Of a DNA stretch of 64,000 bases, positions 1 through 64,000 are shown piece by piece. A program made the translations under genes and the position numbers. Where the stretch lies: contig CACLKR010000003.1 of NCBI GenBank assembly GCA_902607625.1, positions 10,001 to 74,000 of the forward strand. Reading direction: 5' to 3'. The DNA is from an uncultured Pelagibacteraceae bacterium. Its GTDB lineage: Bacteria > Pseudomonadota > Alphaproteobacteria > Pelagibacterales > Pelagibacteraceae. Under the pieces are notes generated by a model that saw only the letters and a program-made list of their open reading frames with translations, ran no database searches and was not told where the DNA came from. Each line of letters opens with the position of its first letter. Within the stretch, counting starts at the first letter, position 1.

Positions 1-635
1 GGGGAAATCTTAATTTCAGGATCCTCATGAGTTGAAAAACCTATAATTCTTTCTCCATATTTTTTTTTTAAATAATTAAAAAAAGATAAATTTAGTTCAT
101 TTGAAAAAGATGGATATTTAGCTACACAATATAAAAAAGAGATATCAACTTTTCTGTTTTTAAAATAAGAGATAACTTTTATAATATCTGTTTCAGTTAA
201 ACCACCTAAACTAGCAATTATTTTTTTTTTCTTTTTCCTATATTTTTTATAGATGTATTCAACAAGAGGCCAATCAGTAGCAGAGCAACTAGCTATTTTT
301 ACATAGTCAAAATTTTCTTTAAAAACCTTATTAGCAGAAAGTTCATCAAATGGAGTGCATGCAAGTTTAAAGTATTTTTTTGAAAATTTAATAAGTTTTT
401 GCCACTCTCTATCTGAAAAAAAAGTAGACTGAAATCTTTTAACATATTTATCTTCTGAATGTTTGTAATTTTTGTGTATAAAAGTTTCTCTATCTCTATA
501 CTGGAATTTTAAAGCAAAATCGATTTTATCAGAGAATTTTTTGGTTATATAACTAAACTTCTTAATAATTTTTTTTGCATGGCTAATGTCGCCCATATGA
601 TTGTTAGCCATTTCAAGGATTACCAAAGTTTTCAT
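1..635 (-). CDS. neuB: NeuB-family nonulosonate (sialic/legionaminic acid) synthase, 3' end cut by window
   Basis: Reading leftward from ATG at 635, an open frame runs off the left edge of the window, giving about 211 residues. It begins MKTLVILEMANNHMGD, the N-terminal signature of N-acetylneuraminate synthase-type enzymes that condense phosphoenolpyruvate with an N-acyl hexosamine. Further family-typical stretches are KFQYR, ACTPFDE, VKIASCSATDWPL, IASLGGLT, LYCVAKYPS and GFSTHEDP, in the usual order for the TIM barrel. It follows the Gfo-type oxidoreductase by 24 bp in the same leftward operon, so a cytosolic role in making a nonulosonic acid for surface glycans is likely. Which nonulosonate is made cannot be told. 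Incompleteness is due only to the window edge. Confidence 0.85.
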   Translation of the reverse strand, partial: MKTLVILEMANNHMGDISHAKKIIKKFSYITKKFSDKIDFALKFQYRDRETFIHKNYKHSEDKYVKRFQSTFFSDREWQKLIKFSKKYFKLACTPFDELSANKVFKENFDYVKIASCSATDWPLVEYIYKKYRKKKKKIIASLGGLTETDIIKVISYFKNRKVDISFLYCVAKYPSFSNELNLSFFNYLKKKYGERIIGFSTHEDPEIKIS

Positions 636-659
636 TATTCAGTTACTACCAATGTTTTA

Positions 660-1577
660 TTAAAGAATCAAAGAATTACTTTTTAAAGCACAATCAAATA
701 ATTTTTTACTAAAAAATTCTTTCTTTTTTACTTTATTTAAAAAAAAGGTAACACTTTTTTCAAGTGAAATATTATAATCACTATTTTCATCTACTTTATA
801 ACTTTCAATTAATTTTGGTTTTTTAAAAAAGCCCCTTTTGTCCAAATTTATGGCAGGACCTCTTACACTGACAATATTGTCATATTGTTCGATAATTCCG
901 TTTTCAAACAAAAAAAACAATCTTTTTGAATATGCAGAATTATAGGTTGAAAATACATTCACTAAAGAGTTATCAGGAGTTATTATCTCAACTAAAGAGG
1001 TATCAAAACTATTACCAATGCCAGAGTGATTTAACAATTTTGGTTTTTTTATTATATTAATATTAAAATGAAAGTTAATAAGATCTATCCAATGAATTGA
1101 AATTACTTCATAAACTCCTTTGGGAGATTTTTTTAAATTTGATCTCCAACTATTCTTATATTCTTCTTTTAGCGCTAGACCGTGCGAGGTTATCAAATTA
1201 GCATATATTAATTTTCCAACTTTGTATTGATCTCTTTTTTCCAAAATTTGTGATATTTTTGAAAATCTAAAATTATAATTAAAATATATTTTTTTCGAAT
1301 TTACTTTTTTTAGATTTTTTAAATCTTTAATTGAGTTAACTGGCGGTTTTTCACAGAATATATATCTTTTAGAATATAGTTTTTTTATGTAATCAAGATG
1401 TGTTTTATTAGGGGTAATAATAAATATAACATCACACTTCTTAATTATTTCAAAATCTTCAATATTGTAGTAATTAGGCCTGCTGGGTTTATATAAAAAA
1501 AAATTAATATTTTTCCTTTTTAAAATTTTTTGAATTCTTTTTGAGTGATTGCCATTTCCTATTAAGCCTGCTTTCAT
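660..1577 (-). CDS. Gfo/Idh/MocA-family NAD(P)-dependent sugar oxidoreductase
   Basis: The product is about 305 residues and opens with a Rossmann fold, MKAGLIGNGNHSKRI, followed by VIFIITPNKTH and the hallmark FCEKPP near residue 88, where the lysine is the family's catalytic candidate. I chose ATG at 1577 because it overlaps the upstream stop codon as ATGA and puts the glycine-rich nucleotide-binding loop at the start. The frame stays open to 1604, but that extension lies inside the upstream gene. The family oxidises or reduces cyclic sugars or sugar nucleotides. Between a radical SAM gene and a NeuB synthase it probably modifies a sugar precursor of a surface glycan. The substrate is unknown. 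Confidence 0.82.
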   Translation of the reverse strand: MKAGLIGNGNHSKRIQKILKRKNINFFLYKPSRPNYYNIEDFEIIKKCDVIFIITPNKTHLDYIKKLYSKRYIFCEKPPVNSIKDLKNLKKVNSKKIYFNYNFRFSKISQILEKRDQYKVGKLIYANLITSHGLALKEEYKNSWRSNLKKSPKGVYEVISIHWIDLINFHFNINIIKKPKLLNHSGIGNSFDTSLVEIITPDNSLVNVFSTYNSAYSKRLFFLFENGIIEQYDNIVSVRGPAINLDKRGFFKKPKLIESYKVDENSDYNISLEKSVTFFLNKVKKKEFFSKKLFDCALKSNSLIL

Positions 1578-2740
1578 TGGAATGTTACTCCACACCTGTC
1601 GCATGGAGTTATTTTATTACGATCTCCTTTTAAATGGCTATTTCTTAGTTTTGAAATTAACTTATCATTCCAAATTTTTTTAATACTAGCCTCATTATAA
1701 TTTCCATATGATAATTGGCTTTTATAGTCAGCATCACAAGGATTAACTTTTCCATCGAACCAAACATACATTCTATCCCAGAAGTTTTCACATGGATCAT
1801 TTATCGATGGGTGTTTTTCATTTTTATAAGTATTCCATCTTTCCAAAGGAAAACTGGCCGTTACATGATCGCATCTTTGAATCCAAAATTTTTTAAATTT
1901 TTCTCTGTTCAAATTTTTTTCCATATCGATTCCCGAAACCCTTATCTCCGTTAAAGAGTTTGGGTAATATTTTTTTCTAGTATTAAATAAAAGGTCAGCA
2001 TTTTTTACTACTTCTTCAAAATTACTATTTAGTCTTAATCTTTCAAAATTTACTTTAATGTAGTGATCTGCCGATATAACTACTTGAGTAATATTATTTT
2101 TAAAAATAGAGTGACATATGTTTTTATTAAGAAGGGTTGCGTTAGTGTTTAATTTAATTTCAAAAATATTTTCTTTTTTTCCAGCATATTCTAACATTTC
2201 TGCAAGCTGTTTATGCATTGTTGGCTCCCCTCTACTAGCAAGAGTAATTGCACCAACACCTATTTCATTTGCTTCATCAACTATTTTTTTAAATAATTGA
2301 AAATTCATAATCCCCATATAAGGTTTTCTTGTAAAAGATTTATCTGTCTGAAAACAAAAAGGACATTTCAAATTACATGTCGAAACAGGTTCAATAATTA
2401 GATACGGAGGATAAGTTAAATTTATTTTATCTTTTCCTGACCTTAAAAATTTATATCTAAATATAATGTATTTTATTACTTTTATTATATCTTTTTGATT
2501 TTTTGTTATGAATAATTCTGTGTGCTTGTTAATTGAAAAATTTAACTTTTTATCTTTTGTTAGTGAATCTAATATTTCTTGCCCATACTTATCTCTTTTT
2601 TCTTTTAGAAATTTTTCAAAAAAAGACGTATTATTTAATAATATTTTTTCTATTTTCTTTTGATCTACTTTTTCAGATATCGAAATTTGTTTAACTTTTC
2701 CTGACCCTAAACTTAAATTATCAAAATTATTGTGATTCAT
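1574..2740 (-). CDS. radical SAM/SPASM-domain protein
   Basis: This 388-residue protein carries the radical SAM cluster motif CNLKCPFC at about residues 122-129, with cysteines 122, 126 and 129, after a roughly 110-residue N-terminal extension. The barrel continues with GAITLASRGEPTMHKQL and LNTNATLL. A C-terminal auxiliary-cluster region has cysteines in DPCENFW, VNPCDADY and TPCDRCG, as in SPASM-type proteins. Such enzymes cleave S-adenosylmethionine to make a radical, often for peptide or carbohydrate modification. Its place between a B12 radical SAM gene (43 bp upstream) and a sugar oxidoreductase (4-nt overlap) points to carbohydrate chemistry. No specific reaction can be assigned. Confidence 0.85.
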   Translation of the reverse strand: MNHNNFDNLSLGSGKVKQISISEKVDQKKIEKILLNNTSFFEKFLKEKRDKYGQEILDSLTKDKKLNFSINKHTELFITKNQKDIIKVIKYIIFRYKFLRSGKDKINLTYPPYLIIEPVSTCNLKCPFCFQTDKSFTRKPYMGIMNFQLFKKIVDEANEIGVGAITLASRGEPTMHKQLAEMLEYAGKKENIFEIKLNTNATLLNKNICHSIFKNNITQVVISADHYIKVNFERLRLNSNFEEVVKNADLLFNTRKKYYPNSLTEIRVSGIDMEKNLNREKFKKFWIQRCDHVTASFPLERWNTYKNEKHPSINDPCENFWDRMYVWFDGKVNPCDADYKSQLSYGNYNEASIKKIWNDKLISKLRNSHLKGDRNKITPCDRCGVTFQ

Positions 2741-2783
2741 ATAGACTCAAAAATAGAAATATTTTAATACATAAAAAATTATT

Positions 2784-4376
2784 TTAATTTAATTCATCAA
2801 CAAAGCCTCTTTTTACGTCATCTGAAACGTCGGGCATCCTACTGATATCTTCTTTTCCCGCTAGATCCTCTTCCGGTTTTGGAAAATATTTTTCTATATG
2901 CTCTAACCTGAGATTCTCATAAATTTTGTTACCTTCCTTATCAAGCTTTTCTGCTTTTTCAATATCCATCCATCTATTTTTTGGAAATTTTACATAAAGC
3001 GGAAAGCATCTTTTAATACCTTCTATTTCCTCAGGTGGATACTCGGGTAAAATAAGTTGAGGTTTATTTGTCAAACATTTAGTAATTGTATTATGAGAAA
3101 TTAATCCCATTTTTTCGGCCACAGTTCTTAGTGGTGTGCCGTGAAAAGGAGCAAAACTATAAATATTTTGATTATCAGAATCGATATGTCTGTTTAACTC
3201 GATTGTGTCAAATGCAAGCTTTCTTGTTTCGTTTGGAAAACCTGTAATATTATTTACACTAAATTGGATACCTAATTTTTTGGGGATACTGGTTGCTTCT
3301 ATGATATCTTTATTTTTCCATCTTCTATCAAGCATTTTTTTTCTAAATTCTTCGTTACCGTGTTCTATCCCGAATGCCATCCTGTTAAGGCCAACTTTCT
3401 GTAATTTTTTTAACTTTTCTTCAGAAACAGTCTCGGGGCGAGTTTGTATCCAGAATGGCAAACGAATATCTTTGTACATTTCGCAAAATTCATCTAGCTC
3501 TTTACTATTCCATGCTAAAAATGTATCAGCCCAAAAAAAATTATATTCTATTGCAAACTCCTCTTTAAAATATTTTAAATCTTCATAAACTTTTTGCATT
3601 TTCCTTTTTCTGAAAAAAGAGCTTCCAGTTTCTTTTTTATACAATGTTTGCTGATCTGGTGAATTACAAAATGCACATGTGAATGGACAGCCTCTATGTG
3701 TTTCGACTGGGGCTATTTTCCAAATTTTCCCTGCCATGGGTCGATAAAATCTATCTTCTTCAAAAATAGATATATCCAGCATTGGAGTATTATTTACATC
3801 AACAAGTTCACTAATTTTGTTTTTTGTAATTTTACCATTTTTGCCTTTGACCCATAAATTTGTAACATTAGAATAATCTTCACCCTTTTCTATTTTTTTA
3901 CAAAGACTAACTAATGCATTTTCTCCTTCTCCAACACAAACCATGTCCACGTAGGGATATTTTATGCACAGGTCTGGTGCAAATGTACTAAAAACTCCAC
4001 CAGCAATAACAGGGATGTTATTTTTTATTTTAAATTCTTTTATTTCATTTAATACATATATTCCTAATTCCCACATATCTTCTGTAGAAGTGATTGCAAT
4101 CAAATCAGGTCGAAATCTTTTGAGTTGATTAATTATATCTAATTTCCAATTTGATTTTTTCAGGCCTTTTGAACCCATATCATACGGCACAACATTTAAA
4201 TTTTCCATTCTCGATCCATCAGAATCAATCCCATGATCTGTAGAATAAAAAGAGAGATCAAAAATTTCCATTTTATGCCCGTGCTTTTTTAGTAAAGCTG
4301 AAAACAATGCTAAAGAAGGCGGCGGCAGAATCATGCCAGGATTATTTGGATAAATAAATAAAACCTTAATTCCCAT
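2784..4376 (-). CDS. radical SAM protein with putative N-terminal B12-binding domain
   Basis: The product is about 530 residues. An N-terminal B12-binding-like Rossmann region (VLFIYPNNP, DLIAITSTED, PVIAGGVFS, VDMVCVGEGE) is followed by the radical SAM motif RGCPFTCAFC with cysteines near 230, 234 and 237. The later GIEHGNEEFRKKMLDR and NNITGFPNET stretches are typical of B12-radical SAM proteins. The canonical DxHxxG cobalamin-ligand motif is not clear, so bound B12 is inferred from family architecture only. I prefer ATG at 4376; an in-frame TTG at 4388 would add four residues. It is the first gene of the leftward operon and stands divergently from the operator-promoter array before the MarR-type regulator. 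Confidence 0.83.
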   Translation of the reverse strand: MGIKVLFIYPNNPGMILPPPSLALFSALLKKHGHKMEIFDLSFYSTDHGIDSDGSRMENLNVVPYDMGSKGLKKSNWKLDIINQLKRFRPDLIAITSTEDMWELGIYVLNEIKEFKIKNNIPVIAGGVFSTFAPDLCIKYPYVDMVCVGEGENALVSLCKKIEKGEDYSNVTNLWVKGKNGKITKNKISELVDVNNTPMLDISIFEEDRFYRPMAGKIWKIAPVETHRGCPFTCAFCNSPDQQTLYKKETGSSFFRKRKMQKVYEDLKYFKEEFAIEYNFFWADTFLAWNSKELDEFCEMYKDIRLPFWIQTRPETVSEEKLKKLQKVGLNRMAFGIEHGNEEFRKKMLDRRWKNKDIIEATSIPKKLGIQFSVNNITGFPNETRKLAFDTIELNRHIDSDNQNIYSFAPFHGTPLRTVAEKMGLISHNTITKCLTNKPQLILPEYPPEEIEGIKRCFPLYVKFPKNRWMDIEKAEKLDKEGNKIYENLRLEHIEKYFPKPEEDLAGKEDISRMPDVSDDVKRGFVDELN

Positions 4377-4499
4377 AAAATTATTCAAAAAAAATAGTGT
4401 ATGTCATCTCGAACTATACAACAAGACTTTAGCCAATATCATAAATAATAACTGTACTATTACTCATTATTTTTAATTTTTCTCTATTTGATTTTTTTA

Positions 4500-4543
4500 T
4501 TTACCGTTCAATTTTTGAACGATATAATGTTCAAATATTGAAC
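4500..4543 (+). promoter_or_regulatory. promoter with embedded palindromic operator, copy 1
   Basis: TTTACC (4500-4505) and TATAAT (4523-4528) are 17 bp apart. The spacer holds a perfect palindrome GTTCAA-TTT-TTGAAC (4506-4520). A second perfect copy, GTTCAA-ATA-TTGAAC (4529-4543), sits directly after the -10, 23 bp from the first. Any dimeric repressor bound here would cover both hexamers. No gene of its own follows before copy 2, about 157 bp downstream, so a transcript would run into the MarR/NusG pair. The leftward radical SAM operon starts 125 bp to the left and could share the sites. Confidence 0.72.
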
Positions 4544-4656
4544 ATTTTATAAAAAAAGTCAAGATTATTATGGCTTATTTTAAAAAGTAAGTAATATATG
4601 CAATCTGTTTTTTTAATTATTAAATTAATATTTATTATCTAATAGAATGATTTTAC

Positions 4657-4700
4657 TTTACCGTTCATAATTTGAACGCTATAATGTCCAACATTAGAAC
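4657..4700 (+). promoter_or_regulatory. promoter with embedded palindromic operator, copy 2
   Basis: TTTACC (4657-4662) and TATAAT (4680-4685) have the same 17-bp spacing as copy 1. The spacer palindrome GTTCAT-AAT-TTGAAC (4663-4677) has one arm mismatch. A degenerate second site, GTCCAA-CAT-TAGAAC (4686-4700), keeps the 23-bp offset. Transcription would begin near 4692, directly before the EPS-type MarR regulator, which makes autoregulation plausible. Confidence 0.72.
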
Positions 4701-4738
4701 AAGCTATGCAAATCCAACATTAGAACAAGCTATGCAAA
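4687..4738 (+). repeat. 26-bp perfect tandem duplication at the start of the MarR-type gene
   Basis: A 26-base unit beginning TCCAACATTAGAAC and ending GCTATGCAAA occupies 4687-4712 and is repeated without gap at 4713-4738. Each unit contains one ATG (4706 and 4732). Because 26 is not a multiple of three, only the second ATG is in frame with the regulator. The duplication lies in the expected 5' leader and looks like recent replication slippage. Confidence 0.9.
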
Positions 4739-5061
4739 ATAGTCAGGACCATCTCAATTTATTAAGAAAAATTAAAAACAAACCAGAATCATCACAAAGG
4801 GAGCTTGCCGAAGAACTTGGTTTTAGTTTAGGAAAATTAAACTATTGCCTTAAGGCTTTAAAAGCCAAAGGCTTAATAAAAATGAGTAACTTTAAAAAAA
4901 ATCCAGACAAAATTAATTATATTTATGTTCTTACCCCAAGGGGAATTTCGGAAAAAACTAAACTTACGATCAATTTTATGAGATTAAAAATGAAGGAATA
5001 TGACGAATTGAAAAATGAAATAATGAAATCAAATGTGGCTAGTAGCAAAAATAAAAAATAA
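4732..5061 (+). CDS. MarR-family EPS-associated winged-helix regulator
   Basis: The protein is about 109 residues from ATG at 4732. It contains a winged helix (SQRELAEELGFSLGKLNYCLKALKAKGLIK) with a basic wing and a C-terminal helical tail, matching the small MarR-type regulators found at the head of exopolysaccharide operons. The frame is open back to a TTG at 4672 and an ATG at 4684, but both lie on the predicted -10 and so would not be on the mRNA. The ATG at 4732 lies about 40 nt after the expected transcription start. The gene overlaps the NusG-like gene by 29 nt. It probably binds the palindromes in its own promoter; this is inference from position. Confidence 0.8.
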   Translation: MQNSQDHLNLLRKIKNKPESSQRELAEELGFSLGKLNYCLKALKAKGLIKMSNFKKNPDKINYIYVLTPRGISEKTKLTINFMRLKMKEYDELKNEIMKSNVASSKNKK

Positions 5062-5533
5062 TCATTCGAAAATATTCCAACAGAATCTTTCAAGAAAGGC
5101 TAAAGATAAAATTATTTTTTACGAACCAAAAATAATTTATGAAAAATTTTTACATAGAAAAAATATTAAAAAGCAAAAACCTTTACTTGAAAATTACATT
5201 TTTTGTTTTAATGAAAATTTTAAATGTAATGTTTTTTGCAGTAAGTTTAAGTATATAAAAGGACTTAAATTTTTTTTGGAAGGACATATAAATTGTCAGA
5301 ATGAAATTTCGGAATTTATTAGTTATTGCAAATCATTCGAGGATAAAAATGGTTTTATTACAAATGTTTTTTTTAAAAATATTGTAAATACAAAAGCAGA
5401 ATTTACTTCTGGACCATTTGTAAATATGCGTTTTGAAATTATCAAAAAGCAAAAAAATAAATTAAAAATATCAATAGGTAAATTTATTACAACTATACTT
5501 GATAGTAATAATTATTCATATCGTCCTATTTGA
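5033..5533 (+). CDS. NusG-like (RfaH/LoaP/UpxY-type) specialised elongation factor
   Basis: The 166-residue protein starts MWLVAKIKNNHSKIF, the usual opening strand of a NusG N-terminal (NGN) domain, and keeps the pattern ENYIFCF and KYIKGLKFFLEG typical of NGN domains. Its C-terminus (FTSGPFVNMRFEIIKKQKNKLKISIG) fits a KOW-type barrel. It is diverged from housekeeping NusG, and its place behind an EPS-type regulator at the head of a roughly 17-kb rightward glycan operon matches known NusG paralogues that let RNA polymerase read through long polysaccharide operons. It overlaps the regulator gene by 29 nt, so the two are probably translated together. I see no convincing ops-like recruitment site downstream. 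Confidence 0.75.
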   Translation: MWLVAKIKNNHSKIFQQNLSRKAKDKIIFYEPKIIYEKFLHRKNIKKQKPLLENYIFCFNENFKCNVFCSKFKYIKGLKFFLEGHINCQNEISEFISYCKSFEDKNGFITNVFFKNIVNTKAEFTSGPFVNMRFEIIKKQKNKLKISIGKFITTILDSNNYSYRPI

Positions 5534-5684
5534 TAAAAATTTAAAATTTATGTTAAATGACTTTAAAAATAATGCAAAGTCAAAATGCGGAGCTATGGCT
5601 CAACCAATAATTAAATATTGATATATAAAAAATAAGCTTACGCTATTCCAAAGCATCTAAATAAAATACACAGATAATTTAATA

Positions 5685-6911
5685 ATGAGAAAAGTATATA
5701 TTTATATTAAAAATAAAATCATCAAAATAAGATATTTTATTAAAAAAATAATTTTATTAATAAAATATTTAATAAATGCAAAAATTATTTTTAAAAATCC
5801 CGAACAAACAGATGTAATAATATTTAATAGCTTTCAATTAAGTATCTACAAAGCACTATTTGATAAAACAAATTATTTTTGTATTCAGATGCCTGATCGT
5901 AAAGTAGATAAAATATATATTTCATTTTCAATATTAAAACTCATTTTGTTAGAATTTTTTAATAGAAATTTTAAATTGTCTTACTATTTGGCTTTAATTA
6001 AAATTGTAAGACCTAAAGTAGTATTTACTTGGATAGATAACGATTCTAGATTTTTTCAATTAGCAAAAATTTTAGATGAAAAAATTGAATTTTTTGCGAT
6101 ACAGAACGCTCACAGATTAGAATCATTCATAAGATCAAAAGAAGAGGAAAAGGCCGAGGGCTCTAAAATTTATATTCCAAATTATTTATGTTTCGGAAAA
6201 CAAACAAAAGAATATTATGAAAAAATAGGGGCAAAAGTTAAAAAATTTTATATTGTTGGATCACTAAGATTATTTAATGCGAAACAATATTTAAAAAAAA
6301 ATAATTTAATTAACGCAACACCTAAATATGATTTGTGTCTCATTTCAGAAGGCTTAAGACACGGAATGCACGAAATTTTACAACCGAATGAATTGGGAAT
6401 AATAGTAAAACATGCAGAAAAATTAGCTAAGAAATATAAATTGAAGACTGTTCTTGCATTAAAATACCCAAAAGACCATATCAATTATAAAAAAGAAATA
6501 AATTTCTATGAAAAAATATTAGATAAAGACTCGCCAATTATTATAAACAATAGATTAAATACATTTTCAAGTTATGAGACAGCTTATATCAGCAGACTAA
6601 TAATTGGCGCTAGATCAACTATGTTGGCAGAGATGTTAGCGGTAGGTCGGCGAATACTAAGTTGTAATTATAATAAAGATTTCACTTTTCATTATTCAGA
6701 TTTTTATGATAGTTGTTTTGCTATTTCAGATAGGACATATGATACATTCGAAAAACACGTTCTTTTTTTACTTTCCATGAATCAAGAAAATTTTCATAAG
6801 CATTTAGAACCCGTAAAAAATCATATGGTGGATTTTGATGAAAATTTTTCAACATTTGAAAAAATTAAAATTCAATTAGATCAAGCCTTAAAAGAACAAT
6901 CTAAAATTTAG
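5685..6911 (+). CDS. surface carbohydrate biosynthesis protein (glycosyltransferase-B-like)
   Basis: This 408-residue protein has a basic, hydrophobic N-terminus, then YLCFGKQTKEYYEKIGAKV and KFYIVGSLR, and near the C-terminus IIGARSTMLAEMLAVGRRIL. These are the conserved stretches of a poorly characterised surface-carbohydrate family related to capsule and glycerophosphate-type transferases, where the last motif resembles a donor-binding site. It is the first structural gene after the MarR/NusG pair, with a 151-bp gap. Its stop lies inside a 31-bp tandem duplication. The exact sugar transferred is unknown. Confidence 0.62.
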   Translation: MRKVYIYIKNKIIKIRYFIKKIILLIKYLINAKIIFKNPEQTDVIIFNSFQLSIYKALFDKTNYFCIQMPDRKVDKIYISFSILKLILLEFFNRNFKLSYYLALIKIVRPKVVFTWIDNDSRFFQLAKILDEKIEFFAIQNAHRLESFIRSKEEEKAEGSKIYIPNYLCFGKQTKEYYEKIGAKVKKFYIVGSLRLFNAKQYLKKNNLINATPKYDLCLISEGLRHGMHEILQPNELGIIVKHAEKLAKKYKLKTVLALKYPKDHINYKKEINFYEKILDKDSPIIINNRLNTFSSYETAYISRLIIGARSTMLAEMLAVGRRILSCNYNKDFTFHYSDFYDSCFAISDRTYDTFEKHVLFLLSMNQENFHKHLEPVKNHMVDFDENFSTFEKIKIQLDQALKEQSKI

Positions 6912-6952
6912 AGAATTTTTGAAAGAACAATCTAAAATTTAGAGAATTTTTG
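6891..6952 (+). repeat. 31-bp perfect tandem duplication across a stop codon
   Basis: A 31-base unit beginning AAAGAACAATCTAAAATTTAG spans 6891-6921 and is repeated at 6922-6952. The first unit carries the last codons and the TAG stop of the surface-carbohydrate gene; the second is a non-coding copy that fills the space before the sulfotransferase ATG at 6957. The perfect identity points to a young slippage event. Confidence 0.9.
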
Positions 6953-6956
6953 ATAT

Positions 6957-8057
6957 ATGAAAAATAAAAAAAATATAAGAACAATTCCTGTTGCTGTGAT
7001 TTCTACATTTGGTCATTGCGGCATAGATTGGCTACATAGTCTAATAGACTCACATAAAGAAATATTAATAATTCCACCACTAAGTTTTTTTAGAAAAATT
7101 AATATTTTAAAAAAAAAGGGTATTAATATTGATAATTCTTTAAAGCCCAGAATCATTACAAATATTATTACAAAAGCAATATTAGGAAAAAACGCAAATG
7201 AAAGTTATAATATACTAAGCAAGAATCAGAATAAATCGGCCTTTACAAAATACATAAATGATTTTTTAATTGTAGAAAAAGAATTTAATATAGAAAAAAG
7301 ACTATTTTTTGCAATTCATTATGCTTTCGCAAAAATTAATAAAATCAATTTAGATAAAATCAAAATGATAGTTGCTCATGAGCATGCGCCATGGAATTGT
7401 TATCAATATGAAAAGCATTTTAATTCCAAATTTGTTTTTATGCTTAGAGATCCCAGGGCAACATTTGCAGGAAGTTTCAGAGTATATCAAAGACACAAAA
7501 ATATTCCGATTAATTTTCAAATTGATATGAGTTTATTATATATGGTGTCAGCAGAAAAATTTTTTCAAAAAATGAGTAAAAAGAGAATTTTAATACTGCA
7601 AAATGAAAAAATGCACAATAATCTCGGGTTAGAAATGAGAAGACTCTGCAAGTGGCTTGATATTAAATTTAATAAATCTTTATTGTATTCAACTTTTTTA
7701 GGTAGGAAATGGATAGGAGATTCAGGCTATTTAAGTAAAGTAGATCTTAAGAAATCATATCCTAAAAATTACTATAGACCGACTAATGTAGAAACACGAT
7801 GGAGAGGCGTTTTGGATAAAAATACGATTCTTACAATAGAAACATTATTTGAAAAAATTATGATACGGAACAAATATAGACTAGATAATAAACTCAATAT
7901 TATATCAAGGTTATGTGGTTATTTGATTTTATTGTTTAGGTATAATGAATTTAATAATTTTTTTTCTTTCATAATTGGATTTGTAAAAAACGTTATCAGA
8001 AGAATATTTATAATATTTTTTACAAGGCAATCACTAAAAATTTTTAATATTATATAA
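6957..8057 (+). CDS. sulfotransferase-family protein
   Basis: The 366-residue product has an N-terminal P-loop-like segment, AVISTFGHCGIDWLHSLIDS (residues about 13-32), corresponding to the 5'-phosphosulfate-binding loop, and FVFMLRDPRATFAGSF (about 160-175), matching the 3'-phosphate-binding strand of PAPS-dependent sulfotransferases. The later TRWRGVLDKNTILTIE stretch is also usual in carbohydrate sulfotransferases. The C-terminus (about residues 315-360) is hydrophobic and basic, so membrane association is possible. In this setting it likely sulfates a sugar of the surface polysaccharide. No PAPS-synthesis genes are in the window. The acceptor is unknown. Confidence 0.78.
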   Translation: MKNKKNIRTIPVAVISTFGHCGIDWLHSLIDSHKEILIIPPLSFFRKINILKKKGINIDNSLKPRIITNIITKAILGKNANESYNILSKNQNKSAFTKYINDFLIVEKEFNIEKRLFFAIHYAFAKINKINLDKIKMIVAHEHAPWNCYQYEKHFNSKFVFMLRDPRATFAGSFRVYQRHKNIPINFQIDMSLLYMVSAEKFFQKMSKKRILILQNEKMHNNLGLEMRRLCKWLDIKFNKSLLYSTFLGRKWIGDSGYLSKVDLKKSYPKNYYRPTNVETRWRGVLDKNTILTIETLFEKIMIRNKYRLDNKLNIISRLCGYLILLFRYNEFNNFFSFIIGFVKNVIRRIFIIFFTRQSLKIFNII

Positions 8058-8078
8058 AGGAGAAACAAATAATAATTT

Positions 8079-9257
8079 ATGAAAATTCCTTGGAGTGGCA
8101 GATCACATAACTTTGACAAAAAAGATATTAGTTTTTTAGTTAATATTATTAAAGAAGCTGATCCTTTAACACAGGGAAAGTTTCTAGAAAAATTTGAATC
8201 TATCTTTTCAAAATACATAGGTAAAAAAAATGTTTTTGCAGTAAGTTCAGCCGCCGCCGCGCTTGAAATTATCGCTTTGTTAGCCGATATAAAAAAAGAT
8301 GATGAAGTTATAATACCCGCGCATACTTATTGCGCTTCAGCTATTCCATTTGCAAGAAATGGGGCCAAAATAATTTGGGCAGATATAAATTTTAAAACTA
8401 GAGTTGCGGATTTAATAGATGTAAAGCGTAAGATAACTTCAAAAACAAAAGCAATAGTACTAGTTCACTTATATGGCTATGCTTTAAATTTTAAAGAAAT
8501 CATTTCATATTGTAAAAAAAGAAAAATTAAAATAATTGAAGATTGCGCTCAAGCATTAGGTGCTGAAATTGATGGAAAAAAAGCTGGAAGCCTAGGAGAT
8601 TTTTCATGTTTTTCATTTCATGCACAGAAAAATATTACCACTCTTGGTGAAGGAGGAATGGTTTATGTTAAAGAAAATAAACTAGCTTCAAAAGTAAAGG
8701 GCTTGAGACACAACGGTCATTGTGATTTTAAATTCAAAAGAAAAAATTACTGGCAGCCTGCAATGGGAAATCTTGATCTAGATTTGAAAAATAAATGGCC
8801 ATATAAATTTACATTAAGTGAAATTCAATGCGGAGCAGGGATAATAATGATGAAAAAATTAGACAAATTAAATTCTATCAGAATAAGAAGGGCTAATAAA
8901 TTTATTAAAAGTTTAGAAAAATTTGAAGAAATTGTTTTTCACAAGTCTGAAAGAAAACTCAGACATGTTTATCATTTGCTTAGTGCATATTATAAACCAA
9001 GAAAATTAATAAACAGAAATTATCTTATAGAAAAATTATATAAAAATTTTTCAATTAAATGTGCAGTTCAATACTACCCTTTGTATAAATATCCTTTATT
9101 TAAAAAGATGGGTTTTGGAAATAATAAATGTATCAACACAGAGAAATTTTATAATAACATGATCTCATTTCCTTTTCATGTTTGGATGAGTAATAAAGAG
9201 TTTAATTATTTAATAAATTCAGTAAAAAAATCTTTGATCGAACTCAGAAAAAAATAA
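8079..9257 (+). CDS. DegT/DnrJ/EryC1/StrS-family PLP-dependent sugar aminotransferase
   Basis: This 392-residue protein shows the family layout: TQGKFLEKFE, then VIIPAHTYCASAIPFARNGA, then IIEDCAQALGAEIDGKKAGS, with the probable PLP-binding lysine at about 184 in FHAQKNITTLGEGG. These enzymes usually transaminate nucleotide-linked keto-sugars to amino sugars; a few family members dehydrate instead, but the active-site lysine argues for an aminotransferase. A short AAGGAGAAA-like site (8057-8065) precedes the ATG. Which keto-sugar it uses is unknown, though a CDP-4-keto-6-deoxyglucose pathway lies about 5 kb downstream in the same operon. Confidence 0.85.
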   Translation: MKIPWSGRSHNFDKKDISFLVNIIKEADPLTQGKFLEKFESIFSKYIGKKNVFAVSSAAAALEIIALLADIKKDDEVIIPAHTYCASAIPFARNGAKIIWADINFKTRVADLIDVKRKITSKTKAIVLVHLYGYALNFKEIISYCKKRKIKIIEDCAQALGAEIDGKKAGSLGDFSCFSFHAQKNITTLGEGGMVYVKENKLASKVKGLRHNGHCDFKFKRKNYWQPAMGNLDLDLKNKWPYKFTLSEIQCGAGIIMMKKLDKLNSIRIRRANKFIKSLEKFEEIVFHKSERKLRHVYHLLSAYYKPRKLINRNYLIEKLYKNFSIKCAVQYYPLYKYPLFKKMGFGNNKCINTEKFYNNMISFPFHVWMSNKEFNYLINSVKKSLIELRKK

Positions 9258-9289
9258 AAACTCAATTAAATCAATTACTAAAAGAATAA
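9257..9289 (+). pseudogene. relic of a gene 3' end resembling the 5,685-6,911 gene tail
   Basis: In the gap after the aminotransferase, the frame K-T-Q-L-N-Q-L-L-K-E-stop can be read at 9257-9289. It resembles IKIQLDQALKEQ at the end of the surface-carbohydrate protein, matching at most positions, and the DNA is also alignable. It has no start codon and nothing upstream in frame belongs to it. I take it as debris from a lost or recombined paralogue. The match is short, so chance in AT-rich DNA is not excluded. Confidence 0.35.
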
Positions 9290-9301
9290 TTCACAATTTT
9301 T

Positions 9302-11029
9302 ATGAAATATTTACAACAAATAAATAAAATTTTGACTCGGAATCAGAAAAAAACCGCAATCTTCTTAACTTTTTTAACATTTATTGCAATGATATTAGAA
9401 ATTTTAACTTTAAATATTATGTTGATACTTTTAAGTTACATGTCTGATCCTTCCAGTTTAAGCAATTCAAAATTTTTTATTTATTTAGAAAATTTAAATT
9501 TTAATTACGATTTCAATTTAGTGCTAATTTGCTTGTTTGTAAGTAGTTTTACTTTGAAAACTTTTTTTTATATTTTTAAGAGTTGGAAAGAAAATAAATT
9601 TATATATTTTACACGTTCTTATTTAAGCCGTGTTTTTTTTAAGGGGTATCTCTACTTACCAAGGATTTTTCACCTAAGATCTAACACTTCTGATTTAATT
9701 AAAAATATTACAGTAGAAATTGACGCTATAACAGTAGCGTTGCTTTCATTAATGATTATTGTAATGGAAACGGTAGTGCTATTAGGCGTTTCCATTTTTT
9801 TATTATTTATTAGTTTAAAACTAGCAATTGTTTGTTTTTTATTATTAATCGCTTTTTCATTCTTAATGACCTTTGTAAATCAAAAAAAAATAGTACAAAT
9901 GGGCAAAGACAGGGTAAGGGTTCTACAATTAAGACTTAAATCAATAATCGAAGGTTTATCGGGTTCCAAAATATTTGAATTAACTGGATCGCGAAAAAAT
10001 TTATTAGATGAATTTGATAGTTCAAACATTAAGTATGCAAATGTGTCTCATAGCTTAGGTTTTAGAAATACTTTGCCAAGGCCTTCATTTGAATTATTTG
10101 TATTATTGATAATTGGTTCAATATTTATTTTTACCTATCAAGATCAATCAAAAATCACATCCATGGTTCCCACATTAGGAGTTTTTTTAGCTGCAGCATA
10201 CAGATTGATACCATCATTTGCTAGAATAGTAGAAAGTATACAAAAATTTCTATACACTATTCAATCGGCTGAAAAGCTTTCTAGGGATATGGAAAAATTT
10301 GAAAGCATTCAATTTTCATCTAGAGATCAAGTTGCAGAGATCCACTTTAAAAATAGTGTAGATTTTAAAAATGTAAGTTTTTCTTACTACAAAAATACGA
10401 AAAAAGAATCAAACTTTGTTTTAAGAAACATAAATTTTAAAATGAACAAGGGTTCAAAAATTGGCATTCTTGGTGTTAGTGGTTCTGGAAAAAGCACTTT
10501 CTTAGATTTGTTTATGGGGTTAATTTCACCACAAAGTGGAGAAATTTTAATTGATGGAAAAAAAATTAAAAATATAAAATCTAGTTGGCAAAAAATTATT
10601 GGGTGTGTGCCCCAAGATGTTTTTATTTTAGATGATACAATAAAAAGAAATGTGGCTTTTGGTTTAAGAGATTCAGCCATTGACGTTGAGAAAGTTAAGA
10701 AAGCTATTGAACTAGCGAATCTAAATGAATTTTTGAAAAACTCAAAATTTGGTCTAGAAACTTTATTAGGCGAAGCTGGATCGAGATTATCTGGCGGACA
10801 AAAGCAAAGAATTGGTATAGCAAGAGCTTTTTATAACGAACCAGATATTTTAATATTAGATGAAGCAACCAATGCACTTGATGCACAAACGGAAAAAAAA
10901 ATTGTTAATGAAATTTTTTTAGCAAAAGATGATAAGACCATTATTTTTGTGTCGCACAATCGAGATAATTTAATTTTTTGTGATTCGATTTATGAGGTAA
11001 AAGAAAAAAATTTTTCTAAGGTCAATTAA
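9302..11029 (+). CDS. ABC transporter, fused membrane and ATPase domains (lipid-linked glycan flippase type)
   Basis: The 575-residue half-transporter has an N-terminal six-helix-type membrane domain (about residues 15-320) and a nucleotide-binding domain with Walker A GVSGSGKST near 390, signature LSGGQKQR near 497 and Walker B ILILDEATNALD shortly after, then a switch histidine in VSHN. This is the MsbA/PglK-like layout of exporters that flip lipids or lipid-linked oligosaccharides across the inner membrane. Inside a glycan operon it most likely exports the polymer or its lipid-linked precursor as a homodimer. A peptide or toxin exporter is less likely given the neighbours. Confidence 0.83.
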   Translation: MKYLQQINKILTRNQKKTAIFLTFLTFIAMILEILTLNIMLILLSYMSDPSSLSNSKFFIYLENLNFNYDFNLVLICLFVSSFTLKTFFYIFKSWKENKFIYFTRSYLSRVFFKGYLYLPRIFHLRSNTSDLIKNITVEIDAITVALLSLMIIVMETVVLLGVSIFLLFISLKLAIVCFLLLIAFSFLMTFVNQKKIVQMGKDRVRVLQLRLKSIIEGLSGSKIFELTGSRKNLLDEFDSSNIKYANVSHSLGFRNTLPRPSFELFVLLIIGSIFIFTYQDQSKITSMVPTLGVFLAAAYRLIPSFARIVESIQKFLYTIQSAEKLSRDMEKFESIQFSSRDQVAEIHFKNSVDFKNVSFSYYKNTKKESNFVLRNINFKMNKGSKIGILGVSGSGKSTFLDLFMGLISPQSGEILIDGKKIKNIKSSWQKIIGCVPQDVFILDDTIKRNVAFGLRDSAIDVEKVKKAIELANLNEFLKNSKFGLETLLGEAGSRLSGGQKQRIGIARAFYNEPDILILDEATNALDAQTEKKIVNEIFLAKDDKTIIFVSHNRDNLIFCDSIYEVKEKNFSKVN

Positions 11030-11115
11030 AATATTTAATATATAAGCAGTAATATGAGAAAAATATGAAAATAGAGTCAAACTTGATCTATCTCAATTCC
11101 TTTAATTTGAATCTG

Positions 11116-11143
11116 TTGTAATAAAAAAATTGTTTTGTATAAT
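11116..11143 (+). promoter_or_regulatory. candidate sigma-70 promoter before the PhyH-type gene
   Basis: TTGTAA (11116-11121) and a perfect TATAAT (11138-11143) are separated by 16 bp, with the GTG start 36 nt after the -10. The preceding gap is 149 bp, unusually long for this operon, so an internal promoter is reasonable. A half-site GTTCAATTA follows, but without the second palindrome arm. Confidence 0.45.
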
Positions 11144-11178
11144 GTATAATTTGTTCAATTAACACTAAGTAAAATATT

Positions 11179-12048
11179 GTGATTAAAAACTTCAATAATT
11201 GCGGATATCATATAGAAAAAAATATTTATCCAAAAAGCATAGATAAGGAAATCTTCTTTATTTATTATGACTTAGGTATTTCATTAGTTAGAAGAAATAA
11301 AATTAATTTAAATTTTGAGCCGAAAAAAATTGAGAATCTAATCTATCCAAATGATATTAGAGAACTTGATAAGTTGCTGATAGCAATAACAAATATTGAT
11401 TATAAATCAATCGGAGAACTTTATGATACTGTGTGTTATTCCTCAACTTTTTTAAAATTTATTGGTAATAGTAAAATTGAAAAAATTGCAAAAGAATTAT
11501 TGGGGCTCAAAAATTATAGTACAGTCTATTGTTATTTAAATAGAATTTTAATTCAAGCGCCTCTAGAAGCCATAAGTTCTGCTTTTAAACAAGGAGCAGT
11601 TAAAAAAGTTTACGGCTGGCATCAAGAAATAATGTATACAATGCCTGATACTCGGCTAGTAGCTACCTGGGCTCCGATAATTAGAGATACAACTACTGAA
11701 CATGGTGCAATTGAAATTTGTAAAGGCTCTCATAAAGAAGGTGTTTTCAAAGCAAGTTGGAATGAAATTAAAGGAAGTACGACGCAAATTTTGGTTGATG
11801 AGGATATAGTTAATAGGTATGAAAAAATTACAATACCAATGAAAACAGGAGATGTTTTATTTTTTCATCAAAATCTAATTCATAGATCTGGTCGTAATTT
11901 AACGAAAGAAGAAGTTAGATTTTCTCTGGTTGCTCAGTGGAATGATTGTAGTTACATTGGCTTCAAAGTTCCTTTACCCGTTTTTAAATCCAGGACTATC
12001 GGTGCTAAAGAGAATTTTGATAAACTCTTGTCACAAAAAAAAAATTAA
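11179..12048 (+). CDS. phytanoyl-CoA dioxygenase (PhyH)-like Fe(II)/2-oxoglutarate oxygenase
   Basis: The 289-residue protein starts with GTG at 11179. It contains the double-stranded beta-helix motifs of the PhyH family: GWHQEIMYTMPD, with the first iron ligands at about H148 and E150 (glutamate where aspartate is commoner), APIIRDTTTEHGAIEICKGS, and FFHQNLIHRSGRN with H235 and a 2-oxoglutarate-binding arginine. Such oxygenases hydroxylate small molecules or lipids. In this operon the target could be a sugar, an acyl group or a lipid carrier. Nothing visible fixes the substrate. Confidence 0.78.
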   Translation: MIKNFNNCGYHIEKNIYPKSIDKEIFFIYYDLGISLVRRNKINLNFEPKKIENLIYPNDIRELDKLLIAITNIDYKSIGELYDTVCYSSTFLKFIGNSKIEKIAKELLGLKNYSTVYCYLNRILIQAPLEAISSAFKQGAVKKVYGWHQEIMYTMPDTRLVATWAPIIRDTTTEHGAIEICKGSHKEGVFKASWNEIKGSTTQILVDEDIVNRYEKITIPMKTGDVLFFHQNLIHRSGRNLTKEEVRFSLVAQWNDCSYIGFKVPLPVFKSRTIGAKENFDKLLSQKKN

Positions 12049-12103
12049 TTTTTATTCTTCTTTAAGATCTATCTCATTTTATTAAACAGAAACTAAACAA
12101 TAC

Positions 12104-13852
12104 ATGAATCTCATCACTGTAGACAAAAATAAGCTTTGGTCAAAAAACAAAAAAAATTTGTTATTGGGAAGTTGGTGCATCGATAATGATAATAGATATA
12201 AGAAGGATAAAAAAAAAAAGTATTTAGTATCCAAATATCATTGGAACAGTAAATCGAAATTTCGAAAAGATCTAAAGTATTTACATAAAATATATAATTC
12301 CTTGTTAGATAATTTATATTTAAATCTTAATAAATTCCATAATTTGAAATATCCAAAAAGATATTGGGAAATATTATTATACAAATGGCTTTGGATATAT
12401 TTATTTGCGACTTTCGATAGATGGGAAATAATCAGAAGTATAAAAAAAAAAAATAAAAATCTTTCCACAAAAATTTTTGATTATGAAATTAAAAACTTTA
12501 TTCCCGACGACTCTACGGAATTTGCAAGATCTATATTTTTGAGCAATGATTGGAATCATTGGATTTATACAGAGATAATAAAATTTATTGGTGGCATTAA
12601 TTATAGCGTGGTTAATAAAAATAAAATTCAACCAAAATTTTTATACAAAAAAGATGAGTACAAATTGCAAAATTACTTGATAAATTCAGTTTCGATTTTA
12701 CCTGGTAAAAAAAAAATATATTTTCAGAGTACAAATTTTTCTAAAAAATTTGAAATCATAAATAATTTATTTAATAGGCAATTGGTATATAGTCGTGAAA
12801 TTCCTATAAAGTATCTCCACATTCCTTTGAATATGAAAGTGAGGAATAATTTTGCGAAATCATCAAAAAAAATGGATAAATTTACGATATTTGTAAATAG
12901 TTTAATTAAATATCAGCTGCCAAAAATTTACCTTGAATATTATAAACAAACGAAAGAATCGATTGAAAAATCTAAAGTTCCAAAAAATCCCAAAATTATA
13001 ATAACTAGTCTAGACCACGTTTATAACGATGTTTTTAAATTATATTCTGCACAGAAAGTGCTTAATGGCTCAAAGTTGTTTATTATCCAGCATGGCGGTA
13101 GTTACGGTATAAGTGATTTTAACCTAGATGAGAAAAATGAAATAAAAATATCTGACAAGTTCCTTACCTGGGGCTGGAAACAAGATTATAAAAAAACTCT
13201 CCCTTTTTTTTTACAAAAAACTGTATATAAAAAAATAAATAAAAAGAGAAATGCCTCAGGTTTGATTATACCGGTAATGGAGTTTAATTTATCACCGGGG
13301 TTAGAATTTGCGCGAGGCTCTCCAAGAAATAAAATGGAAGTAGATAAAAGTATTGATAATATTGTATCATTCGTATCTCAAGTCAATCAAAGTATTTTAA
13401 ACTCTAGTACTTTTAAGTATATGAGGAGCTATAAATGGAATTATACTTTAAAATCATTGAAATCAAAATTTCCAAATTTTAAATTCATTAGTTCTAAAAA
13501 AAATACCCATACAATTTCAAATAGTTTTAAGTTAATAGTTGAAACAGTTAATTCTTCAGGTTTTTTGGAATCATTAAATTTAAACATTCCCGTAATATTG
13601 ATTTATGATAAAAAATATTGTTCATTGAGAAAATCTTCAATTAAAGATTTTGAGATGTTAAAAAAAGTTAAGATAGTACATAATTCACCAAAAGAAGCCG
13701 CAAAGTTTGTAAATGAAAATTATAATTATTTGGAAAAATGGTGGCATTCCAAGTTACTACAAAAGGTTAAAAATGAATTCTGTTATAAATTTGCAAGACA
13801 ATCAGAATCACCATTAAAAGATTTAAAAAAAGCCTTATCTTATGGAAAATAA
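12104..13852 (+). CDS. LIC12162-family putative transferase
   Basis: The product is 582 residues. Its start, LITVDKNKLWSKNKKNLLLGSWCID, and internal stretches IIQHGGSYG, LTWGWKQ and NSSGFLESLNLNIPVILIYD match my recollection of the LIC12162 family of putative transferases found in surface-polysaccharide loci. The C-terminal part looks like the donor-binding half of a GT-B fold. It overlaps the next gene by 11 nt, showing tight operon linkage. The biochemical activity of the family is not established as far as I know, so only a general transfer role in surface carbohydrate assembly is proposed. Confidence 0.7.
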   Translation: MNLITVDKNKLWSKNKKNLLLGSWCIDNDNRYKKDKKKKYLVSKYHWNSKSKFRKDLKYLHKIYNSLLDNLYLNLNKFHNLKYPKRYWEILLYKWLWIYLFATFDRWEIIRSIKKKNKNLSTKIFDYEIKNFIPDDSTEFARSIFLSNDWNHWIYTEIIKFIGGINYSVVNKNKIQPKFLYKKDEYKLQNYLINSVSILPGKKKIYFQSTNFSKKFEIINNLFNRQLVYSREIPIKYLHIPLNMKVRNNFAKSSKKMDKFTIFVNSLIKYQLPKIYLEYYKQTKESIEKSKVPKNPKIIITSLDHVYNDVFKLYSAQKVLNGSKLFIIQHGGSYGISDFNLDEKNEIKISDKFLTWGWKQDYKKTLPFFLQKTVYKKINKKRNASGLIIPVMEFNLSPGLEFARGSPRNKMEVDKSIDNIVSFVSQVNQSILNSSTFKYMRSYKWNYTLKSLKSKFPNFKFISSKKNTHTISNSFKLIVETVNSSGFLESLNLNIPVILIYDKKYCSLRKSSIKDFEMLKKVKIVHNSPKEAAKFVNENYNYLEKWWHSKLLQKVKNEFCYKFARQSESPLKDLKKALSYGK

Positions 13853-14636
13853 GTTTATGAATTACAAAACAGCAGTTATTTTATGTGGTGGCAGCGGAAC
13901 TAGATTAGGTTTGCTAGGAAAAAAAATTCCGAAATCTTTGGTTAAAATCCATGAATATCCTATTCTTTGGTATATCATCAATGCCTTAAAAAAAAATTCA
14001 TTTAATCATTTTATTTTACCAATCGGATATAAAGGAAAAATGATCGAAAAATATTTAAAAAAAAACAAAAATTTCAAAAAAGATGATATCGATGTAATTC
14101 CTACTGGTGAAAATTCTTCAATTGCAAAAAGAATTTTTTTGATAAAACAAAAAATTAAATCTAAAAACTTTTTATTATTAAACGGTGATGCAATTTTTGA
14201 TATTAATTTAAGAAAAATTTTTACTAATCATATCAAAGGAAAATTTGATATTACCTTTACTGGTTGTGATACTCAATTTGATTATGGAATTGTTGGGAAA
14301 GTAAATAATAAAATTGTAAGTTTTGAGAGAGATATAATGTTTAATTCAATAAAAACAAAAAATAAAAAAAATTTTACAGGTTTTGTATATTCGGGAATTT
14401 CTATAATCAACTCTGCATTACTCGGCAATAATTTTAAAAATTATAATAATTTTGAAAAAGAATTTTATCCAAGAATAATAAAAAAATATAAACCTAATTT
14501 TGAAAGTATCAAGGGTTTTTGGCATGCCATCGATAACATAAAAAATATAAATATTTTAAAAAAAAATGGAAATAAGAAAAAATATCATGAAGTTCAAAAA
14601 ATTTTAAAAAAATTAAAATTATATGAAAAGAAATAA
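13842..14636 (+). CDS. sugar-1-phosphate nucleotidyltransferase, probably cytidylyltransferase-like
   Basis: The 264-residue protein has the nucleotidyltransferase signature VILCGGSGTRLG, followed by KIPKSLVKIHEYPILWYII, LPIGYKGKMIEKYL and LLLNGDAIFD, the metal-binding aspartate region. The GYKG stretch resembles glucose-1-phosphate cytidylyltransferases. It is followed with a 14-nt overlap by CDP-glucose 4,6-dehydratase, which makes CDP-glucose formation the natural guess. A second, more canonical RfbF-like gene lies at 18,594, so this one may activate a different sugar. ATG at 13842 overlaps the upstream gene; ATG at 13857 is an alternative start. Confidence 0.72.
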   Translation: MENKFMNYKTAVILCGGSGTRLGLLGKKIPKSLVKIHEYPILWYIINALKKNSFNHFILPIGYKGKMIEKYLKKNKNFKKDDIDVIPTGENSSIAKRIFLIKQKIKSKNFLLLNGDAIFDINLRKIFTNHIKGKFDITFTGCDTQFDYGIVGKVNNKIVSFERDIMFNSIKTKNKKNFTGFVYSGISIINSALLGNNFKNYNNFEKEFYPRIIKKYKPNFESIKGFWHAIDNIKNINILKKNGNKKKYHEVQKILKKLKLYEKK

Positions 14637-15705
14637 TTTTTGGAAAAATAAAACAGTTTTACTTACAGGTCACACTGGTTTTAAAGGAAGTTGGCTGACT
14701 TTAATATTAAATAATTTAGGGGCTAAAGTTATTGGTTATGCATTAAATCCAATATCAAAACCAAATTTTTTTGATGGTTCTAATCTATCACAATTTTTAA
14801 AAAAAGATTATAGAGCAAATATAAAAGATTTAAAAAAACTAAAATCGGTAATAAGAAAAGGAAAACCTTCTATAGTTTTCCACCTTGCGGCTCAATCAAG
14901 CGTTTTAGCTGGCTATAAAAATCCAAAAGATACTGTAGAGACAAATGTTATTGGAACCGTTAATGTGCTTGAAGCAATCAGGTCATGTAACGCTGTAAAA
15001 TCTGCTGTTATAGTGACAACAGATAAAGTTTATTTGAATTTAGAAAAAAAAATAAAATTTAAGGAGACCGCTGCATTGGGTGGACATGATATCTACAGCT
15101 CAAGTAAAGCTGTCTGTGAAATTTTAACTGCAAGTTATATAAAATCATTTTACCTCAAATTAAATAATTGCAAAATAGCAACAGCAAGATCAGGAAATTG
15201 TATTGGAGGGGGGGATTGGACAAAAGATCGTATTATAAAAGATTGCGTTGAATCTTTTTTATTTAATAAAAATTTAATTATCAGAAGCCCCAAGGCTTCA
15301 AGGCCATGGCAGCATGTAATGGAGCCATTATTTGGATATTTAAAGTTAGCTCAAAAACTATATTTTGATAATAACAAGAAATTCGTTGGTTGCTGGAATT
15401 TTGGACCAAATGTAAAAAACAATCTTAAAGTTATAGATGTAGCGAAGTTAGGAAAGAAAATTTTAAATTCAAAATCAAAAATTTTAAAAACAAAAAAGAT
15501 ATATTATGAGTCAGAACATCTTTCTTTAGATAGTAGAAAATCACTTAAGTTTTTAAATTGGAAAATATCATTAACAGCCAAAGAAGCATTAAAATTAACC
15601 TTCGAATGGTATAAATTTTATTACAATAGAACTTCAAGGGATAAAATTGTTAATTTTACTTTTAATCAAATAAATTATTATAAAAAAAAGTTTGGAATAA
15701 GTTAA
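14623..15705 (+). CDS. rfbG: CDP-glucose 4,6-dehydratase
   Basis: This 360-residue short-chain dehydrogenase has the RfbG opening FWKNKTVLLTGHTGFKGSWL with its NAD-binding glycine motif, then HLAAQSSVLAGYKNP and VTTDKVYLN, and the catalytic tyrosine and lysine in YSSSKAVCE. The length agrees with family members of about 360 residues. It converts CDP-glucose to CDP-4-keto-6-deoxyglucose, the branch point for dideoxy and branched sugars. The neighbours, a nucleotidyltransferase upstream and an epimerase-like cupin and C-methyltransferase downstream, form a coherent pathway for an unusual CDP-linked deoxysugar. Confidence 0.88.
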   Translation: MKRNNFWKNKTVLLTGHTGFKGSWLTLILNNLGAKVIGYALNPISKPNFFDGSNLSQFLKKDYRANIKDLKKLKSVIRKGKPSIVFHLAAQSSVLAGYKNPKDTVETNVIGTVNVLEAIRSCNAVKSAVIVTTDKVYLNLEKKIKFKETAALGGHDIYSSSKAVCEILTASYIKSFYLKLNNCKIATARSGNCIGGGDWTKDRIIKDCVESFLFNKNLIIRSPKASRPWQHVMEPLFGYLKLAQKLYFDNNKKFVGCWNFGPNVKNNLKVIDVAKLGKKILNSKSKILKTKKIYYESEHLSLDSRKSLKFLNWKISLTAKEALKLTFEWYKFYYNRTSRDKIVNFTFNQINYYKKKFGIS

Positions 15706-15721
15706 CAGTTTCCTTAATCTT

Positions 15722-16159
15722 ATGATTCATGATGTAAAAATAACTCCACTTAAAATTATTTCAGATAATCGTGGCAAGGTTATGCATATGCTAAGAGCAG
15801 ATAGTTCAGTATTTGCGAAGTTTGGTGAAATATATTTTTCAACTATATACCATCAATCAATCAAAGGTTGGCATTTACATAAAGAATCAGTTCTGAATTA
15901 TGTTTGTATTAAAGGTAAAGTTAAATTAGTTTTATACGACGACAGAGAAAGAAGCTCTACCAAAGGTGTTTGGCAAAAGCTGATACTCTCTCCAGAAGAT
16001 TATTTTTTAGTCACAATCCCTCCTAATATTTGGAATGGCTTTAAAGGACTGGATAAAGAAGAATCAATTATAGCGAATTGCTTAACACAACCCCATAATG
16101 AAAGCGAAATGGTTAGAAAAGATCCTTTTGATAAAAGTTTTAATTATAAATGGGAATAA
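15722..16159 (+). CDS. dTDP-4-dehydrorhamnose 3,5-epimerase-like cupin protein
   Basis: The 145-residue protein begins DVKITPLKIISDNRGKVMHML, as RmlC-type proteins do, and contains the cupin stretch KGWHLHKESVLNYVCIKGKVKLVLYDDR and ILSPEDYFLVTIPPNIWNGFKG. The conserved histidine pair in WHLH fits the active-site area. It is shorter than RmlC (about 180), as are many related sugar-nucleotide epimerases. Set between CDP-glucose dehydratase and a C-methyltransferase, it likely epimerises a keto-deoxysugar, probably CDP-linked rather than dTDP-linked. That substrate is inference. Confidence 0.75.
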   Translation: MIHDVKITPLKIISDNRGKVMHMLRADSSVFAKFGEIYFSTIYHQSIKGWHLHKESVLNYVCIKGKVKLVLYDDRERSSTKGVWQKLILSPEDYFLVTIPPNIWNGFKGLDKEESIIANCLTQPHNESEMVRKDPFDKSFNYKWE

Positions 16160-16213
16160 TCAATTCCAATTTTAGAATAATTAAAGAAGTATTTAGAAAA
16201 ATTTCTTAACAAA

Positions 16214-17479
16214 ATGATAAAATGTAGAAATTGTAAAAGTAATAAACTTAAAAAAATTATTATAGTAGGATCACAACCATTAAGTGGAGTTTTTTATAAA
16301 AAGAAAAAATTTAATTTAAAAAAATATCCACTAGATCTTTATAAATGCCAAACATGTAAGCTTATTCAACTTTATAAGACAGCAAAATCATATCAAATGT
16401 TTGGAAAAACTTATGAATATCGTACCTCTTTAAGTAAATTGATGATATCTCACATTAAAAAAAAAATTGAATATTTAAAAAAGAAAAATTTAATAAAATA
16501 TAATTCAGCTATTCTCGATATTGGAAGTAACGATGGTACTTTTCTAAATAATTTAAATAAATCAATGCAATTATTTGGAATAGATCCTACTGCGAAAAAA
16601 TTTAAAGATTTGTATAAAAAAAATATTACTGTTATCAATGATTTTTTCTCTAAAAAAAACATTGAAAATTTTCTTCAAAAAAAAATCCAATTTGATCTAA
16701 TAACTTCTTTTGCAATGTTTTATGACATTGATGAACCAAATTATTTTTGCAGGGATATCTATAAATTATTAAAGAAAAATGGTATTTGGGTTTTAGAGTT
16801 ATCTTATTTTCCTTTAATGTTAAAAAATTTAACATACGATCAAATTTGTCACGAACACGTTACATATTATACCTTAACAGTTTTTAAGAAAATTATTGAA
16901 AGACATAATTTGAGAATAATTGATGTTTCGCTTAACGAAATAAACGGGGGAAGCATTGAGATTATGTGCGCGAAAAAGAATAGTAAATTTAAAATAAATA
17001 AAAAAAAAATTAGTAAAATTCTTGTAGATGAAATGAAAATTAAGGATAAATCGTATAAAAATTTTAATAAACGCATAAATAGAGTTAAAACATTGTTACA
17101 AATGTTTTTAAATCTTAATTCAAAAAAGAAGATTGTTGGATACGGTGCTTCAACCAAAGGAAATGTCGTTTTAAATCATTGTAAAATTAAAAATACTCAG
17201 ATCAAAGCAATTTGTGATGGAAGTGTTAAAAAAATATCAAAATATACACCTGGGTCAAATATTCAAATTATTTCAAAAGAGGAAATGAGAAGAAAAAAAC
17301 CAGATTATTTATTAGTTCTAATATGGTCCTTTAGAAAAGAAGTTATTAAACAGGAATTAAATTTTTTAAAAAATGGTGGAAAATTAGTTTTTCATTTACC
17401 AAGATTCCATATTGTCAATATTAATAATTTTAAATCATATCTAAAAGAAGATTTTAAGAACTTGTCTTATGATTATTAA
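16214..17479 (+). CDS. SAM-dependent NDP-sugar C-methyltransferase (TylC3-like, three-part)
   Basis: The 421-residue protein has an N-terminal zinc-binding domain with CRNCKSNKL and CQTCKLIQL, a SAM-binding fold with ILDIGSNDGTFL, the family sequence ICHEHVTYYT, and a C-terminal domain with GYGASTKGNVVLNHC. This three-part layout belongs to enzymes that put a C-methyl branch on nucleotide-linked deoxysugars, usually at C-3. With RfbG and the cupin epimerase just upstream it suggests a branched 6-deoxysugar. A second protein of the same family is encoded at 24,315-25,532. Reaction position is not determinable here. Confidence 0.82.
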   Translation: MIKCRNCKSNKLKKIIIVGSQPLSGVFYKKKKFNLKKYPLDLYKCQTCKLIQLYKTAKSYQMFGKTYEYRTSLSKLMISHIKKKIEYLKKKNLIKYNSAILDIGSNDGTFLNNLNKSMQLFGIDPTAKKFKDLYKKNITVINDFFSKKNIENFLQKKIQFDLITSFAMFYDIDEPNYFCRDIYKLLKKNGIWVLELSYFPLMLKNLTYDQICHEHVTYYTLTVFKKIIERHNLRIIDVSLNEINGGSIEIMCAKKNSKFKINKKKISKILVDEMKIKDKSYKNFNKRINRVKTLLQMFLNLNSKKKIVGYGASTKGNVVLNHCKIKNTQIKAICDGSVKKISKYTPGSNIQIISKEEMRRKKPDYLLVLIWSFRKEVIKQELNFLKNGGKLVFHLPRFHIVNINNFKSYLKEDFKNLSYDY

Positions 17480-17506
17480 ATTTAAATTAATTTACTGGTA
17501 ACATTT

Positions 17507-18526
17507 ATGATTTTATCAATATGTATTCCAACATATAATCGAGTAAACCAATTAGACAATTGTTTAAACTCAATATTAATTTCGAAAAAAAATGTAGATA
17601 ATTTTGATTTTGAAATATGTGTTTCTGACAATAATTCTGAGGGAGACACAGAAAGTATAATTAAAAAATACAATAAAGAATTAAAAATTAAATATAATAG
17701 AAATGAGAAGAATCTTGGGTTTGCAATTAATGGAATTAAATCTATATCGATGGCCGAAGGTGAATTTTCTTGGATGATAGGAAATGATGACTTAATTTTA
17801 CCTAAAACATTATCAGTATTAAAAAATTTACTACAAGATAATTTAGATAAAGATTATTTTTTCATTAATTCCTATAATTTAGAATCAAGTTATCTAGATA
17901 AATTTCCAGTTCCTTTTAATACTAAAAATCTAAATTTTGAAAATATGAGAAAAATATCTTATATAAAAACTAGCAAACAAGTACCTTTTTGGGATGTCAT
18001 TGATCCAAAAGTTTCATGGGAATTCTTAATTAGTATTTTTTTGAGTCTTTTTAAAACAAAAAAATGGTTAAAATCAATTGATATACTTAATCAAGAAAGA
18101 ATTAAAGACACTGGGGTTTGGTCAAACTTTGATAATACTTGCTTACATCCAATCGTTATTGCTAATGCTTTTAAAAATTCCAAGGCATACATTTGCGCCG
18201 ATCCATTAAGTGTAAATTTAATAGGATACAGAGAATGGAGAAGCATGTATGAATTTGTGGAAATTGTTCGAATTCCAGAATTATTAGATTATTACAGAAC
18301 TCAAGGATTAAGCATAAAAAGTTATTTTTATTGTAAAAATTTTGCTTTAAGAAATTTTACTAATTATATGTTTAAAATAATAATTGGCGGCCAACAAATG
18401 GGGAAAAATTATTTAAATATCAAAAATCACATTTTAAAAAATTTATTTTATCCAAATGTTTATTTGTCTCTAATTTATTTTATTTTTAGAAAAATTTTTA
18501 AGATTTTAGGTTTTAAAACTCAATGA
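17507..18526 (+). CDS. GT2-family glycosyltransferase, abequosyltransferase-like
   Basis: This 339-residue protein opens ILSICIPTYNRVNQLDNCL and continues FEICVSDNNSEGDTESI, with a metal-binding IGNDD near residue 90. This spacing matches GT-A fold GT2 enzymes, and the opening resembles abequosyltransferases that use CDP-3,6-dideoxyhexoses. That would fit the surrounding CDP-sugar genes. The acceptor is presumably the lipid-linked repeat unit at the inner membrane. Its stop codon overlaps the start of a truncated epimerase stub. Confidence 0.75.
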   Translation: MILSICIPTYNRVNQLDNCLNSILISKKNVDNFDFEICVSDNNSEGDTESIIKKYNKELKIKYNRNEKNLGFAINGIKSISMAEGEFSWMIGNDDLILPKTLSVLKNLLQDNLDKDYFFINSYNLESSYLDKFPVPFNTKNLNFENMRKISYIKTSKQVPFWDVIDPKVSWEFLISIFLSLFKTKKWLKSIDILNQERIKDTGVWSNFDNTCLHPIVIANAFKNSKAYICADPLSVNLIGYREWRSMYEFVEIVRIPELLDYYRTQGLSIKSYFYCKNFALRNFTNYMFKIIIGGQQMGKNYLNIKNHILKNLFYPNVYLSLIYFIFRKIFKILGFKTQ

Positions 18527-18585
18527 AAATATTTTTAACGGGCGCTTCCGGGTTTATAGAAAAAAATTTAAAACAATTTAATTAG
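18523..18585 (+). pseudogene. N-terminal stub of an NAD-dependent epimerase/dehydratase
   Basis: ATG at 18523 overlaps the previous stop as ATGA and encodes MKIFLTGASGFIEKNLKQFN before TAG at 18583. The first residues are the start of an extended short-chain dehydrogenase: strand, then a G-x-x-G-x-x-G loop with the last glycine changed to glutamate. The rest of the protein is missing; rfbF starts 9 bp later. I read this as the remains of a deleted sugar epimerase gene. A functional 20-residue peptide is unlikely. Confidence 0.72.
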
Positions 18586-18593
18586 AAATAAAT

Positions 18594-19286
18594 ATGAAAG
18601 TTATTTTATTGGCAGGAGGTTTCGGAACTAGATTGTCTGAGCACACTAAAACAATACCCAAGCCAATGATTAATATAGCTGGTGAACCTATTCTTTTTCG
18701 TATTATGAAAATGTACGCCAAATATGGTTTTAAAGATTTTTATATTGCCTTGGGTTACAAGGGAGGAGTAATCAAAAAATTCTTTAATAAAAAATTTTTT
18801 GATTGGAATATAAATCTTATTCAAACAGGCAGAAACACCATGACAGGCGGAAGATTAAAAAGATTAAAAAAACATATTGGAAAAGAAACATTTATGATGA
18901 CTTATGGAGATGGATTATCTAACGTAAATTTGAAAAAGTTATTAAAATTTCATAAGAAAAATAAAAAGCTTGTAACATTAACAGCCGTAAGGCCTCCCGC
19001 TAGGTTTGGAGGCATAAAGCTTAAGGGGCAGCATGTAAGCTATTTCAAAGAAAAATCTAAACTTGATGAAGGATGGATTAATGGAGGTTTTTTTGTTATG
19101 GAACCAGAATTCTTAAAATTTATTAAAAGTGACAATACATATTTAGAGCGAGAACCCTTAGAGAAAGTGACTAAAAAGAAACAACTAGCAGCATATAAAC
19201 ATGAAGGATTTTGGCAGTGCATGGATACAAAAAGAGATAAAGATGAACTAAATAAAATTTTTAGTAATAAAAAAATTAAATTTTGA
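18594..19286 (+). CDS. rfbF: glucose-1-phosphate cytidylyltransferase
   Basis: The 230-residue product begins MKVILLAGGFGTRLSEHT and shows the RfbF hallmarks KPMINIAGEPILFRIMKMY, LGYKGGVIKKFF, TGGRLKRL, MTYGDGLSNV, GWINGGFFVMEPEF and GFWQCMDTKRDKDEL. It makes CDP-glucose from CTP and glucose 1-phosphate, feeding RfbG. It is shorter than typical RfbF (about 257), lacking most of the segment between the GYKG and TGGRLKR motifs, which may affect oligomer contacts or regulation. It lies 3 kb from rfbG, separated by other pathway genes, and its stop overlaps the next start as TTGA. Confidence 0.87.
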   Translation: MKVILLAGGFGTRLSEHTKTIPKPMINIAGEPILFRIMKMYAKYGFKDFYIALGYKGGVIKKFFNKKFFDWNINLIQTGRNTMTGGRLKRLKKHIGKETFMMTYGDGLSNVNLKKLLKFHKKNKKLVTLTAVRPPARFGGIKLKGQHVSYFKEKSKLDEGWINGGFFVMEPEFLKFIKSDNTYLEREPLEKVTKKKQLAAYKHEGFWQCMDTKRDKDELNKIFSNKKIKF

Positions 19287-20194
19287 ATTATAAAAAAAAC
19301 ATATTAATTGTTGGTGGTACTGGTTTTATCGGATACCATCTTGCAAAAAAATCTTTAAGAAAGGGATGGAGAGTTACTAGCGTCTCTTCAAAACCTCCGA
19401 AAAAAATTAGATATTTATCAAAAGTAAAATATATACTTTGTGATATTACAAAGAAAAAATCTTTGCAAAGAAATATTCAAAAAACTTTTGACTATGTTGT
19501 GAATCTTGGTGGGTATGTTGACCATACAAATAAGAAAAAAACTTTACAAAGTCATTATACAGGATGTAAAAATTTAACGGAAATTTTTTTAAGAAAAAAA
19601 CCTATTTCATTTGTTCAAATGGGCAGTAGTGTAGAATATGGAAATTCAAAATCACCGCAAAACGAAAGTATTATATGCAATCCAAAATCAATTAAAACAA
19701 TCTATGGAAAAGCCAAGCTCTTATCCTCGATCTATTTGATAGATCTTTTTAAAAAAAAAAATTTTCCATCTACAGTTTTAAGATTATATCTAGCATATGG
19801 ACCAAGACAAGATATAAATCGTTTCCTTCCAATTATAATAAAAGGTTGTATTAAAAATAAAAAATTTCCCTGTTCTAAAGGCAATCAATTAAGAGACTTT
19901 ATTCATGTAGATGATGTTGTAGATGCAATACTAAAATCCTTAATAAATAAAAATGCGAGAGGACAAATAATAAATATTGGATCTGGAAAGCCAATAAAAA
20001 TTAGAAGCATAATTGAAAATGTAGTAAAAATTTCAAAAGGTGGCCATCCTCAATTTGGAAAAATTAAATTTAGAAAGGACGAAATTTTGAAATTGTATCC
20101 AAGTATTAAAAAAGCAAAAAATAAAATTAATTGGAAACCAAAAATATTATTCGAGAAGGGGCTTAAATCAACAATCAAATTTTATAATGAGTAA
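19283..20194 (+). CDS. NAD-dependent epimerase/dehydratase (sugar-nucleotide reductase type)
   Basis: The 303-residue extended short-chain dehydrogenase has ILIVGGTGFIGYHLAKK, GSSVEYGNS and the catalytic tyrosine and lysine in IYGKAKLLS, then RLYLAYGPRQDINRFLP and RDFIHVDDVVDAI. It starts at TTG 19283, overlapping the rfbF stop, which keeps the glycine loop near the N-terminus. Coupling to rfbF suggests it acts on the CDP-4-keto-6-deoxy sugar, by 4-reduction or epimerisation as abequose- or tyvelose-type pathways do. The exact product is unknown. Confidence 0.8.
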   Translation: MNYKKNILIVGGTGFIGYHLAKKSLRKGWRVTSVSSKPPKKIRYLSKVKYILCDITKKKSLQRNIQKTFDYVVNLGGYVDHTNKKKTLQSHYTGCKNLTEIFLRKKPISFVQMGSSVEYGNSKSPQNESIICNPKSIKTIYGKAKLLSSIYLIDLFKKKNFPSTVLRLYLAYGPRQDINRFLPIIIKGCIKNKKFPCSKGNQLRDFIHVDDVVDAILKSLINKNARGQIINIGSGKPIKIRSIIENVVKISKGGHPQFGKIKFRKDEILKLYPSIKKAKNKINWKPKILFEKGLKSTIKFYNE

Positions 20195-21098
20195 ACAATC
20201 TATCAACCAATCTTTAGTGAGCATAATAATGAACTGTTTCAATGGAGAATCTTATTTAAATGAAAGTATCAAAAGTGCAATATCTCAAACTTATAAAAAT
20301 TGGGAGTTAATTTTTTGGGATAACAGATCGAAAGATAAAAGTGCAGAAATATTTAAAAGTTATAAAGATAAAAGATTTCGATATTTTTATTCTAGTGAAC
20401 ACACATCTTTGTACAAAGCTAGGAATCTTGCCATAGAAAAATGTAGAGGTGATTTTATTGCTTTTCTGGATGTAGACGACCTATGGAGTAAAGAGAAACT
20501 TGAATTGCAAATACCTTATTTTGATAGTCCAGAAGTAGGAGTTGTTTTTAGCAATTTATGGATGTTAAAAAAAAATACCACAAAAAAAAAATTATATATA
20601 AGTAGAAAATTACCTCGCGGAAAAATTTATAATAAATTAATTGAGAATTATAATGTTGGTATTTTAGCAAGCGTAATAAGAAAAAAATTTTATCTAAAGT
20701 TAAAGAAAAAATTTGATGAAAGATTTTCAATTATAGGTGATTTTGATTTATTTTTAAGACTTTCAAAAATATGTTTATTTGAGAGTGTTCAGGAACCCTT
20801 GGGGTCCTATAGATTGCATGGGAAAAATTTATCAATTATAAATAAAGAAAAAGAAATTGAAGAATTGGAAATTTGGTTAAGAGAAAATACATTTGATTTA
20901 AATGAATTTCAGAGAAGAAAAATACAGAAAGATATTGATTACAGAAAATTTGTAAATTTTAAAATTGATGGCAAATATAAGGAATGCACACATCTTCTAC
21001 TACACTCAAGCATAAATCCGCTCAATATAAAAAATTTAATTATATTTTTTGCACCAGTTTTTATATTAAAGAAATTGCTTTGGTATCATCAAGATTAA
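20187..21098 (+). CDS. GT2-family glycosyltransferase
   Basis: The 303-residue protein has the GT-A opening SLVSIIMNCFNGESYLNESI, WELIFWDNRSKDKSAEIF, and the DxD-type metal site FLDVDDLWSKEKLELQ, followed by VVFSNLWML and IGDFDLFLRLSKI. These are usual for GT2 enzymes adding a sugar to a lipid-linked glycan on the cytosolic side. It overlaps the preceding gene by 8 nt and ends 1 bp before the polymerase/ligase gene. Donor and acceptor are not predictable from sequence. Confidence 0.82.
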   Translation: MSKQSINQSLVSIIMNCFNGESYLNESIKSAISQTYKNWELIFWDNRSKDKSAEIFKSYKDKRFRYFYSSEHTSLYKARNLAIEKCRGDFIAFLDVDDLWSKEKLELQIPYFDSPEVGVVFSNLWMLKKNTTKKKLYISRKLPRGKIYNKLIENYNVGILASVIRKKFYLKLKKKFDERFSIIGDFDLFLRLSKICLFESVQEPLGSYRLHGKNLSIINKEKEIEELEIWLRENTFDLNEFQRRKIQKDIDYRKFVNFKIDGKYKECTHLLLHSSINPLNIKNLIIFFAPVFILKKLLWYHQD

Positions 21099-21099
21099 A

Positions 21100-22554
21100 A
21101 TGAATTTAGAAAAGAAAAATAACATTAATTATACTTTATTAACAAATTTAGTTTTTAGTTTTTTTCCAATAAGTTTTATATTAGGAAACTTAATTATTAA
21201 TTTGAATCTTTTATTGTTTTGTTGTCTCGGTATTTTTCATTTAAAATCAAGGATTTTAAAAATAAAATTTGATTTCGTAACAAAGATTATTTTTTTATTT
21301 TTTTTTATAGTTTTTTTTTCCACAGCTCTAAGTTTCCTAAAATTTTTATATATAGATGGATATGAGTACAACAATTTAAGCAGATTAATAAAATCTATAG
21401 CATTTTTTAGATTTTTTTTAATGTTAATAATTGTCTATCTTTTAACTGAGTTTGGTGTATTAAATTTCAAATATTTTTTTATTTCGGCTGCTTTTTTTCC
21501 AATCCTAGTATCTGTAGATGTGATTTTTCAATATTTTCTCGGTTTTGATTTGATAGGTATTAAAGGCTTTCATTCTTCATTAGGTCTTGAAGGCTCTCAT
21601 ATAGATGCGATTCCTGTTGGTAGATACAATACTGGATTTTTCGGTGATGAATTAATTGCTGGGGGCTATATAAAAAATTTTTCCTTTTTTTCAATACTTT
21701 TTCTTTCCTATAAATTTAAAAATAAAAATTATACAAGGTTTATTTTTACCCTACTAGCAATATGCGTTTTAGGTTTAGGAATACTCGTTTCTGGTAATAG
21801 AGTGCCATTGGTACTATTTTTACTTGGATTGCTTTTGGTTTTCTTATTCAATGTAAATTTAAAAAAAATAATACCAGTAAGCATTATAAGTTTATTTATA
21901 ATTTTTTATTTTATAGCTTCCGCTGATCCGTACAGAAAACATCAATTTCATGATCTTTATGGCAATATCAAGCAAGTAGTAATCGCACTAAATAAAGAAT
22001 TAATACATAAACAAAAATATATTGTTGGTGTTGAGACGGAAGGCGAAAAATTAAAAATAAAGGGAAATAATACGATAGCAGATGATTTCGAATTTTTTTG
22101 GGCGGAAAATATGGGAAGAGAAGGATATGTAGCGTTATATTTAACAGCGTTTGATCTTTGGAAAGAAAATAAGATATTCGGAAATGGAATGAAGTCCTTC
22201 AGGAAAGATTGTGTCAAGTTGCATCAACATAAAAATTATCGAATGTGTTCAAATCATCCTCATAATTATTATTTAGAAATTTTAGTAGAATCAGGAATTG
22301 TAGGTTTATTGTGCGCTGGAACATTGGCATTAATATTTTTAATTTTTATCTTTAAGAATTTTAAACTTATTAGAGGAAGCAATATAGAAAATTTTATTTT
22401 ATCAGCCTCTATAATAAGCTTAATTATTGAAGTATTTCCCTTTAGAAACACTGGTAGTATTCTTTCAACTGGTAATGCTACATATATAATAATAATTTCA
22501 TCCATTGTGCTAAGTTATAGCAGACAATTAAAACTCAAAATTTTTAAGCTTTGA
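21100..22554 (+). CDS. O-antigen ligase/polymerase-family membrane protein
   Basis: The 484-residue protein is made of many hydrophobic helices with one large periplasmic loop at roughly residues 270-400. The loop ends in SNHPHNYYLEILVESGIVGLL, the H-x-x-x-x family motif of Wzy/WaaL proteins, and LVSGNRVPLVLFLLGLLLVF is the typical preceding membrane segment. Such proteins polymerise repeat units or ligate finished O-antigen to lipid A core in the periplasm; which of the two cannot be settled. It is the last gene of this rightward run and converges on a leftward module 16 bp away. Confidence 0.82.
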   Translation: MNLEKKNNINYTLLTNLVFSFFPISFILGNLIINLNLLLFCCLGIFHLKSRILKIKFDFVTKIIFLFFFIVFFSTALSFLKFLYIDGYEYNNLSRLIKSIAFFRFFLMLIIVYLLTEFGVLNFKYFFISAAFFPILVSVDVIFQYFLGFDLIGIKGFHSSLGLEGSHIDAIPVGRYNTGFFGDELIAGGYIKNFSFFSILFLSYKFKNKNYTRFIFTLLAICVLGLGILVSGNRVPLVLFLLGLLLVFLFNVNLKKIIPVSIISLFIIFYFIASADPYRKHQFHDLYGNIKQVVIALNKELIHKQKYIVGVETEGEKLKIKGNNTIADDFEFFWAENMGREGYVALYLTAFDLWKENKIFGNGMKSFRKDCVKLHQHKNYRMCSNHPHNYYLEILVESGIVGLLCAGTLALIFLIFIFKNFKLIRGSNIENFILSASIISLIIEVFPFRNTGSILSTGNATYIIIISSIVLSYSRQLKLKIFKL

Positions 22555-22570
22555 GTTATAAAATTTTGCT

Positions 22571-23596
22571 CTAATTTATATATATTTCTTTTTGATTTTT
22601 TGAAGAAAGTATCATTTTTTTTATAATCAAATGGATTCTTTGGGCTGTAAAAAAATTAGGTTTTTGCACTTTATCTTTAATAATCCAAGTTGAAAATTTT
22701 TTTGAATTTTTATAAGTTGGCTTTATTCTAAAATCATTTTCTTTTTTTTTATTCTTAAACAAAATTTTCCTTAATTTATTTTTAGAATGCTGATTTGATG
22801 CAGTTAATTCAAAATCGTCAGATAAACTATTTAATTTAGTTTTTAAAAGATAGATTTTTTTATCTGATGTTATTTTTAATTGATGCGTGGGTTCAATATT
22901 TTTTTTAATTACACCTACCTTTACGTTCATTTTTACAGATAATCTATTATTAAAAAAAATAATCCCTTTTAAAACTTTTATTTTATCTTTTTTTTCTAAA
23001 AAGATATTTGATTTGACCGAAGTTATTTTGCCAAATAATAATTCTAAGTAATACAAAGCATGGCAAACGTAATTAAACATTATTCCACCGCCCTGAGAGT
23101 GATTTTCTTTCCACCCGGTTCGTGATATTTTTTTAATATTTATAACCCAATTAAGAAAAATTTCATTTATTTTGATTTTGTTGATAATTCTCTTTTTGAG
23201 AAAATTAAATGCATCTATTTCCGCAAATTCATAATTAACCATGTGAGATATATTTTTACTTTTCTTTATTAAATCACAGATCAAATCCGCTTCTTTATTT
23301 GAGCAAGTGAAAGGTTTCTCGCAAAATATATGTTTATTATTTTTTATTGCAAATTTAATAATATCTTTATGAAATATTGGTGGAGTAGCAATTACAATTG
23401 CATTTATTTTTTTATCTAAAATTAGTTTTTTCCAACTAGAATATATTTTAACACTTTTCGGAAGTTGTATTTTCTTTTTTTTGGATTTGAAAGAAAAGCC
23501 CGTTATATTGTATTTTTTATTTTTTAAAAAAGCTTTGTAAATTACATGATAACCAAAATTTTTACCAATTACACCAAGGTTTATTTTATTTTGCAT
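22571..23596 (-). CDS. Gfo/Idh/MocA-family oxidoreductase
   Basis: The protein of about 341 residues begins MQNKINLGVIGKNFGYHVIY, a Rossmann opening, followed by AIVIATPPIFHKDI and HIFCEKPFTCSNKEAD, the family EKP motif. The frame is open to 23734, but the extra 46 residues are unlike the family and lie inside the upstream gene, so I take ATG at 23596. It overlaps the GT2 gene by 11 nt. It presumably oxidises or reduces a sugar or sugar nucleotide for the glycan made by this leftward three-gene module. Confidence 0.8.
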   Translation of the reverse strand: MQNKINLGVIGKNFGYHVIYKAFLKNKKYNITGFSFKSKKKKIQLPKSVKIYSSWKKLILDKKINAIVIATPPIFHKDIIKFAIKNNKHIFCEKPFTCSNKEADLICDLIKKSKNISHMVNYEFAEIDAFNFLKKRIINKIKINEIFLNWVINIKKISRTGWKENHSQGGGIMFNYVCHALYYLELLFGKITSVKSNIFLEKKDKIKVLKGIIFFNNRLSVKMNVKVGVIKKNIEPTHQLKITSDKKIYLLKTKLNSLSDDFELTASNQHSKNKLRKILFKNKKKENDFRIKPTYKNSKKFSTWIIKDKVQKPNFFTAQRIHLIIKKMILSSKNQKEIYIN

Positions 23597-24308
23597 TTTT
23601 ATAAAAAATCGATGTTTTAATAATGTAAAGAAACCATCTTGTGTAGGGTAAAATAAATGAAAAAAGTTTAAATCTGCTTTTTCCTTTACTTCTCTCCATC
23701 CAAATTGTGGGAATTTCTGTAATTTTATAACCAAGGCGATGCGCTTTTGCGGTTAACTCTAAAGACAAAGTAAATCCTTTGTTAGATTCTATGTTAACTT
23801 TACTTATTAATTCTTTTGAAAATAATCTAAATGAATTTGTCGAATCTTTAATTGGAAAAGAAGTAAAGTTGTATAAAAAAAAAGATACTAATCTTGTTAT
23901 AAAGCCCTTTACAAAAGGATTTCCAGTCATTTTTCCACCTTTTACAAATCTACTTGGGCAGACTACATGGTAACCATCTTTAAATCTTTCGTAACAAGAA
24001 TTTATTATATTATGATTAATGTGATCGTCAGCCATAAAAATAAGAATAGCTTTTGCATCAGTGTTTTTAAAACCTGAAATTAAAGCATTGTTAAAACCTT
24101 TAGAAAAATTTTTTACGAATACTATTTTGTGATTATTAGGAAAATTCTCTTTTATAATTTTTAATGTTGGATCTTCATCATAATCAAAGCATACGAGAAT
24201 TTTAAAATTACATTTTACAGATGATAAAATATTTTTTATAGTTTTAATTATTATCTCGTCTTCATTAAATACTGGTATTAAAATATCAAGTTCATTATTT
24301 TCTTTCAT
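23586..24308 (-). CDS. GT2-family glycosyltransferase, dolichol-phosphate-mannose-synthase-like
   Basis: The 240-residue protein opens LDILIPVFNEDEIIIKTI, continues ILIFMADDHINHNIIN with a DD metal site, then VVCPSRFVKGGKM and DSTNSFRLFSKELI. This order resembles polyprenyl-phosphate mannosyl or glucosyl synthases, which transfer a sugar to a lipid phosphate. At the C-terminus there is only a single weakly hydrophobic segment (LPYTRWFLYIIKTSIFY). It may supply a lipid-linked sugar to the membrane GT39-type protein encoded at 25,595. It lies 6 bp after the C-methyltransferase gene. Confidence 0.8.
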   Translation of the reverse strand: MKENNELDILIPVFNEDEIIIKTIKNILSSVKCNFKILVCFDYDEDPTLKIIKENFPNNHKIVFVKNFSKGFNNALISGFKNTDAKAILIFMADDHINHNIINSCYERFKDGYHVVCPSRFVKGGKMTGNPFVKGFITRLVSFFLYNFTSFPIKDSTNSFRLFSKELISKVNIESNKGFTLSLELTAKAHRLGYKITEIPTIWMERSKGKSRFKLFSFILPYTRWFLYIIKTSIFYKNAK

Positions 24309-24314
24309 AACACA

Positions 24315-25532
24315 TCATAATAATTTTTTATTATTAATAATTTTTAATTTTGGCAAAGGAATTATAAAATTACCTTTGTATTTTTTTTTTAATAATAGAT
24401 TTATAATTATTTTTTTCAGATGCCAAGCTAGTATAATGACATAATCAGGTTTATCAGTAATAATTTTATTTTCATCCTTTACCATAATGTCTGTGCCCGG
24501 AACATATTTATTGCATTTCAAGGATTGTGGCACTTCCCCAACCAGGCCAATTTCATTTTTTGTTAACCTGCAAGAGTTGAGCATTACGCAAGCTCTAGGT
24601 GCGGCTCCCATACCATAAACTTCCTTTCCTTTTTTTTTTAAATCAAGCAGAAGCTTATTCAGTTTATTATTAAATTTAATTCTAAACGAGTTTAAATTTT
24701 TAATTCTGCCGATTATATTTTCATCTTTTTCTTTACTTAATATTTTTTTTAATTTTTTAGTAACCGGCTTGTTATACAAACTTATGTATACTCTTAACAT
24801 TCCACCATGAACTTTTAATCTTTCTGCATCAACAACATATAATTTGTATTTTTTAAGTAACTTCATAATTGAAGATGCAGTATAATATGCAATATGCTCG
24901 TGATGAAAAGAGTCGAAACCTTTTTGAAATAATACATCGTATAAGTATTGGACTTCTACAATCAACAAACCTTCTTTATTTAAAATTAATTTTACTGACT
25001 TTAGTATTTCTATTAAATTGTTTGTTTGTGCAAAAAAGTTTGATGCGACAATAAAATCAAACCTTGAATATTTGCTTACTATTTTTTTGGCTAACTTAAA
25101 GTTCAGAGGTTTTTTTATGGTATCAATACCTTTATTTATTGAAATTTTTGCTGCGTTTGTCGGTTCAATGCCTAATACTTTTGTATATTTCTTTTTTACT
25201 AATTCTAAAAAGGAACCATCATTACTGCCTATATCTAAAATTTGCGGATTATCTTTTTTGGAAAGTTTTGTTATTTTGTTAAATAAGGATCTGAAGTTGT
25301 TTATTTTTTCTTTTGAATTGCCACTTAAGTAAGAGTAATTATTGGGAAATAAAAGTTTGTCTGGAACAGAATACTTTAATTGAATTAGAAAGCATTTTTT
25401 ACATTGTGAAATTACAATTGGATACTTTATTAAGTTTTTTTTTGAACTATAGTTGTTAATTAGGGGTAAATTTCCAAAATTAATTTTTTCTTTCAATTTA
25501 TTTTTACAAATACAAAACTTCCTGTTAATCAT
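24315..25532 (-). CDS. second SAM-dependent C-methyltransferase of the three-part NDP-sugar family
   Basis: The 405-residue protein has N-terminal zinc cysteines (CICKNKL, CKKCFLIQL), ILDIGSNDGSFLELVKK for SAM binding, FHHEHIAYYT, and a C-terminal VYGMGAAPRACVMLNSC region. It shares its domain order with the 16,214-17,479 protein, but the two are clearly diverged and sit on opposite strands. It is the first gene of the leftward module and faces the GT39-like gene across a 62-bp divergent gap. It probably methylates or otherwise modifies a nucleotide-linked sugar; the family also includes members with uncertain chemistry. Confidence 0.8.
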   Translation of the reverse strand: MINRKFCICKNKLKEKINFGNLPLINNYSSKKNLIKYPIVISQCKKCFLIQLKYSVPDKLLFPNNYSYLSGNSKEKINNFRSLFNKITKLSKKDNPQILDIGSNDGSFLELVKKKYTKVLGIEPTNAAKISINKGIDTIKKPLNFKLAKKIVSKYSRFDFIVASNFFAQTNNLIEILKSVKLILNKEGLLIVEVQYLYDVLFQKGFDSFHHEHIAYYTASSIMKLLKKYKLYVVDAERLKVHGGMLRVYISLYNKPVTKKLKKILSKEKDENIIGRIKNLNSFRIKFNNKLNKLLLDLKKKGKEVYGMGAAPRACVMLNSCRLTKNEIGLVGEVPQSLKCNKYVPGTDIMVKDENKIITDKPDYVIILAWHLKKIIINLLLKKKYKGNFIIPLPKLKIINNKKLL

Positions 25533-25594
25533 GTTTTTTTAAAGATGTTTCTTTATCATTTAATACTGAATATTAATGTTTATTATGAATTTAC

Positions 25595-26863
25595 ATGAAA
25601 AAAAATATTAATCAAATTTTAGATAATTTATCTAAGACAAAAATTTATTTTTTAACTTGGTTAATTGTACTCAGTTTTTTATTAAGGTTGATATCAGTAT
25701 ATTTTGTTAGGGATATAAATATCGAACATGAATGGTATATTTTACTTGATAATTTAATTAAACATAAAAGCTATTCATTCTATACTTTTAACGATCAATT
25801 AATACCGAGTGCCATTTTACCACCAGTATATCTTTTTTTTCTTTATTTTATAAAAGTCGTAACGTCTTTTGAAGGAAGTAATTTTTTATATTCAATAATT
25901 TTTATCCAAATAATATTATCTACATATTCAGTTTACTTATTTTATCAACTTAATCAAAATTTTTTTTCAAATAAATTATCATTAATAAATTCAATTATTT
26001 TTTCTGTTATTCCTTTAAACATTTATACTTGCGGACAAATTTCATCTATAACTTTACAAATATTTTTTTCTCTGCTTTTTCTAAACTTTTTGTTAGCAAT
26101 AACCGAAAAACAAACCAAGCTAAACATGCTTATTTTTTCAATGGTTTCAGGTTTATTAATTTTAACTAGAGGTGAGTTTATTTTAATTTTTATTTTGATT
26201 ATTTTTTTTATTTACAAAAACAAAAAAATAAAATTAATTAATGCAATTAAAATTTTTATAGTAGTTTTTTTAATTATTTCTCCCTATTTAGCTAGAAATT
26301 ATATTCACTTTAATCAAATTTTTCTTGTTAAATCTTTAGGTTTTAATTTATGGAAAGGGAATAATGAATTATCGAGAGTGGAAGGATATGAAGAAAAATT
26401 TGATAGAATTGAATTTCAAAATCTTAAATTGAACCTTACGAATTTAGAAAAAAATAAATATTATGAAATAAATAGAGATAATATTTTTTTAAATGAAGCC
26501 ATCAACAACTTAAGTAGAAATCCACTTAGATATTTTAAATTATTTTTTGAAAAATTTTTCTCGTTTTATTTTATTGATTTAAATTCTAGCTATCCAAACT
26601 ATTATAGTTTTTTTCATATTTTTCCTATTATTATTTTATCAGTATTTTCTTTTCCGGGATTATTTATATTTTACAAAATTAATAAGTTTAAGAATAGATG
26701 TCTTGGATTTTATTTATTTTCTAATTTAATAATATTTTCTGTATTTTTTATACTTCCTAGATACAAGTTGATTATTTTACCAATACAATTAATTTTGTCA
26801 GCATATTTTATTATTTTTATATTAAAAAAACTCAATGGAAAAAACTTTAAAAGAAAAATTTAG
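25595..26863 (+). CDS. GT39/ArnT-like polytopic glycosyltransferase
   Basis: This 422-residue protein has about ten hydrophobic segments beginning at residue 20. Its first periplasmic loop starts with FVRDINIEHEWY, in the position where GT-C enzymes carry their catalytic acidic residues. Later stretches (LILTRGEF, ISPYLARNY, FNLWKGNNE) recall ArnT/PMT-type glycosyltransferases that use lipid-phosphate sugars on the periplasmic side. The family match is from layout and short motifs, so the assignment is moderate. It overlaps the next GT2 gene by 29 nt and starts a rightward run. Confidence 0.65.
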   Translation: MKKNINQILDNLSKTKIYFLTWLIVLSFLLRLISVYFVRDINIEHEWYILLDNLIKHKSYSFYTFNDQLIPSAILPPVYLFFLYFIKVVTSFEGSNFLYSIIFIQIILSTYSVYLFYQLNQNFFSNKLSLINSIIFSVIPLNIYTCGQISSITLQIFFSLLFLNFLLAITEKQTKLNMLIFSMVSGLLILTRGEFILIFILIIFFIYKNKKIKLINAIKIFIVVFLIISPYLARNYIHFNQIFLVKSLGFNLWKGNNELSRVEGYEEKFDRIEFQNLKLNLTNLEKNKYYEINRDNIFLNEAINNLSRNPLRYFKLFFEKFFSFYFIDLNSSYPNYYSFFHIFPIIILSVFSFPGLFIFYKINKFKNRCLGFYLFSNLIIFSVFFILPRYKLIILPIQLILSAYFIIFILKKLNGKNFKRKI

Positions 26864-27611
26864 CGTAGATATAATCTTGCCGAATTACAATAAGTTCAAT
26901 TTTGTAGAAGAAGCAATTGATTCAGTTGTTAATCAAACATTTAAAAATTGGCACATGTATATTATAGATGACAACTCCAATGATAATTCTTGGTCAGTTA
27001 TAAAAAAATTTTCGAATTTGTATAATGTTACTCATGTTAGATTGAATAAAAATATGGGACCATCTTTTTGTAGAAATTATGGCATGAGAATATCTAAATC
27101 AAAATATATATCCTTTATAGATTCAGACGATACTTGGAAAAGTAATAAGTTGGAAAAACAAATTAATTTTATGGAAAAAAATAATTTGGACTTTACATAT
27201 ACTGATTACACACCATTTTTTCAAACAAATGAAAAAAAAAATTATAAACAAAGAACTTTTTTAAAGGATGCTTTTAACTTCAATACATTTATTAAAAATT
27301 CTTCTATAAATACAACAACGATGATAATAAGAAGATCAATATTAGGGACTACAAGATTTAAAAAAATAAAATTAATGGAAGATTATTTATTTAAATGTAA
27401 ATTACTAAAGAAAAATAATATTGCAAAAAAACTTAATGACGATTTAGCTCTTTATAGAATTTTAAATAAATCTCGTTCCAGTCAACGATTAAAAAATATC
27501 TTTTGGCTTTGGAAAATAAATAAAAATTATAACAAACTAAGTTTTTTTACAAATTTAATGTCAATAATATATATTACAATTAATTCAATAAAAAAATATG
27601 GACTTAAATAA
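26835..27611 (+). CDS. GT2-family glycosyltransferase
   Basis: The 258-residue protein has FSVDIILPNYNKFNFVEEAI, WHMYIIDDNSNDNSWSVI, GPSFCRNYGM and a metal-binding SFIDSDDTWKSNKLEKQ, the standard GT2 order. The C-terminus is shorter than in many relatives. It overlaps both neighbours (29 nt and 14 nt), so it belongs to the same transcript as the GT39-like and WecA-like genes. It likely adds the second or third sugar to the lipid-linked glycan. Confidence 0.82.
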   Translation: MEKTLKEKFSVDIILPNYNKFNFVEEAIDSVVNQTFKNWHMYIIDDNSNDNSWSVIKKFSNLYNVTHVRLNKNMGPSFCRNYGMRISKSKYISFIDSDDTWKSNKLEKQINFMEKNNLDFTYTDYTPFFQTNEKKNYKQRTFLKDAFNFNTFIKNSSINTTTMIIRRSILGTTRFKKIKLMEDYLFKCKLLKKNNIAKKLNDDLALYRILNKSRSSQRLKNIFWLWKINKNYNKLSFFTNLMSIIYITINSIKKYGLK

Positions 27612-28674
27612 TCTAATTTTAATTTTTTTTTTAGTTTGTTTCAATTTATTTTTTTACAAATATTTTTTATTATTCTTAAATAAATATAAACCAAAATTAT
27701 TAATCGATGATCAATTTACCAAGCCCCAAGCTTTCCATGAATTTCAAACATCAATTGCAGGCGGAGTATGCATTTTTTTCTCATTTTTGATCATTTATTT
27801 TGATTTTTTATTATTTAGAAATATATATCTTTTTGAATATTTCTCATTTTGTACATTATTTTTCCTTCTTGGCTTTTTAGATGATGTAAAAGTAAATATT
27901 AATCCAAAAGCAAGACTTGGTTTAATGATTTTATTTTTAATTTTATTGATAAAATATAATAGTTTTTATATTGATAAAACTGGTGTAGAAACTTTAAATA
28001 ATTGGTTAGAAAGTTCACAATTTTTTTCCTTAATTTTCATTTGTTTATGTTTTTTATTTATAATTAATGGTGCCAATTTAATAGATGGCTGCAATGGTTT
28101 ACTAGGCTTTCATTCACTAATAATTCTTGTAAATTTATTTTTAGTTAACCATTTGAATGAAAATAATAACTTGGCTAATTTATTACTTTTTAAAATAATA
28201 ATATTGTTAATTTTTCTCAAATTTAATTTTCCCAAAGCAAAAATTTTTCTTGGAGACAGTGGATCATATTTTTTAGGAGCTTTTATTGCTATATCTACAA
28301 TAGAAACAAGTATAGCAAATCCGATGATATCCCCTTTTTATTTTTGCATATTAATGTTTTATTTATTCTTTGAAGTATTTTTTTCTTTTTTTAGAAAATT
28401 AATAAGAGAAAAAAAATCTCCAATACTTCCAGACAAAAAACATTTGCATATGCTTTTATATGGATTATTACTTAAAAAAAGTAATAACAAACTGAAAAGC
28501 AATTATTATGTTTCTTTAATTATTAATTCGATCTATTTAATGTTAATTGTTCCCGCAATTTTGATGATGAAAAATGGTATATTTTGTAAATATTATTCTA
28601 TTGTATTTTTTATTATTTACCTTTTTTCCTATATTTATTTAAAGACTCTTGTAAAAATTAATGAAGCGATTTAA
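27598..28674 (+). CDS. WecA/MraY-like polyprenyl-phosphate sugar-phosphate transferase
   Basis: The 358-residue membrane protein carries the family motifs in order: FLLGFLDDVKVN with the paired aspartates, NGANLIDGCNGLLG, and KIFLGDSGSYFLGAF, then the cytoplasmic segment LPDKKHLHMLLY containing the HxH-like motif. Enzymes of this family move an N-acetylhexosamine phosphate from a UDP sugar to undecaprenyl phosphate, starting O-antigen or other lipid-linked glycans. It is therefore the likely initiating enzyme for a glycan of this island. It differs from peptidoglycan MraY in its neighbours, none of which are murein genes. Confidence 0.85.
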   Translation: MDLNNLILIFFLVCFNLFFYKYFLLFLNKYKPKLLIDDQFTKPQAFHEFQTSIAGGVCIFFSFLIIYFDFLLFRNIYLFEYFSFCTLFFLLGFLDDVKVNINPKARLGLMILFLILLIKYNSFYIDKTGVETLNNWLESSQFFSLIFICLCFLFIINGANLIDGCNGLLGFHSLIILVNLFLVNHLNENNNLANLLLFKIIILLIFLKFNFPKAKIFLGDSGSYFLGAFIAISTIETSIANPMISPFYFCILMFYLFFEVFFSFFRKLIREKKSPILPDKKHLHMLLYGLLLKKSNNKLKSNYYVSLIINSIYLMLIVPAILMMKNGIFCKYYSIVFFIIYLFSYIYLKTLVKINEAI

Positions 28675-28710
28675 TAGCGGATCAAATTATTGAATATAAA
28701 TGTAAAGTGA

Positions 28711-29736
28711 ATGCCTTATAAAGATCTAGTTATAATAAATAATGAAAAAATTTTTAAAGAAAACGAATCTTTCTACTGTAACAATCTTGATTTAAAAGTT
28801 CTTCCTGAAGAATTAAATAAATATTACCATGTTCAATATATTGTTAGGAGATCAAAAAAAAAAGGTAATCAAAAAATTAATTTAAAAAATATAAAAATTA
28901 CATCTAATATTCTTAAACTCTTTTATTTTGTTATTAAGACTTTTAAAAAATCAGACGTTAAATACTTGCTGATTTCTATAACTCCTTATACTTTTTTTGC
29001 ATTTTTAATTTTATTTATGTTTAGAAAGAAAAGATTTATATATCTTTTTAGTAGTGGACATGAAGAATACGAACATATTCTTGGGCATTGGTTTGTTTGG
29101 ATTTATCACATCATGTACAGAATTGTTACTTCTAATTCTGAAGTTATTGTTTGTCACGAACGACTGTTTGATAAAAACAAATCACATCTCGTTTATATAT
29201 CTAGATTAGATGAAGATTGGCAAAGCAATCATAAAGAAGCTTTATTAGATAAAGTTAGATTTTTATACGTTGGTAGGATGAGTGCAGAAAAAGGAATTTT
29301 TGAGTTTTTAAAAATGTTCGATAAATTAAAATTTGACGCTCAACTCTCTATCGTTGGCAATTCAGAAAAAAAAGATTATTTAAATAAAAATATCAAATTA
29401 TTAGGTTATATTGCCGACCCACTGTCTCTTATAAATATTTATGACGATCACAATATAATGATATTGCCTTCTTTCACCGAAGCCACACCCTATGTTGTAG
29501 ACGAGTCTTTATCTCGAAAAAGACCAGTAATTATATTTGAAGATATTGATTATATAGTAAGAGATAAAATGGGTATTTTTGTTTCAAAAAGAGATATTGA
29601 TTCATTTTCAAAAACAACAAAATATGTAATGGATAATTATGTTGAAATTCAAAAAAATATGAAAAAAAATATTCTACCGACTAAAAATAGTATGATAAAA
29701 CAAATTTCTGACATTATTAAATTTCAAAATTCTTAG
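28711..29736 (+). CDS. GT4-family (GT-B) glycosyltransferase
   Basis: The 341-residue protein has a weakly conserved acceptor half and a typical donor half: RFLYVGRMSAEKGIFEFLKM, AQLSIVGNSEKK, IKLLGYIADPLSLINIYDD and MILPSFTEATPYVVDESLSRKRPVI. The E-x7-E type motif lies in the last of these (EATPYVVDE), as in GT4 retaining transferases. It follows the WecA-like gene by 36 bp and precedes an epimerase gene, consistent with addition of a second sugar to the lipid-linked intermediate. The sugar is unknown. Confidence 0.82.
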   Translation: MPYKDLVIINNEKIFKENESFYCNNLDLKVLPEELNKYYHVQYIVRRSKKKGNQKINLKNIKITSNILKLFYFVIKTFKKSDVKYLLISITPYTFFAFLILFMFRKKRFIYLFSSGHEEYEHILGHWFVWIYHIMYRIVTSNSEVIVCHERLFDKNKSHLVYISRLDEDWQSNHKEALLDKVRFLYVGRMSAEKGIFEFLKMFDKLKFDAQLSIVGNSEKKDYLNKNIKLLGYIADPLSLINIYDDHNIMILPSFTEATPYVVDESLSRKRPVIIFEDIDYIVRDKMGIFVSKRDIDSFSKTTKYVMDNYVEIQKNMKKNILPTKNSMIKQISDIIKFQNS

Positions 29737-29765
29737 TGGAGTTTTTTTAGTGGTCTAACAATAAT

Positions 29766-30695
29766 ATGAAAAAAGGAAAATATTTAATAACTGGTTGTGC
29801 GGGTTTTATTGGTTCAAATTTGGTAAAAAATTTATATAAAAATTATGAATTGATTTTAGTTGATGATCTTTCAGAAGGATCTGTAGTAAATTTGCCAGTT
29901 ACCTTAAGGAAAAAATTAATAAGAAAAAAAATTCAAAATATAAATAAATTGAAAACTAAAAAGATAGATGGAATTTTTCATCTTGCGGCTCAGTCTTCAG
30001 TACCTTTATCTTTAAAAGACTTTTATAAAAGTAGTTCAAACAATCTATTGAGTTCAATTAGAATATTTGAATTTTCAAAAAAATATTCTGCTCCAGTGGT
30101 CTACGCTTCTTCTTCCGCAATTTATGGAAATTTACCTTTAGGGCATGATGAAATTAATAAATTTTCTATATTGTCACCTTATGCTCAAGATAAACTATCT
30201 GTGGAAAATTATGCAGAAATGTCATATGAAATTTTCGGAGTGTCTTCTGTGGGTTTGAGATTATTTAATGTTTACGGTCCAGGCCAGACAGCAAAAAGTC
30301 CTTACTCTGCAGTTATACCAATTTTTATTTATAGAATGTTAAAAAATTTACCAATAACAATTAATGGTGGCTTTCAAACGAGAGATTTTATTTATATTGA
30401 TGATGTTATTGATGTTATGAAAAAATCAATGGAAAAAATACAAAAAAAAACGATTTACAAAAGTTTTAATTTGGGCACAGGACGATCTGTAAAAATTGAT
30501 GTGTTGTTTAATTTGATTAAAAAAATTATTGGGGCCAACCCCCAATTAATAAAAAAAAGACTTGAAAAATATGATCCAATAAAATCTTCCGGCACTTTTA
30601 AAAAATTAAATAAGTTTTTAAATTTTAAGAAGAAAAAATTTACTAAAATTGAGGATGGTCTAGTTAAGACCATTAGTCATTTTAGGGGTGTGTAG
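29766..30695 (+). CDS. NAD-dependent epimerase/dehydratase (UDP-hexose 4-epimerase-like)
   Basis: This 309-residue extended short-chain dehydrogenase has YLITGCAGFIGSNLVKNL, FHLAAQSSVPLSL, SSSAIYGNLPLG, the catalytic YAQDKLSVE and GLRLFNVYGPGQ, all as in UDP-glucose/UDP-GlcNAc 4-epimerases. It probably supplies an epimerised UDP sugar to the neighbouring transferases. The gene's last three codons and its TAG stop (30693-30695) lie inside the tRNA-Val gene on the same strand, so mRNA and tRNA cannot both be matured intact from one transcript. Confidence 0.85.
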   Translation: MKKGKYLITGCAGFIGSNLVKNLYKNYELILVDDLSEGSVVNLPVTLRKKLIRKKIQNINKLKTKKIDGIFHLAAQSSVPLSLKDFYKSSSNNLLSSIRIFEFSKKYSAPVVYASSSAIYGNLPLGHDEINKFSILSPYAQDKLSVENYAEMSYEIFGVSSVGLRLFNVYGPGQTAKSPYSAVIPIFIYRMLKNLPITINGGFQTRDFIYIDDVIDVMKKSMEKIQKKTIYKSFNLGTGRSVKIDVLFNLIKKIIGANPQLIKKRLEKYDPIKSSGTFKKLNKFLNFKKKKFTKIEDGLVKTISHFRGV

Positions 30696-30760
30696 TTCAG
30701 TGGTAGAACGCTACGTTGACATCGTAGAGGTCGCTAGTTCGATCCTAGCCACACCCACCA
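30686..30760 (+). tRNA. tRNA-Val (anticodon GAC)
   Basis: A full cloverleaf can be drawn: acceptor GGGTGTG/CACACCC, D arm GTTC/GAAC, anticodon stem CTACG/CGTAG with loop TTGACAT (anticodon GAC), T stem GCTAG/CTAGC with loop TTCGATC, discriminator A at 30757 and an encoded CCA at 30758-30760. Every stem pairs perfectly. Its first ten bases are also the last codons and stop of the epimerase gene. Confidence 0.95.
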
Positions 30761-30794
30761 CTATAATAATTAAACAAATTAGTATAAATCATGC

Positions 30795-30838
30795 TTTACT
30801 GTTCAATTATTGAACGATACAATGGTCAAAACGTTAAT
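30795..30838 (+). promoter_or_regulatory. promoter with embedded palindromic operator, copy 3
   Basis: TTTACT (30795-30800) and TACAAT (30818-30823) are 17 bp apart, and the spacer again holds a perfect palindrome, GTTCAA-TTA-TTGAAC (30801-30815). The second, downstream site seen in copies 1 and 2 is degenerate here (GGTCAAAACGTTAAT). Transcription would start near 30830 and leave a leader of about 110 nt before the radical SAM gene at 30941. Confidence 0.7.
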
Positions 30839-30940
30839 TGCATTGCGTCATATGAGCGTCAAGCAATTTAAAGGATGATTGTATTGTTATGTGTCAATTT
30901 AATCGTTATAATTAACGGACAACTAGTCGAACTATAAAGT

Positions 30941-32890
30941 ATGAAAATTTGTATTTGCACAACACCAATAAGACCCGTCCCTACTACGTGGCCTCCTTTT
31001 GGATCGATGGCCGTAATTCAGTCCCTACGAAATATTGGTGAAAAAGTAAGTTTTTATCACATCGACTATCACAGATATAATCATAGTCAAAATTCTGAAT
31101 ATTTTGCTAGTCAACAATTTGATATGGTGGGTATTAGCTCTGTAGTATCAACAGCCTACGCATATACCAAATATCTGACACAGTTAATTAAAAAAGTTAG
31201 TCCAAAAACTATTGTATTTGTTGGAGGAAATCTTGCAGCAAGTGCAGAAGTTTTACACAGGAAAGCTAATGCAGATTACTGTGTCATTGGTGACGGAGAA
31301 ATTATTGTACAGAATTTGGCTAAAGCTATTAAAGAGAAAAAAACAAGCAGTGATGATTTAAACAAAATTCTTGGAATAACCTACGTTGACTCAAAAAATA
31401 AATTTAGATTTACTGGTTATGATCATCCTTTGCCTGCTGATATGATAGAAAGACCTGACTATTCAATTTTGGAAGATGATAATTCAATCAATAATTATAT
31501 CATCGAAAAATCTGGATATCCTTATAACCTAGACGAAGACTATAATAAAAGTAGCCTAGACAAAGACTATAGTGCTAAATCTGATGATGTACTTGATAGC
31601 GAGCCGAGATTTAAAAATAAGAATGAAAAGGAAAAAGCTAAAATGCAAGCTACCGTTGTTGTTGCAAAAGGTTGTGTCGCTAGGTGTACTTTTTGTCATC
31701 GTTTCGAAAAAGGTTACAGAGTTAGTCCTTTAGATAGCATAATCAATCATATGAAAATGTTAAAAGAGAAATACAATGTTAGATATATTAATATCGGTGA
31801 TGAAAATTTTGGTTCATATAAAAATGAGACGATAAAATTAGTTAAAGCGATGAAATTATTAGGTTTTCAATGGCGCGCCGCTACTCGCGTACATACGGTG
31901 AATCATGATCCTAATGTTTTAAAAACTTGGAAAGAAAATGGCTGCGTTTTAATTGGTTCTGGCATTGAATCTGGAAGTCCCACTATGCTTAAAGTTATGG
32001 AAAAGAAAACTTCTCTTGAACAAAATATTGAAGCAACGAAGGCCGCGTATAAGGCTGGGATAACAACTACTATGCAGCTAGTCATTGGCATGCCCGGAGA
32101 GACTGATGAGACGATTGAAGAAACGATTGATTTTTTAATACGAACAATGCCGTATTATCCTGATTTTTTTAGAAATAAAGTCACCTTCCAATTGAGTATT
32201 AATTATGCACAAGCATTACCAGGCACGCCTTTATATGAATATGCCAGAGAACATGGTTTTATCGGCAAGGATCTAGACTCCGAAGAAGCTTATTTAATTA
32301 AAATTAGTGATACAGACGCTTATGATAGTGATCACTATATAAATTATACTCAGCAGCCTTTGTTAAAAGCACTAAGTTGGCGACCTAAAATATTGTGGAG
32401 AGTTTTTCGAGAACATGCAAAAACTAACCTTAATATTTCGCTTTCAAAATTAAGTATTCTTCTAAGCTTGTTAATAATTTCTATAAATCAAATATTTAAG
32501 ATAAGACTAAATTCACCTTTAAAAAAAACATTTGATAAATTAGAAAGTAAAGTTAAAAAAGGTTCACGAACATCCTTTAACAACTATTTTTACTTTCAGT
32601 ATGGCTTAAAATTATTGTTACCTTGGAATAAACTTACTTATCCGTTTATTGTACTTTTAGTTGCATTTAAGGTATCAAAAGGTGTATCAAGATACATAAG
32701 GGGAACATTAAAAACAGATTCTCGCAAACGATCAGAAAGCGGTACGTACTGGTTCTTTAAGTTAATTTTTGATCACATTTACTGGAGTTTAAATGTATTT
32801 AAAAAAATTAATTTACCAAAAGAAACGCTTAGAAAAATTGTTAAAATCAAAGACTCAGACGAATCTTTACTAATAAGACAAGGGCGATAA
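30941..32890 (+). CDS. radical SAM protein with putative N-terminal B12-binding domain and long C-terminal extension
   Basis: The 649-residue protein has an N-terminal B12-binding-type fold (VSFYHIDYHRYN, FDMVGISSVVSTA, IVFVGGNLAAS, YCVIGDGE) and a radical SAM motif GCVARCTFCHRF with cysteines near 245, 249 and 252. IGSGIESGSPTMLKVMEKK and LVIGMPGETDET are typical of the family. Residues about 170-230 are acidic and low-complexity, and the last 150 residues are a basic, partly hydrophobic extension suggesting membrane contact. It is a single-gene unit behind promoter copy 3. Bound cobalamin is inferred from family layout; the reaction is unknown. Confidence 0.82.
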   Translation: MKICICTTPIRPVPTTWPPFGSMAVIQSLRNIGEKVSFYHIDYHRYNHSQNSEYFASQQFDMVGISSVVSTAYAYTKYLTQLIKKVSPKTIVFVGGNLAASAEVLHRKANADYCVIGDGEIIVQNLAKAIKEKKTSSDDLNKILGITYVDSKNKFRFTGYDHPLPADMIERPDYSILEDDNSINNYIIEKSGYPYNLDEDYNKSSLDKDYSAKSDDVLDSEPRFKNKNEKEKAKMQATVVVAKGCVARCTFCHRFEKGYRVSPLDSIINHMKMLKEKYNVRYINIGDENFGSYKNETIKLVKAMKLLGFQWRAATRVHTVNHDPNVLKTWKENGCVLIGSGIESGSPTMLKVMEKKTSLEQNIEATKAAYKAGITTTMQLVIGMPGETDETIEETIDFLIRTMPYYPDFFRNKVTFQLSINYAQALPGTPLYEYAREHGFIGKDLDSEEAYLIKISDTDAYDSDHYINYTQQPLLKALSWRPKILWRVFREHAKTNLNISLSKLSILLSLLIISINQIFKIRLNSPLKKTFDKLESKVKKGSRTSFNNYFYFQYGLKLLLPWNKLTYPFIVLLVAFKVSKGVSRYIRGTLKTDSRKRSESGTYWFFKLIFDHIYWSLNVFKKINLPKETLRKIVKIKDSDESLLIRQGR

Positions 32891-33007
32891 GTGATTTGGA
32901 TTATAGTAAATTTAAAGTCATAAGTAACAATAATTAAGTAAGATTTTGGAAGATAGTCTTTAACAAATAAAGAGCAAATTTGTAGTGAAAAAAATAATTT
33001 TAAACTA

Positions 33008-33358
33008 ATGAAAAAAAAAATTATCTGTTTTGATTTAGATAGTGTTATTTGTAAAACTAAAAAAAATTTTTACAAAGAAAGCATACCCATTAAAAAAAAT
33101 ATTAAGGTAATAAATAAATTATATAATCAAGGATATTTTATTAAAATTTTTACATCTAGATTTATGGGTAGATCTAACGAAAATATAATCTTAGCAAAAA
33201 AAAGAGGACTCAATATTACTTATCGCCAATTAAAAAAATGGGGTGTAAAATATCATAATTTGATCTTTGGAAAGCCAAGTTTTGATCTTTATGTGGATGA
33301 TAAAAATTTAAACTTTGATAAAAATTGGAGTCTAAAAATTCTTAAAATTCTAAAATAA
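33008..33358 (+). CDS. small HAD-like phosphatase, capsule-locus type
   Basis: The 116-residue protein begins with KIICFDLDSVICKT, the HAD motif I with a nucleophile aspartate in DLDS, then IKIFTSRFMGRS for motif II and FDLYVDDKNLNF for the acidic motif. The protein lacks a cap domain and resembles small HAD proteins found in capsule and O-antigen clusters. It probably dephosphorylates a sugar phosphate or similar metabolite. The gene stands alone between the radical SAM gene and a convergent epimerase gene, with 117 bp upstream in which I recognise no feature. Confidence 0.68.
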   Translation: MKKKIICFDLDSVICKTKKNFYKESIPIKKNIKVINKLYNQGYFIKIFTSRFMGRSNENIILAKKRGLNITYRQLKKWGVKYHNLIFGKPSFDLYVDDKNLNFDKNWSLKILKILK

Positions 33359-33387
33359 TATTTTAAATGCATGAAAAAATTTTCATT

Positions 33388-34377
33388 TTAATTAATATAT
33401 TTAAACCAATTTTTTGTTGCAATTGATATTTTTTTTTTGTTCCATAGTGGTGCTGATTTCCAATAATTAATGTTTTTTAGCATTTCCACAACTCCATCTT
33501 TAAACTTAACATTAGGCTTCCACTTTAATTCTTTTCTAATTAATTGTGTACTGGCACAAGTACAGTAGGGCTCCCCAATTCTTCTAGGAAGGTAAACAAT
33601 TTTATTTTTTCCTAATAAACTAACAAGATAATTTACGGAATTTGGCTTACCTGTTCCTAAATTATAAATTTTATTTTTTTTACCACTTTGTGCTGCACAT
33701 AAAAAGGCATTTGCAACGTCGGTTACATGTACGAAATCTCTTTTTTGCTTTCCATTTCCAACTATAGTAAAAGGTTTTTTTTCCAATTTTTGTTTTAGAA
33801 AGACGCCAAATGCAGCACCATATGTACCAGAGGTTTTTGATCTTGTACCATACGCATTAAAAATACGAAGAGATATAATTGGAATTTTGTAAACACTCGC
33901 CCAATGAAAAGATATTTTTTCTCCTAAATATTTTGACAAAGCATAAGGGTATCTAGTGTCTATTGGCGCATTTTCTTTAGTAGGTGTTTTAGCGATTCCA
34001 TAACACGAAGATGAAGCTGCGTATATAAATTTTGTAATCTTTCTTTTTCTTATGCTCTCAAGAATATTTACTGTGCCCATTACATTAGCAGACATATATT
34101 GCTTTGGTTTTTCGATAGAAGGCACAATATCTACATTTCCAGCAAAATGAAATACGTAGTTAATATTTTTAAAAATAGAGTTATTTTGATTAATATTTCT
34201 TATATCAGCTTTTTCTACTTTTAAATTTATATCCATTTTGTGTTTAGATAAATTTTCCAAAGAGCCTGCAGAAAAATCATCAATAACTCTAACACGAAAA
34301 TTTTTTTTTAATAATAAGTCAACCATGTGACTACCTATAAAACCGGCACCACCAGTTACTAAAGCAATTTTTTTCAT
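33388..34377 (-). CDS. NAD-dependent epimerase/dehydratase (UDP-glucose 4-epimerase-like)
   Basis: The 329-residue protein has ALVTGGAGFIGSHMVDLLL, VFHFAGNVDIVPS, AASSSCYGIAKTP, the catalytic tyrosine and lysine in YPYALSKYLGEK and LRIFNAYGTRSKTSG. The pattern fits UDP-hexose 4-epimerases or related decarboxylase/epimerases of surface-glycan loci. It lies 21 bp after a transaldolase-like gene in a leftward pair that ends the island beside the 5S rRNA. It is distinct from the epimerase encoded at 29,766. Substrate not known. Confidence 0.85.
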   Translation of the reverse strand: MKKIALVTGGAGFIGSHMVDLLLKKNFRVRVIDDFSAGSLENLSKHKMDINLKVEKADIRNINQNNSIFKNINYVFHFAGNVDIVPSIEKPKQYMSANVMGTVNILESIRKRKITKFIYAASSSCYGIAKTPTKENAPIDTRYPYALSKYLGEKISFHWASVYKIPIISLRIFNAYGTRSKTSGTYGAAFGVFLKQKLEKKPFTIVGNGKQKRDFVHVTDVANAFLCAAQSGKKNKIYNLGTGKPNSVNYLVSLLGKNKIVYLPRRIGEPYCTCASTQLIRKELKWKPNVKFKDGVVEMLKNINYWKSAPLWNKKKISIATKNWFKYIN

Positions 34378-34398
34378 CTAATTTTTAATTTTTAAATT

Positions 34399-35118
34399 TT
34401 AAATTTTAAAACCAGAGGATAAAGCATCATCATAAAAACCTTTTACCGTTTCAAGAGAATAACCCTCTAGATTTTTTCCTATTAAACTTAGTTTTTTCAG
34501 TAAATCATTTGGAACTGTTATAATATGACATCCGGCCCTATCTGCTTGAACTATATTCAGAATTTCTCTTGTGCTTGCCCAAAGTATTTGAATATTTTTT
34601 TTGTCATTTGTAATTTTAATACTTTGATTAATTAAATTTATTGGATCGACACCAGTATCCGCTATTCTACCTGCAAAAATAGAAAAGATAATTGGAGTAT
34701 CGCAGTTGACAAGATCGTATACCATTTTAATTTGATCAAGTGTTGTGATTGCAGTTATATTCAGCGGTATATTGCTAGCCAAAAGATTTTTAATTACTTT
34801 ACCAGTAAATTTTTTTTTTGTATTAGTGATAGGTATTTTTATATAAATATTTTTTGCTATGCTAGCAATTTTCCTTCCTTGAATTTCAATTTTGTCATCA
34901 TCATCAGCAAACACTTCAAAAGAAATAGGTTTGTCTTTAACTATATTTATTACATCCTGAATAAAATTTTTATAGTTTTTCACACCCGCTTTTTTCATCA
35001 ATGAAGGGTTTGTGGTAAAACCTTTGATTAACGGGTTGTCATACATCTTTCTTATTTCATTGATGTTTGCTCCGTCTGAAAAAATATTTATTTTTAAATT
35101 TTCGAGTTTTTTTTCCAT
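34399..35118 (-). CDS. transaldolase-family protein (fructose-6-phosphate-aldolase-like)
   Basis: The 239-residue TIM-barrel protein shows INIFSDGANINEIRKM, IKGFTTNPSLMKKAGV, ISFEVFADD, the Schiff-base lysine in NIYIKIPITNT (about residue 94), LNITAITTLDQ, and SIFAGRIADTGVDP. It is in the size class of the small transaldolase/FSA subfamily rather than the roughly 320-residue classical transaldolase. Its pairing with a sugar epimerase suggests it makes or breaks a phosphorylated sugar for glycan synthesis; similar proteins occur in surface-polysaccharide loci. Primary metabolism cannot be excluded. Confidence 0.82.
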   Translation of the reverse strand: MEKKLENLKINIFSDGANINEIRKMYDNPLIKGFTTNPSLMKKAGVKNYKNFIQDVINIVKDKPISFEVFADDDDKIEIQGRKIASIAKNIYIKIPITNTKKKFTGKVIKNLLASNIPLNITAITTLDQIKMVYDLVNCDTPIIFSIFAGRIADTGVDPINLINQSIKITNDKKNIQILWASTREILNIVQADRAGCHIITVPNDLLKKLSLIGKNLEGYSLETVKGFYDDALSSGFKI

Positions 35119-35171
35119 TGAATTTTTAATAAAATATTATTTTTTTTACCATTTTTAAGCTAATTTAGCTA

Positions 35172-35200
35172 TTTACAAAAAACTTTAATAAATATATACC
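35172..35200 (+). promoter_or_regulatory. promoter directly before the orphan 5S rRNA
   Basis: TTTACA (35172-35177) and TATACC (35195-35200) are separated by 17 bp and end six bases before the 5S gene at 35206, placing the transcription start at the mature 5' end. This would let the 5S gene, far from any 16S-23S operon here, be transcribed alone. Confidence 0.6.
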
Positions 35201-35205
35201 CTATG

Positions 35206-35321
35206 TGCCGGTGATTATTGCGAAGGGGCCATACCCGATCCCATTTCGAACTCGGAAGTCAAGCCCTTCAGCGCCGATGGTACTTTGTCTTAAGGCATGG
35301 AAGAGTAGGACGTTGCCGGCA
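35206..35321 (+). rRNA. rrf: 5S ribosomal RNA
   Basis: The 116-nt sequence opens TGCCGGTGATTATTGCGAAG and ends with the complementary TTGCCGGCA, closing helix I. The internal CATACCCGATCCCATTTCGA and CTCGGAAGTCAAGCCCTTC stretches are the conserved loop B/C region of bacterial 5S, and GATGGTACT and GGAAGAGTAGG mark the later loops. No 16S, 23S or spacer tRNA lies beside it. The gene upstream is a leftward transaldolase-like gene and the gene downstream is rpmJ. Confidence 0.96.
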
Positions 35322-35346
35322 TAAAAAATTTTAATTTTACTGTATT

Positions 35347-35472
35347 ATGAAAGTAGTAAGCTCATTAAAATCGCATAAAAAAAGAGATTTGAATTCGAAA
35401 CTTGTTCGAAGAAGAGGGCGTATTTACATTATAAACAAAAAAAACCCCAAATATAAAGTTAGACAGAGGTAA
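35347..35472 (+). CDS. rpmJ: 50S ribosomal protein L36
   Basis: This 41-residue frame reads [14 protein letters not shown] and continues [23 protein letters not shown]. It matches the longer, zinc-free form of L36, in which the usual cysteines are absent. L36 binds 23S rRNA near the peptidyl-transferase region of the large subunit. Its stop overlaps the start of pntAA as TAATG, so the two genes are probably translated from one mRNA. It lies 25 bp after the 5S gene and may be read from the same promoter. Confidence 0.93.
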
Positions 35473-36572
35473 TGAAAATCATTGGATCTGTCAAAGAAGA
35501 TCTTGTTAGAGAGAAAAGAATTTCTATCACTCCAGAAACAGTAAAAAAATTTTCGGATTTAAATTTTTCTGTTCTTCTTGAAAATAAATACGGAGAACAC
35601 CTAGGTATAAATGATGAAGAGTATAAAAATAAAGGGGCAAGTTTAAATAATTCAGCAAAAGAAGTATTGGAAAAATCAGAAATAATTTTGAGAGTTAATT
35701 GTCCGTCTAATGATGAAATTAGTATAATAAAAAATAAATCTATTTTAATTGGTCAATTTGATCCTCTTTCAAATAAAGAAACAATTAATAAATTAATTAA
35801 AAAAGAAGTTAAAATTTTCTCTCTTAATCTACTTCCAAGAATTACAAGAGCACAATCAATGGATGTTTTGTCTTCACAAGCCAATTTAGCTGGATATCGA
35901 GCAGTTATCGAGTCGGTTGCAGAATTTGGTAAAGCAATTCCTATGATGATGACCGCCGCTGGAACTATTACTCCAGCAAAAGTATTAGTAATTGGCGCTG
36001 GTGTAGCTGGACTACAATCAATAGCAACAGCAAAAAGATTGGGAGCAATAGTATCTGCTACAGACGTTAGGGCCGTTGCAAAAGAGCAAGTGGAAAGTTT
36101 AGGAGGAAAATTTTTAGCTGTAGAAGGAGTAGAAAATTTAGAAACAAGCGGAGGATATGCGAAAGAAGCTGGGGAAGATTTTAAAAAAAAACAGGCAGAA
36201 TTATTAAAAAATTCAGTTAAAAAAAATGATATTATTATTTGTACTGCTTTAATACCTGGAAAAAAAGCGCCAAGAATTATTTCGGAGGAAATGGTGAAAA
36301 GCATGAAGCCGGGCTCAATTATTTATGATTTAGCAGTTAGTCAAGGGGGCAACTCAGCTTTTTCTGAAGCTGACAAAGTTAATGTTGTAAATGGTGTAAA
36401 AGTTATGGGATCACAAAATATATTGAATAATTTAGCATTATCAGCTTCGAGTTTGTATGCAAAAAATTTATTTAGCTTTGTAAACAATTTATATAGTAAA
36501 GAAAAAAAAGATATTCATATTAATCAAGAAGATGAAATTATTAGCGAATCCTTAATTAATAAAGAATTATAA
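35472..36572 (+). CDS. pntAA: NAD(P) transhydrogenase subunit alpha part 1 (NAD(H)-binding dI)
   Basis: The 366-residue cytosolic subunit begins [25 protein letters not shown], with GEHLGINDEEY, QANLAGYRAVIE and the NAD-binding VLVIGAGVAGLQSIATAKRL, then ATDVRAVAKEQVESLGG. This is the dI domain of the proton-translocating transhydrogenase, which couples NADH oxidation to NADP reduction. As in other alphaproteobacteria the alpha chain is split, with the membrane part encoded 2 bp downstream. The start overlaps the rpmJ stop. Confidence 0.93.
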   Translation: MKIIGSVKEDLVREKRISITPETVKKFSDLNFSVLLENKYGEHLGINDEEYKNKGASLNNSAKEVLEKSEIILRVNCPSNDEISIIKNKSILIGQFDPLSNKETINKLIKKEVKIFSLNLLPRITRAQSMDVLSSQANLAGYRAVIESVAEFGKAIPMMMTAAGTITPAKVLVIGAGVAGLQSIATAKRLGAIVSATDVRAVAKEQVESLGGKFLAVEGVENLETSGGYAKEAGEDFKKKQAELLKNSVKKNDIIICTALIPGKKAPRIISEEMVKSMKPGSIIYDLAVSQGGNSAFSEADKVNVVNGVKVMGSQNILNNLALSASSLYAKNLFSFVNNLYSKEKKDIHINQEDEIISESLINKEL

Positions 36573-36574
36573 TT

Positions 36575-36883
36575 ATGGAAATTGACCCGATTATTTTTAG
36601 ATTAAGTATTTTCGTATTATCAATATTTGTAGGATATTACGTTGTTTGGAGCGTTACACCTTCATTACACACACCTTTAATGTCAGTTACTAATGCAATT
36701 TCATCTGTGATTATTGTTGGGGCTATAATTGCTGGATTGTCAGGCGATATAAAAAGCATTTTTGATACATCGAATATGTTTGGTTTTCTGGCAATATTTT
36801 TAGCAGCAATAAATATTTTTGGAGGTTTTTTAGTAACTCAAAGAATGCTTCAAATGTACAAAAAGAAAAAGAAAAATAAATAG
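36575..36883 (+). CDS. pntAB: NAD(P) transhydrogenase subunit alpha part 2 (membrane dII)
   Basis: This 102-residue protein has three to four hydrophobic segments, including FVGYYVVWSVTPSLHTPLMS and MFGFLAIFLAAINIFGGFLV, ending in a lysine-rich tail. It matches the short membrane piece of alpha transhydrogenase. With the membrane half of PntB it forms the proton channel. It is 2 bp from the genes on both sides, which supports one transcript and fixed stoichiometry. Confidence 0.93.
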   Translation: MEIDPIIFRLSIFVLSIFVGYYVVWSVTPSLHTPLMSVTNAISSVIIVGAIIAGLSGDIKSIFDTSNMFGFLAIFLAAINIFGGFLVTQRMLQMYKKKKKNK

Positions 36884-36885
36884 AT

Positions 36886-38280
36886 ATGTCAGCAAATTTA
36901 TTAGCAATATTTTACCTAATTTCTGGTGCATTATTTATTTTAGCTTTGAGAGGATTATCATCTCCAGAAACATCTAGAAGAGGCAATTTGTTTGGAATTT
37001 TAGGAATGATAATTGCTATAACTGTAACTTTTTTATCTATAGGAAATTTTTCTATCGGTTTTATTTACGTATCAATTTTCTTACTTGTAGGAGGATCAAT
37101 TGGAGCTTTCATAGCGTATAAAATACCAATGACAGCAATGCCAGAGCTAGTTGCTGGCTTTCATAGTCTTGTAGGTCTTGCAGCAGTTTTTGTAGCAATA
37201 TCAGCCTTTTTAAATCCGCAAGTTTTTAATCTTGGTTTGCCAGGAGATATTAAACTTTCGAGTTTGATTGAAATGTCAATTGGTGCCGCAATAGGAGCAA
37301 TTACTTTTTCAGGATCAGTAATAGCATTTTTAAAACTTCGAGGAATAATGTCAGGCTCACCTATCATCTTTAGATGGCAGCATTATATTAATTTATTATT
37401 AGCTTTATCAATTATAGTATTAATTTTTTATCTTTGCAAAACACAGTCGGACAGCATCTTTTGGAAAATAATTGTAATATCTTTTTTATTAGGAGTTTTA
37501 TTAATAATTCCTATTGGTGGAGCAGATATGCCAGTTGTTATTTCAATGCTTAATTCTTATTCAGGATGGGCAGCTGCCGGAATTGGTTTCACTTTAGAAA
37601 ATACTGCGTTGATAATTACCGGCGCTCTTGTGGGATCTTCAGGCGCAATTTTATCCTACATAATGTGCAAGGGAATGAATCGATCATTTTTTAACGTAAT
37701 CCTCGGAGGGTTTGGAGGAACAGACTCAACATTGCAAAAAAACAGAAATAAAAAACCAGTTAAAAGTGGAAACGCAGAAGATGCTGCATTTTTAATGAAA
37801 AACGCATCATCGGTGATAATTGTTCCGGGGTATGGAATGGCAGTGGCTCAAGCGCAGCATGCATTGAAGGAAATGGCAGATAATTTAAAAAAAAATGGAG
37901 TAAAAGTTTCATATGCTGTTCATCCAGTTGCAGGAAGAATGCCCGGACATATGAATGTTTTGTTAGCCGAAGCTAACGTGCCTTACGACGAAGTTTTTGA
38001 ACAAGAAAATATAAATAATGATTTTGCTAGTACTGATGTAGCTTTTGTTATCGGGGCCAATGATGTAACTAATCCTGCCGCTAAAACAGATCCTCAAAGT
38101 CCAATTTATGGTATGCCAATCCTAGATGTTGAAAAATCAAAATCTGTTCTTTTTGTAAAAAGAAGTTTATCGCCAGGATACGCAGGTATAGATAATGAAT
38201 TATTTTATAGAGATAATACGTTAATGCTTTTTTCAGATGCAAAAAAAATGACTGAAGAAATAGTAAAAAATTTTAATTAG
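36886..38280 (+). CDS. pntB: NAD(P) transhydrogenase subunit beta
   Basis: The 464-residue protein has an N-terminal set of membrane helices (residues about 1-260) with HSLVGLAAVFVAIS and GADMPVVISMLNSYSGWAAA, and a C-terminal NADP-binding domain (about 290-464) with VIIVPGYGMAVAQAQHAL, YAVHPVAGRMPGHMNVLLAEA, VIGANDVTNPAAKTDP and VKRSLSPGYAGIDN. It completes the enzyme that uses the proton gradient to make NADPH. The length is normal for the family. Confidence 0.95.
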   Translation: MSANLLAIFYLISGALFILALRGLSSPETSRRGNLFGILGMIIAITVTFLSIGNFSIGFIYVSIFLLVGGSIGAFIAYKIPMTAMPELVAGFHSLVGLAAVFVAISAFLNPQVFNLGLPGDIKLSSLIEMSIGAAIGAITFSGSVIAFLKLRGIMSGSPIIFRWQHYINLLLALSIIVLIFYLCKTQSDSIFWKIIVISFLLGVLLIIPIGGADMPVVISMLNSYSGWAAAGIGFTLENTALIITGALVGSSGAILSYIMCKGMNRSFFNVILGGFGGTDSTLQKNRNKKPVKSGNAEDAAFLMKNASSVIIVPGYGMAVAQAQHALKEMADNLKKNGVKVSYAVHPVAGRMPGHMNVLLAEANVPYDEVFEQENINNDFASTDVAFVIGANDVTNPAAKTDPQSPIYGMPILDVEKSKSVLFVKRSLSPGYAGIDNELFYRDNTLMLFSDAKKMTEEIVKNFN

Positions 38281-38364
38281 TGGTATTATATTTAATAAAT
38301 GAAAATCCAAATTTTTTGTGTTAGAAGAATTAAGTTATTTAATTTTTTTTAAAATATTTTACCT

Positions 38365-39345
38365 ATGTCAAAAGTTGCACTTATAACAGGTATTACAGGA
38401 CAAGATGGATCTTACCTTGCTGAATTATTATTAGGCAAAGGTTATAAAGTTCATGGGATTGTAAGACGGGTAGCTCTAGAAGATGAAATTCATAGACTTT
38501 GGAGAATTAGGCATTTATTGAAAGATGTGACTTTACACGCCGGCTCATTGGAGAGTTATGCAAGTCTATTTAATATTATTTTAAAAATAGAGCCAGACGA
38601 AATTTATCACTTGGCTGCACAAAGTTATGTTGGATATTCATTTGAAGATGAATTTTCTACCTTAAATATTAATATTAACGGAACACATTATTTGCTTTCT
38701 GCGGTAAAAGAATTTGTAACTAGCAAAGTAAGATTTTATTTTGCGGGCTCTTCTGAAATGTTTGGAAAAGTAAAAGAAATCCCTCAAAATGAAAATACTC
38801 CTTTTAATCCCAGGTCAGCATATGGAATATCAAAAGCAACTGGTTATTATTTAACAAAAAATTATAGAGAAGCTTATAAATTACATGCATCAAGTGGCAT
38901 TTTATTTAATCATGAATCACCTAGAAGAGGTTTTGAATTTGTAACCAGAAAAATTTCGTTTGCAGTCGCTAGAATTAAAAAAGGTTTACAAAAAAAATTA
39001 CACCTGGGTACTCTTAAATCAAGGAGAGATTGGGGCCACGCAAAAGATTATGTTGAAGCAATGTGGCTAATACTACAACAAAATAATCCAGAAGATTATG
39101 TTATTGGAACAGGCAAAGAATATTCAGTAGAAGAATTTGCAGAAAAAGCTTTTAGTCATGTTGGTTTAAATTATAAAGACTATGTGGTTTTAGATAAAAA
39201 TTTAGTGCGACCATCTGAAGTTGATACTCTTGTAGCTGATTATACCAAAGCGAAAAAAATTTTAAAATGGGAACCAAAAACATCGTTCGAAGATTTGGTG
39301 ATTAATATGGTTGAATACGATTTAGAAAATGTTGGTAAGAATTAA
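38365..39345 (+). CDS. gmd: GDP-mannose 4,6-dehydratase
   Basis: The 326-residue protein opens KVALITGITGQDGSYLAELLL, with VHGIVRRVA, EIYHLAAQSYVGYSF, AGSSEMFGKV, the catalytic YGISKATGYYLTKNYR, LFNHESPRRGFEFVTRKI and NLVRPSEVDTLVADYTKAK, all Gmd hallmarks. It makes GDP-4-keto-6-deoxymannose, precursor of fucose, rhamnose, perosamine and similar sugars. It is a surface-sugar gene just outside the main island, on the core side of 5S and pnt, with no fucose synthase next to it. Partner enzymes are presumably elsewhere. Confidence 0.93.
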   Translation: MSKVALITGITGQDGSYLAELLLGKGYKVHGIVRRVALEDEIHRLWRIRHLLKDVTLHAGSLESYASLFNIILKIEPDEIYHLAAQSYVGYSFEDEFSTLNININGTHYLLSAVKEFVTSKVRFYFAGSSEMFGKVKEIPQNENTPFNPRSAYGISKATGYYLTKNYREAYKLHASSGILFNHESPRRGFEFVTRKISFAVARIKKGLQKKLHLGTLKSRRDWGHAKDYVEAMWLILQQNNPEDYVIGTGKEYSVEEFAEKAFSHVGLNYKDYVVLDKNLVRPSEVDTLVADYTKAKKILKWEPKTSFEDLVINMVEYDLENVGKN

Positions 39346-39347
39346 TG

Positions 39348-39362
39348 CTAATTATAAATTAG
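39348..39362. terminator. weak bidirectional hairpin between gmd and the small membrane ORF
   Basis: CTAATT-ATA-AATTAG is a perfect 6-bp palindrome two bases after the gmd stop and followed by TTTG. It is entirely AT-rich apart from one GC pair and so is a weak terminator candidate for the convergent gmd and tmRNA/small-ORF transcripts. Confidence 0.28.
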
Positions 39363-39408
39363 TTTGTCGATAAATTAAGACTTTTTGTTAGTTGTTTTCT
39401 TTATTAAT

Positions 39409-39531
39409 TTAACTTGATAAATTAATTATTATACCAAGAAGACCTAAACCAAATACTCCAAAAAATATTATTGCTAAAGTTATTGTTAATGCCAGTTTAT
39501 CTTCTGCAGTCATTTTATGTTCTTCACTCAT
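39409..39531 (-). CDS. 40-residue single-helix membrane protein of unknown function
   Basis: Reading leftward from ATG at 39531 gives a 40-residue frame: a charged start, MSEEHKMTAEDKLA, then a hydrophobic segment, TITLAIIFFGVFGLGLLGII, ending NLSS before TAA. A possible ribosome site, CTCCTTAA on the same strand, lies before it. The layout, an acidic N-terminus and one membrane helix, resembles small respiratory-complex or assembly subunits, but I do not recognise a family. It lies on the same strand as the tmRNA, about 140 bp downstream of its second pseudoknot. Expression is unproven. Confidence 0.55.
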   Translation of the reverse strand: MSEEHKMTAEDKLALTITLAIIFFGVFGLGLLGIIINLSS

Positions 39532-39669
39532 AAATTAAGGAGCTTTTTGTTGCTAGCACTCCAAACCTCTCTTCTTTTAACCTGAATCTATCAGCGTTTC
39601 AATACAACCGAAAGTCAAAAATCATTGATCAGTGTGGCAAGATTAAAAACTTAAGAAGATTAGTAAGCT

Positions 39670-39945
39670 ATCACTTGCAACTAGAAACTTTACTAGGGGC
39701 GTTCTGTTGCCCGGTGCCCCAGACCGCGCTTTCTTAAATTAATTAAGCAGCGAGAGCAAATTTATCATTTGCAATTATAATTTAGCCCGATAACGACGGA
39801 ACAATCCCGAACGAAAGAATAGCCTTTAGACACTCGTCGATTCTAATTCACCCCCCAAAGTTGTATATGGTGGAGGTGGTGGGTACTGCCCCCACGTCCG
39901 CAATGTTTATTACGAAATTCGTTTATCGTCGTAGTTGGAAATCCA
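39670..39945 (-). ncRNA. ssrA: permuted two-piece transfer-messenger RNA (tmRNA)
   Basis: On the minus strand the acceptor piece comes first and ends CACCTCC-A-CCA (CCA at 39868-39870). A short linker follows, then the coding piece starting GGGGGTGAATTAGAATCGACG near 39855; the two acceptor strands pair over seven positions. The tag frame 39772-39743 reads ANDKFALAA-stop. A pseudoknot follows: GGGGC pairs with GCCCC, and loop GCAAC pairs with GTTGC down to about 39677. Inverted order of the halves is the alphaproteobacterial permuted form. Outer ends are estimates. It rescues stalled ribosomes and tags products for proteolysis. Confidence 0.9.
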
Positions 39946-39951
39946 ACATTA

Positions 39952-39981
39952 ATAATATAAAACTTTATTTAAAAGTTTCAA
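39952..39981 (-). promoter_or_regulatory. candidate promoter for tmRNA
   Basis: On the minus strand, TTGAAA (39981-39976) and TATTAT (39957-39952) are 18 bp apart; TATATT two bases earlier gives 16 bp. Transcription would start near 39945, just before the acceptor piece. The region lies in the divergent gap with thyX, whose ATG is at 39996. Confidence 0.45.
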
Positions 39982-39995
39982 TTTATTAATTATAA

Positions 39996-40943
39996 ATGAC
40001 ACTCTCGGAACAGCAAAAAAAAGAAATACTAGAACAACAATTACAACAAAACCCAACAAAGAGGGTTACAGCTCCTGAATTGGAAAAAATCTTATATGAA
40101 GCTATTCCCGTTTTAGACCATGGATTTGTAAGAATAGTCGATTATATGGGTGATGATAGTTCAGTAGTTCAAGCAGCTCGAGTTTCCTATGGAAAGGGCA
40201 CCAAAAAGATTTCTACAGATAGTGGTTTAATAAAGTATTTGATGAGACATCGACACAGCACTCCTTTTGAAATGTGCGAAATAAAATACCATGTAAAATT
40301 ACCAATCTTTGTGGCAAGACAGTGGATTAGGCATAGAACTGCAAATGTCAATGAATATTCTGCAAGATATTCAATTTTAGATAAAGAATTTTATTTACCA
40401 TCCAAGGAGAATCTTGCAGCTCAATCAGCAAGTAATAGACAAGGAAGAGGAGAAGTAATTAACGGAAAGCAGGCTGATAATATTTTAAATATATTAAAAA
40501 AAGATGCAGAACAAACTTATACAGATTATGAATTAATGTTGAACGAAAAGTATGACGGAAGCACTATAAATAAAAATAATAAAGGTTTGGCTAGAGAACT
40601 GGCTAGAATGAATTTAACTTTAAACACCTATACGCAGTGGTATTGGAAAACAGATTTATTTAATTTATTAAATTTTTTGTCTTTACGGGCCGACAGTCAT
40701 GCTCAATACGAAATAAGAGCTTATGCTAACGTAATGATTGACTCATTAAAACGATGGGTACCTATTACATTTGAAGCATTCATGGATTACAGAATGGGTA
40801 GTATGGAACTATCAGCAAAAGGTAAAGCAGTAATCCAAAAAATGATAAAAGGAGAAAATTGTAATTTTGAAACATCTAAACTTTCCAAAAGAGAGTGGAA
40901 CGAATTAATGGAATCTTTCGGTTTTAAAGAACAGCTGAAGTAA
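39996..40943 (+). CDS. thyX: FAD-dependent thymidylate synthase
   Basis: The 315-residue protein contains the ThyX motif in [19 protein letters not shown], preceded by [21 protein letters not shown], and the later [21 protein letters not shown] and [12 protein letters not shown] helices. It makes dTMP from dUMP with methylene-tetrahydrofolate and reduced flavin, replacing ThyA. It is longer than minimal ThyX because of an N-terminal glutamine-rich stretch. It faces the tmRNA and lies 8 bp before the HTH-nucleotidyltransferase gene, which suggests co-transcription. Confidence 0.94.
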
Positions 40944-40951
40944 AAGTAAAA

Positions 40952-42073
40952 ATGAAAAAGCTTTCTATTTTATCTCAAACTTTTGGTTCATATATCCGAA
41001 GCTTGAGAATAAAAAATAATATAGGACAAAGGGAACTAGCAAAGAAAATAGGTGTAGCCCCATCATATCTGAATGATATGGAAAAAAATAAGCGTACAGC
41101 TCCAAGAACAGATTTAATAAAAAAGTTATCTACTATATTAAAAGCAGATCTGGATTTATTAAATGATCTTGCTGGAAATTCAAAAAAAACTATAGCACCT
41201 GATATTGTTGATTATATAGAAAATAATCCAAAAATTGTTTCATTATTACGTGCAGTAAAAAATAGTGAACTTAGTGATGACGAAATTGCAAATATTGAAA
41301 AAAAAATAAATGAATCAACAACTAAAGTATTAATAGTTGCTGCAGGTTTAGGAAGCAGATTAAAAGGCCATACTGAAAATTTACCGAAATGTATGCTTGA
41401 TTTTGGTGGAAAAACTCTTTTAGAACGCCAGCTTTCAGTTTATAGAAATTGTGGCATAGACAACATCTCAGTAGTTAGAGGTTATAAAAAAAATAAAATT
41501 AATTATAAAAATATAAAATATCTAGATAACAAAGATTATGAAAAGAACAATATATTAAATTCTATTTTCTACGGTGAAAAAGTAATTAACGGTAATATTA
41601 TAATAGCGTATTCAGATATTTTATTTGAATCTAGTGTTGTTCAGCGCTTGTTAGATTCAGATCATGACATATCCGTAGTCGTTGATATTGATTGGAGAGG
41701 TTATTATGTTGGCCGCAAAGATCATCCCATCGAGGAAGCAGAAAATGTTATCTTTAACTCTAACAATGAAGTCATCAAAATAGGGAAAATAGCTACAGAA
41801 AAACAAGAAGTGCATGGTGAATTTATTGGTATGATGAAACTGTCTCACCGTGGTGCTGAAATTTTTAAACAGAATTTTCATAGAGTAAAAAAACTTTTCT
41901 GGAATAAACCATTTCAGAGATCAAAAACTTTTCAAACAGCCTATTTAACTGACATGATTCAAGAACTCGTGGATATAGGGACAAAAGTTCACTGTGTTAT
42001 TATTGAAAGAGGTTGGAAAGAAATCGATACTGTAGAAGACTACCAAAAAACCCTTAAAGAATTTAAGCAGTAA
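40952..42073 (+). CDS. fusion of XRE-type DNA-binding domain with LicC/PntC-like nucleotidyltransferase
   Basis: The 373-residue protein has an N-terminal helix-turn-helix of the Cro/CI-XRE type (about residues 11-65; RELAKKIGVAPSYLNDMEKNKR), a linker of about 55 residues, then a nucleotidyltransferase from about 124 with VLIVAAGLGSRLKGHTENLP, KCMLDFGGKTLLERQL, NILNSIFYGEKV, IIAYSDILFE and WKEIDTVEDYQ. This second part resembles phosphocholine and phosphonate cytidylyltransferases. The fusion is unusual. It precedes a phosphonate-type transporter by 108 bp, so it may regulate, or chemically process, what that transporter brings in. Both roles are inference. Confidence 0.78.
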   Translation: MKKLSILSQTFGSYIRSLRIKNNIGQRELAKKIGVAPSYLNDMEKNKRTAPRTDLIKKLSTILKADLDLLNDLAGNSKKTIAPDIVDYIENNPKIVSLLRAVKNSELSDDEIANIEKKINESTTKVLIVAAGLGSRLKGHTENLPKCMLDFGGKTLLERQLSVYRNCGIDNISVVRGYKKNKINYKNIKYLDNKDYEKNNILNSIFYGEKVINGNIIIAYSDILFESSVVQRLLDSDHDISVVVDIDWRGYYVGRKDHPIEEAENVIFNSNNEVIKIGKIATEKQEVHGEFIGMMKLSHRGAEIFKQNFHRVKKLFWNKPFQRSKTFQTAYLTDMIQELVDIGTKVHCVIIERGWKEIDTVEDYQKTLKEFKQ

Positions 42074-42111
42074 GTGTAATAAAAATTTAACATATATCCT
42101 GAAATATGGAG

Positions 42112-42161
42112 TTGACATGTGTTGTTTTATAGTGTTATTACGTTAGCGAACAATAATAACA
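42112..42161 (+). promoter_or_regulatory. phnD promoter with overlapping 8-bp inverted repeat
   Basis: A perfect TTGACA (42112-42117) is followed after 17 bp by the weak -10 TTATTA (42135-42140). The perfect inverted repeat TGTTATTA (42133-42140)-N13-TAATAACA (42154-42161) covers this -10 and the start region. It could be an operator for a dimeric regulator such as the XRE-domain protein encoded just upstream. A good ribosome site, AAGGA (42171-42175), lies 6 bases before the phnD ATG. Confidence 0.5.
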
Positions 42162-42181
42162 TAAATATAGAAGGATATTGA

Positions 42182-43039
42182 ATGTTAGATATTTCAAAAA
42201 GATTAGTTTTAGCATTTATGATTTTTTTTGTTTCTGTAAATGTTCAAGCAGAATCTAAGAAATTTAATATGGTTTTCGTGCCCGCAAGTGAAAAGGGAGA
42301 CGAAAGTGATTATAAAAGTTTAATATCAATTGTTGAGAAACTTACTGAATTTGAAATCAATACAATAAAAGTTACTGACTATAATGCTGCGGTTGAAGCT
42401 ATGCGGGCAGGGAGAGCTGATATTGCTTGGTATGGGGGAAAAACTTATATTAAAGCAGCTGAAATAGCCGATGCAGAAGCCTTCGCCGCTGGAGTTAGAC
42501 CAGGAGAAAAAAACGCAAATTATTTTGCTTATTTTGTAGTTAAACAAGATAGCAAAATAAAAAAATTTTCAGATATAAAAGGTAAAGTACTATCTTTAAA
42601 TACCATCGGTTCTACTAGCGGCGATTTGATTCCTCAAGTTGAGCTAGCAAAGATTAATTTATCTACTACTAATAAAGATCATTTTAAAAATGTATTTTAC
42701 GCAGGGAGTCACGATGCTTGCTTATTAGCTGTTTTAAATAATCAATCCGATGTGTGTGGAATGAGTTCAAGAAACTTTGAAGCTCGCTTAGCCGACAATA
42801 CTTTTAAAATAGAGCAGGTAAGAATTATACATAAATCTGATCCTGTTCCTCCACCACCACTCGCTTATTCGAAGAAAATTCCTTTGAAAGATAGAAAAAA
42901 AATTAAGAAAGCTGTATTGGAAGCTCATAAACACGGTAAAATAGGCGGCTACGGAGGAAAAATGTCTCACTATATATCAGTCAAAGACTCAGACTATGAC
43001 GTGTTGCGTAAAGTTGTGGAATTACTAAAAAATAAATAA
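42182..43039 (+). CDS. phnD: phosphonate/phosphite-type ABC transporter substrate-binding protein
   Basis: The 285-residue protein has a clear signal peptide, MLDISKRLVLAFMIFFVSVNVQA, with likely cleavage before ESKK. The mature part shows PhnD-type features: MVFVPASEKGD, AVEAMRAGRADIAWYGGKTY, SDIKGKVLSLNTIGSTSGDLIP and HDACLLAVLNNQSDVCGMS. It would bind an oxyanion such as a phosphonate in the periplasm and pass it to PhnE. Ligand type cannot be read from sequence. No C-P lyase genes are in the window, so the catabolic route, if any, is elsewhere. Confidence 0.85.
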   Translation: MLDISKRLVLAFMIFFVSVNVQAESKKFNMVFVPASEKGDESDYKSLISIVEKLTEFEINTIKVTDYNAAVEAMRAGRADIAWYGGKTYIKAAEIADAEAFAAGVRPGEKNANYFAYFVVKQDSKIKKFSDIKGKVLSLNTIGSTSGDLIPQVELAKINLSTTNKDHFKNVFYAGSHDACLLAVLNNQSDVCGMSSRNFEARLADNTFKIEQVRIIHKSDPVPPPPLAYSKKIPLKDRKKIKKAVLEAHKHGKIGGYGGKMSHYISVKDSDYDVLRKVVELLKNK

Positions 43040-43063
43040 ACAATATGAAACTATCCTCTTAAA

Positions 43064-43786
43064 ATGCTTGAAATAAAAAGTCTTAGAAAAAATTTTAAAA
43101 GCGGAACAGAAGCTCTTAAGGGAGTAGATTTAAAAATAAATAAAGGAGAGTTTGTATCTATTCTAGGACCAAGTGGATCCGGAAAAACTACATTACTTAG
43201 AAGCATTAACGGCCTAGAGAACATTGATAATGGTGAAATTTTTTTAGATAACAAAAAAATAGATAGAATTTACCTACCAGAAGTTCAAAAGAAAACTGGA
43301 ATGATTTTTCAAGAATTTAATTTAGTAAATAATTTATCAACAATTAACAATGTATTAACTGGTCTTTTAAACTCGAGTAGTAAATTTTTATCTATGTTTT
43401 ACTTGTTTACAAGAGAACAAAAGTTAGAAGCTTTACAATCGTTAGAGACTGTAGACCTTCTTGATAAAGCATATAGTCGAGCCGATGAACTTTCTGGAGG
43501 ACAAAGGCAAAGAGTGGGTATTGCAAGAGCTATAATCAAAAAACCCTTATTGTTATTGGCAGATGAACCAGTTGCAAGTTTAGATCCTAAAGCATCAAAT
43601 TTAATAATGTCATTATTAAAAAAAATTAATAAAGAATTTAATATAACTATTTTATGTAATTTACATCAAATTGAACTGGCCACTCAGTATTCGGACAGAA
43701 TTGTTGGTTTATTAGATGGAGCAATTACATTTGATGAATCAACACAAAATATTAATAAAGCCAATATTAATGAAATATATAAATAA
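43064..43786 (+). CDS. phnC: phosphonate-type ABC transporter ATP-binding protein
   Basis: The 240-residue ATPase starts MLEIKSLRKNFKSGTEALKG, with Walker A GPSGSGKTT, Q-loop MIFQEFNLVNNLST, signature ELSGGQRQRVGIARAI, Walker B LLLADEPVASLDP and switch NLHQ. The N-L-H-Q form and the NLV-x-x-LS stretch are typical of PhnC. It energises import by the permease encoded 1 bp downstream. The start lies 24 bp after phnD. Confidence 0.9.
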   Translation: MLEIKSLRKNFKSGTEALKGVDLKINKGEFVSILGPSGSGKTTLLRSINGLENIDNGEIFLDNKKIDRIYLPEVQKKTGMIFQEFNLVNNLSTINNVLTGLLNSSSKFLSMFYLFTREQKLEALQSLETVDLLDKAYSRADELSGGQRQRVGIARAIIKKPLLLLADEPVASLDPKASNLIMSLLKKINKEFNITILCNLHQIELATQYSDRIVGLLDGAITFDESTQNINKANINEIYK

Positions 43787-43787
43787 A

Positions 43788-44615
43788 ATGAAAAATGAGA
43801 ATATTATAAAACTAGAAATAGACAATAAAACGAAACATTTGGAAAAGTATTTAAGATCACAATGGTCTTGGAAAACATATGTTTTTATCTTTTCTCTGTT
43901 TTCAGTTTTAACACTTATTATAATTGACCTAGAGATAAATTTTATAAAACTATTTTCTGACTCCTCAAAATATTTAGGTGATATTATTAGCAGAATGCTA
44001 CCACCAGATTTTTCAAATTTTCAAAATTTGATTTATGCAATGTTGGAAACAATTGAGATAGCATTTCTTGGGACTTTTATTGCAATCGTTTTATCAATTC
44101 CAGTTGGGCTACTTTCTGCAAGAAATTTAGCACCTAATTATGGAATTTTTTTAGTCGCAAGAACTATAACAATTTTTTTTAGGGCCATTCCAGAATTTAT
44201 AATGGCGATGGTACTTGTCATTGCGATTGGTTTTGGTGCTATTCCCGGCGTGCTTGCTCTAGGTTTTCACACAATGGGTTTTTTAGCAAAATTTTACGCC
44301 GAGGATATTGAACATATAAACAAAGGTCCTGTCGATGCACTTAAGGCATCTGGCGCTTCAAAAAGACAAATTATTTCTTTTGCTGTAATACCACAAATTA
44401 TTCCATCTTTTGTAGGTAACAATCTTTATATTTTAGATCGAAATATTAGAATGGCAACAATGTTAGGTATTGTAGGTGCCGGTGGGATTGGATATGAACT
44501 TCAATCTTCTTTTAGAATGTTTGAATATCCAAAAGTTTCAGCAATTATTATAATTATATTTGTAACAATTTTTCTCATTGACAATTTGTCTTCATATATT
44601 CGTTCCAAGATTTAA
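43788..44615 (+). CDS. phnE: phosphonate-type ABC transporter permease
   Basis: The protein is about 275 residues from ATG at 43788, one base after the phnC stop. The frame is open back to 43716, but that part lies inside phnC. It has about six membrane helices and the PhnE/binding-protein-dependent permease motif KASGASKRQIISFAVIPQIIPSF, which contacts the ATPase, and ATMLGIVGAGGIGYEL near the C-terminus. Only one permease gene is present, so it should act as a homodimer. It converges on the mrp gene 18 bp away. Confidence 0.9.
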   Translation: MKNENIIKLEIDNKTKHLEKYLRSQWSWKTYVFIFSLFSVLTLIIIDLEINFIKLFSDSSKYLGDIISRMLPPDFSNFQNLIYAMLETIEIAFLGTFIAIVLSIPVGLLSARNLAPNYGIFLVARTITIFFRAIPEFIMAMVLVIAIGFGAIPGVLALGFHTMGFLAKFYAEDIEHINKGPVDALKASGASKRQIISFAVIPQIIPSFVGNNLYILDRNIRMATMLGIVGAGGIGYELQSSFRMFEYPKVSAIIIIIFVTIFLIDNLSSYIRSKI

Positions 44616-44633
44616 TAATTATTTTTTTTATAT

Positions 44634-45461
44634 TTAAAGAAAAGATTCTTTAACTTTATTAGCTATTTCTAAAAAAATTTTTGAAATATTATGTTCAGGA
44701 TTTTTTTCAAAAAGAGGTTTGCCAGAGTCAGCCGCAACTCTTAAGTCAATATTCAATGGTATTTTTCCAAGAAATTTTTTTTTATAATCGTTAGCAGCTT
44801 TTTCTACACCACCTTCGCCAAAAATATTATAGTTTTTACCGTCATCACCTTCAAAGAAACTCATATTATCAACTAGACCAATTATCGGCACTTTTAATTT
44901 ATCAAACATCTTGATTCCTCTCCTCACATCAAGCAATGCTATTTCTTGTGGTGTTGAAACAATCACGACGCCATCGACTTTAATTTCTTGTGAGAAGGTA
45001 AGTTGAGTATCTCCAGTTCCAGGCGGCATATCTACAACTAAAAAATCTAAATTATTCCACAAAACTTTTTGAGTGAATGTTTTAATCGCGCTTATTACCA
45101 TTGGTCCTCTCCAAACCATTGGTGTTTCTTTATCCACTAAAAAACCAATGGATATACACTGAATTCCATATTGTTCTATTGGTGTTAAACTCTTTCCATC
45201 TTTGCTTTCAGGTTTGTTATTTATAGACATCATTTTTGGGAGTGAAGGTCCGTATATATCTGCATCTAAAATTCCTACTTTTGAACCGGTAGATTTTAGA
45301 GCTAAAGCAAAATTCGTGGCAAAAGTTGATTTTCCAACTCCGCCTTTGGCGCTAGATATGGCAATAGTAAATTTTGTTCCTCTTATCGGATTTTTTGTGA
45401 AGCTCTTTGGAACCGTATTTGCCTTTAAAGTACTACTTAATCCTACGGTCTTTTTGTCCAT
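44634..45461 (-). CDS. mrp: Mrp/NBP35-family iron-sulfur cluster carrier ATPase
   Basis: The 275-residue protein has a deviant Walker A, ISSAKGGVGKSTFATNFALAL, then VGILDADIYGPSLPKMM, MVWRGPMVISAIKTF and VDMPPGTGDTQLTFSQ, all Mrp hallmarks. It lacks the N-terminal MIP18 (DUF59) domain present in longer Mrp proteins and the C-terminal CxxC pair often seen in ApbC. It likely carries or transfers Fe-S clusters as a dimer. It is transcribed away from hflK across a 50-bp gap. Confidence 0.88.
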   Translation of the reverse strand: MDKKTVGLSSTLKANTVPKSFTKNPIRGTKFTIAISSAKGGVGKSTFATNFALALKSTGSKVGILDADIYGPSLPKMMSINNKPESKDGKSLTPIEQYGIQCISIGFLVDKETPMVWRGPMVISAIKTFTQKVLWNNLDFLVVDMPPGTGDTQLTFSQEIKVDGVVIVSTPQEIALLDVRRGIKMFDKLKVPIIGLVDNMSFFEGDDGKNYNIFGEGGVEKAANDYKKKFLGKIPLNIDLRVAADSGKPLFEKNPEHNISKIFLEIANKVKESFL

Positions 45462-45511
45462 ATTGCCTATCTTAACTTGTTTTTGTAAATAAAGTCACTA
45501 TATAGAGTGTC

Positions 45512-46612
45512 ATGGCAAACGATAATGATTTCAAAGGCGGAAGTCCATGGGGGTCACCTCCAGGAGGAAAAAATGGATCTGGACGTGGAGGGCAAAAACC
45601 TCCTAACATTGATGAAATTGTAGAAAAAATTCAAAAATTAATTAGCAAATTGATTCCAGGCGGAAAATCTGGTGGTAGCAAACCAATTATTTTTGGACTT
45701 ATTTTACTGATCTTTGTTTGGGCTTTCAGTGGACTATATAGAGTATTACCTGACGAGCAAGGAGTCGTTTTAAGATTTGGAAAATTTATATCAACAACTC
45801 AACCAGGTTTAAATTATCACATTCCTTATCCAGTCGAAACTGCTTTGACTCCAAAAGTTACAAAAGTAAATAGGATCGATGTAGGATTTAGATCAGCAAG
45901 TGATTCAGGAAGAACATCAGGAATTGGTGATGTTTCAGAAGAAAGTTTAATGCTAACGGGTGATGAAAATATAGTTAACATTGACTTTTCAGTTTTTTGG
46001 GTAATCAAAGATGCTGGAAAGTTTTTATTTAAAATACAAAGCCCTGTTGAAACAGTAAAAGCTGCGGCTGAAACAGCCATGAGAGAAGTAATAGCAAAAA
46101 GCAAACTTCAATCAATATTAACCGAAGGAAGATCCAAAATTGAAATTGAAACACAAGAAATTGCCCAAAGTCTTTTAGATGAGTACGAATCTGGAATACA
46201 GATTACACAAGTGCAAACTCAAAAAGCTGACCCGCCTGATGAAGTAATCGATGCTTTTAGAGATGTTCAAGCTGCTAGAGCCGATATGGAACGTTCAAAG
46301 AATGAAGCTGAAGCTTATGCTAACGATGTTATACCGAGAGCACGAGGGGATGCAGCAAAAATTTTACAGGAAGCTGAAGCATATAAAAAACAAGTAGTTG
46401 CCGCAGCGGAAGGTGAAGCAAGTAGATTTGTAGCTATATATGATGAGTATGCAAAAGCCAAACAAGTAACCCAAGAAAGAATGTATCTAGAAACAATGGA
46501 AAAAGTTTTAGCAGATATAGATAAAGTAATTATAGATAGAAAAGCTGGAGGAGTAGTTCCTTATTTGCCTTTGCCAGAACTATCTAAGAAAAAAGGATCG
46601 GATACACAATGA
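45512..46612 (+). CDS. hflK: FtsH protease regulator HflK
   Basis: The 366-residue protein has a glycine-rich N-terminus (GGSPWGSPPGGKNGSGRGG), a membrane helix at about residues 61-76, then a band-7/SPFH domain with YRVLPDEQGVVLRFGKF, QPGLNYHIPYPVE and the coiled-coil region PDEVIDAFRDVQAARADMER. It forms with HflC a membrane assembly that surrounds FtsH and controls degradation of membrane proteins. The stop overlaps the hflC start. Confidence 0.93.
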   Translation: MANDNDFKGGSPWGSPPGGKNGSGRGGQKPPNIDEIVEKIQKLISKLIPGGKSGGSKPIIFGLILLIFVWAFSGLYRVLPDEQGVVLRFGKFISTTQPGLNYHIPYPVETALTPKVTKVNRIDVGFRSASDSGRTSGIGDVSEESLMLTGDENIVNIDFSVFWVIKDAGKFLFKIQSPVETVKAAAETAMREVIAKSKLQSILTEGRSKIEIETQEIAQSLLDEYESGIQITQVQTQKADPPDEVIDAFRDVQAARADMERSKNEAEAYANDVIPRARGDAAKILQEAEAYKKQVVAAAEGEASRFVAIYDEYAKAKQVTQERMYLETMEKVLADIDKVIIDRKAGGVVPYLPLPELSKKKGSDTQ

Positions 46613-47481
46613 AAATAAGTAAATTTTTACTTCCCGTTATAGTTCTTGCCGCATTTACAGTTTATCTATCACTTTTTACAGTCAAAGAAATTAATCAAGC
46701 TATAGTATTACAATTTGGTGATCCAAAAAGAGTACTTGCTGAACCAGGACTTAAAGTTAAAATTCCTTTCATTCAGAATGTTATATTTATAGATCGTAGA
46801 ATATTAAGTTTAGATCCTGCACCAGAAGAAGTTATTGCATCAGACCAAAAAAGATTAATTGTTGATGCTTATGCTAGATTTAAAATTATAGACCCATTAA
46901 AATTTTATATTTCAGTAGGTGATGAGAGAGTAGCAAGATCAAGATTAGCTACTATTATTAATTCAAGATTAAGAAGTGTTTTAGGTACACAGAGCCTTGC
47001 AACATTGTTATCTGAAGATAGATCAAAACAAATGGCAATTATTCAAGATGGTGTTAATGCTGAAGCTGGAAAATTTGGTATAGAAATAATAGACGTCAGA
47101 ATTAAGAGAGCCGATCTCCCACAAGCAAATAGTGAAGCCATATATAAAAGGATGCAAACTGAAAGAGAAAGAGAAGCAAAAGAATTTAGAGCCAAAGGAG
47201 CTGAGATGGCAGTAACTATCACATCAACAGCGGATAAAGAAGTTACAGTACTTATAGCAAATGCTAGAAAGCAATCCGAAATTATGAAAGGTGAAGGAGA
47301 TGGCCAAAGAAATAAAATATTTGCAGATGCATTTGGCAAGGATCCTGAGTTTTTTTCTTTCTACAGAGCAATGCAGGCTTATGAAAAAGCTTTAATTGGA
47401 GGAGACACTTCTTTAATTCTTTCTCCCGATAGCGATTTTTTTAAGTTTTTTGGCAAAGCAGGACTCACTAATAAACAATAA
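46609..47481 (+). CDS. hflC: FtsH protease regulator HflC
   Basis: The 290-residue protein has an N-terminal membrane anchor, LLPVIVLAAFTVYLSLFTV, and an SPFH domain with NQAIVLQFGDPKRVL, PGLKVKIPFIQNV and IIDVRIKRADLPQANSEAIYKRM, followed by ATREREAKEFRAKG-like helices (here MQTEREREAKEFRAKG). It pairs with HflK. The 4-nt overlap with hflK and the neighbouring Do protease gene place it in a membrane protein quality-control operon. Confidence 0.93.
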   Translation: MKISKFLLPVIVLAAFTVYLSLFTVKEINQAIVLQFGDPKRVLAEPGLKVKIPFIQNVIFIDRRILSLDPAPEEVIASDQKRLIVDAYARFKIIDPLKFYISVGDERVARSRLATIINSRLRSVLGTQSLATLLSEDRSKQMAIIQDGVNAEAGKFGIEIIDVRIKRADLPQANSEAIYKRMQTEREREAKEFRAKGAEMAVTITSTADKEVTVLIANARKQSEIMKGEGDGQRNKIFADAFGKDPEFFSFYRAMQAYEKALIGGDTSLILSPDSDFFKFFGKAGLTNKQ

Positions 47482-47489
47482 GTAATTCG

Positions 47490-47675
47490 ATGAAAGAGCT
47501 CATCATTGCGATAGGTCTTTTATTATTTATTGAGGGTATGTTATATGCCTTATTTCCATCAAAAATGAAAAATATGTTGAAAGCAATTGAAAAGTTGCCA
47601 GTGAACCAACTAAGAATAAGTGGATTATTGTTTGCTCTAATTGGGTTTGCTATTGTCTGGTATTTTAAGAGATAG
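47490..47675 (+). CDS. DUF2065-family small membrane protein
   Basis: The 61-residue protein has two hydrophobic segments, IIAIGLLLFIEGMLYALFP and ISGLLFALIGFAIVWYF, separated by a basic loop with LPVNQLRISG. This is the DUF2065 pattern, commonly found beside hflC in proteobacteria. The function is unknown; its constant place between HflC and Do-protease genes suggests a part in envelope quality control. Confidence 0.85.
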   Translation: MKELIIAIGLLLFIEGMLYALFPSKMKNMLKAIEKLPVNQLRISGLLFALIGFAIVWYFKR

Positions 47676-47680
47676 GATTA

Positions 47681-49108
47681 ATGAAGATTTATAAAAAAGT
47701 TATTAATTTCAGTTTAATTATTATTTTATTAAATTTCCCAATCTCGTTTGTACATAGTAAAACTGTACCAAGTTCTTTTGCTGACCTAGCAGAAAAACTC
47801 ATGCCTTCAGTTGTCAATATAGCAAGCACACAAACAATCAAAACAACATCCAATCCATTTAAAAATTTTCAATTTCCTCCAGGCTCTCCGTTTGAAGACA
47901 TGTTTAAAGAATTTAATAGGCCAACAGAAAGAAAAGCTACCGCCTTAGGATCTGGTTTTATAATTGATCAAAAAGGAATAGTAGTTACAAACAATCATGT
48001 CATCCAAGGAGCTGAAGATATCATTGTTAGCGTCAATGGTTCTACAGAATATAAAGCCAAAGTGATAGGTACGGATCCTTATATGGATTTAGCGGTTTTA
48101 CAAATTGAATCAGATGAAAAATTTGTACCTGTTAGTTTTGGAGATTCGGATAGGGCGCGTGTAGGAGATTGGGTTATAGCAATTGGCAATCCTTTTGGTT
48201 TTGGTGGAACGGTTACTTCTGGAATAATTTCATCAAGAAATAGAGACATTGGTTTAACTCGATACGATGATTTTATTCAAACAGACGCATCTATTAATGT
48301 AGGAAATTCTGGTGGACCTCTGTTTAATTTAGATGGAGAAGTTATAGGAATTAATACAGCTATTATTGCTCCCGGGCAATCTGGTTCAATCGGAATAGGT
48401 TTTGCAATACCCTCAAATCCAGCTTCCAATGTAATTAGTCAACTTATAGAATTTGGAGAAACAAAAAGGGGTTGGTTGGGAGTAAGAATTCAAGAAGTTA
48501 CAAAAGAAATTGCTGAGGTGGAAAAATTAGAAAAAGCAGGGGGAGCTTTAGTAGCAAGTGTTTCCGAAAATAGTCCAGCTGACAAGGCGGGAATAAAAGC
48601 TGGAGATATTATATTGGAATTTGATGAAAGAAAAGTTGACACTATGCGATCACTGCCGAAATTAGTAGCTCAAACTAAGGTAGGGAAAAGAGTTATACTT
48701 AAAATTTGGAGAAATCAAAAGTTAATTTCGAAAAAAGTTTTGTTAGGAAGGTTAGAATCTTCCGAACAATTTAAGGCTGAAGCAAATATTGAATCAGATG
48801 CAAGCAAATACGTTAGAATAGAAAATTTAAAAATTTCTATACGAGATTTGAATAAAAATGATATTTCTGAGCGTAAATTTCCAAAAAATACAACCGGAGT
48901 TGTTGTAACAGAAATATTAGAAGGAAGTCCTTTGATGTTTGTTTCTGTTAATGATGTTATTGTTGAATTACAAAAGAAAAAAATTACAAGTTCAAATCAA
49001 TTTTCTGATTTAGTTAAGAAAATTATTGATAAAGGTGCACAAACTTTATATTTAGCAATTTACAATTCAAATAATCAGAGATCCTATATAACTGTAAAAT
49101 TAAAATAA
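47681..49108 (+). CDS. degP: Do-family periplasmic serine protease (DegP/DegQ-like)
   Basis: The 475-residue protein has a signal peptide ending near residue 26 and a trypsin-like domain with the catalytic triad visible as H106 (VVTNNHVIQG), D136 (YMDLAVLQ) and S210 (NVGNSGGPLF). Two PDZ domains follow, at about 255-355 and 380-470, the first with LEKAGGALVASVSENSPADKAG. It degrades or chaperones misfolded envelope proteins. DegP versus DegQ cannot be separated here. It belongs to the hflK-hflC-DUF2065 operon. Confidence 0.92.
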   Translation: MKIYKKVINFSLIIILLNFPISFVHSKTVPSSFADLAEKLMPSVVNIASTQTIKTTSNPFKNFQFPPGSPFEDMFKEFNRPTERKATALGSGFIIDQKGIVVTNNHVIQGAEDIIVSVNGSTEYKAKVIGTDPYMDLAVLQIESDEKFVPVSFGDSDRARVGDWVIAIGNPFGFGGTVTSGIISSRNRDIGLTRYDDFIQTDASINVGNSGGPLFNLDGEVIGINTAIIAPGQSGSIGIGFAIPSNPASNVISQLIEFGETKRGWLGVRIQEVTKEIAEVEKLEKAGGALVASVSENSPADKAGIKAGDIILEFDERKVDTMRSLPKLVAQTKVGKRVILKIWRNQKLISKKVLLGRLESSEQFKAEANIESDASKYVRIENLKISIRDLNKNDISERKFPKNTTGVVVTEILEGSPLMFVSVNDVIVELQKKKITSSNQFSDLVKKIIDKGAQTLYLAIYNSNNQRSYITVKLK

Positions 49109-49129
49109 ATTTTACATTTTAGGTTTTAC

Positions 49130-50053
49130 ATGGAGCGAGAAAAAAAGGTAATATTACTAGCTGGTCCTACGGCGTCCGGTAAATCTGAACTAGCAATCAA
49201 ACTCGCGCAGCATTTTAATGGAGAAATTATAAATGCTGATAGTATGCAAATTTATAAAGAGATTTCTATTTTAACTTCTAAACCCAGCAAAAAGGATACA
49301 GCAATTATAAAACATCATTTATATGGTTTCAATTCAGTTAAGAAAAAATTTTCTACAGGCCATTGGATTCAAATGGCATTAAAAAAAATTGAAGAGCAAT
49401 GGAAAAATGAAAAAACACCAATTGTTGTTGGAGGTACGGGTTTATATTTTAAGGCTTTAACTGACGGATTAGTAAAAATTCCAGAAATTTCAAATAATCT
49501 ACGAGTAGAAATTAGAAAATTACAAAACAAAATAGGACAAGAGAATTTTTTTAATAAATTAATAAAGTTAGATCCTTTAGCTAAAAGTTTTGTTTTACCA
49601 TCTGATGCTCAAAGATCTATGAGAGCATATGAAGTAAAAAAATTTACTAATAAATCCTTGTTTGAATTTACAAAAGAAACAAAATCTAATTTTAACAATA
49701 GTATTTTTAAAAAATTATTTATTAATATTCCAAGAGAATTGTTGCATAAAAAAATAGAAAAAAAAGTTGAAAAAATGTTTAATGATGGCGTAGTTGACGA
49801 AGTAAAAAAATTTTACAAAATGAACGTTGACGCAGATTTATCCTCAAACAAAATAATAGGAATTAAAGAAATTAAGTATTATTTACAAGGCAAAATAACA
49901 TTAATTGCAGCAAAAGAGCTAATTATCCAGAAAACGAGACAATATGCAAAAAGACAATTTACTTGGGGCAGAGGACATATGAAATCGTGGGAGATGATTT
50001 ATTCTCCAGATATTAATGATTTGTTTAAAGAAAGCGTTAATAAAATATCCTAA
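49130..50053 (+). CDS. miaA: tRNA dimethylallyltransferase
   Basis: The 307-residue protein has the P-loop VILLAGPTASGKSELAIKLA, then GEIINADSMQIYKEISILTSKPS, and IVVGGTGLYFKALTDGL, the standard MiaA motifs, and TRQYAKRQFTWGRG near the end. It adds the dimethylallyl group to A37 of tRNAs reading codons that start with U. It lies 21 bp after the Do protease gene. The length is normal. Confidence 0.95.
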   Translation: MEREKKVILLAGPTASGKSELAIKLAQHFNGEIINADSMQIYKEISILTSKPSKKDTAIIKHHLYGFNSVKKKFSTGHWIQMALKKIEEQWKNEKTPIVVGGTGLYFKALTDGLVKIPEISNNLRVEIRKLQNKIGQENFFNKLIKLDPLAKSFVLPSDAQRSMRAYEVKKFTNKSLFEFTKETKSNFNNSIFKKLFINIPRELLHKKIEKKVEKMFNDGVVDEVKKFYKMNVDADLSSNKIIGIKEIKYYLQGKITLIAAKELIIQKTRQYAKRQFTWGRGHMKSWEMIYSPDINDLFKESVNKIS

Positions 50054-50091
50054 AACTTGACCACAACTAAAACTAAGTTAGATTAGCCTTT

Positions 50092-51864
50092 ATGGCAAAT
50101 TTAATGACTGGTGCAGAAATAGTTTTCAAAGCTCTGGAAGATCAAGGTGTTAAACATATCTTTGGTTATCCTGGAGGAGCTGTATTGCCAATTTATGATG
50201 AGTTAAAAAATCATAAAAACATAAAACATATTTTAGTGCGCCACGAACAAGGAGCTGGCCATGCTGCGGAGGGATATGCGAGATCATCAGGTAAACCTGG
50301 TGTTATACTTGTAACTTCAGGACCAGGGGCAACAAACGCAGTTACAGCTTTAACGGACGCCTATATGGATTCGGTTCCTTTAGTTTGCATTACAGGTCAG
50401 GTACCAACGCATCTAATTGGCACTGATGCGTTTCAAGAATGCGATACAACGGGCATAACTAGGCCGTGCACCAAACATAATTGGCTAGTTAAAGATATAA
50501 ACAAACTATCATCAGTTATGCATAAAGCGTTCGAAGTTGCTACAACAGGAAGGCCTGGACCTGTTTTAATTGATATACCCAAGGATATTCAATTTCAAAA
50601 AGGAAAGTATATAAAACCCAAAGCATTAAAAAATAATAATAGCAAAACTAAAATCAGATTTAATGGACAGGACAAGGATATAGAGGCAGCTGTCGAACTT
50701 ATTAAAAAATCTTCAAAACCTATTATATATACGGGTGGTGGAGTAATTAATTCTGGACCAGGTGCCACGCAATTAGTTAGAGAGTTAGTGTCATTAACAG
50801 GTTTTCCAATTACATCTACACTTCAAGGTCTAGGTGCTTTTCCAGGGAATGACCAACAATTTTTAGGAATGTTAGGAATGCACGGAACTTATGAAGCTAA
50901 CAATGCAATGCATGATTGTGATTTGATGATAAATATTGGAGCACGTTTTGATGATAGAATAACGGGTAAAATTGATGAATTTTCTCCTAAATCAAAAAAA
51001 ATACATATTGATATTGACCCTTCGTCAATTAACAAAAATATTAAGGTTGATCTAGCATTAGTTGGGGATGTTAAATTTGTTTTAGAAGAGTTAGTTTCGG
51101 TATTTAAACAAAAGCATCCGAATTTTGAAAACTCTAACAAACAAAAAATAGCTGCGTGGTGGAATCAGATTGGCAATTGGAGAAAGAAAAATTCACTGAG
51201 TTATATAAATAGCAAGGAAGTGATCAAACCACAATTTGCTGTTCAAAGACTTTATGAATTAACTAAAGCTCAAGATGTTTTTATAACAACTGAAGTAGGT
51301 CAACATCAAATGTGGGCAGCTCAACATTATAAATTTGATAAACCTAACCGATGGATGACTTCTGGAGGTTTAGGAACTATGGGTTACGGATTGCCAGCAG
51401 CTGTGGGAGTTCAGGTAGCAAATCCAGACAAACTAGTTATAGACATAGCAGGAGAGGCTTCTGTTTTAATGACGATGCAGGAAATGTCAACTGCTGTTCA
51501 ATATAAATTGCCAATAAAAATATTTATTTTGAATAATGAATACATGGGAATGGTTAGACAGTGGCAAGAGCTCTTACACGAAAAAAATTACTCCGAAAGT
51601 TACACTGCGGCCTTACCCGATTTTGTTAAATTAGCGGAGGCATATGGTTGTGTTGGTATTAGAGCAAAAAAGCCAGACGAATTAGACGAAAAAATTGCAG
51701 AAATGCTTTCAGTTAACAAACCCGTTATTTTTGATTGTGTTGTTGATAAGACAGAAAATTGTTATCCAATGATTCCTTCTGGGAAACCACATAATCAAAT
51801 GTTGCTGGGTAAGCAAGATGAAGAAAAAGATAAAATTTCTGAAGAGGGGAAGGTTTTAGTTTAG
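50092..51864 (+). CDS. ilvB: acetolactate synthase large subunit
   Basis: The 590-residue thiamine-diphosphate enzyme has the catalytic glutamate in VRHEQGAGHAAEGYARSSG, GVILVTSGPGATNAVTALTDAY, an FAD-binding middle domain, and the diphosphate-binding C-terminal part with DIAGEASVLMTMQEMSTA and LNNEYMGMVRQWQELLHE. It joins two pyruvates, or pyruvate and 2-oxobutyrate, in valine, leucine and isoleucine synthesis. It is followed after 2 bp by its regulatory subunit. Confidence 0.96.
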   Translation: MANLMTGAEIVFKALEDQGVKHIFGYPGGAVLPIYDELKNHKNIKHILVRHEQGAGHAAEGYARSSGKPGVILVTSGPGATNAVTALTDAYMDSVPLVCITGQVPTHLIGTDAFQECDTTGITRPCTKHNWLVKDINKLSSVMHKAFEVATTGRPGPVLIDIPKDIQFQKGKYIKPKALKNNNSKTKIRFNGQDKDIEAAVELIKKSSKPIIYTGGGVINSGPGATQLVRELVSLTGFPITSTLQGLGAFPGNDQQFLGMLGMHGTYEANNAMHDCDLMINIGARFDDRITGKIDEFSPKSKKIHIDIDPSSINKNIKVDLALVGDVKFVLEELVSVFKQKHPNFENSNKQKIAAWWNQIGNWRKKNSLSYINSKEVIKPQFAVQRLYELTKAQDVFITTEVGQHQMWAAQHYKFDKPNRWMTSGGLGTMGYGLPAAVGVQVANPDKLVIDIAGEASVLMTMQEMSTAVQYKLPIKIFILNNEYMGMVRQWQELLHEKNYSESYTAALPDFVKLAEAYGCVGIRAKKPDELDEKIAEMLSVNKPVIFDCVVDKTENCYPMIPSGKPHNQMLLGKQDEEKDKISEEGKVLV

Positions 51865-51866
51865 CT

Positions 51867-53443
<1,577 letters not shown>

Positions 53444-53560
53444 TAAATTTAGTTAAATTATTGTTAAAATAAAATAATCTTTTGCATAAGACCCGCTTAG
53501 GTTGTAACATGATTACTTATAAAAAGTGAATTTTTTCAAATTAAAACTTGAAACAGAGGG

Positions 53561-55129
53561 ATGATGTCCGACGATAAAAACAGAGTTTATATATTTGACA
53601 CTACTATGCGTGACGGGGAACAGTCACCAGGCGCATCGATGAGTTTGGAAGAAAAACTTCAAATATCAAATTTATTTGATCAAATTGGAGTTGATATTAT
53701 TGAAGCTGGTTTTCCCGCTGCATCAAAAGGAGATTTTGAGGCTGTTAGTGAAATAAGTAAAATTTTAAAAACATCAATTCCTTGTGGTTTATCTAGACAT
53801 ATAAAAAAAGATATTGACGCGTGTAATGAAGCGCTTAAATCGGCAGAACGATTTAGAATTCATACATTTATTTCAACTAGTCCACTACATATGAAACATA
53901 AATTGAACAAAAGTTCCGAAGAAGTTTTGGAAGCTATTAAGGAACATGTAACTTATGCAAGGAAATTTACTGATAATGTAGAGTGGTCTTGTGAAGATGG
54001 TACTAGAACTGATATTGATTTTATGTGCAGAACAGTTGAGTTAGCAATAAAATGTGGAGCAAAAACAATTAATATACCAGATACAGTTGGCTATTCAGTT
54101 CCTTCCGAATTTACAAAAATTATTAAACATTTGATAAATAATGTGCCAAATATAGATAAAGCAATTTTATCAACCCATTGTCATAATGATTTAGGTCTTG
54201 CCGTTGCAAATTCTTTAGCTGGAGTTGTTGCGGGAGCAAGACAAGTGGAGTGTACTATAAATGGAATAGGAGAGAGAGCAGGTAATGCTGCACTTGAAGA
54301 AATAGTAATGGCAATGAAAACTAGAAACGATTTAATGCCGTTTCACACCAATATTAATACAAAATTATTAAGTAAAGCTTCTAAGCTTGTATCAAGCGCA
54401 ACATATCCAGTTCAATTTAACAAGGCGATAGTAGGAAAAAACGCTTTTGCACATGAAGCCGGAATCCACCAAGATGGAATGTTAAAGCATAGGAACACAT
54501 ATGAAATAATGAAACCAGAAAGCGTTGGCGTGAAACAAAGTTCATTAGTCATGGGAAAACACTCCGGCAGACATGCTTTCAAAGAAAAATTAAACGATCT
54601 TGGTTACACGGGCGTTACTGACGATATAATTCAAATTGCCTTTGGTAAATTTAAAGTTCTTGCTGATAAAAAAAAACATGTTTACGATGAAGATATTGCT
54701 GCTCTAGTAGATGATAGTTTAATTAAAGAAGATAATGTTATTATTCTAAAATCTCTCAGAGTATTTGCTGGAACTGGAGAACCACAAAAAGCAGACATGA
54801 CTCTAGAAGTTTATGGAGAAATAAAAAAAGCAACTGAGACTGGGGACGGTCCAGTGGATGCTATTTTTAAATGTGTAAAAAAATTGTACCCTCATGAAGT
54901 AAAACTTCAATTATATCAAGTGCATGCTGTCACTGAAGGAACAGACGCTCAAGCAACTGTGAGTGTAAGAATTGAGGAAAATGGAAAAACAACTGTTGGC
55001 CAAGCGGCTGATACAGATACTCTTGTTGCCTCGGCCAATGCTTATTTAAATGCATTAAATAAGATGATTATCAAAAGAAAAAAAACAGCTCCAGAAGAGT
55101 ATGAGCAAAAAAAAATGAAAGGAATATAA
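53561..55129 (+). CDS. leuA: 2-isopropylmalate synthase
   Basis: The 522-residue protein has the HMGL-like barrel with IFDTTMRDGEQSPGASM, the metal-binding STHCHNDLGLAVANSLAG, NGIGERAGNAALEE, and AFAHEAGIHQDGMLKH, followed by a C-terminal LeuA dimer/regulatory domain (about 390-510). It commits 2-oxoisovalerate to leucine synthesis. The ATGATG start follows a GAGGG ribosome site. mreB begins directly after the stop, without any gap, which is an odd pairing of amino acid and cell-shape genes. Confidence 0.95.
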   Translation: MMSDDKNRVYIFDTTMRDGEQSPGASMSLEEKLQISNLFDQIGVDIIEAGFPAASKGDFEAVSEISKILKTSIPCGLSRHIKKDIDACNEALKSAERFRIHTFISTSPLHMKHKLNKSSEEVLEAIKEHVTYARKFTDNVEWSCEDGTRTDIDFMCRTVELAIKCGAKTINIPDTVGYSVPSEFTKIIKHLINNVPNIDKAILSTHCHNDLGLAVANSLAGVVAGARQVECTINGIGERAGNAALEEIVMAMKTRNDLMPFHTNINTKLLSKASKLVSSATYPVQFNKAIVGKNAFAHEAGIHQDGMLKHRNTYEIMKPESVGVKQSSLVMGKHSGRHAFKEKLNDLGYTGVTDDIIQIAFGKFKVLADKKKHVYDEDIAALVDDSLIKEDNVIILKSLRVFAGTGEPQKADMTLEVYGEIKKATETGDGPVDAIFKCVKKLYPHEVKLQLYQVHAVTEGTDAQATVSVRIEENGKTTVGQAADTDTLVASANAYLNALNKMIIKRKKTAPEEYEQKKMKGI

Positions 55130-56173
<1,044 letters not shown>

Positions 56174-56210
56174 TTGAGGGGTAAATTAGCATTATTCTAG
56201 ATAGTGAATT

Positions 56211-57053
56211 ATGGAAACAAGTCGTGAGGATGTTGGTATAGTAATTCGCTCTGCTTTTTTAAAAAGGGGAACTCAACAAAGATTTTCTTTATTTGCGCTA
56301 ACCATTCTTTCAATCATCCTTATTTTTCTTGAAACAATAGACTTTAAGTCTCTAAATACAATTAGATCATTTGTTAAAGATATAATCTATCGAGGCGCTT
56401 CAATCGCTACCTATCCATCAAAAAGTTTTTCTAGTTTTTATCAACTTATGGAAAATCATATAAATCTTTATTCCAATTACAAAGAATTAATAACAGAAAA
56501 CGAAGAACTAAAAAATAATATTTCGAAATCAGATTTTTTAGAGTTAGAAAATTCTCAATTAAGACAATTGATTGATGAGCAAGTAGCATCACCATCTAAT
56601 CTTGTAAGCGCAAGGGTCATGCTTGATAAACAAAGCCCGTATCTTAATTCATTTGTTATTAATATTGGGGGTAATAAAAATATAAAAAATGGCATGGCCG
56701 TTTTGGATGGAAAAATTTTTATAGGAAGAATAGTTGACGTAAATTTTTTCTCATCTAGAGTTTTGCTAGTTTCGGATTTAAATAGCAAAATTCCTGTTCT
56801 ATCACAACCCTCTGGAAATCACGCTATTCTAAGCGGTCATGGAACAAGTGAACCAACCTTAGAGTATTTATCTGAAAACCATACTATTCAAGATGGCGAC
56901 AAGGTTTATACATCAGGTAAAGGAGGAATTTTTACTCCAGGTATTGCTGTTGGTAAAGTTAAAATTGATAAAAAGAAAGTTAAAGTTTTATTATTTTCTG
57001 ATTTAAGTCAAATTACTTTTGTAAACATTAATTTAGGGGAATTGAACAAGTAA
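56211..57053 (+). CDS. mreC: rod shape-determining protein MreC
   Basis: The 280-residue protein has a short cytosolic N-terminus, one membrane helix (ALTILSIILIFLETI), a coiled coil at about 85-125, and the MreC beta-barrel part with ARVMLDKQSPYLNSFVINIG, NGMAVLDGKIFIGRIVDV and GDKVYTSGKGGIFTPGIAVGKV. It bridges MreB/MreD and PBP2 in the periplasm. The length is normal for the family. Confidence 0.93.
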   Translation: METSREDVGIVIRSAFLKRGTQQRFSLFALTILSIILIFLETIDFKSLNTIRSFVKDIIYRGASIATYPSKSFSSFYQLMENHINLYSNYKELITENEELKNNISKSDFLELENSQLRQLIDEQVASPSNLVSARVMLDKQSPYLNSFVINIGGNKNIKNGMAVLDGKIFIGRIVDVNFFSSRVLLVSDLNSKIPVLSQPSGNHAILSGHGTSEPTLEYLSENHTIQDGDKVYTSGKGGIFTPGIAVGKVKIDKKKVKVLLFSDLSQITFVNINLGELNK

Positions 57054-57063
57054 AATAAATTTC

Positions 57064-57558
57064 ATGAAACTTAGCTTTAAACAATTCAGATATAAATTTT
57101 TTGAACTTTTGCCATTATTGTTGCTTTTTTTTATTTCTTTAAATGGAAGTTCCATTATTAATGTAAAATTTTTTTCGATAAATATTCATTATATTTTAGT
57201 TTACTATTGGATATTGAGAAAACCCGAAAACCTGGGTTACGGTTTTATATTTTTATCAGGAATTATCAGTGACGTTGTTTTGGGTTTTCCACTAGGAATT
57301 AATGCTTTGTCATTATTAATGGTTGCCGGAGTAGCTGCCTATGTTCGAGTTGTGACGGTAAGAATAACGTTAGTAAATGATTGGATAAGTTTTATTCCAG
57401 CCTTATTATTTGCAAATTTTGTTTATTTTGCTTCATTATATTATTCAAACTATTCTCTTGATTATTTATACTTATTAAAAAATTCTATTTTTACATTAAT
57501 TTTTTACCCTGTTTTATGGGGGGTATTTACGTTAATTGTAAATTTACAAAAATCATAA
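57064..57558 (+). CDS. mreD: rod shape-determining protein MreD
   Basis: The 164-residue protein has five or so hydrophobic helices, with GYGFIFLSGIISDVVLGFPLG, the most conserved MreD segment. The weak overall conservation is usual. Its position between mreC and mrdA supports the call. It is an inner-membrane part of the elongasome. Confidence 0.88.
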   Translation: MKLSFKQFRYKFFELLPLLLLFFISLNGSSIINVKFFSINIHYILVYYWILRKPENLGYGFIFLSGIISDVVLGFPLGINALSLLMVAGVAAYVRVVTVRITLVNDWISFIPALLFANFVYFASLYYSNYSLDYLYLLKNSIFTLIFYPVLWGVFTLIVNLQKS

Positions 57559-57562
57559 TTTT

Positions 57563-59446
57563 ATGCCCCTTTTTTCAGAAACATTTCAAAATAAAGCAAA
57601 GTTAATTAGCAGACGAATGTTTATTTTATCAACGTTAAAGGTAGGTGTTTTTGTAGGTATTATTAGTCGACTATTTTATTTGCAAATTTCTGAAAATATA
57701 AAATATAGATCCCTATCAGATAAAAATAGGTTCAGAGAGTGGAAACTGGTTCCCCAAAGAGGAATAATCGAAGATTTTTTTGGTGAAAAAATTGCTGATA
57801 ATGTCCAAACTTTTCAGCTTCATATGATCCCAGAAGACGTTCCTAATATAGAAGAGTTATTTTTTAGATTATCGAAAATAATTGATTTTAATGAAAGGAA
57901 AAGAAACAGTTTAATAAAAAGATTAAAAAAACGTAAACGTTGGGAACCGATTATAGTTTCAGATAATTTATCTTGGTCTGAATTTTCTAAACTGAATCTT
58001 TTTTTGCACGAAATGCAAGGCGTAAAACCAGTAGTTGCTTTAGCCAGAAAATATTCTAAAGATGGATCATCTTCACATATCGTAGGATATGTTTCAGATA
58101 TCAGTGTAAAAGATTTAGAAAATAGCAAACTGTTAAGGGAAATTAATGTTCCTGGATTAAAGACGGGAAAAAATGGTTTAGAGAAATTTTTGAATGAACC
58201 GATTATTGGCCAACCAGGAATTCAAAGATTTGAGGTTAATGCTTATGGGAAAAGAATTAAAGAACTAAAACTTGTTAAGGGAATTACGGGTGAGAGTTTT
58301 AGAACAACGATAGATAAAGAGGTTCAGAAATTTACAAGTAAATTAATTGAGAATAAGAGTGCGTCTGTTTGCGTTATGGATATATATACTGGAGATATAG
58401 TTTCTATGGTATCGAGTCCAACTTTTGATCCAAATAAATTCGTTCATGGTATAAGCCAAGAAGATTGGCAGGCGTTAATTAAAGATACAAAAAAACCACT
58501 CATCAATAAATCTATGGCCGGACTTTATCCACCAGGCTCAACTATCAAGCCCATTGTTGCGTTATCCGCTTTAGAAAACGATGTTATTAGTCCCAAGTTT
58601 ACTGTTGAGTGCAGAGGTAGTGTCGATCTCTATGATCGCACTTATCATTGTTGGAAAGAAAAGGGACATGGGTTTATGAATTTAAGAAATGGCATAAAGC
58701 AATCATGTGACATTTACTTCTATGAAGTTGCACGAAGATTGGGGGTAGATAGACTATCTGTTACAGCAAAACAATTTGGATTAGGACAAAAAGTTTTAGG
58801 AACTTTTCTTGAAGAGAGATCGGGCGTTGTACCAAACACTAAGTGGAAATTAAAAAATATCGGAAAAGGATGGTATTTAGGCGAAACTTTAATTACTGGA
58901 ATTGGTCAAGGCTATTTTCAGTCTACTCCAATACAACTTTGTCTGATGACAGCACAACTAGCAAATGGTGGATATAAAATTAAACCGAAAATAATTTATA
59001 ATGAGCAAGATTTTCAAACTACTACAGAAGATGGTGGAGAAAAGTTTAAGCAATTATACAGAAATCAAGAGAACGTTAAATTTGTTTTAGATGCCCAATT
59101 CGGAGCGACCAATGAGCCGATGGGTACTTCTTATAGATCAAGACATGTTAAACCAGAATATATATATGCTGGAAAAACTGGAACATCTCAAACAAGAACT
59201 ATTACTGCTGAAGAAAGAGAACTTAAATTAAAACAAAAAGATTTACCTTATAAAAAACGAGACCATGCTCTTTTTACTGCTTTTGCACCTTACAAAAATC
59301 CAAGATATGCTTTCAGCGTTGTCATAGAACATGGTGGAACAGGCAGTTCAGCCGCGGCTCCGATTGCAAAAAAAGTAATAAGAAAAGTTTTAGATAGACA
59401 CAAATTGAGAACAAAATATCAGTCAGATTTGTTTAAAGAGGTTTAA
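57563..59446 (+). CDS. mrdA: penicillin-binding protein 2 (elongasome transpeptidase)
   Basis: The 627-residue protein has a membrane anchor at about 25-45, a PBP dimerisation domain, and a transpeptidase domain with the active-site serine in YPPGSTIKPIVAL, the second motif SCD in IKQSCDIYFYEV, and KTG in AGKTGTSQTRTI. VPQRGIIEDFFG near the N-terminus is the typical start of the periplasmic part. It cross-links peptidoglycan in side-wall growth with RodA, encoded 2 bp downstream. Confidence 0.95.
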   Translation: MPLFSETFQNKAKLISRRMFILSTLKVGVFVGIISRLFYLQISENIKYRSLSDKNRFREWKLVPQRGIIEDFFGEKIADNVQTFQLHMIPEDVPNIEELFFRLSKIIDFNERKRNSLIKRLKKRKRWEPIIVSDNLSWSEFSKLNLFLHEMQGVKPVVALARKYSKDGSSSHIVGYVSDISVKDLENSKLLREINVPGLKTGKNGLEKFLNEPIIGQPGIQRFEVNAYGKRIKELKLVKGITGESFRTTIDKEVQKFTSKLIENKSASVCVMDIYTGDIVSMVSSPTFDPNKFVHGISQEDWQALIKDTKKPLINKSMAGLYPPGSTIKPIVALSALENDVISPKFTVECRGSVDLYDRTYHCWKEKGHGFMNLRNGIKQSCDIYFYEVARRLGVDRLSVTAKQFGLGQKVLGTFLEERSGVVPNTKWKLKNIGKGWYLGETLITGIGQGYFQSTPIQLCLMTAQLANGGYKIKPKIIYNEQDFQTTTEDGGEKFKQLYRNQENVKFVLDAQFGATNEPMGTSYRSRHVKPEYIYAGKTGTSQTRTITAEERELKLKQKDLPYKKRDHALFTAFAPYKNPRYAFSVVIEHGGTGSSAAAPIAKKVIRKVLDRHKLRTKYQSDLFKEV

Positions 59447-59448
59447 AA

Positions 59449-60573
59449 ATGGAAAAAAATTATTTTCAAAGAGGAAATCAAAGTATTAGTGATAAAATAC
59501 TTGCTTTTGATTTTCAACTCTTATTGCTAATTTTAGCATTGGGAATAATAAGCATTTTTGCAATGTACTCTTCTGAAAGAGGGAATTTTTCTTATTATAC
59601 ACAAAGCCACCTATATCGATTTAGTATTTTCTTTTTACTTTTTATTATTATTTCTTTTTTTAAAATTCAGTTTTGGTATAAATCTGCATATTTATTTTAT
59701 TTCATAGTGTTAATATTACTTTTAGCTGTTCATTTATTTGGAATTACTGCCTCAGGATCAAAACGATGGTTAAATTTATTTATTATTAATCTTCAACCTT
59801 CTGAATTAATGAAAATTTCATTAATTGTTTTTTTAGCAAGATATTATAATAAAATTCCGTCACAAAATGTTAGTAACTTAAAATATATTTTTATTCCTTT
59901 TCTTAGTTTTATGATTCCATTTTTTTTAGTTATTTCGCAACCAGATCTGGGTACTGCTTTACTAATTGCTATTAGCGGGCTTATTGTAATTTGGTTAACA
60001 GGTTTTAGAATAAAATATTTTTTGTATTCATTTCTTATTTTAATTTGTTTAACCCCGGTTGGGATATCATTTTTAAAACCCTATCAAAAAACCAGAATCT
60101 TAGCTTTTTTTGACCCAGAAAGAGATCCTTTGGGAGCCGGTTATCAAATTATACAGTCTAAAATAGCTGTTGGTTCAGGCGGAATATTTGGAAAAGGTTT
60201 TTTACAAGGAAGCCAGAGTTATTTAGACTACTTGCCTGAAAAACATACAGATTTTATATTTACTTTATTTTCAGAAGAGTTTGGTTTCATCGGATCGCTC
60301 ATCTTATTATTAATATATGCATTCATTATTTATAGAATTGCCGCAATTGGTGCCGAGGTCAGGAATAATTTTGCGAGACTATTTTGTTTCGGTTTTGCAG
60401 CAGCGTTTTTTGTCTATGTCACAGTAAATATGGCTATGGTATTAGGGTTACTACCTATTGTAGGAGCACCTCTACCAATTATGTCTTATGGTGGTTCATC
60501 CATGCTTTCAATAATGATTGGCTTAGGAATTGTAATGAGCTGTAAAATTCATAATCGTGACGAACTAAGGTAA
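59449..60573 (+). CDS. rodA: peptidoglycan glycosyltransferase RodA (SEDS family)
   Basis: The 374-residue polytopic protein has SGSKRWLNLFIINLQPSELMK, SQPDLGTALLIAISG, KTRILAFFDPERDPLGAGYQ and the C-terminal GAPLPIMSYGGSSMLS, all SEDS hallmarks. It polymerises glycan strands together with PBP2. It is the last gene of the rod-shape run. The 111-bp gap after it starts with a run of A and shows no strong terminator. Confidence 0.95.
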   Translation: MEKNYFQRGNQSISDKILAFDFQLLLLILALGIISIFAMYSSERGNFSYYTQSHLYRFSIFFLLFIIISFFKIQFWYKSAYLFYFIVLILLLAVHLFGITASGSKRWLNLFIINLQPSELMKISLIVFLARYYNKIPSQNVSNLKYIFIPFLSFMIPFFLVISQPDLGTALLIAISGLIVIWLTGFRIKYFLYSFLILICLTPVGISFLKPYQKTRILAFFDPERDPLGAGYQIIQSKIAVGSGGIFGKGFLQGSQSYLDYLPEKHTDFIFTLFSEEFGFIGSLILLLIYAFIIYRIAAIGAEVRNNFARLFCFGFAAAFFVYVTVNMAMVLGLLPIVGAPLPIMSYGGSSMLSIMIGLGIVMSCKIHNRDELR

Positions 60574-60684
60574 AAAAAAAAAAAAGAAAAAAGTCATAGA
60601 TAACAACCTGAGATTGAATTAATAACTTTAATTATTCATCTTTTTTATTATTCAAACTGTCTAATTTGTGCTTAAATAAAAAGA

Positions 60685-61152
60685 ATGTTCAAATCATTAC
60701 GAAGTGTTGAGGGAAGTAAAATCAACAACAGCGGTCGATCGTTTGTTGGAGAAACCATGCAGCTAGAAGGAGACTTGAGGACTTCAGGGTCTATAGATAT
60801 TGCGGGTTTAATTAATGGAAACATATTTGTTTCAGAAATGACTATAACAGAAACTGGATCGATAAGAGGAGCAGTAGAAGCCACAACTATAGAAATCAAT
60901 GGACATATAGAAGGAAGAATTTCAGCTGACACGGTGATAGTTGGAAGATCAGCTGTAGTTAAAGGTGATATTTTTTTTAGAAATACATTGAAAACAGAAG
61001 AAGGCGCAGACATCGACGGCTACATCAAAAGGGCAAACAATGGAAAGTCGAATAGTGAAGAAGATATTGCGATTGAAGAAATTGTTGAAAGAACAGAGTC
61101 TCAAAAGAAAACCAAACCCATCCATGTTGTGCAGCAAAAAAAAGCTGTATAA
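60685..61152 (+). CDS. bactofilin-family cytoskeletal protein
   Basis: The 155-residue protein has a basic N-terminus, a central right-handed beta-helix of short repeats (GETMQLEGDLRTSGSIDIAG, ITETGSIRGAVEATTIEING, GRSAVVKGDIFF) and a charged disordered tail. This is the bactofilin (polymer-forming cytoskeletal) layout. Bactofilins make nucleotide-free filaments that shape the cell envelope. Placement directly after rodA suggests a role with the elongasome, possibly in cell curvature. That role is inference. Confidence 0.9.
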   Translation: MFKSLRSVEGSKINNSGRSFVGETMQLEGDLRTSGSIDIAGLINGNIFVSEMTITETGSIRGAVEATTIEINGHIEGRISADTVIVGRSAVVKGDIFFRNTLKTEEGADIDGYIKRANNGKSNSEEDIAIEEIVERTESQKKTKPIHVVQQKKAV

Positions 61153-61200
61153 CTTGTTACTTCACATCTAAATTTCAAATAAAATATAACGAAAGGTGTT

Positions 61201-62457
61201 ATGAGCGAAGATATTGAGTTAAAATCTTCAATTGGAGTTATTGGAGCGGGAATACAAGGTGTTTGCATCGCTCTTTGTCTTATTAAAAAAGGTTTTAAAG
61301 TTACTCTTATAGATCGAGATGATCCAGGCAAAAACTCTGCTTCTTACGGTAACGCCGGTCATTTTTCACCTTATGCATCGGTGCCAATTAATAGGCCAGA
61401 TATATTAGTTGATATACCCTCAATGTTATTGAGCTCGACAGGACCTTTATCCTTAAAGTGGAATTATGCATTCAAGATGATTCCATGGTTTCTAAAATTT
61501 ATTAAGAATTGTAGTAAAAAAAAAATGATGTATACAGCCAAGTATATGCATCAAATTTTAGATTTAGCTTTACCTGCCTATGATGAACTTTTTGAGGATA
61601 TAGATATTTCAGAATTAATAGAAAACAAAGGAATAATTTATTTTTGGACTAATAAAGATTTAAAAAGCAGAGAATTAGAAATTAATATAAGAAATGAGCT
61701 TGGAGTAAAACAACAATTATTATCACCGCATGAAATTCATGATCTTGAGCCACACATTAAACAAATTTATCACGGTGGAGTTTTATATCCTTATGCTAGG
61801 CATACAAGAAATCCTAGAAAGATTTTGCTTAAATTGTTTGATTTATTTATTAAAAAAGGTGGTCGTTTTGAAAAACAAAATGTTCAAACAATTAGTTTTA
61901 CATCTGATAATAATCTAGTAATAAAAACAGACTTAAAATTTTATAATTTTGATAAAGCAGTTATAGCGTGCGGAGCTTTTTCAAAAAAATTAACCGATCA
62001 AGTTGATGAGAAAATTCCATTAGATACCGAAAGAGGCTATCATGTGCATTTTAAGGGCCACGATCATTTGCTCTCAAGACCTGTAATTTTTTTAAATAGA
62101 GGTTTTGGAATAACTCCAATGGAACAGGGATTAAGAGTTGTAGGAACAGTTGAGTTTGGAGGCTTAGATAATCTAACAAGCAAAAAAAGAATTTTAAATC
62201 TAGTAAATAATGCAAAATATCTTCTTCCAGAATTAACGGAACATCATGATGAGTGGTTAGGTTTTAGACCAACTTTGCCAGATTTTTTGCCTGTAATGGG
62301 ACCTTCAAAAAATCACAAAAACTTGTTTTATTCTTTTGGACACCATCATCTTGGATGGACTTTGGGAGCAATTTCAGGGAAAATTGTTTCTGGAATGATT
62401 TCTGGGGAAAAAACAAATTTGGATTTATCTGCTTATAATTCGTTAAGGTTTAGTTAG
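61201..62457 (+). CDS. dadA: FAD-dependent D-amino-acid dehydrogenase-like oxidoreductase
   Basis: The 418-residue protein begins with a dinucleotide-binding IGVIGAGIQGVCIALCLIKKG and VTLIDRDDPGKNSASYGNAG, and ends with the FAD domain motif LGFRPTLPDFLPVMGPS and GHHHLGWTLGAISGKIVSG, as in DadA-type proteins. It would oxidise a D-amino acid or another small amine or imino acid at the membrane. The symbol is by family resemblance only. It lies 8 bp before an EamA transporter gene, which may carry its substrate or product. Confidence 0.8.
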   Translation: MSEDIELKSSIGVIGAGIQGVCIALCLIKKGFKVTLIDRDDPGKNSASYGNAGHFSPYASVPINRPDILVDIPSMLLSSTGPLSLKWNYAFKMIPWFLKFIKNCSKKKMMYTAKYMHQILDLALPAYDELFEDIDISELIENKGIIYFWTNKDLKSRELEINIRNELGVKQQLLSPHEIHDLEPHIKQIYHGGVLYPYARHTRNPRKILLKLFDLFIKKGGRFEKQNVQTISFTSDNNLVIKTDLKFYNFDKAVIACGAFSKKLTDQVDEKIPLDTERGYHVHFKGHDHLLSRPVIFLNRGFGITPMEQGLRVVGTVEFGGLDNLTSKKRILNLVNNAKYLLPELTEHHDEWLGFRPTLPDFLPVMGPSKNHKNLFYSFGHHHLGWTLGAISGKIVSGMISGEKTNLDLSAYNSLRFS

Positions 62458-62461
62458 GAGT
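62457..62461 (+). promoter_or_regulatory. ribosome binding site fixing a TTG start
   Basis: AGGAG at 62457-62461, overlapping the end of the preceding gene's TAG stop, lies four bases before TTG at 62466. It decides the non-ATG start of the EamA transporter gene, in a genome where such strong sites are rare. Confidence 0.6.
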
Positions 62462-62465
62462 TGTC

Positions 62466-63362
62466 TTGATTTCAAGGGATAAAGCCGCCTATATTTTTCT
62501 TATATTTGCAACCTTATTTTGGTCAGGCAATTTTATTGTAGGAAAAGCTGCAAGTCTTTTTGAAATACCTCCATTTACATTAAATTTTTATAGATGGACT
62601 TTCGCTTGGTTAATATTAGCGCCATTTACTCTTAAAGAAATTTTTCAAAAAAAAGAATACATATTAGAAAATTTAAGACTTATATTTATTTTAGGAATTA
62701 CGAGCATCACAATATTTAATTCAATCGTTTATTACTCACTAAATTTTACTCAAGTGATTAATGGAGTTTTAATGATTTCAACTATTCCAGTGATGATAAT
62801 TTTTTTTTCTTGGATATTGAAAATTGAAAAAACAAATCTTTACCAAATATTAGGGGTGTTTTTTTCTTTGCTTGGAGTGATGGTGATAATAACAAAGGCG
62901 GATTTAAATAAATTACTTAATTTTAATTTTAATAAAGGTGATTTATGGATGGTGGTTGCCATGTTTTCTTGGGCTTTATATTCAGCTTTGCTAAAAAAAA
63001 AAAAGTTTGATTTATCGCAAATATCACTTTTGCAAACAATTATATCAGCGGGGTTAGTTTTATTATTACCAGCTTATTTAGTTGAAATGTCTTTGGGTTA
63101 TAAAGTAGATATTCACTTACCATTCATATTAACATTAAGTTACGTTGTTCTTTTTCCAGGATTAGCTTCATTTTTTTTCTGGATTAAGGGAATTTCTATA
63201 ATAGGTTCTAATCGGTCAGGAATATTTTTACATCTGATGCCAATTTTTAGTACAATAATGGCAATACTGATATTTAAAGAAAAATTTATGATTTTTCATT
63301 TAATTGGTGCAATATTAATTATTACAGGAATAATTCTCTCATCAAAAGGGAGGCCTGCATGA
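62466..63362 (+). CDS. EamA/DMT-superfamily metabolite transporter
   Basis: The 298-residue protein starts at TTG 62466 and has ten hydrophobic helices in two repeats, each with the EamA pattern: AAYIFLIFATLFWSGNFIVG at the start of the first and GDLWMVVAMFSWALYSALLKK at the start of the second. Such carriers export or import amino acids or other small metabolites. Its place after the DadA-like gene suggests an amino-acid-related role. The stop overlaps the msrB start by 4 nt. Confidence 0.85.
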   Translation: MISRDKAAYIFLIFATLFWSGNFIVGKAASLFEIPPFTLNFYRWTFAWLILAPFTLKEIFQKKEYILENLRLIFILGITSITIFNSIVYYSLNFTQVINGVLMISTIPVMIIFFSWILKIEKTNLYQILGVFFSLLGVMVIITKADLNKLLNFNFNKGDLWMVVAMFSWALYSALLKKKKFDLSQISLLQTIISAGLVLLLPAYLVEMSLGYKVDIHLPFILTLSYVVLFPGLASFFFWIKGISIIGSNRSGIFLHLMPIFSTIMAILIFKEKFMIFHLIGAILIITGIILSSKGRPA

Positions 63363-63721
63363 TTAAAAATTTAACACAAGCACAAAAAAATATTTTGTTT
63401 AAGGAAGAAACAGAAGCGCCAGGCTCAAGTCCATTAAACCAAGAAAAAAGAGAAGGGAATTATTTTTGTGCTGGGTGTGGAACCAAATTATTTGAGTCCA
63501 GTAAAAAATATGAAAGCGGTTCAGGTTGGCCATCTTTTTTTGAAGCGTTACCAAATGTATTTGAAACTAAAATTGATAATTTAATTGGATCTTCTAGAAC
63601 AGAGTATCATTGTAAAAAATGTGGAGGGCATCATGGACATATTTTTGATGATGGACCAAAACCCACAGGTAAAAGATATTGTAATAATGGATTGTGTTTA
63701 GTTTTTGTAAAAGAAAATTAG
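63359..63721 (+). CDS. msrB: peptide-methionine (R)-S-oxide reductase
   Basis: The 120-residue protein has zinc-binding cysteines in CAGCGTKLFE (37, 40) and CKKCGGHHGHIFDDGP (85, 88), GSGWPSFFE, and the probable catalytic cysteine at about 108 in GKRYCNNGLCLVF. It repairs oxidised methionine. A second cysteine at 113 replaces the usual small residue. It is near minimal length for MsrB. It converges on a glutaredoxin gene 20 bp away. Confidence 0.93.
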   Translation: MIKNLTQAQKNILFKEETEAPGSSPLNQEKREGNYFCAGCGTKLFESSKKYESGSGWPSFFEALPNVFETKIDNLIGSSRTEYHCKKCGGHHGHIFDDGPKPTGKRYCNNGLCLVFVKEN

Positions 63722-63741
63722 TTTAAGCTACAACTTTAATA

Positions 63742-63996
63742 TTACTCAACAAGTGAATTAAGCTTACCCTCTTTTTCTAAAGTTTGTAATTCAACATTAC
63801 CACCCACGTGATGTTCACCAATAAATATTTGAGGGACAGTCTTAGCACCATTTGATTTTTTGATCATCTCCTCTCTTTTTACTGTATCTTTAGTTATATT
63901 ATATTTTGTAAATTTAATATTCTTTCTTCTTAAAAGATCTATAGCCCAGTCACAATGAATACAAAGATCACCTGTGTAAATTACTACTTTTTTCAT
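63742..63996 (-). CDS. grxC: glutaredoxin 3-type protein
   Basis: The 84-residue thioredoxin-fold protein begins VVIYTGDLCIHCDWAIDLLR with a CIHC active site (residues 12-15) in place of the common CPYC, and has the glutathione-binding TVPQIFIGEHHVGGN. The cis-proline is in TVPQ. The gene is complete, with its ATG at 63996, four bases from the window end. It likely reduces disulfides or glutathione adducts in the cytosol; the altered dipeptide may shift redox potential. Confidence 0.9.
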   Translation of the reverse strand: MKKVVIYTGDLCIHCDWAIDLLRRKNIKFTKYNITKDTVKREEMIKKSNGAKTVPQIFIGEHHVGGNVELQTLEKEGKLNSLVE

Positions 63997-64000
63997 TTGT

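Follow-up and report, generated by a model that had tools for sequence, protein, structure and literature searches.

Palindromic candidate operators in the tandem promoters of a MarR_EPS regulator gene heading polysaccharide genes in an uncultured Pelagibacteraceae bacterium

The regulator gene, its NusG-like partner and the tandem promoters

The window, i.e. the whole 64,000-nucleotide stretch of DNA that was analysed, carries near its beginning two closely similar promoters, followed by a gene for a small winged-helix protein and an overlapping gene for a NusG-like transcription factor (Table 1). The original prediction, which was made from the letters of the DNA, had described the nearest gene as an EPS-type winged-helix regulator, and its match to TIGR04176 (MarR_EPS), well above the curated cut-off of that family, bears this out. 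The general HTH_24 model is the only Pfam model passed by the protein: MarR models PF01047 and PF12802 did not reach their gathering cut-offs (21.3 vs 24.6 and 25.1 vs 27 bits, respectively), and the PadR match (0.046) was also below cut-off. The predicted structure (pLDDT 85.5) consists of a winged helix and a single 38-residue C-terminal helix, with no separate ligand domain. Among solved structures, compact PadR proteins (Z up to 12.4) and also MarR proteins come nearest to it in fold, while a sequence search of the PDB yielded no close relative, the best match being LrpA (2e-5).

The second gene of the proposed MarR/NusG pair proved to be real as well. UpxY, RfaH and LoaP models match its product or the relatives of this product weakly, and with 29.9 bits it misses the curated UpxY cut-off (100 bits). 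The predicted structure (pLDDT 88.6) shows the fold of the NusG N-terminal domain followed by a KOW-type region, and its best Foldseek matches are NusG and RfaH (E to 2.4e-7). In relatives, the gene behind MarR_EPS usually follows it closely, and in 40 of about 98 loci this gene is a NusG paralogue. At the locus studied here, O-antigen-type, sulfotransferase, DegT and ABC genes stand with the NusG-like gene behind the regulator, i.e. the EPS-gene association of the family is present.

Table 1. Features of the regulator locus and of the further promoter in the window (positions are those of the window; operators are predicted)
Feature	Position	Strand	Details
Promoter P1	4500..4528	+	-35 TTTACC 4500-4505, 17-bp spacer, -10 TATAAT 4523-4528
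Operator O1 of P1	4506..4520	.	GTTCAATTTTTGAAC; exact palindrome, fills spacer; conserved in relatives
Operator O2 of P1	4529..4543	.	GTTCAAATATTGAAC; exact; over predicted start
Promoter P2	4657..4685	+	-35 TTTACC 4657-4662, 17-bp spacer, -10 TATAAT 4680-4685
Operator O1 of P2	4663..4677	.	GTTCATAATTTGAAC; fits GTTCA-N5-TGAAC exactly
Operator O2 of P2	4686..4700	.	GTCCAACATTAGAAC; two mismatches, decayed
Tandem duplication, 26 bp, exact	4687..4738	+	4687-4712/4713-4738; repeats part of O2 of P2
MarR_EPS (TIGR04176) winged-helix regulator	4732..5061	+	109 aa; TIGR04176 2e-38, 130.7 bits, cut-off 88
NusG/RfaH/UpxY-like transcription factor	5033..5533	+	overlaps regulator gene; likely start ATG 5033 (164-166 aa)
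Third promoter, same build	30795..30838	+	TTTACT 30795-30800, GTTCAATTATTGAAC 30801-30815, TACAAT 30818-30823
B12-binding radical SAM protein	30941..32890	+	first gene behind the 30795 promoter; predicted regulon member

Two promoters 157 bp apart, both of the form TTTACC-17 bp-TATAAT, had been predicted upstream of the regulator gene and are correct to the base, as are the palindrome in each spacer and the second palindrome 23 bp further on, over the expected start (4506/4529 in P1 and 4663/4686 in P2). The starts are predicted near 4535 and 4692, and the two blocks, offset by these 157 bp, share 74% identity over 62 nt. The spacer palindrome of P2, GTTCATAATTTGAAC, has one mismatch when compared with the longer form GTTCAA-N3-TTGAAC.

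The claim that this layout exceeds AT-rich chance also stood. The promoter-plus-palindrome pattern TTTACNGTTCAANNNTTGAACG, searched with up to three mismatches, gave 7 matches in the window vs 0.13 expected from dinucleotide shuffles, none of which reached 7. The bare palindrome, with up to two mismatches, was found 10 times in the AT-rich window vs 6.6 expected, which is not significant, and a generic sigma-70 scan of the window was uninformative (6 promoters vs 10.5 in shuffles). The significance of the motif is due to its fixed promoter phase and, above all, to its conservation in relatives. One palindrome match inside the tRNA-Val gene (30695) and scattered one-mismatch matches on contigs C1, C5, C6 and C7 lie outside any promoter context and were judged to be chance occurrences.

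The reading frame of the regulator opens upstream of 4732. Its start is most likely the ATG at 4732, not 4684 or 4672, because starts before 4692 would fall outside a P2 transcript and the TIGR04176 profile begins near 4735. The gap between O2 and this start is explained by the 26-bp duplication, which shifts the in-frame ATG from 4706 to 4732; without it, the ATG would stand a few bases after O2, as it usually does past the second operator in relatives. Both the duplication and the doubled promoter are specific to this genome.

Conservation of the palindrome and its link to the regulator gene

Of the 397 genomes of the order, 105 contain MarR_EPS, one of them only marginally. Enrichment of the motif in relatives had been set beforehand as a test on which the original prediction could fail, and the enrichment is pronounced: a palindrome with at most two mismatches lies within 250 bp upstream of 97 of the 99 SAR11 MarR_EPS copies with readable upstream DNA, with at least two copies in 67. 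The two copies with no such palindrome are that of G147 and the second one in G173. For comparison, the background rate in the rest of the same loci (at most one mismatch) predicts 0.55 matches for an equal amount of DNA.

The arrangement of the sites is conserved too. In SAR11 the paired palindromes are mostly 20-24 bp apart with a mode of 23 bp, which is the O1-O2 distance in P1. A profile built from 66 such pairs runs from CTTTACT through GTTCA-N5-TGAAC and, two bases on, a TATAAT-like box to the second operator, and P1 matches it. The promoter spacer of relatives measures 16-18 bp, mostly 17 bp, and the predicted operators occupy this spacer and the start site; the central bases of the palindrome vary, whereas the GTTCA and TGAAC arms are constant.

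A census of all 5-mer inverted repeats, made with no prior motif, placed GTTCA-N5-TGAAC first in SAR11 (97/99) and again first in 100 loci of other Proteobacteria (85/100), Marinomonas, Methylotenera, Methylophaga, Methylobacillus, Herbaspirillum and Alcanivorax among them. After removal of similar proteins (70% identity) it was still at the top with 70/83, the next word reaching 7. An alignment of a beta/gamma subset was used in the scan of genome contigs. Among the 79 phylum genomes with a match, only 26 score above the TIGR04176 cut-off. As the operator is usually single in these loci and, in several of them, situated near the likely start site, the additional operator in the spacer may be an elaboration of SAR11.

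The motif also follows the gene from genome to genome. We found 203 consensus sites in 80 MarR_EPS-positive genomes vs 42 for the reversed pattern, and 8 sites in 40 MarR_EPS-negative genomes, which is below the reversed control of about 30. Among SAR11-order genomes, 61 of the 104 bearing MarR_EPS have the promoter-phased form vs 3 of the 290 lacking it (Fisher 3e-39). One of these three exceptional genomes has its site at the very end of a contig, and the MarR_EPS gene may simply be missing from the assembly.

Further sites, the surrounding island and winged-helix fusions

The third promoter of the window has the same build, with a degenerate palindrome GGTCAAAACGTTAAT (30824-30838) 23 bp past the first one. 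A tRNA-Val gene (30686-30760) lies within the island directly before this promoter. Elsewhere in the genome, a perfect palindrome pair (G000:C8:26711/26735) is situated between APS-kinase-like and sulfotransferase-like genes; the former adjoins the operator pair, which precedes the latter. On the same contig, ORFs (L035:4783-6632) resemble phosphonate-synthesis genes by eye.

About twenty extra sites, that at 30801 included, stand ahead of island genes, and many of them were found with a promoter-shaped pattern, their phase thus being partly selected. In MarR_EPS genomes these promoters precede genes for NeuB-type synthases, radical SAM/SPASM proteins, DegT aminotransferase, carbamoyltransferase and SDR, as well as ABC exporter, PhyH, AMP-binding, HMGL-like and DUF4910 genes, which is typical content of polysaccharide islands. 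Double sites in L035, L146 and L161 have the same layout as those described above. Because so many further sites precede island genes, the predicted regulon probably extends beyond autoregulation.

In fifteen loci the regulator gene follows the 3' end of the 23S rRNA gene by no more than 1 kb, mostly by 140-220 bp. This position corresponds to hypervariable region HVR2 of SAR11, which is situated between the 23S and 5S rRNA genes, and the text of the paper describing it makes no mention of a promoter or of a MarR regulator (PMC2217521). Since a 16S rRNA gene is found just upstream of the window (L041:3775-5010) and a 5S rRNA gene at 35207-35321, the first 35 kb of the window probably represent the HVR2 surface-polysaccharide island; bases 5001-10000 of L041, in which the 23S gene would be expected ahead of the window, read N.

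The MarR_EPS-type winged helix was also found fused to enzymes, and operators lie upstream in every fusion type observed. In alphaproteobacterial family f14 it is joined to a bifunctional ATP sulfurylase-APS kinase (PAPS synthase; L191, L193, L195-L201, L292 and L293). GTTCA-N4-TGAAC stands 55-77 bp before the domain in 11/11 of these fusions inspected, and three of them have another copy about 49 bp upstream of it. A plasmid search with the f14 fusion gave partial-length matches; those listed are annotated as MarR_EPS and come mostly from Sulfitobacter, Roseivivax and similar genera. One SAR11 genome (G159) carries a fusion with NeuB (L163:3442-4548, minus strand), situated directly downstream of the 23S rRNA 3' end and provided with its own operator pair in a standard promoter. 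In three others (G205, G096 and G146) the winged helix is joined to a radical SAM/SPASM enzyme of about 435 aa (L113, L282 and L283), all with operators upstream. Finally, L286, L287 and L288 (G613, G683 and G596 of genus g22) encode proteins of 213-231 aa in which a related winged helix is joined to a C-terminal region that has no Pfam match, and here paired GTTCA-N5-TGAAC sites 27-28 bp apart are placed behind TTGAC.

These fusions point to DNA-binding enzymes, PAPS synthase included, that have the same kind of operator upstream of themselves. It is possible, and we put it forward tentatively, that promoter-operator and winged helix together form a portable, self-limiting head unit, repeatedly joined to functions of surface-polysaccharide synthesis and sulfation and using one DNA code across Proteobacteria; the fused enzymes might then repress their own genes while sensing flux or dosage.

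A model of autorepression, its alternatives and known systems

Based on our observations, we consider it likely that the palindromes serve as operators for the product of the downstream MarR_EPS gene, which would limit the expression of its own operon. Autoregulation had been proposed as the simplest model, and it gains strong support from the palindrome upstream of nearly all SAR11 MarR_EPS genes and from its occurrence together with the gene across genomes. Against it count the two SAR11 copies that lack the palindrome, the degenerate O2 of P2, the low share of matching phylum genomes above the TIGR04176 cut-off and the partly selected phase of many further sites. The protein binding the palindrome is almost certainly MarR_EPS, and once bound it would very probably act as a repressor, because one predicted operator fills the spacer and the other covers the start. 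While the sequence elements, their conservation and their association with the gene were observed and the fold was predicted, we infer that the protein dimerises and binds, represses rather than activates and serves as a limiter with no dedicated ligand domain, and that both promoters are used.

According to this model, a dimer formed via the long C-terminal helix would bind GTTCA-N5-TGAAC with one winged helix per half-site. With one dimer placed in the -35/-10 spacer and another covering the start, RNA polymerase would be kept off the promoter, limiting the whole operon of the regulator, the NusG/RfaH-like factor and then the polysaccharide genes. The other site-bearing promoters of the island would also come under MarR_EPS control, and the family would have kept its DNA specificity across Proteobacteria. 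As no separate ligand domain is seen in the modelled structure, a dosage limiter appears more likely than a classic sensor of the drug type. In this genome the promoter-operator block would have been duplicated, giving an upstream P1 with perfect operators and a proximal, partly decayed P2. The tandem promoters look like a lineage-specific duplication and not like the rule, because the rare hexamer TTTACC is common to both and only one pair is present in the congener G283.

An operator within the promoter spacer, as predicted here, is typical of MerR activators, which raises the alternative that a spacer-bound protein reshapes the promoter and switches the operon on. Such activators work on over-long spacers of 19-20 bp, whereas the spacer is 17 bp in both window promoters and 16-18 bp in relatives, and the hexamers are good. 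Moreover, the second predicted operator covers the start site and the fold is PadR/MarR-like, all of which makes activation improbable. It might also be argued that another, global regulator binds the palindrome and that MarR_EPS is just one of its targets, given that the palindrome has been linked to MarR_EPS by sequence analysis and that GTTC-N7-GAAC resembles half-sites of other regulators, e.g. LexA. However, genomes of the same order lacking MarR_EPS are nearly free of the motif (8 sites in 40 genomes; phased form in 3/290), and a global regulator should persist where the MarR_EPS gene is absent. As the fusion proteins, which share the winged helix alone, also have the operator, we regard a global regulator as very improbable. 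More improbable still is that the palindromes act as RNA hairpins or are spreading repeats. Inverted repeats can form hairpins and several copies are present, but the spacer copy precedes the part that is transcribed, the arms are constant around a variable centre, there is no terminator-like structure, and the copies keep promoter phase amid unrelated flanks.

The division of labour between the two promoters is a separate matter within the autorepression model. It is quite possible that only P2 works and P1 is a relic of recombination or duplication with no role, or, conversely, that P1 has replaced a decaying P2. TTTACC is found in both promoters and is rare in relatives (last base C in 6%), so that they are probably copies, and nearly all relatives, G283 included, have a single promoter block. 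On the other hand, no terminator separates P1 from the regulator gene, and P1 retains a perfect -10 box as well as perfect operators, in contrast to the mismatched P2, and this suggests that P1 is under selection.

Our search of the literature, thin on subscription journals, found no published operator, regulon or structure for the TIGR04176 family, and a transcriptome paper merely names one of its members (PMC10599003). Nor did we find, in the literature searched, a description of the control of the SAR11 hypervariable surface-polysaccharide island, or of the coupling of an RfaH/UpxY/LoaP-type gene to a winged-helix autorepressor. SAR11 bacteria, which belong to the most abundant cells on Earth, possess few regulators. 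For an uncharacterised family of regulators that occurs across Proteobacteria, this analysis supplies a testable mechanism together with a predicted operator and regulon, and, judging from its conservation, the predicted operator would represent the specificity of the whole MarR_EPS family.

Several known systems resemble parts of this locus. With a 5S rRNA gene in the window and a 16S rRNA gene upstream of it, the window island would fit HVR2. The regulator is a clear member of the TIGR04176 family and heads polysaccharide genes beside a NusG-like gene; what differs is that operator and target genes are predicted here. RfaH, UpxY and LoaP, the NusG paralogues of polysaccharide operons, are comparable to the partner protein, which has the NusG/RfaH fold and heads a polysaccharide island, although it scores below the curated UpxY cut-off. 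MarR, MexR and SlyA repress their own genes from palindromic operators over their own promoters, with two adjacent sites. The regulator shares with them the winged-helix fold and palindromes, here predicted operators, overlapping its own promoter, but it lacks the N-terminal helices of full-length MarR and falls below the Pfam MarR cut-offs. Autorepression of an operon is also typical of PadR proteins, and the predicted fold comes close to the compact PadR repressors LmrR and Rv3488 (Z 11-12), which, as predicted for the regulator, combine a winged helix with one C-terminal helix in about 105 residues. However, identity to these proteins is about 15-23%, Pfam does not class the regulator as PadR, and its genomic role is different.
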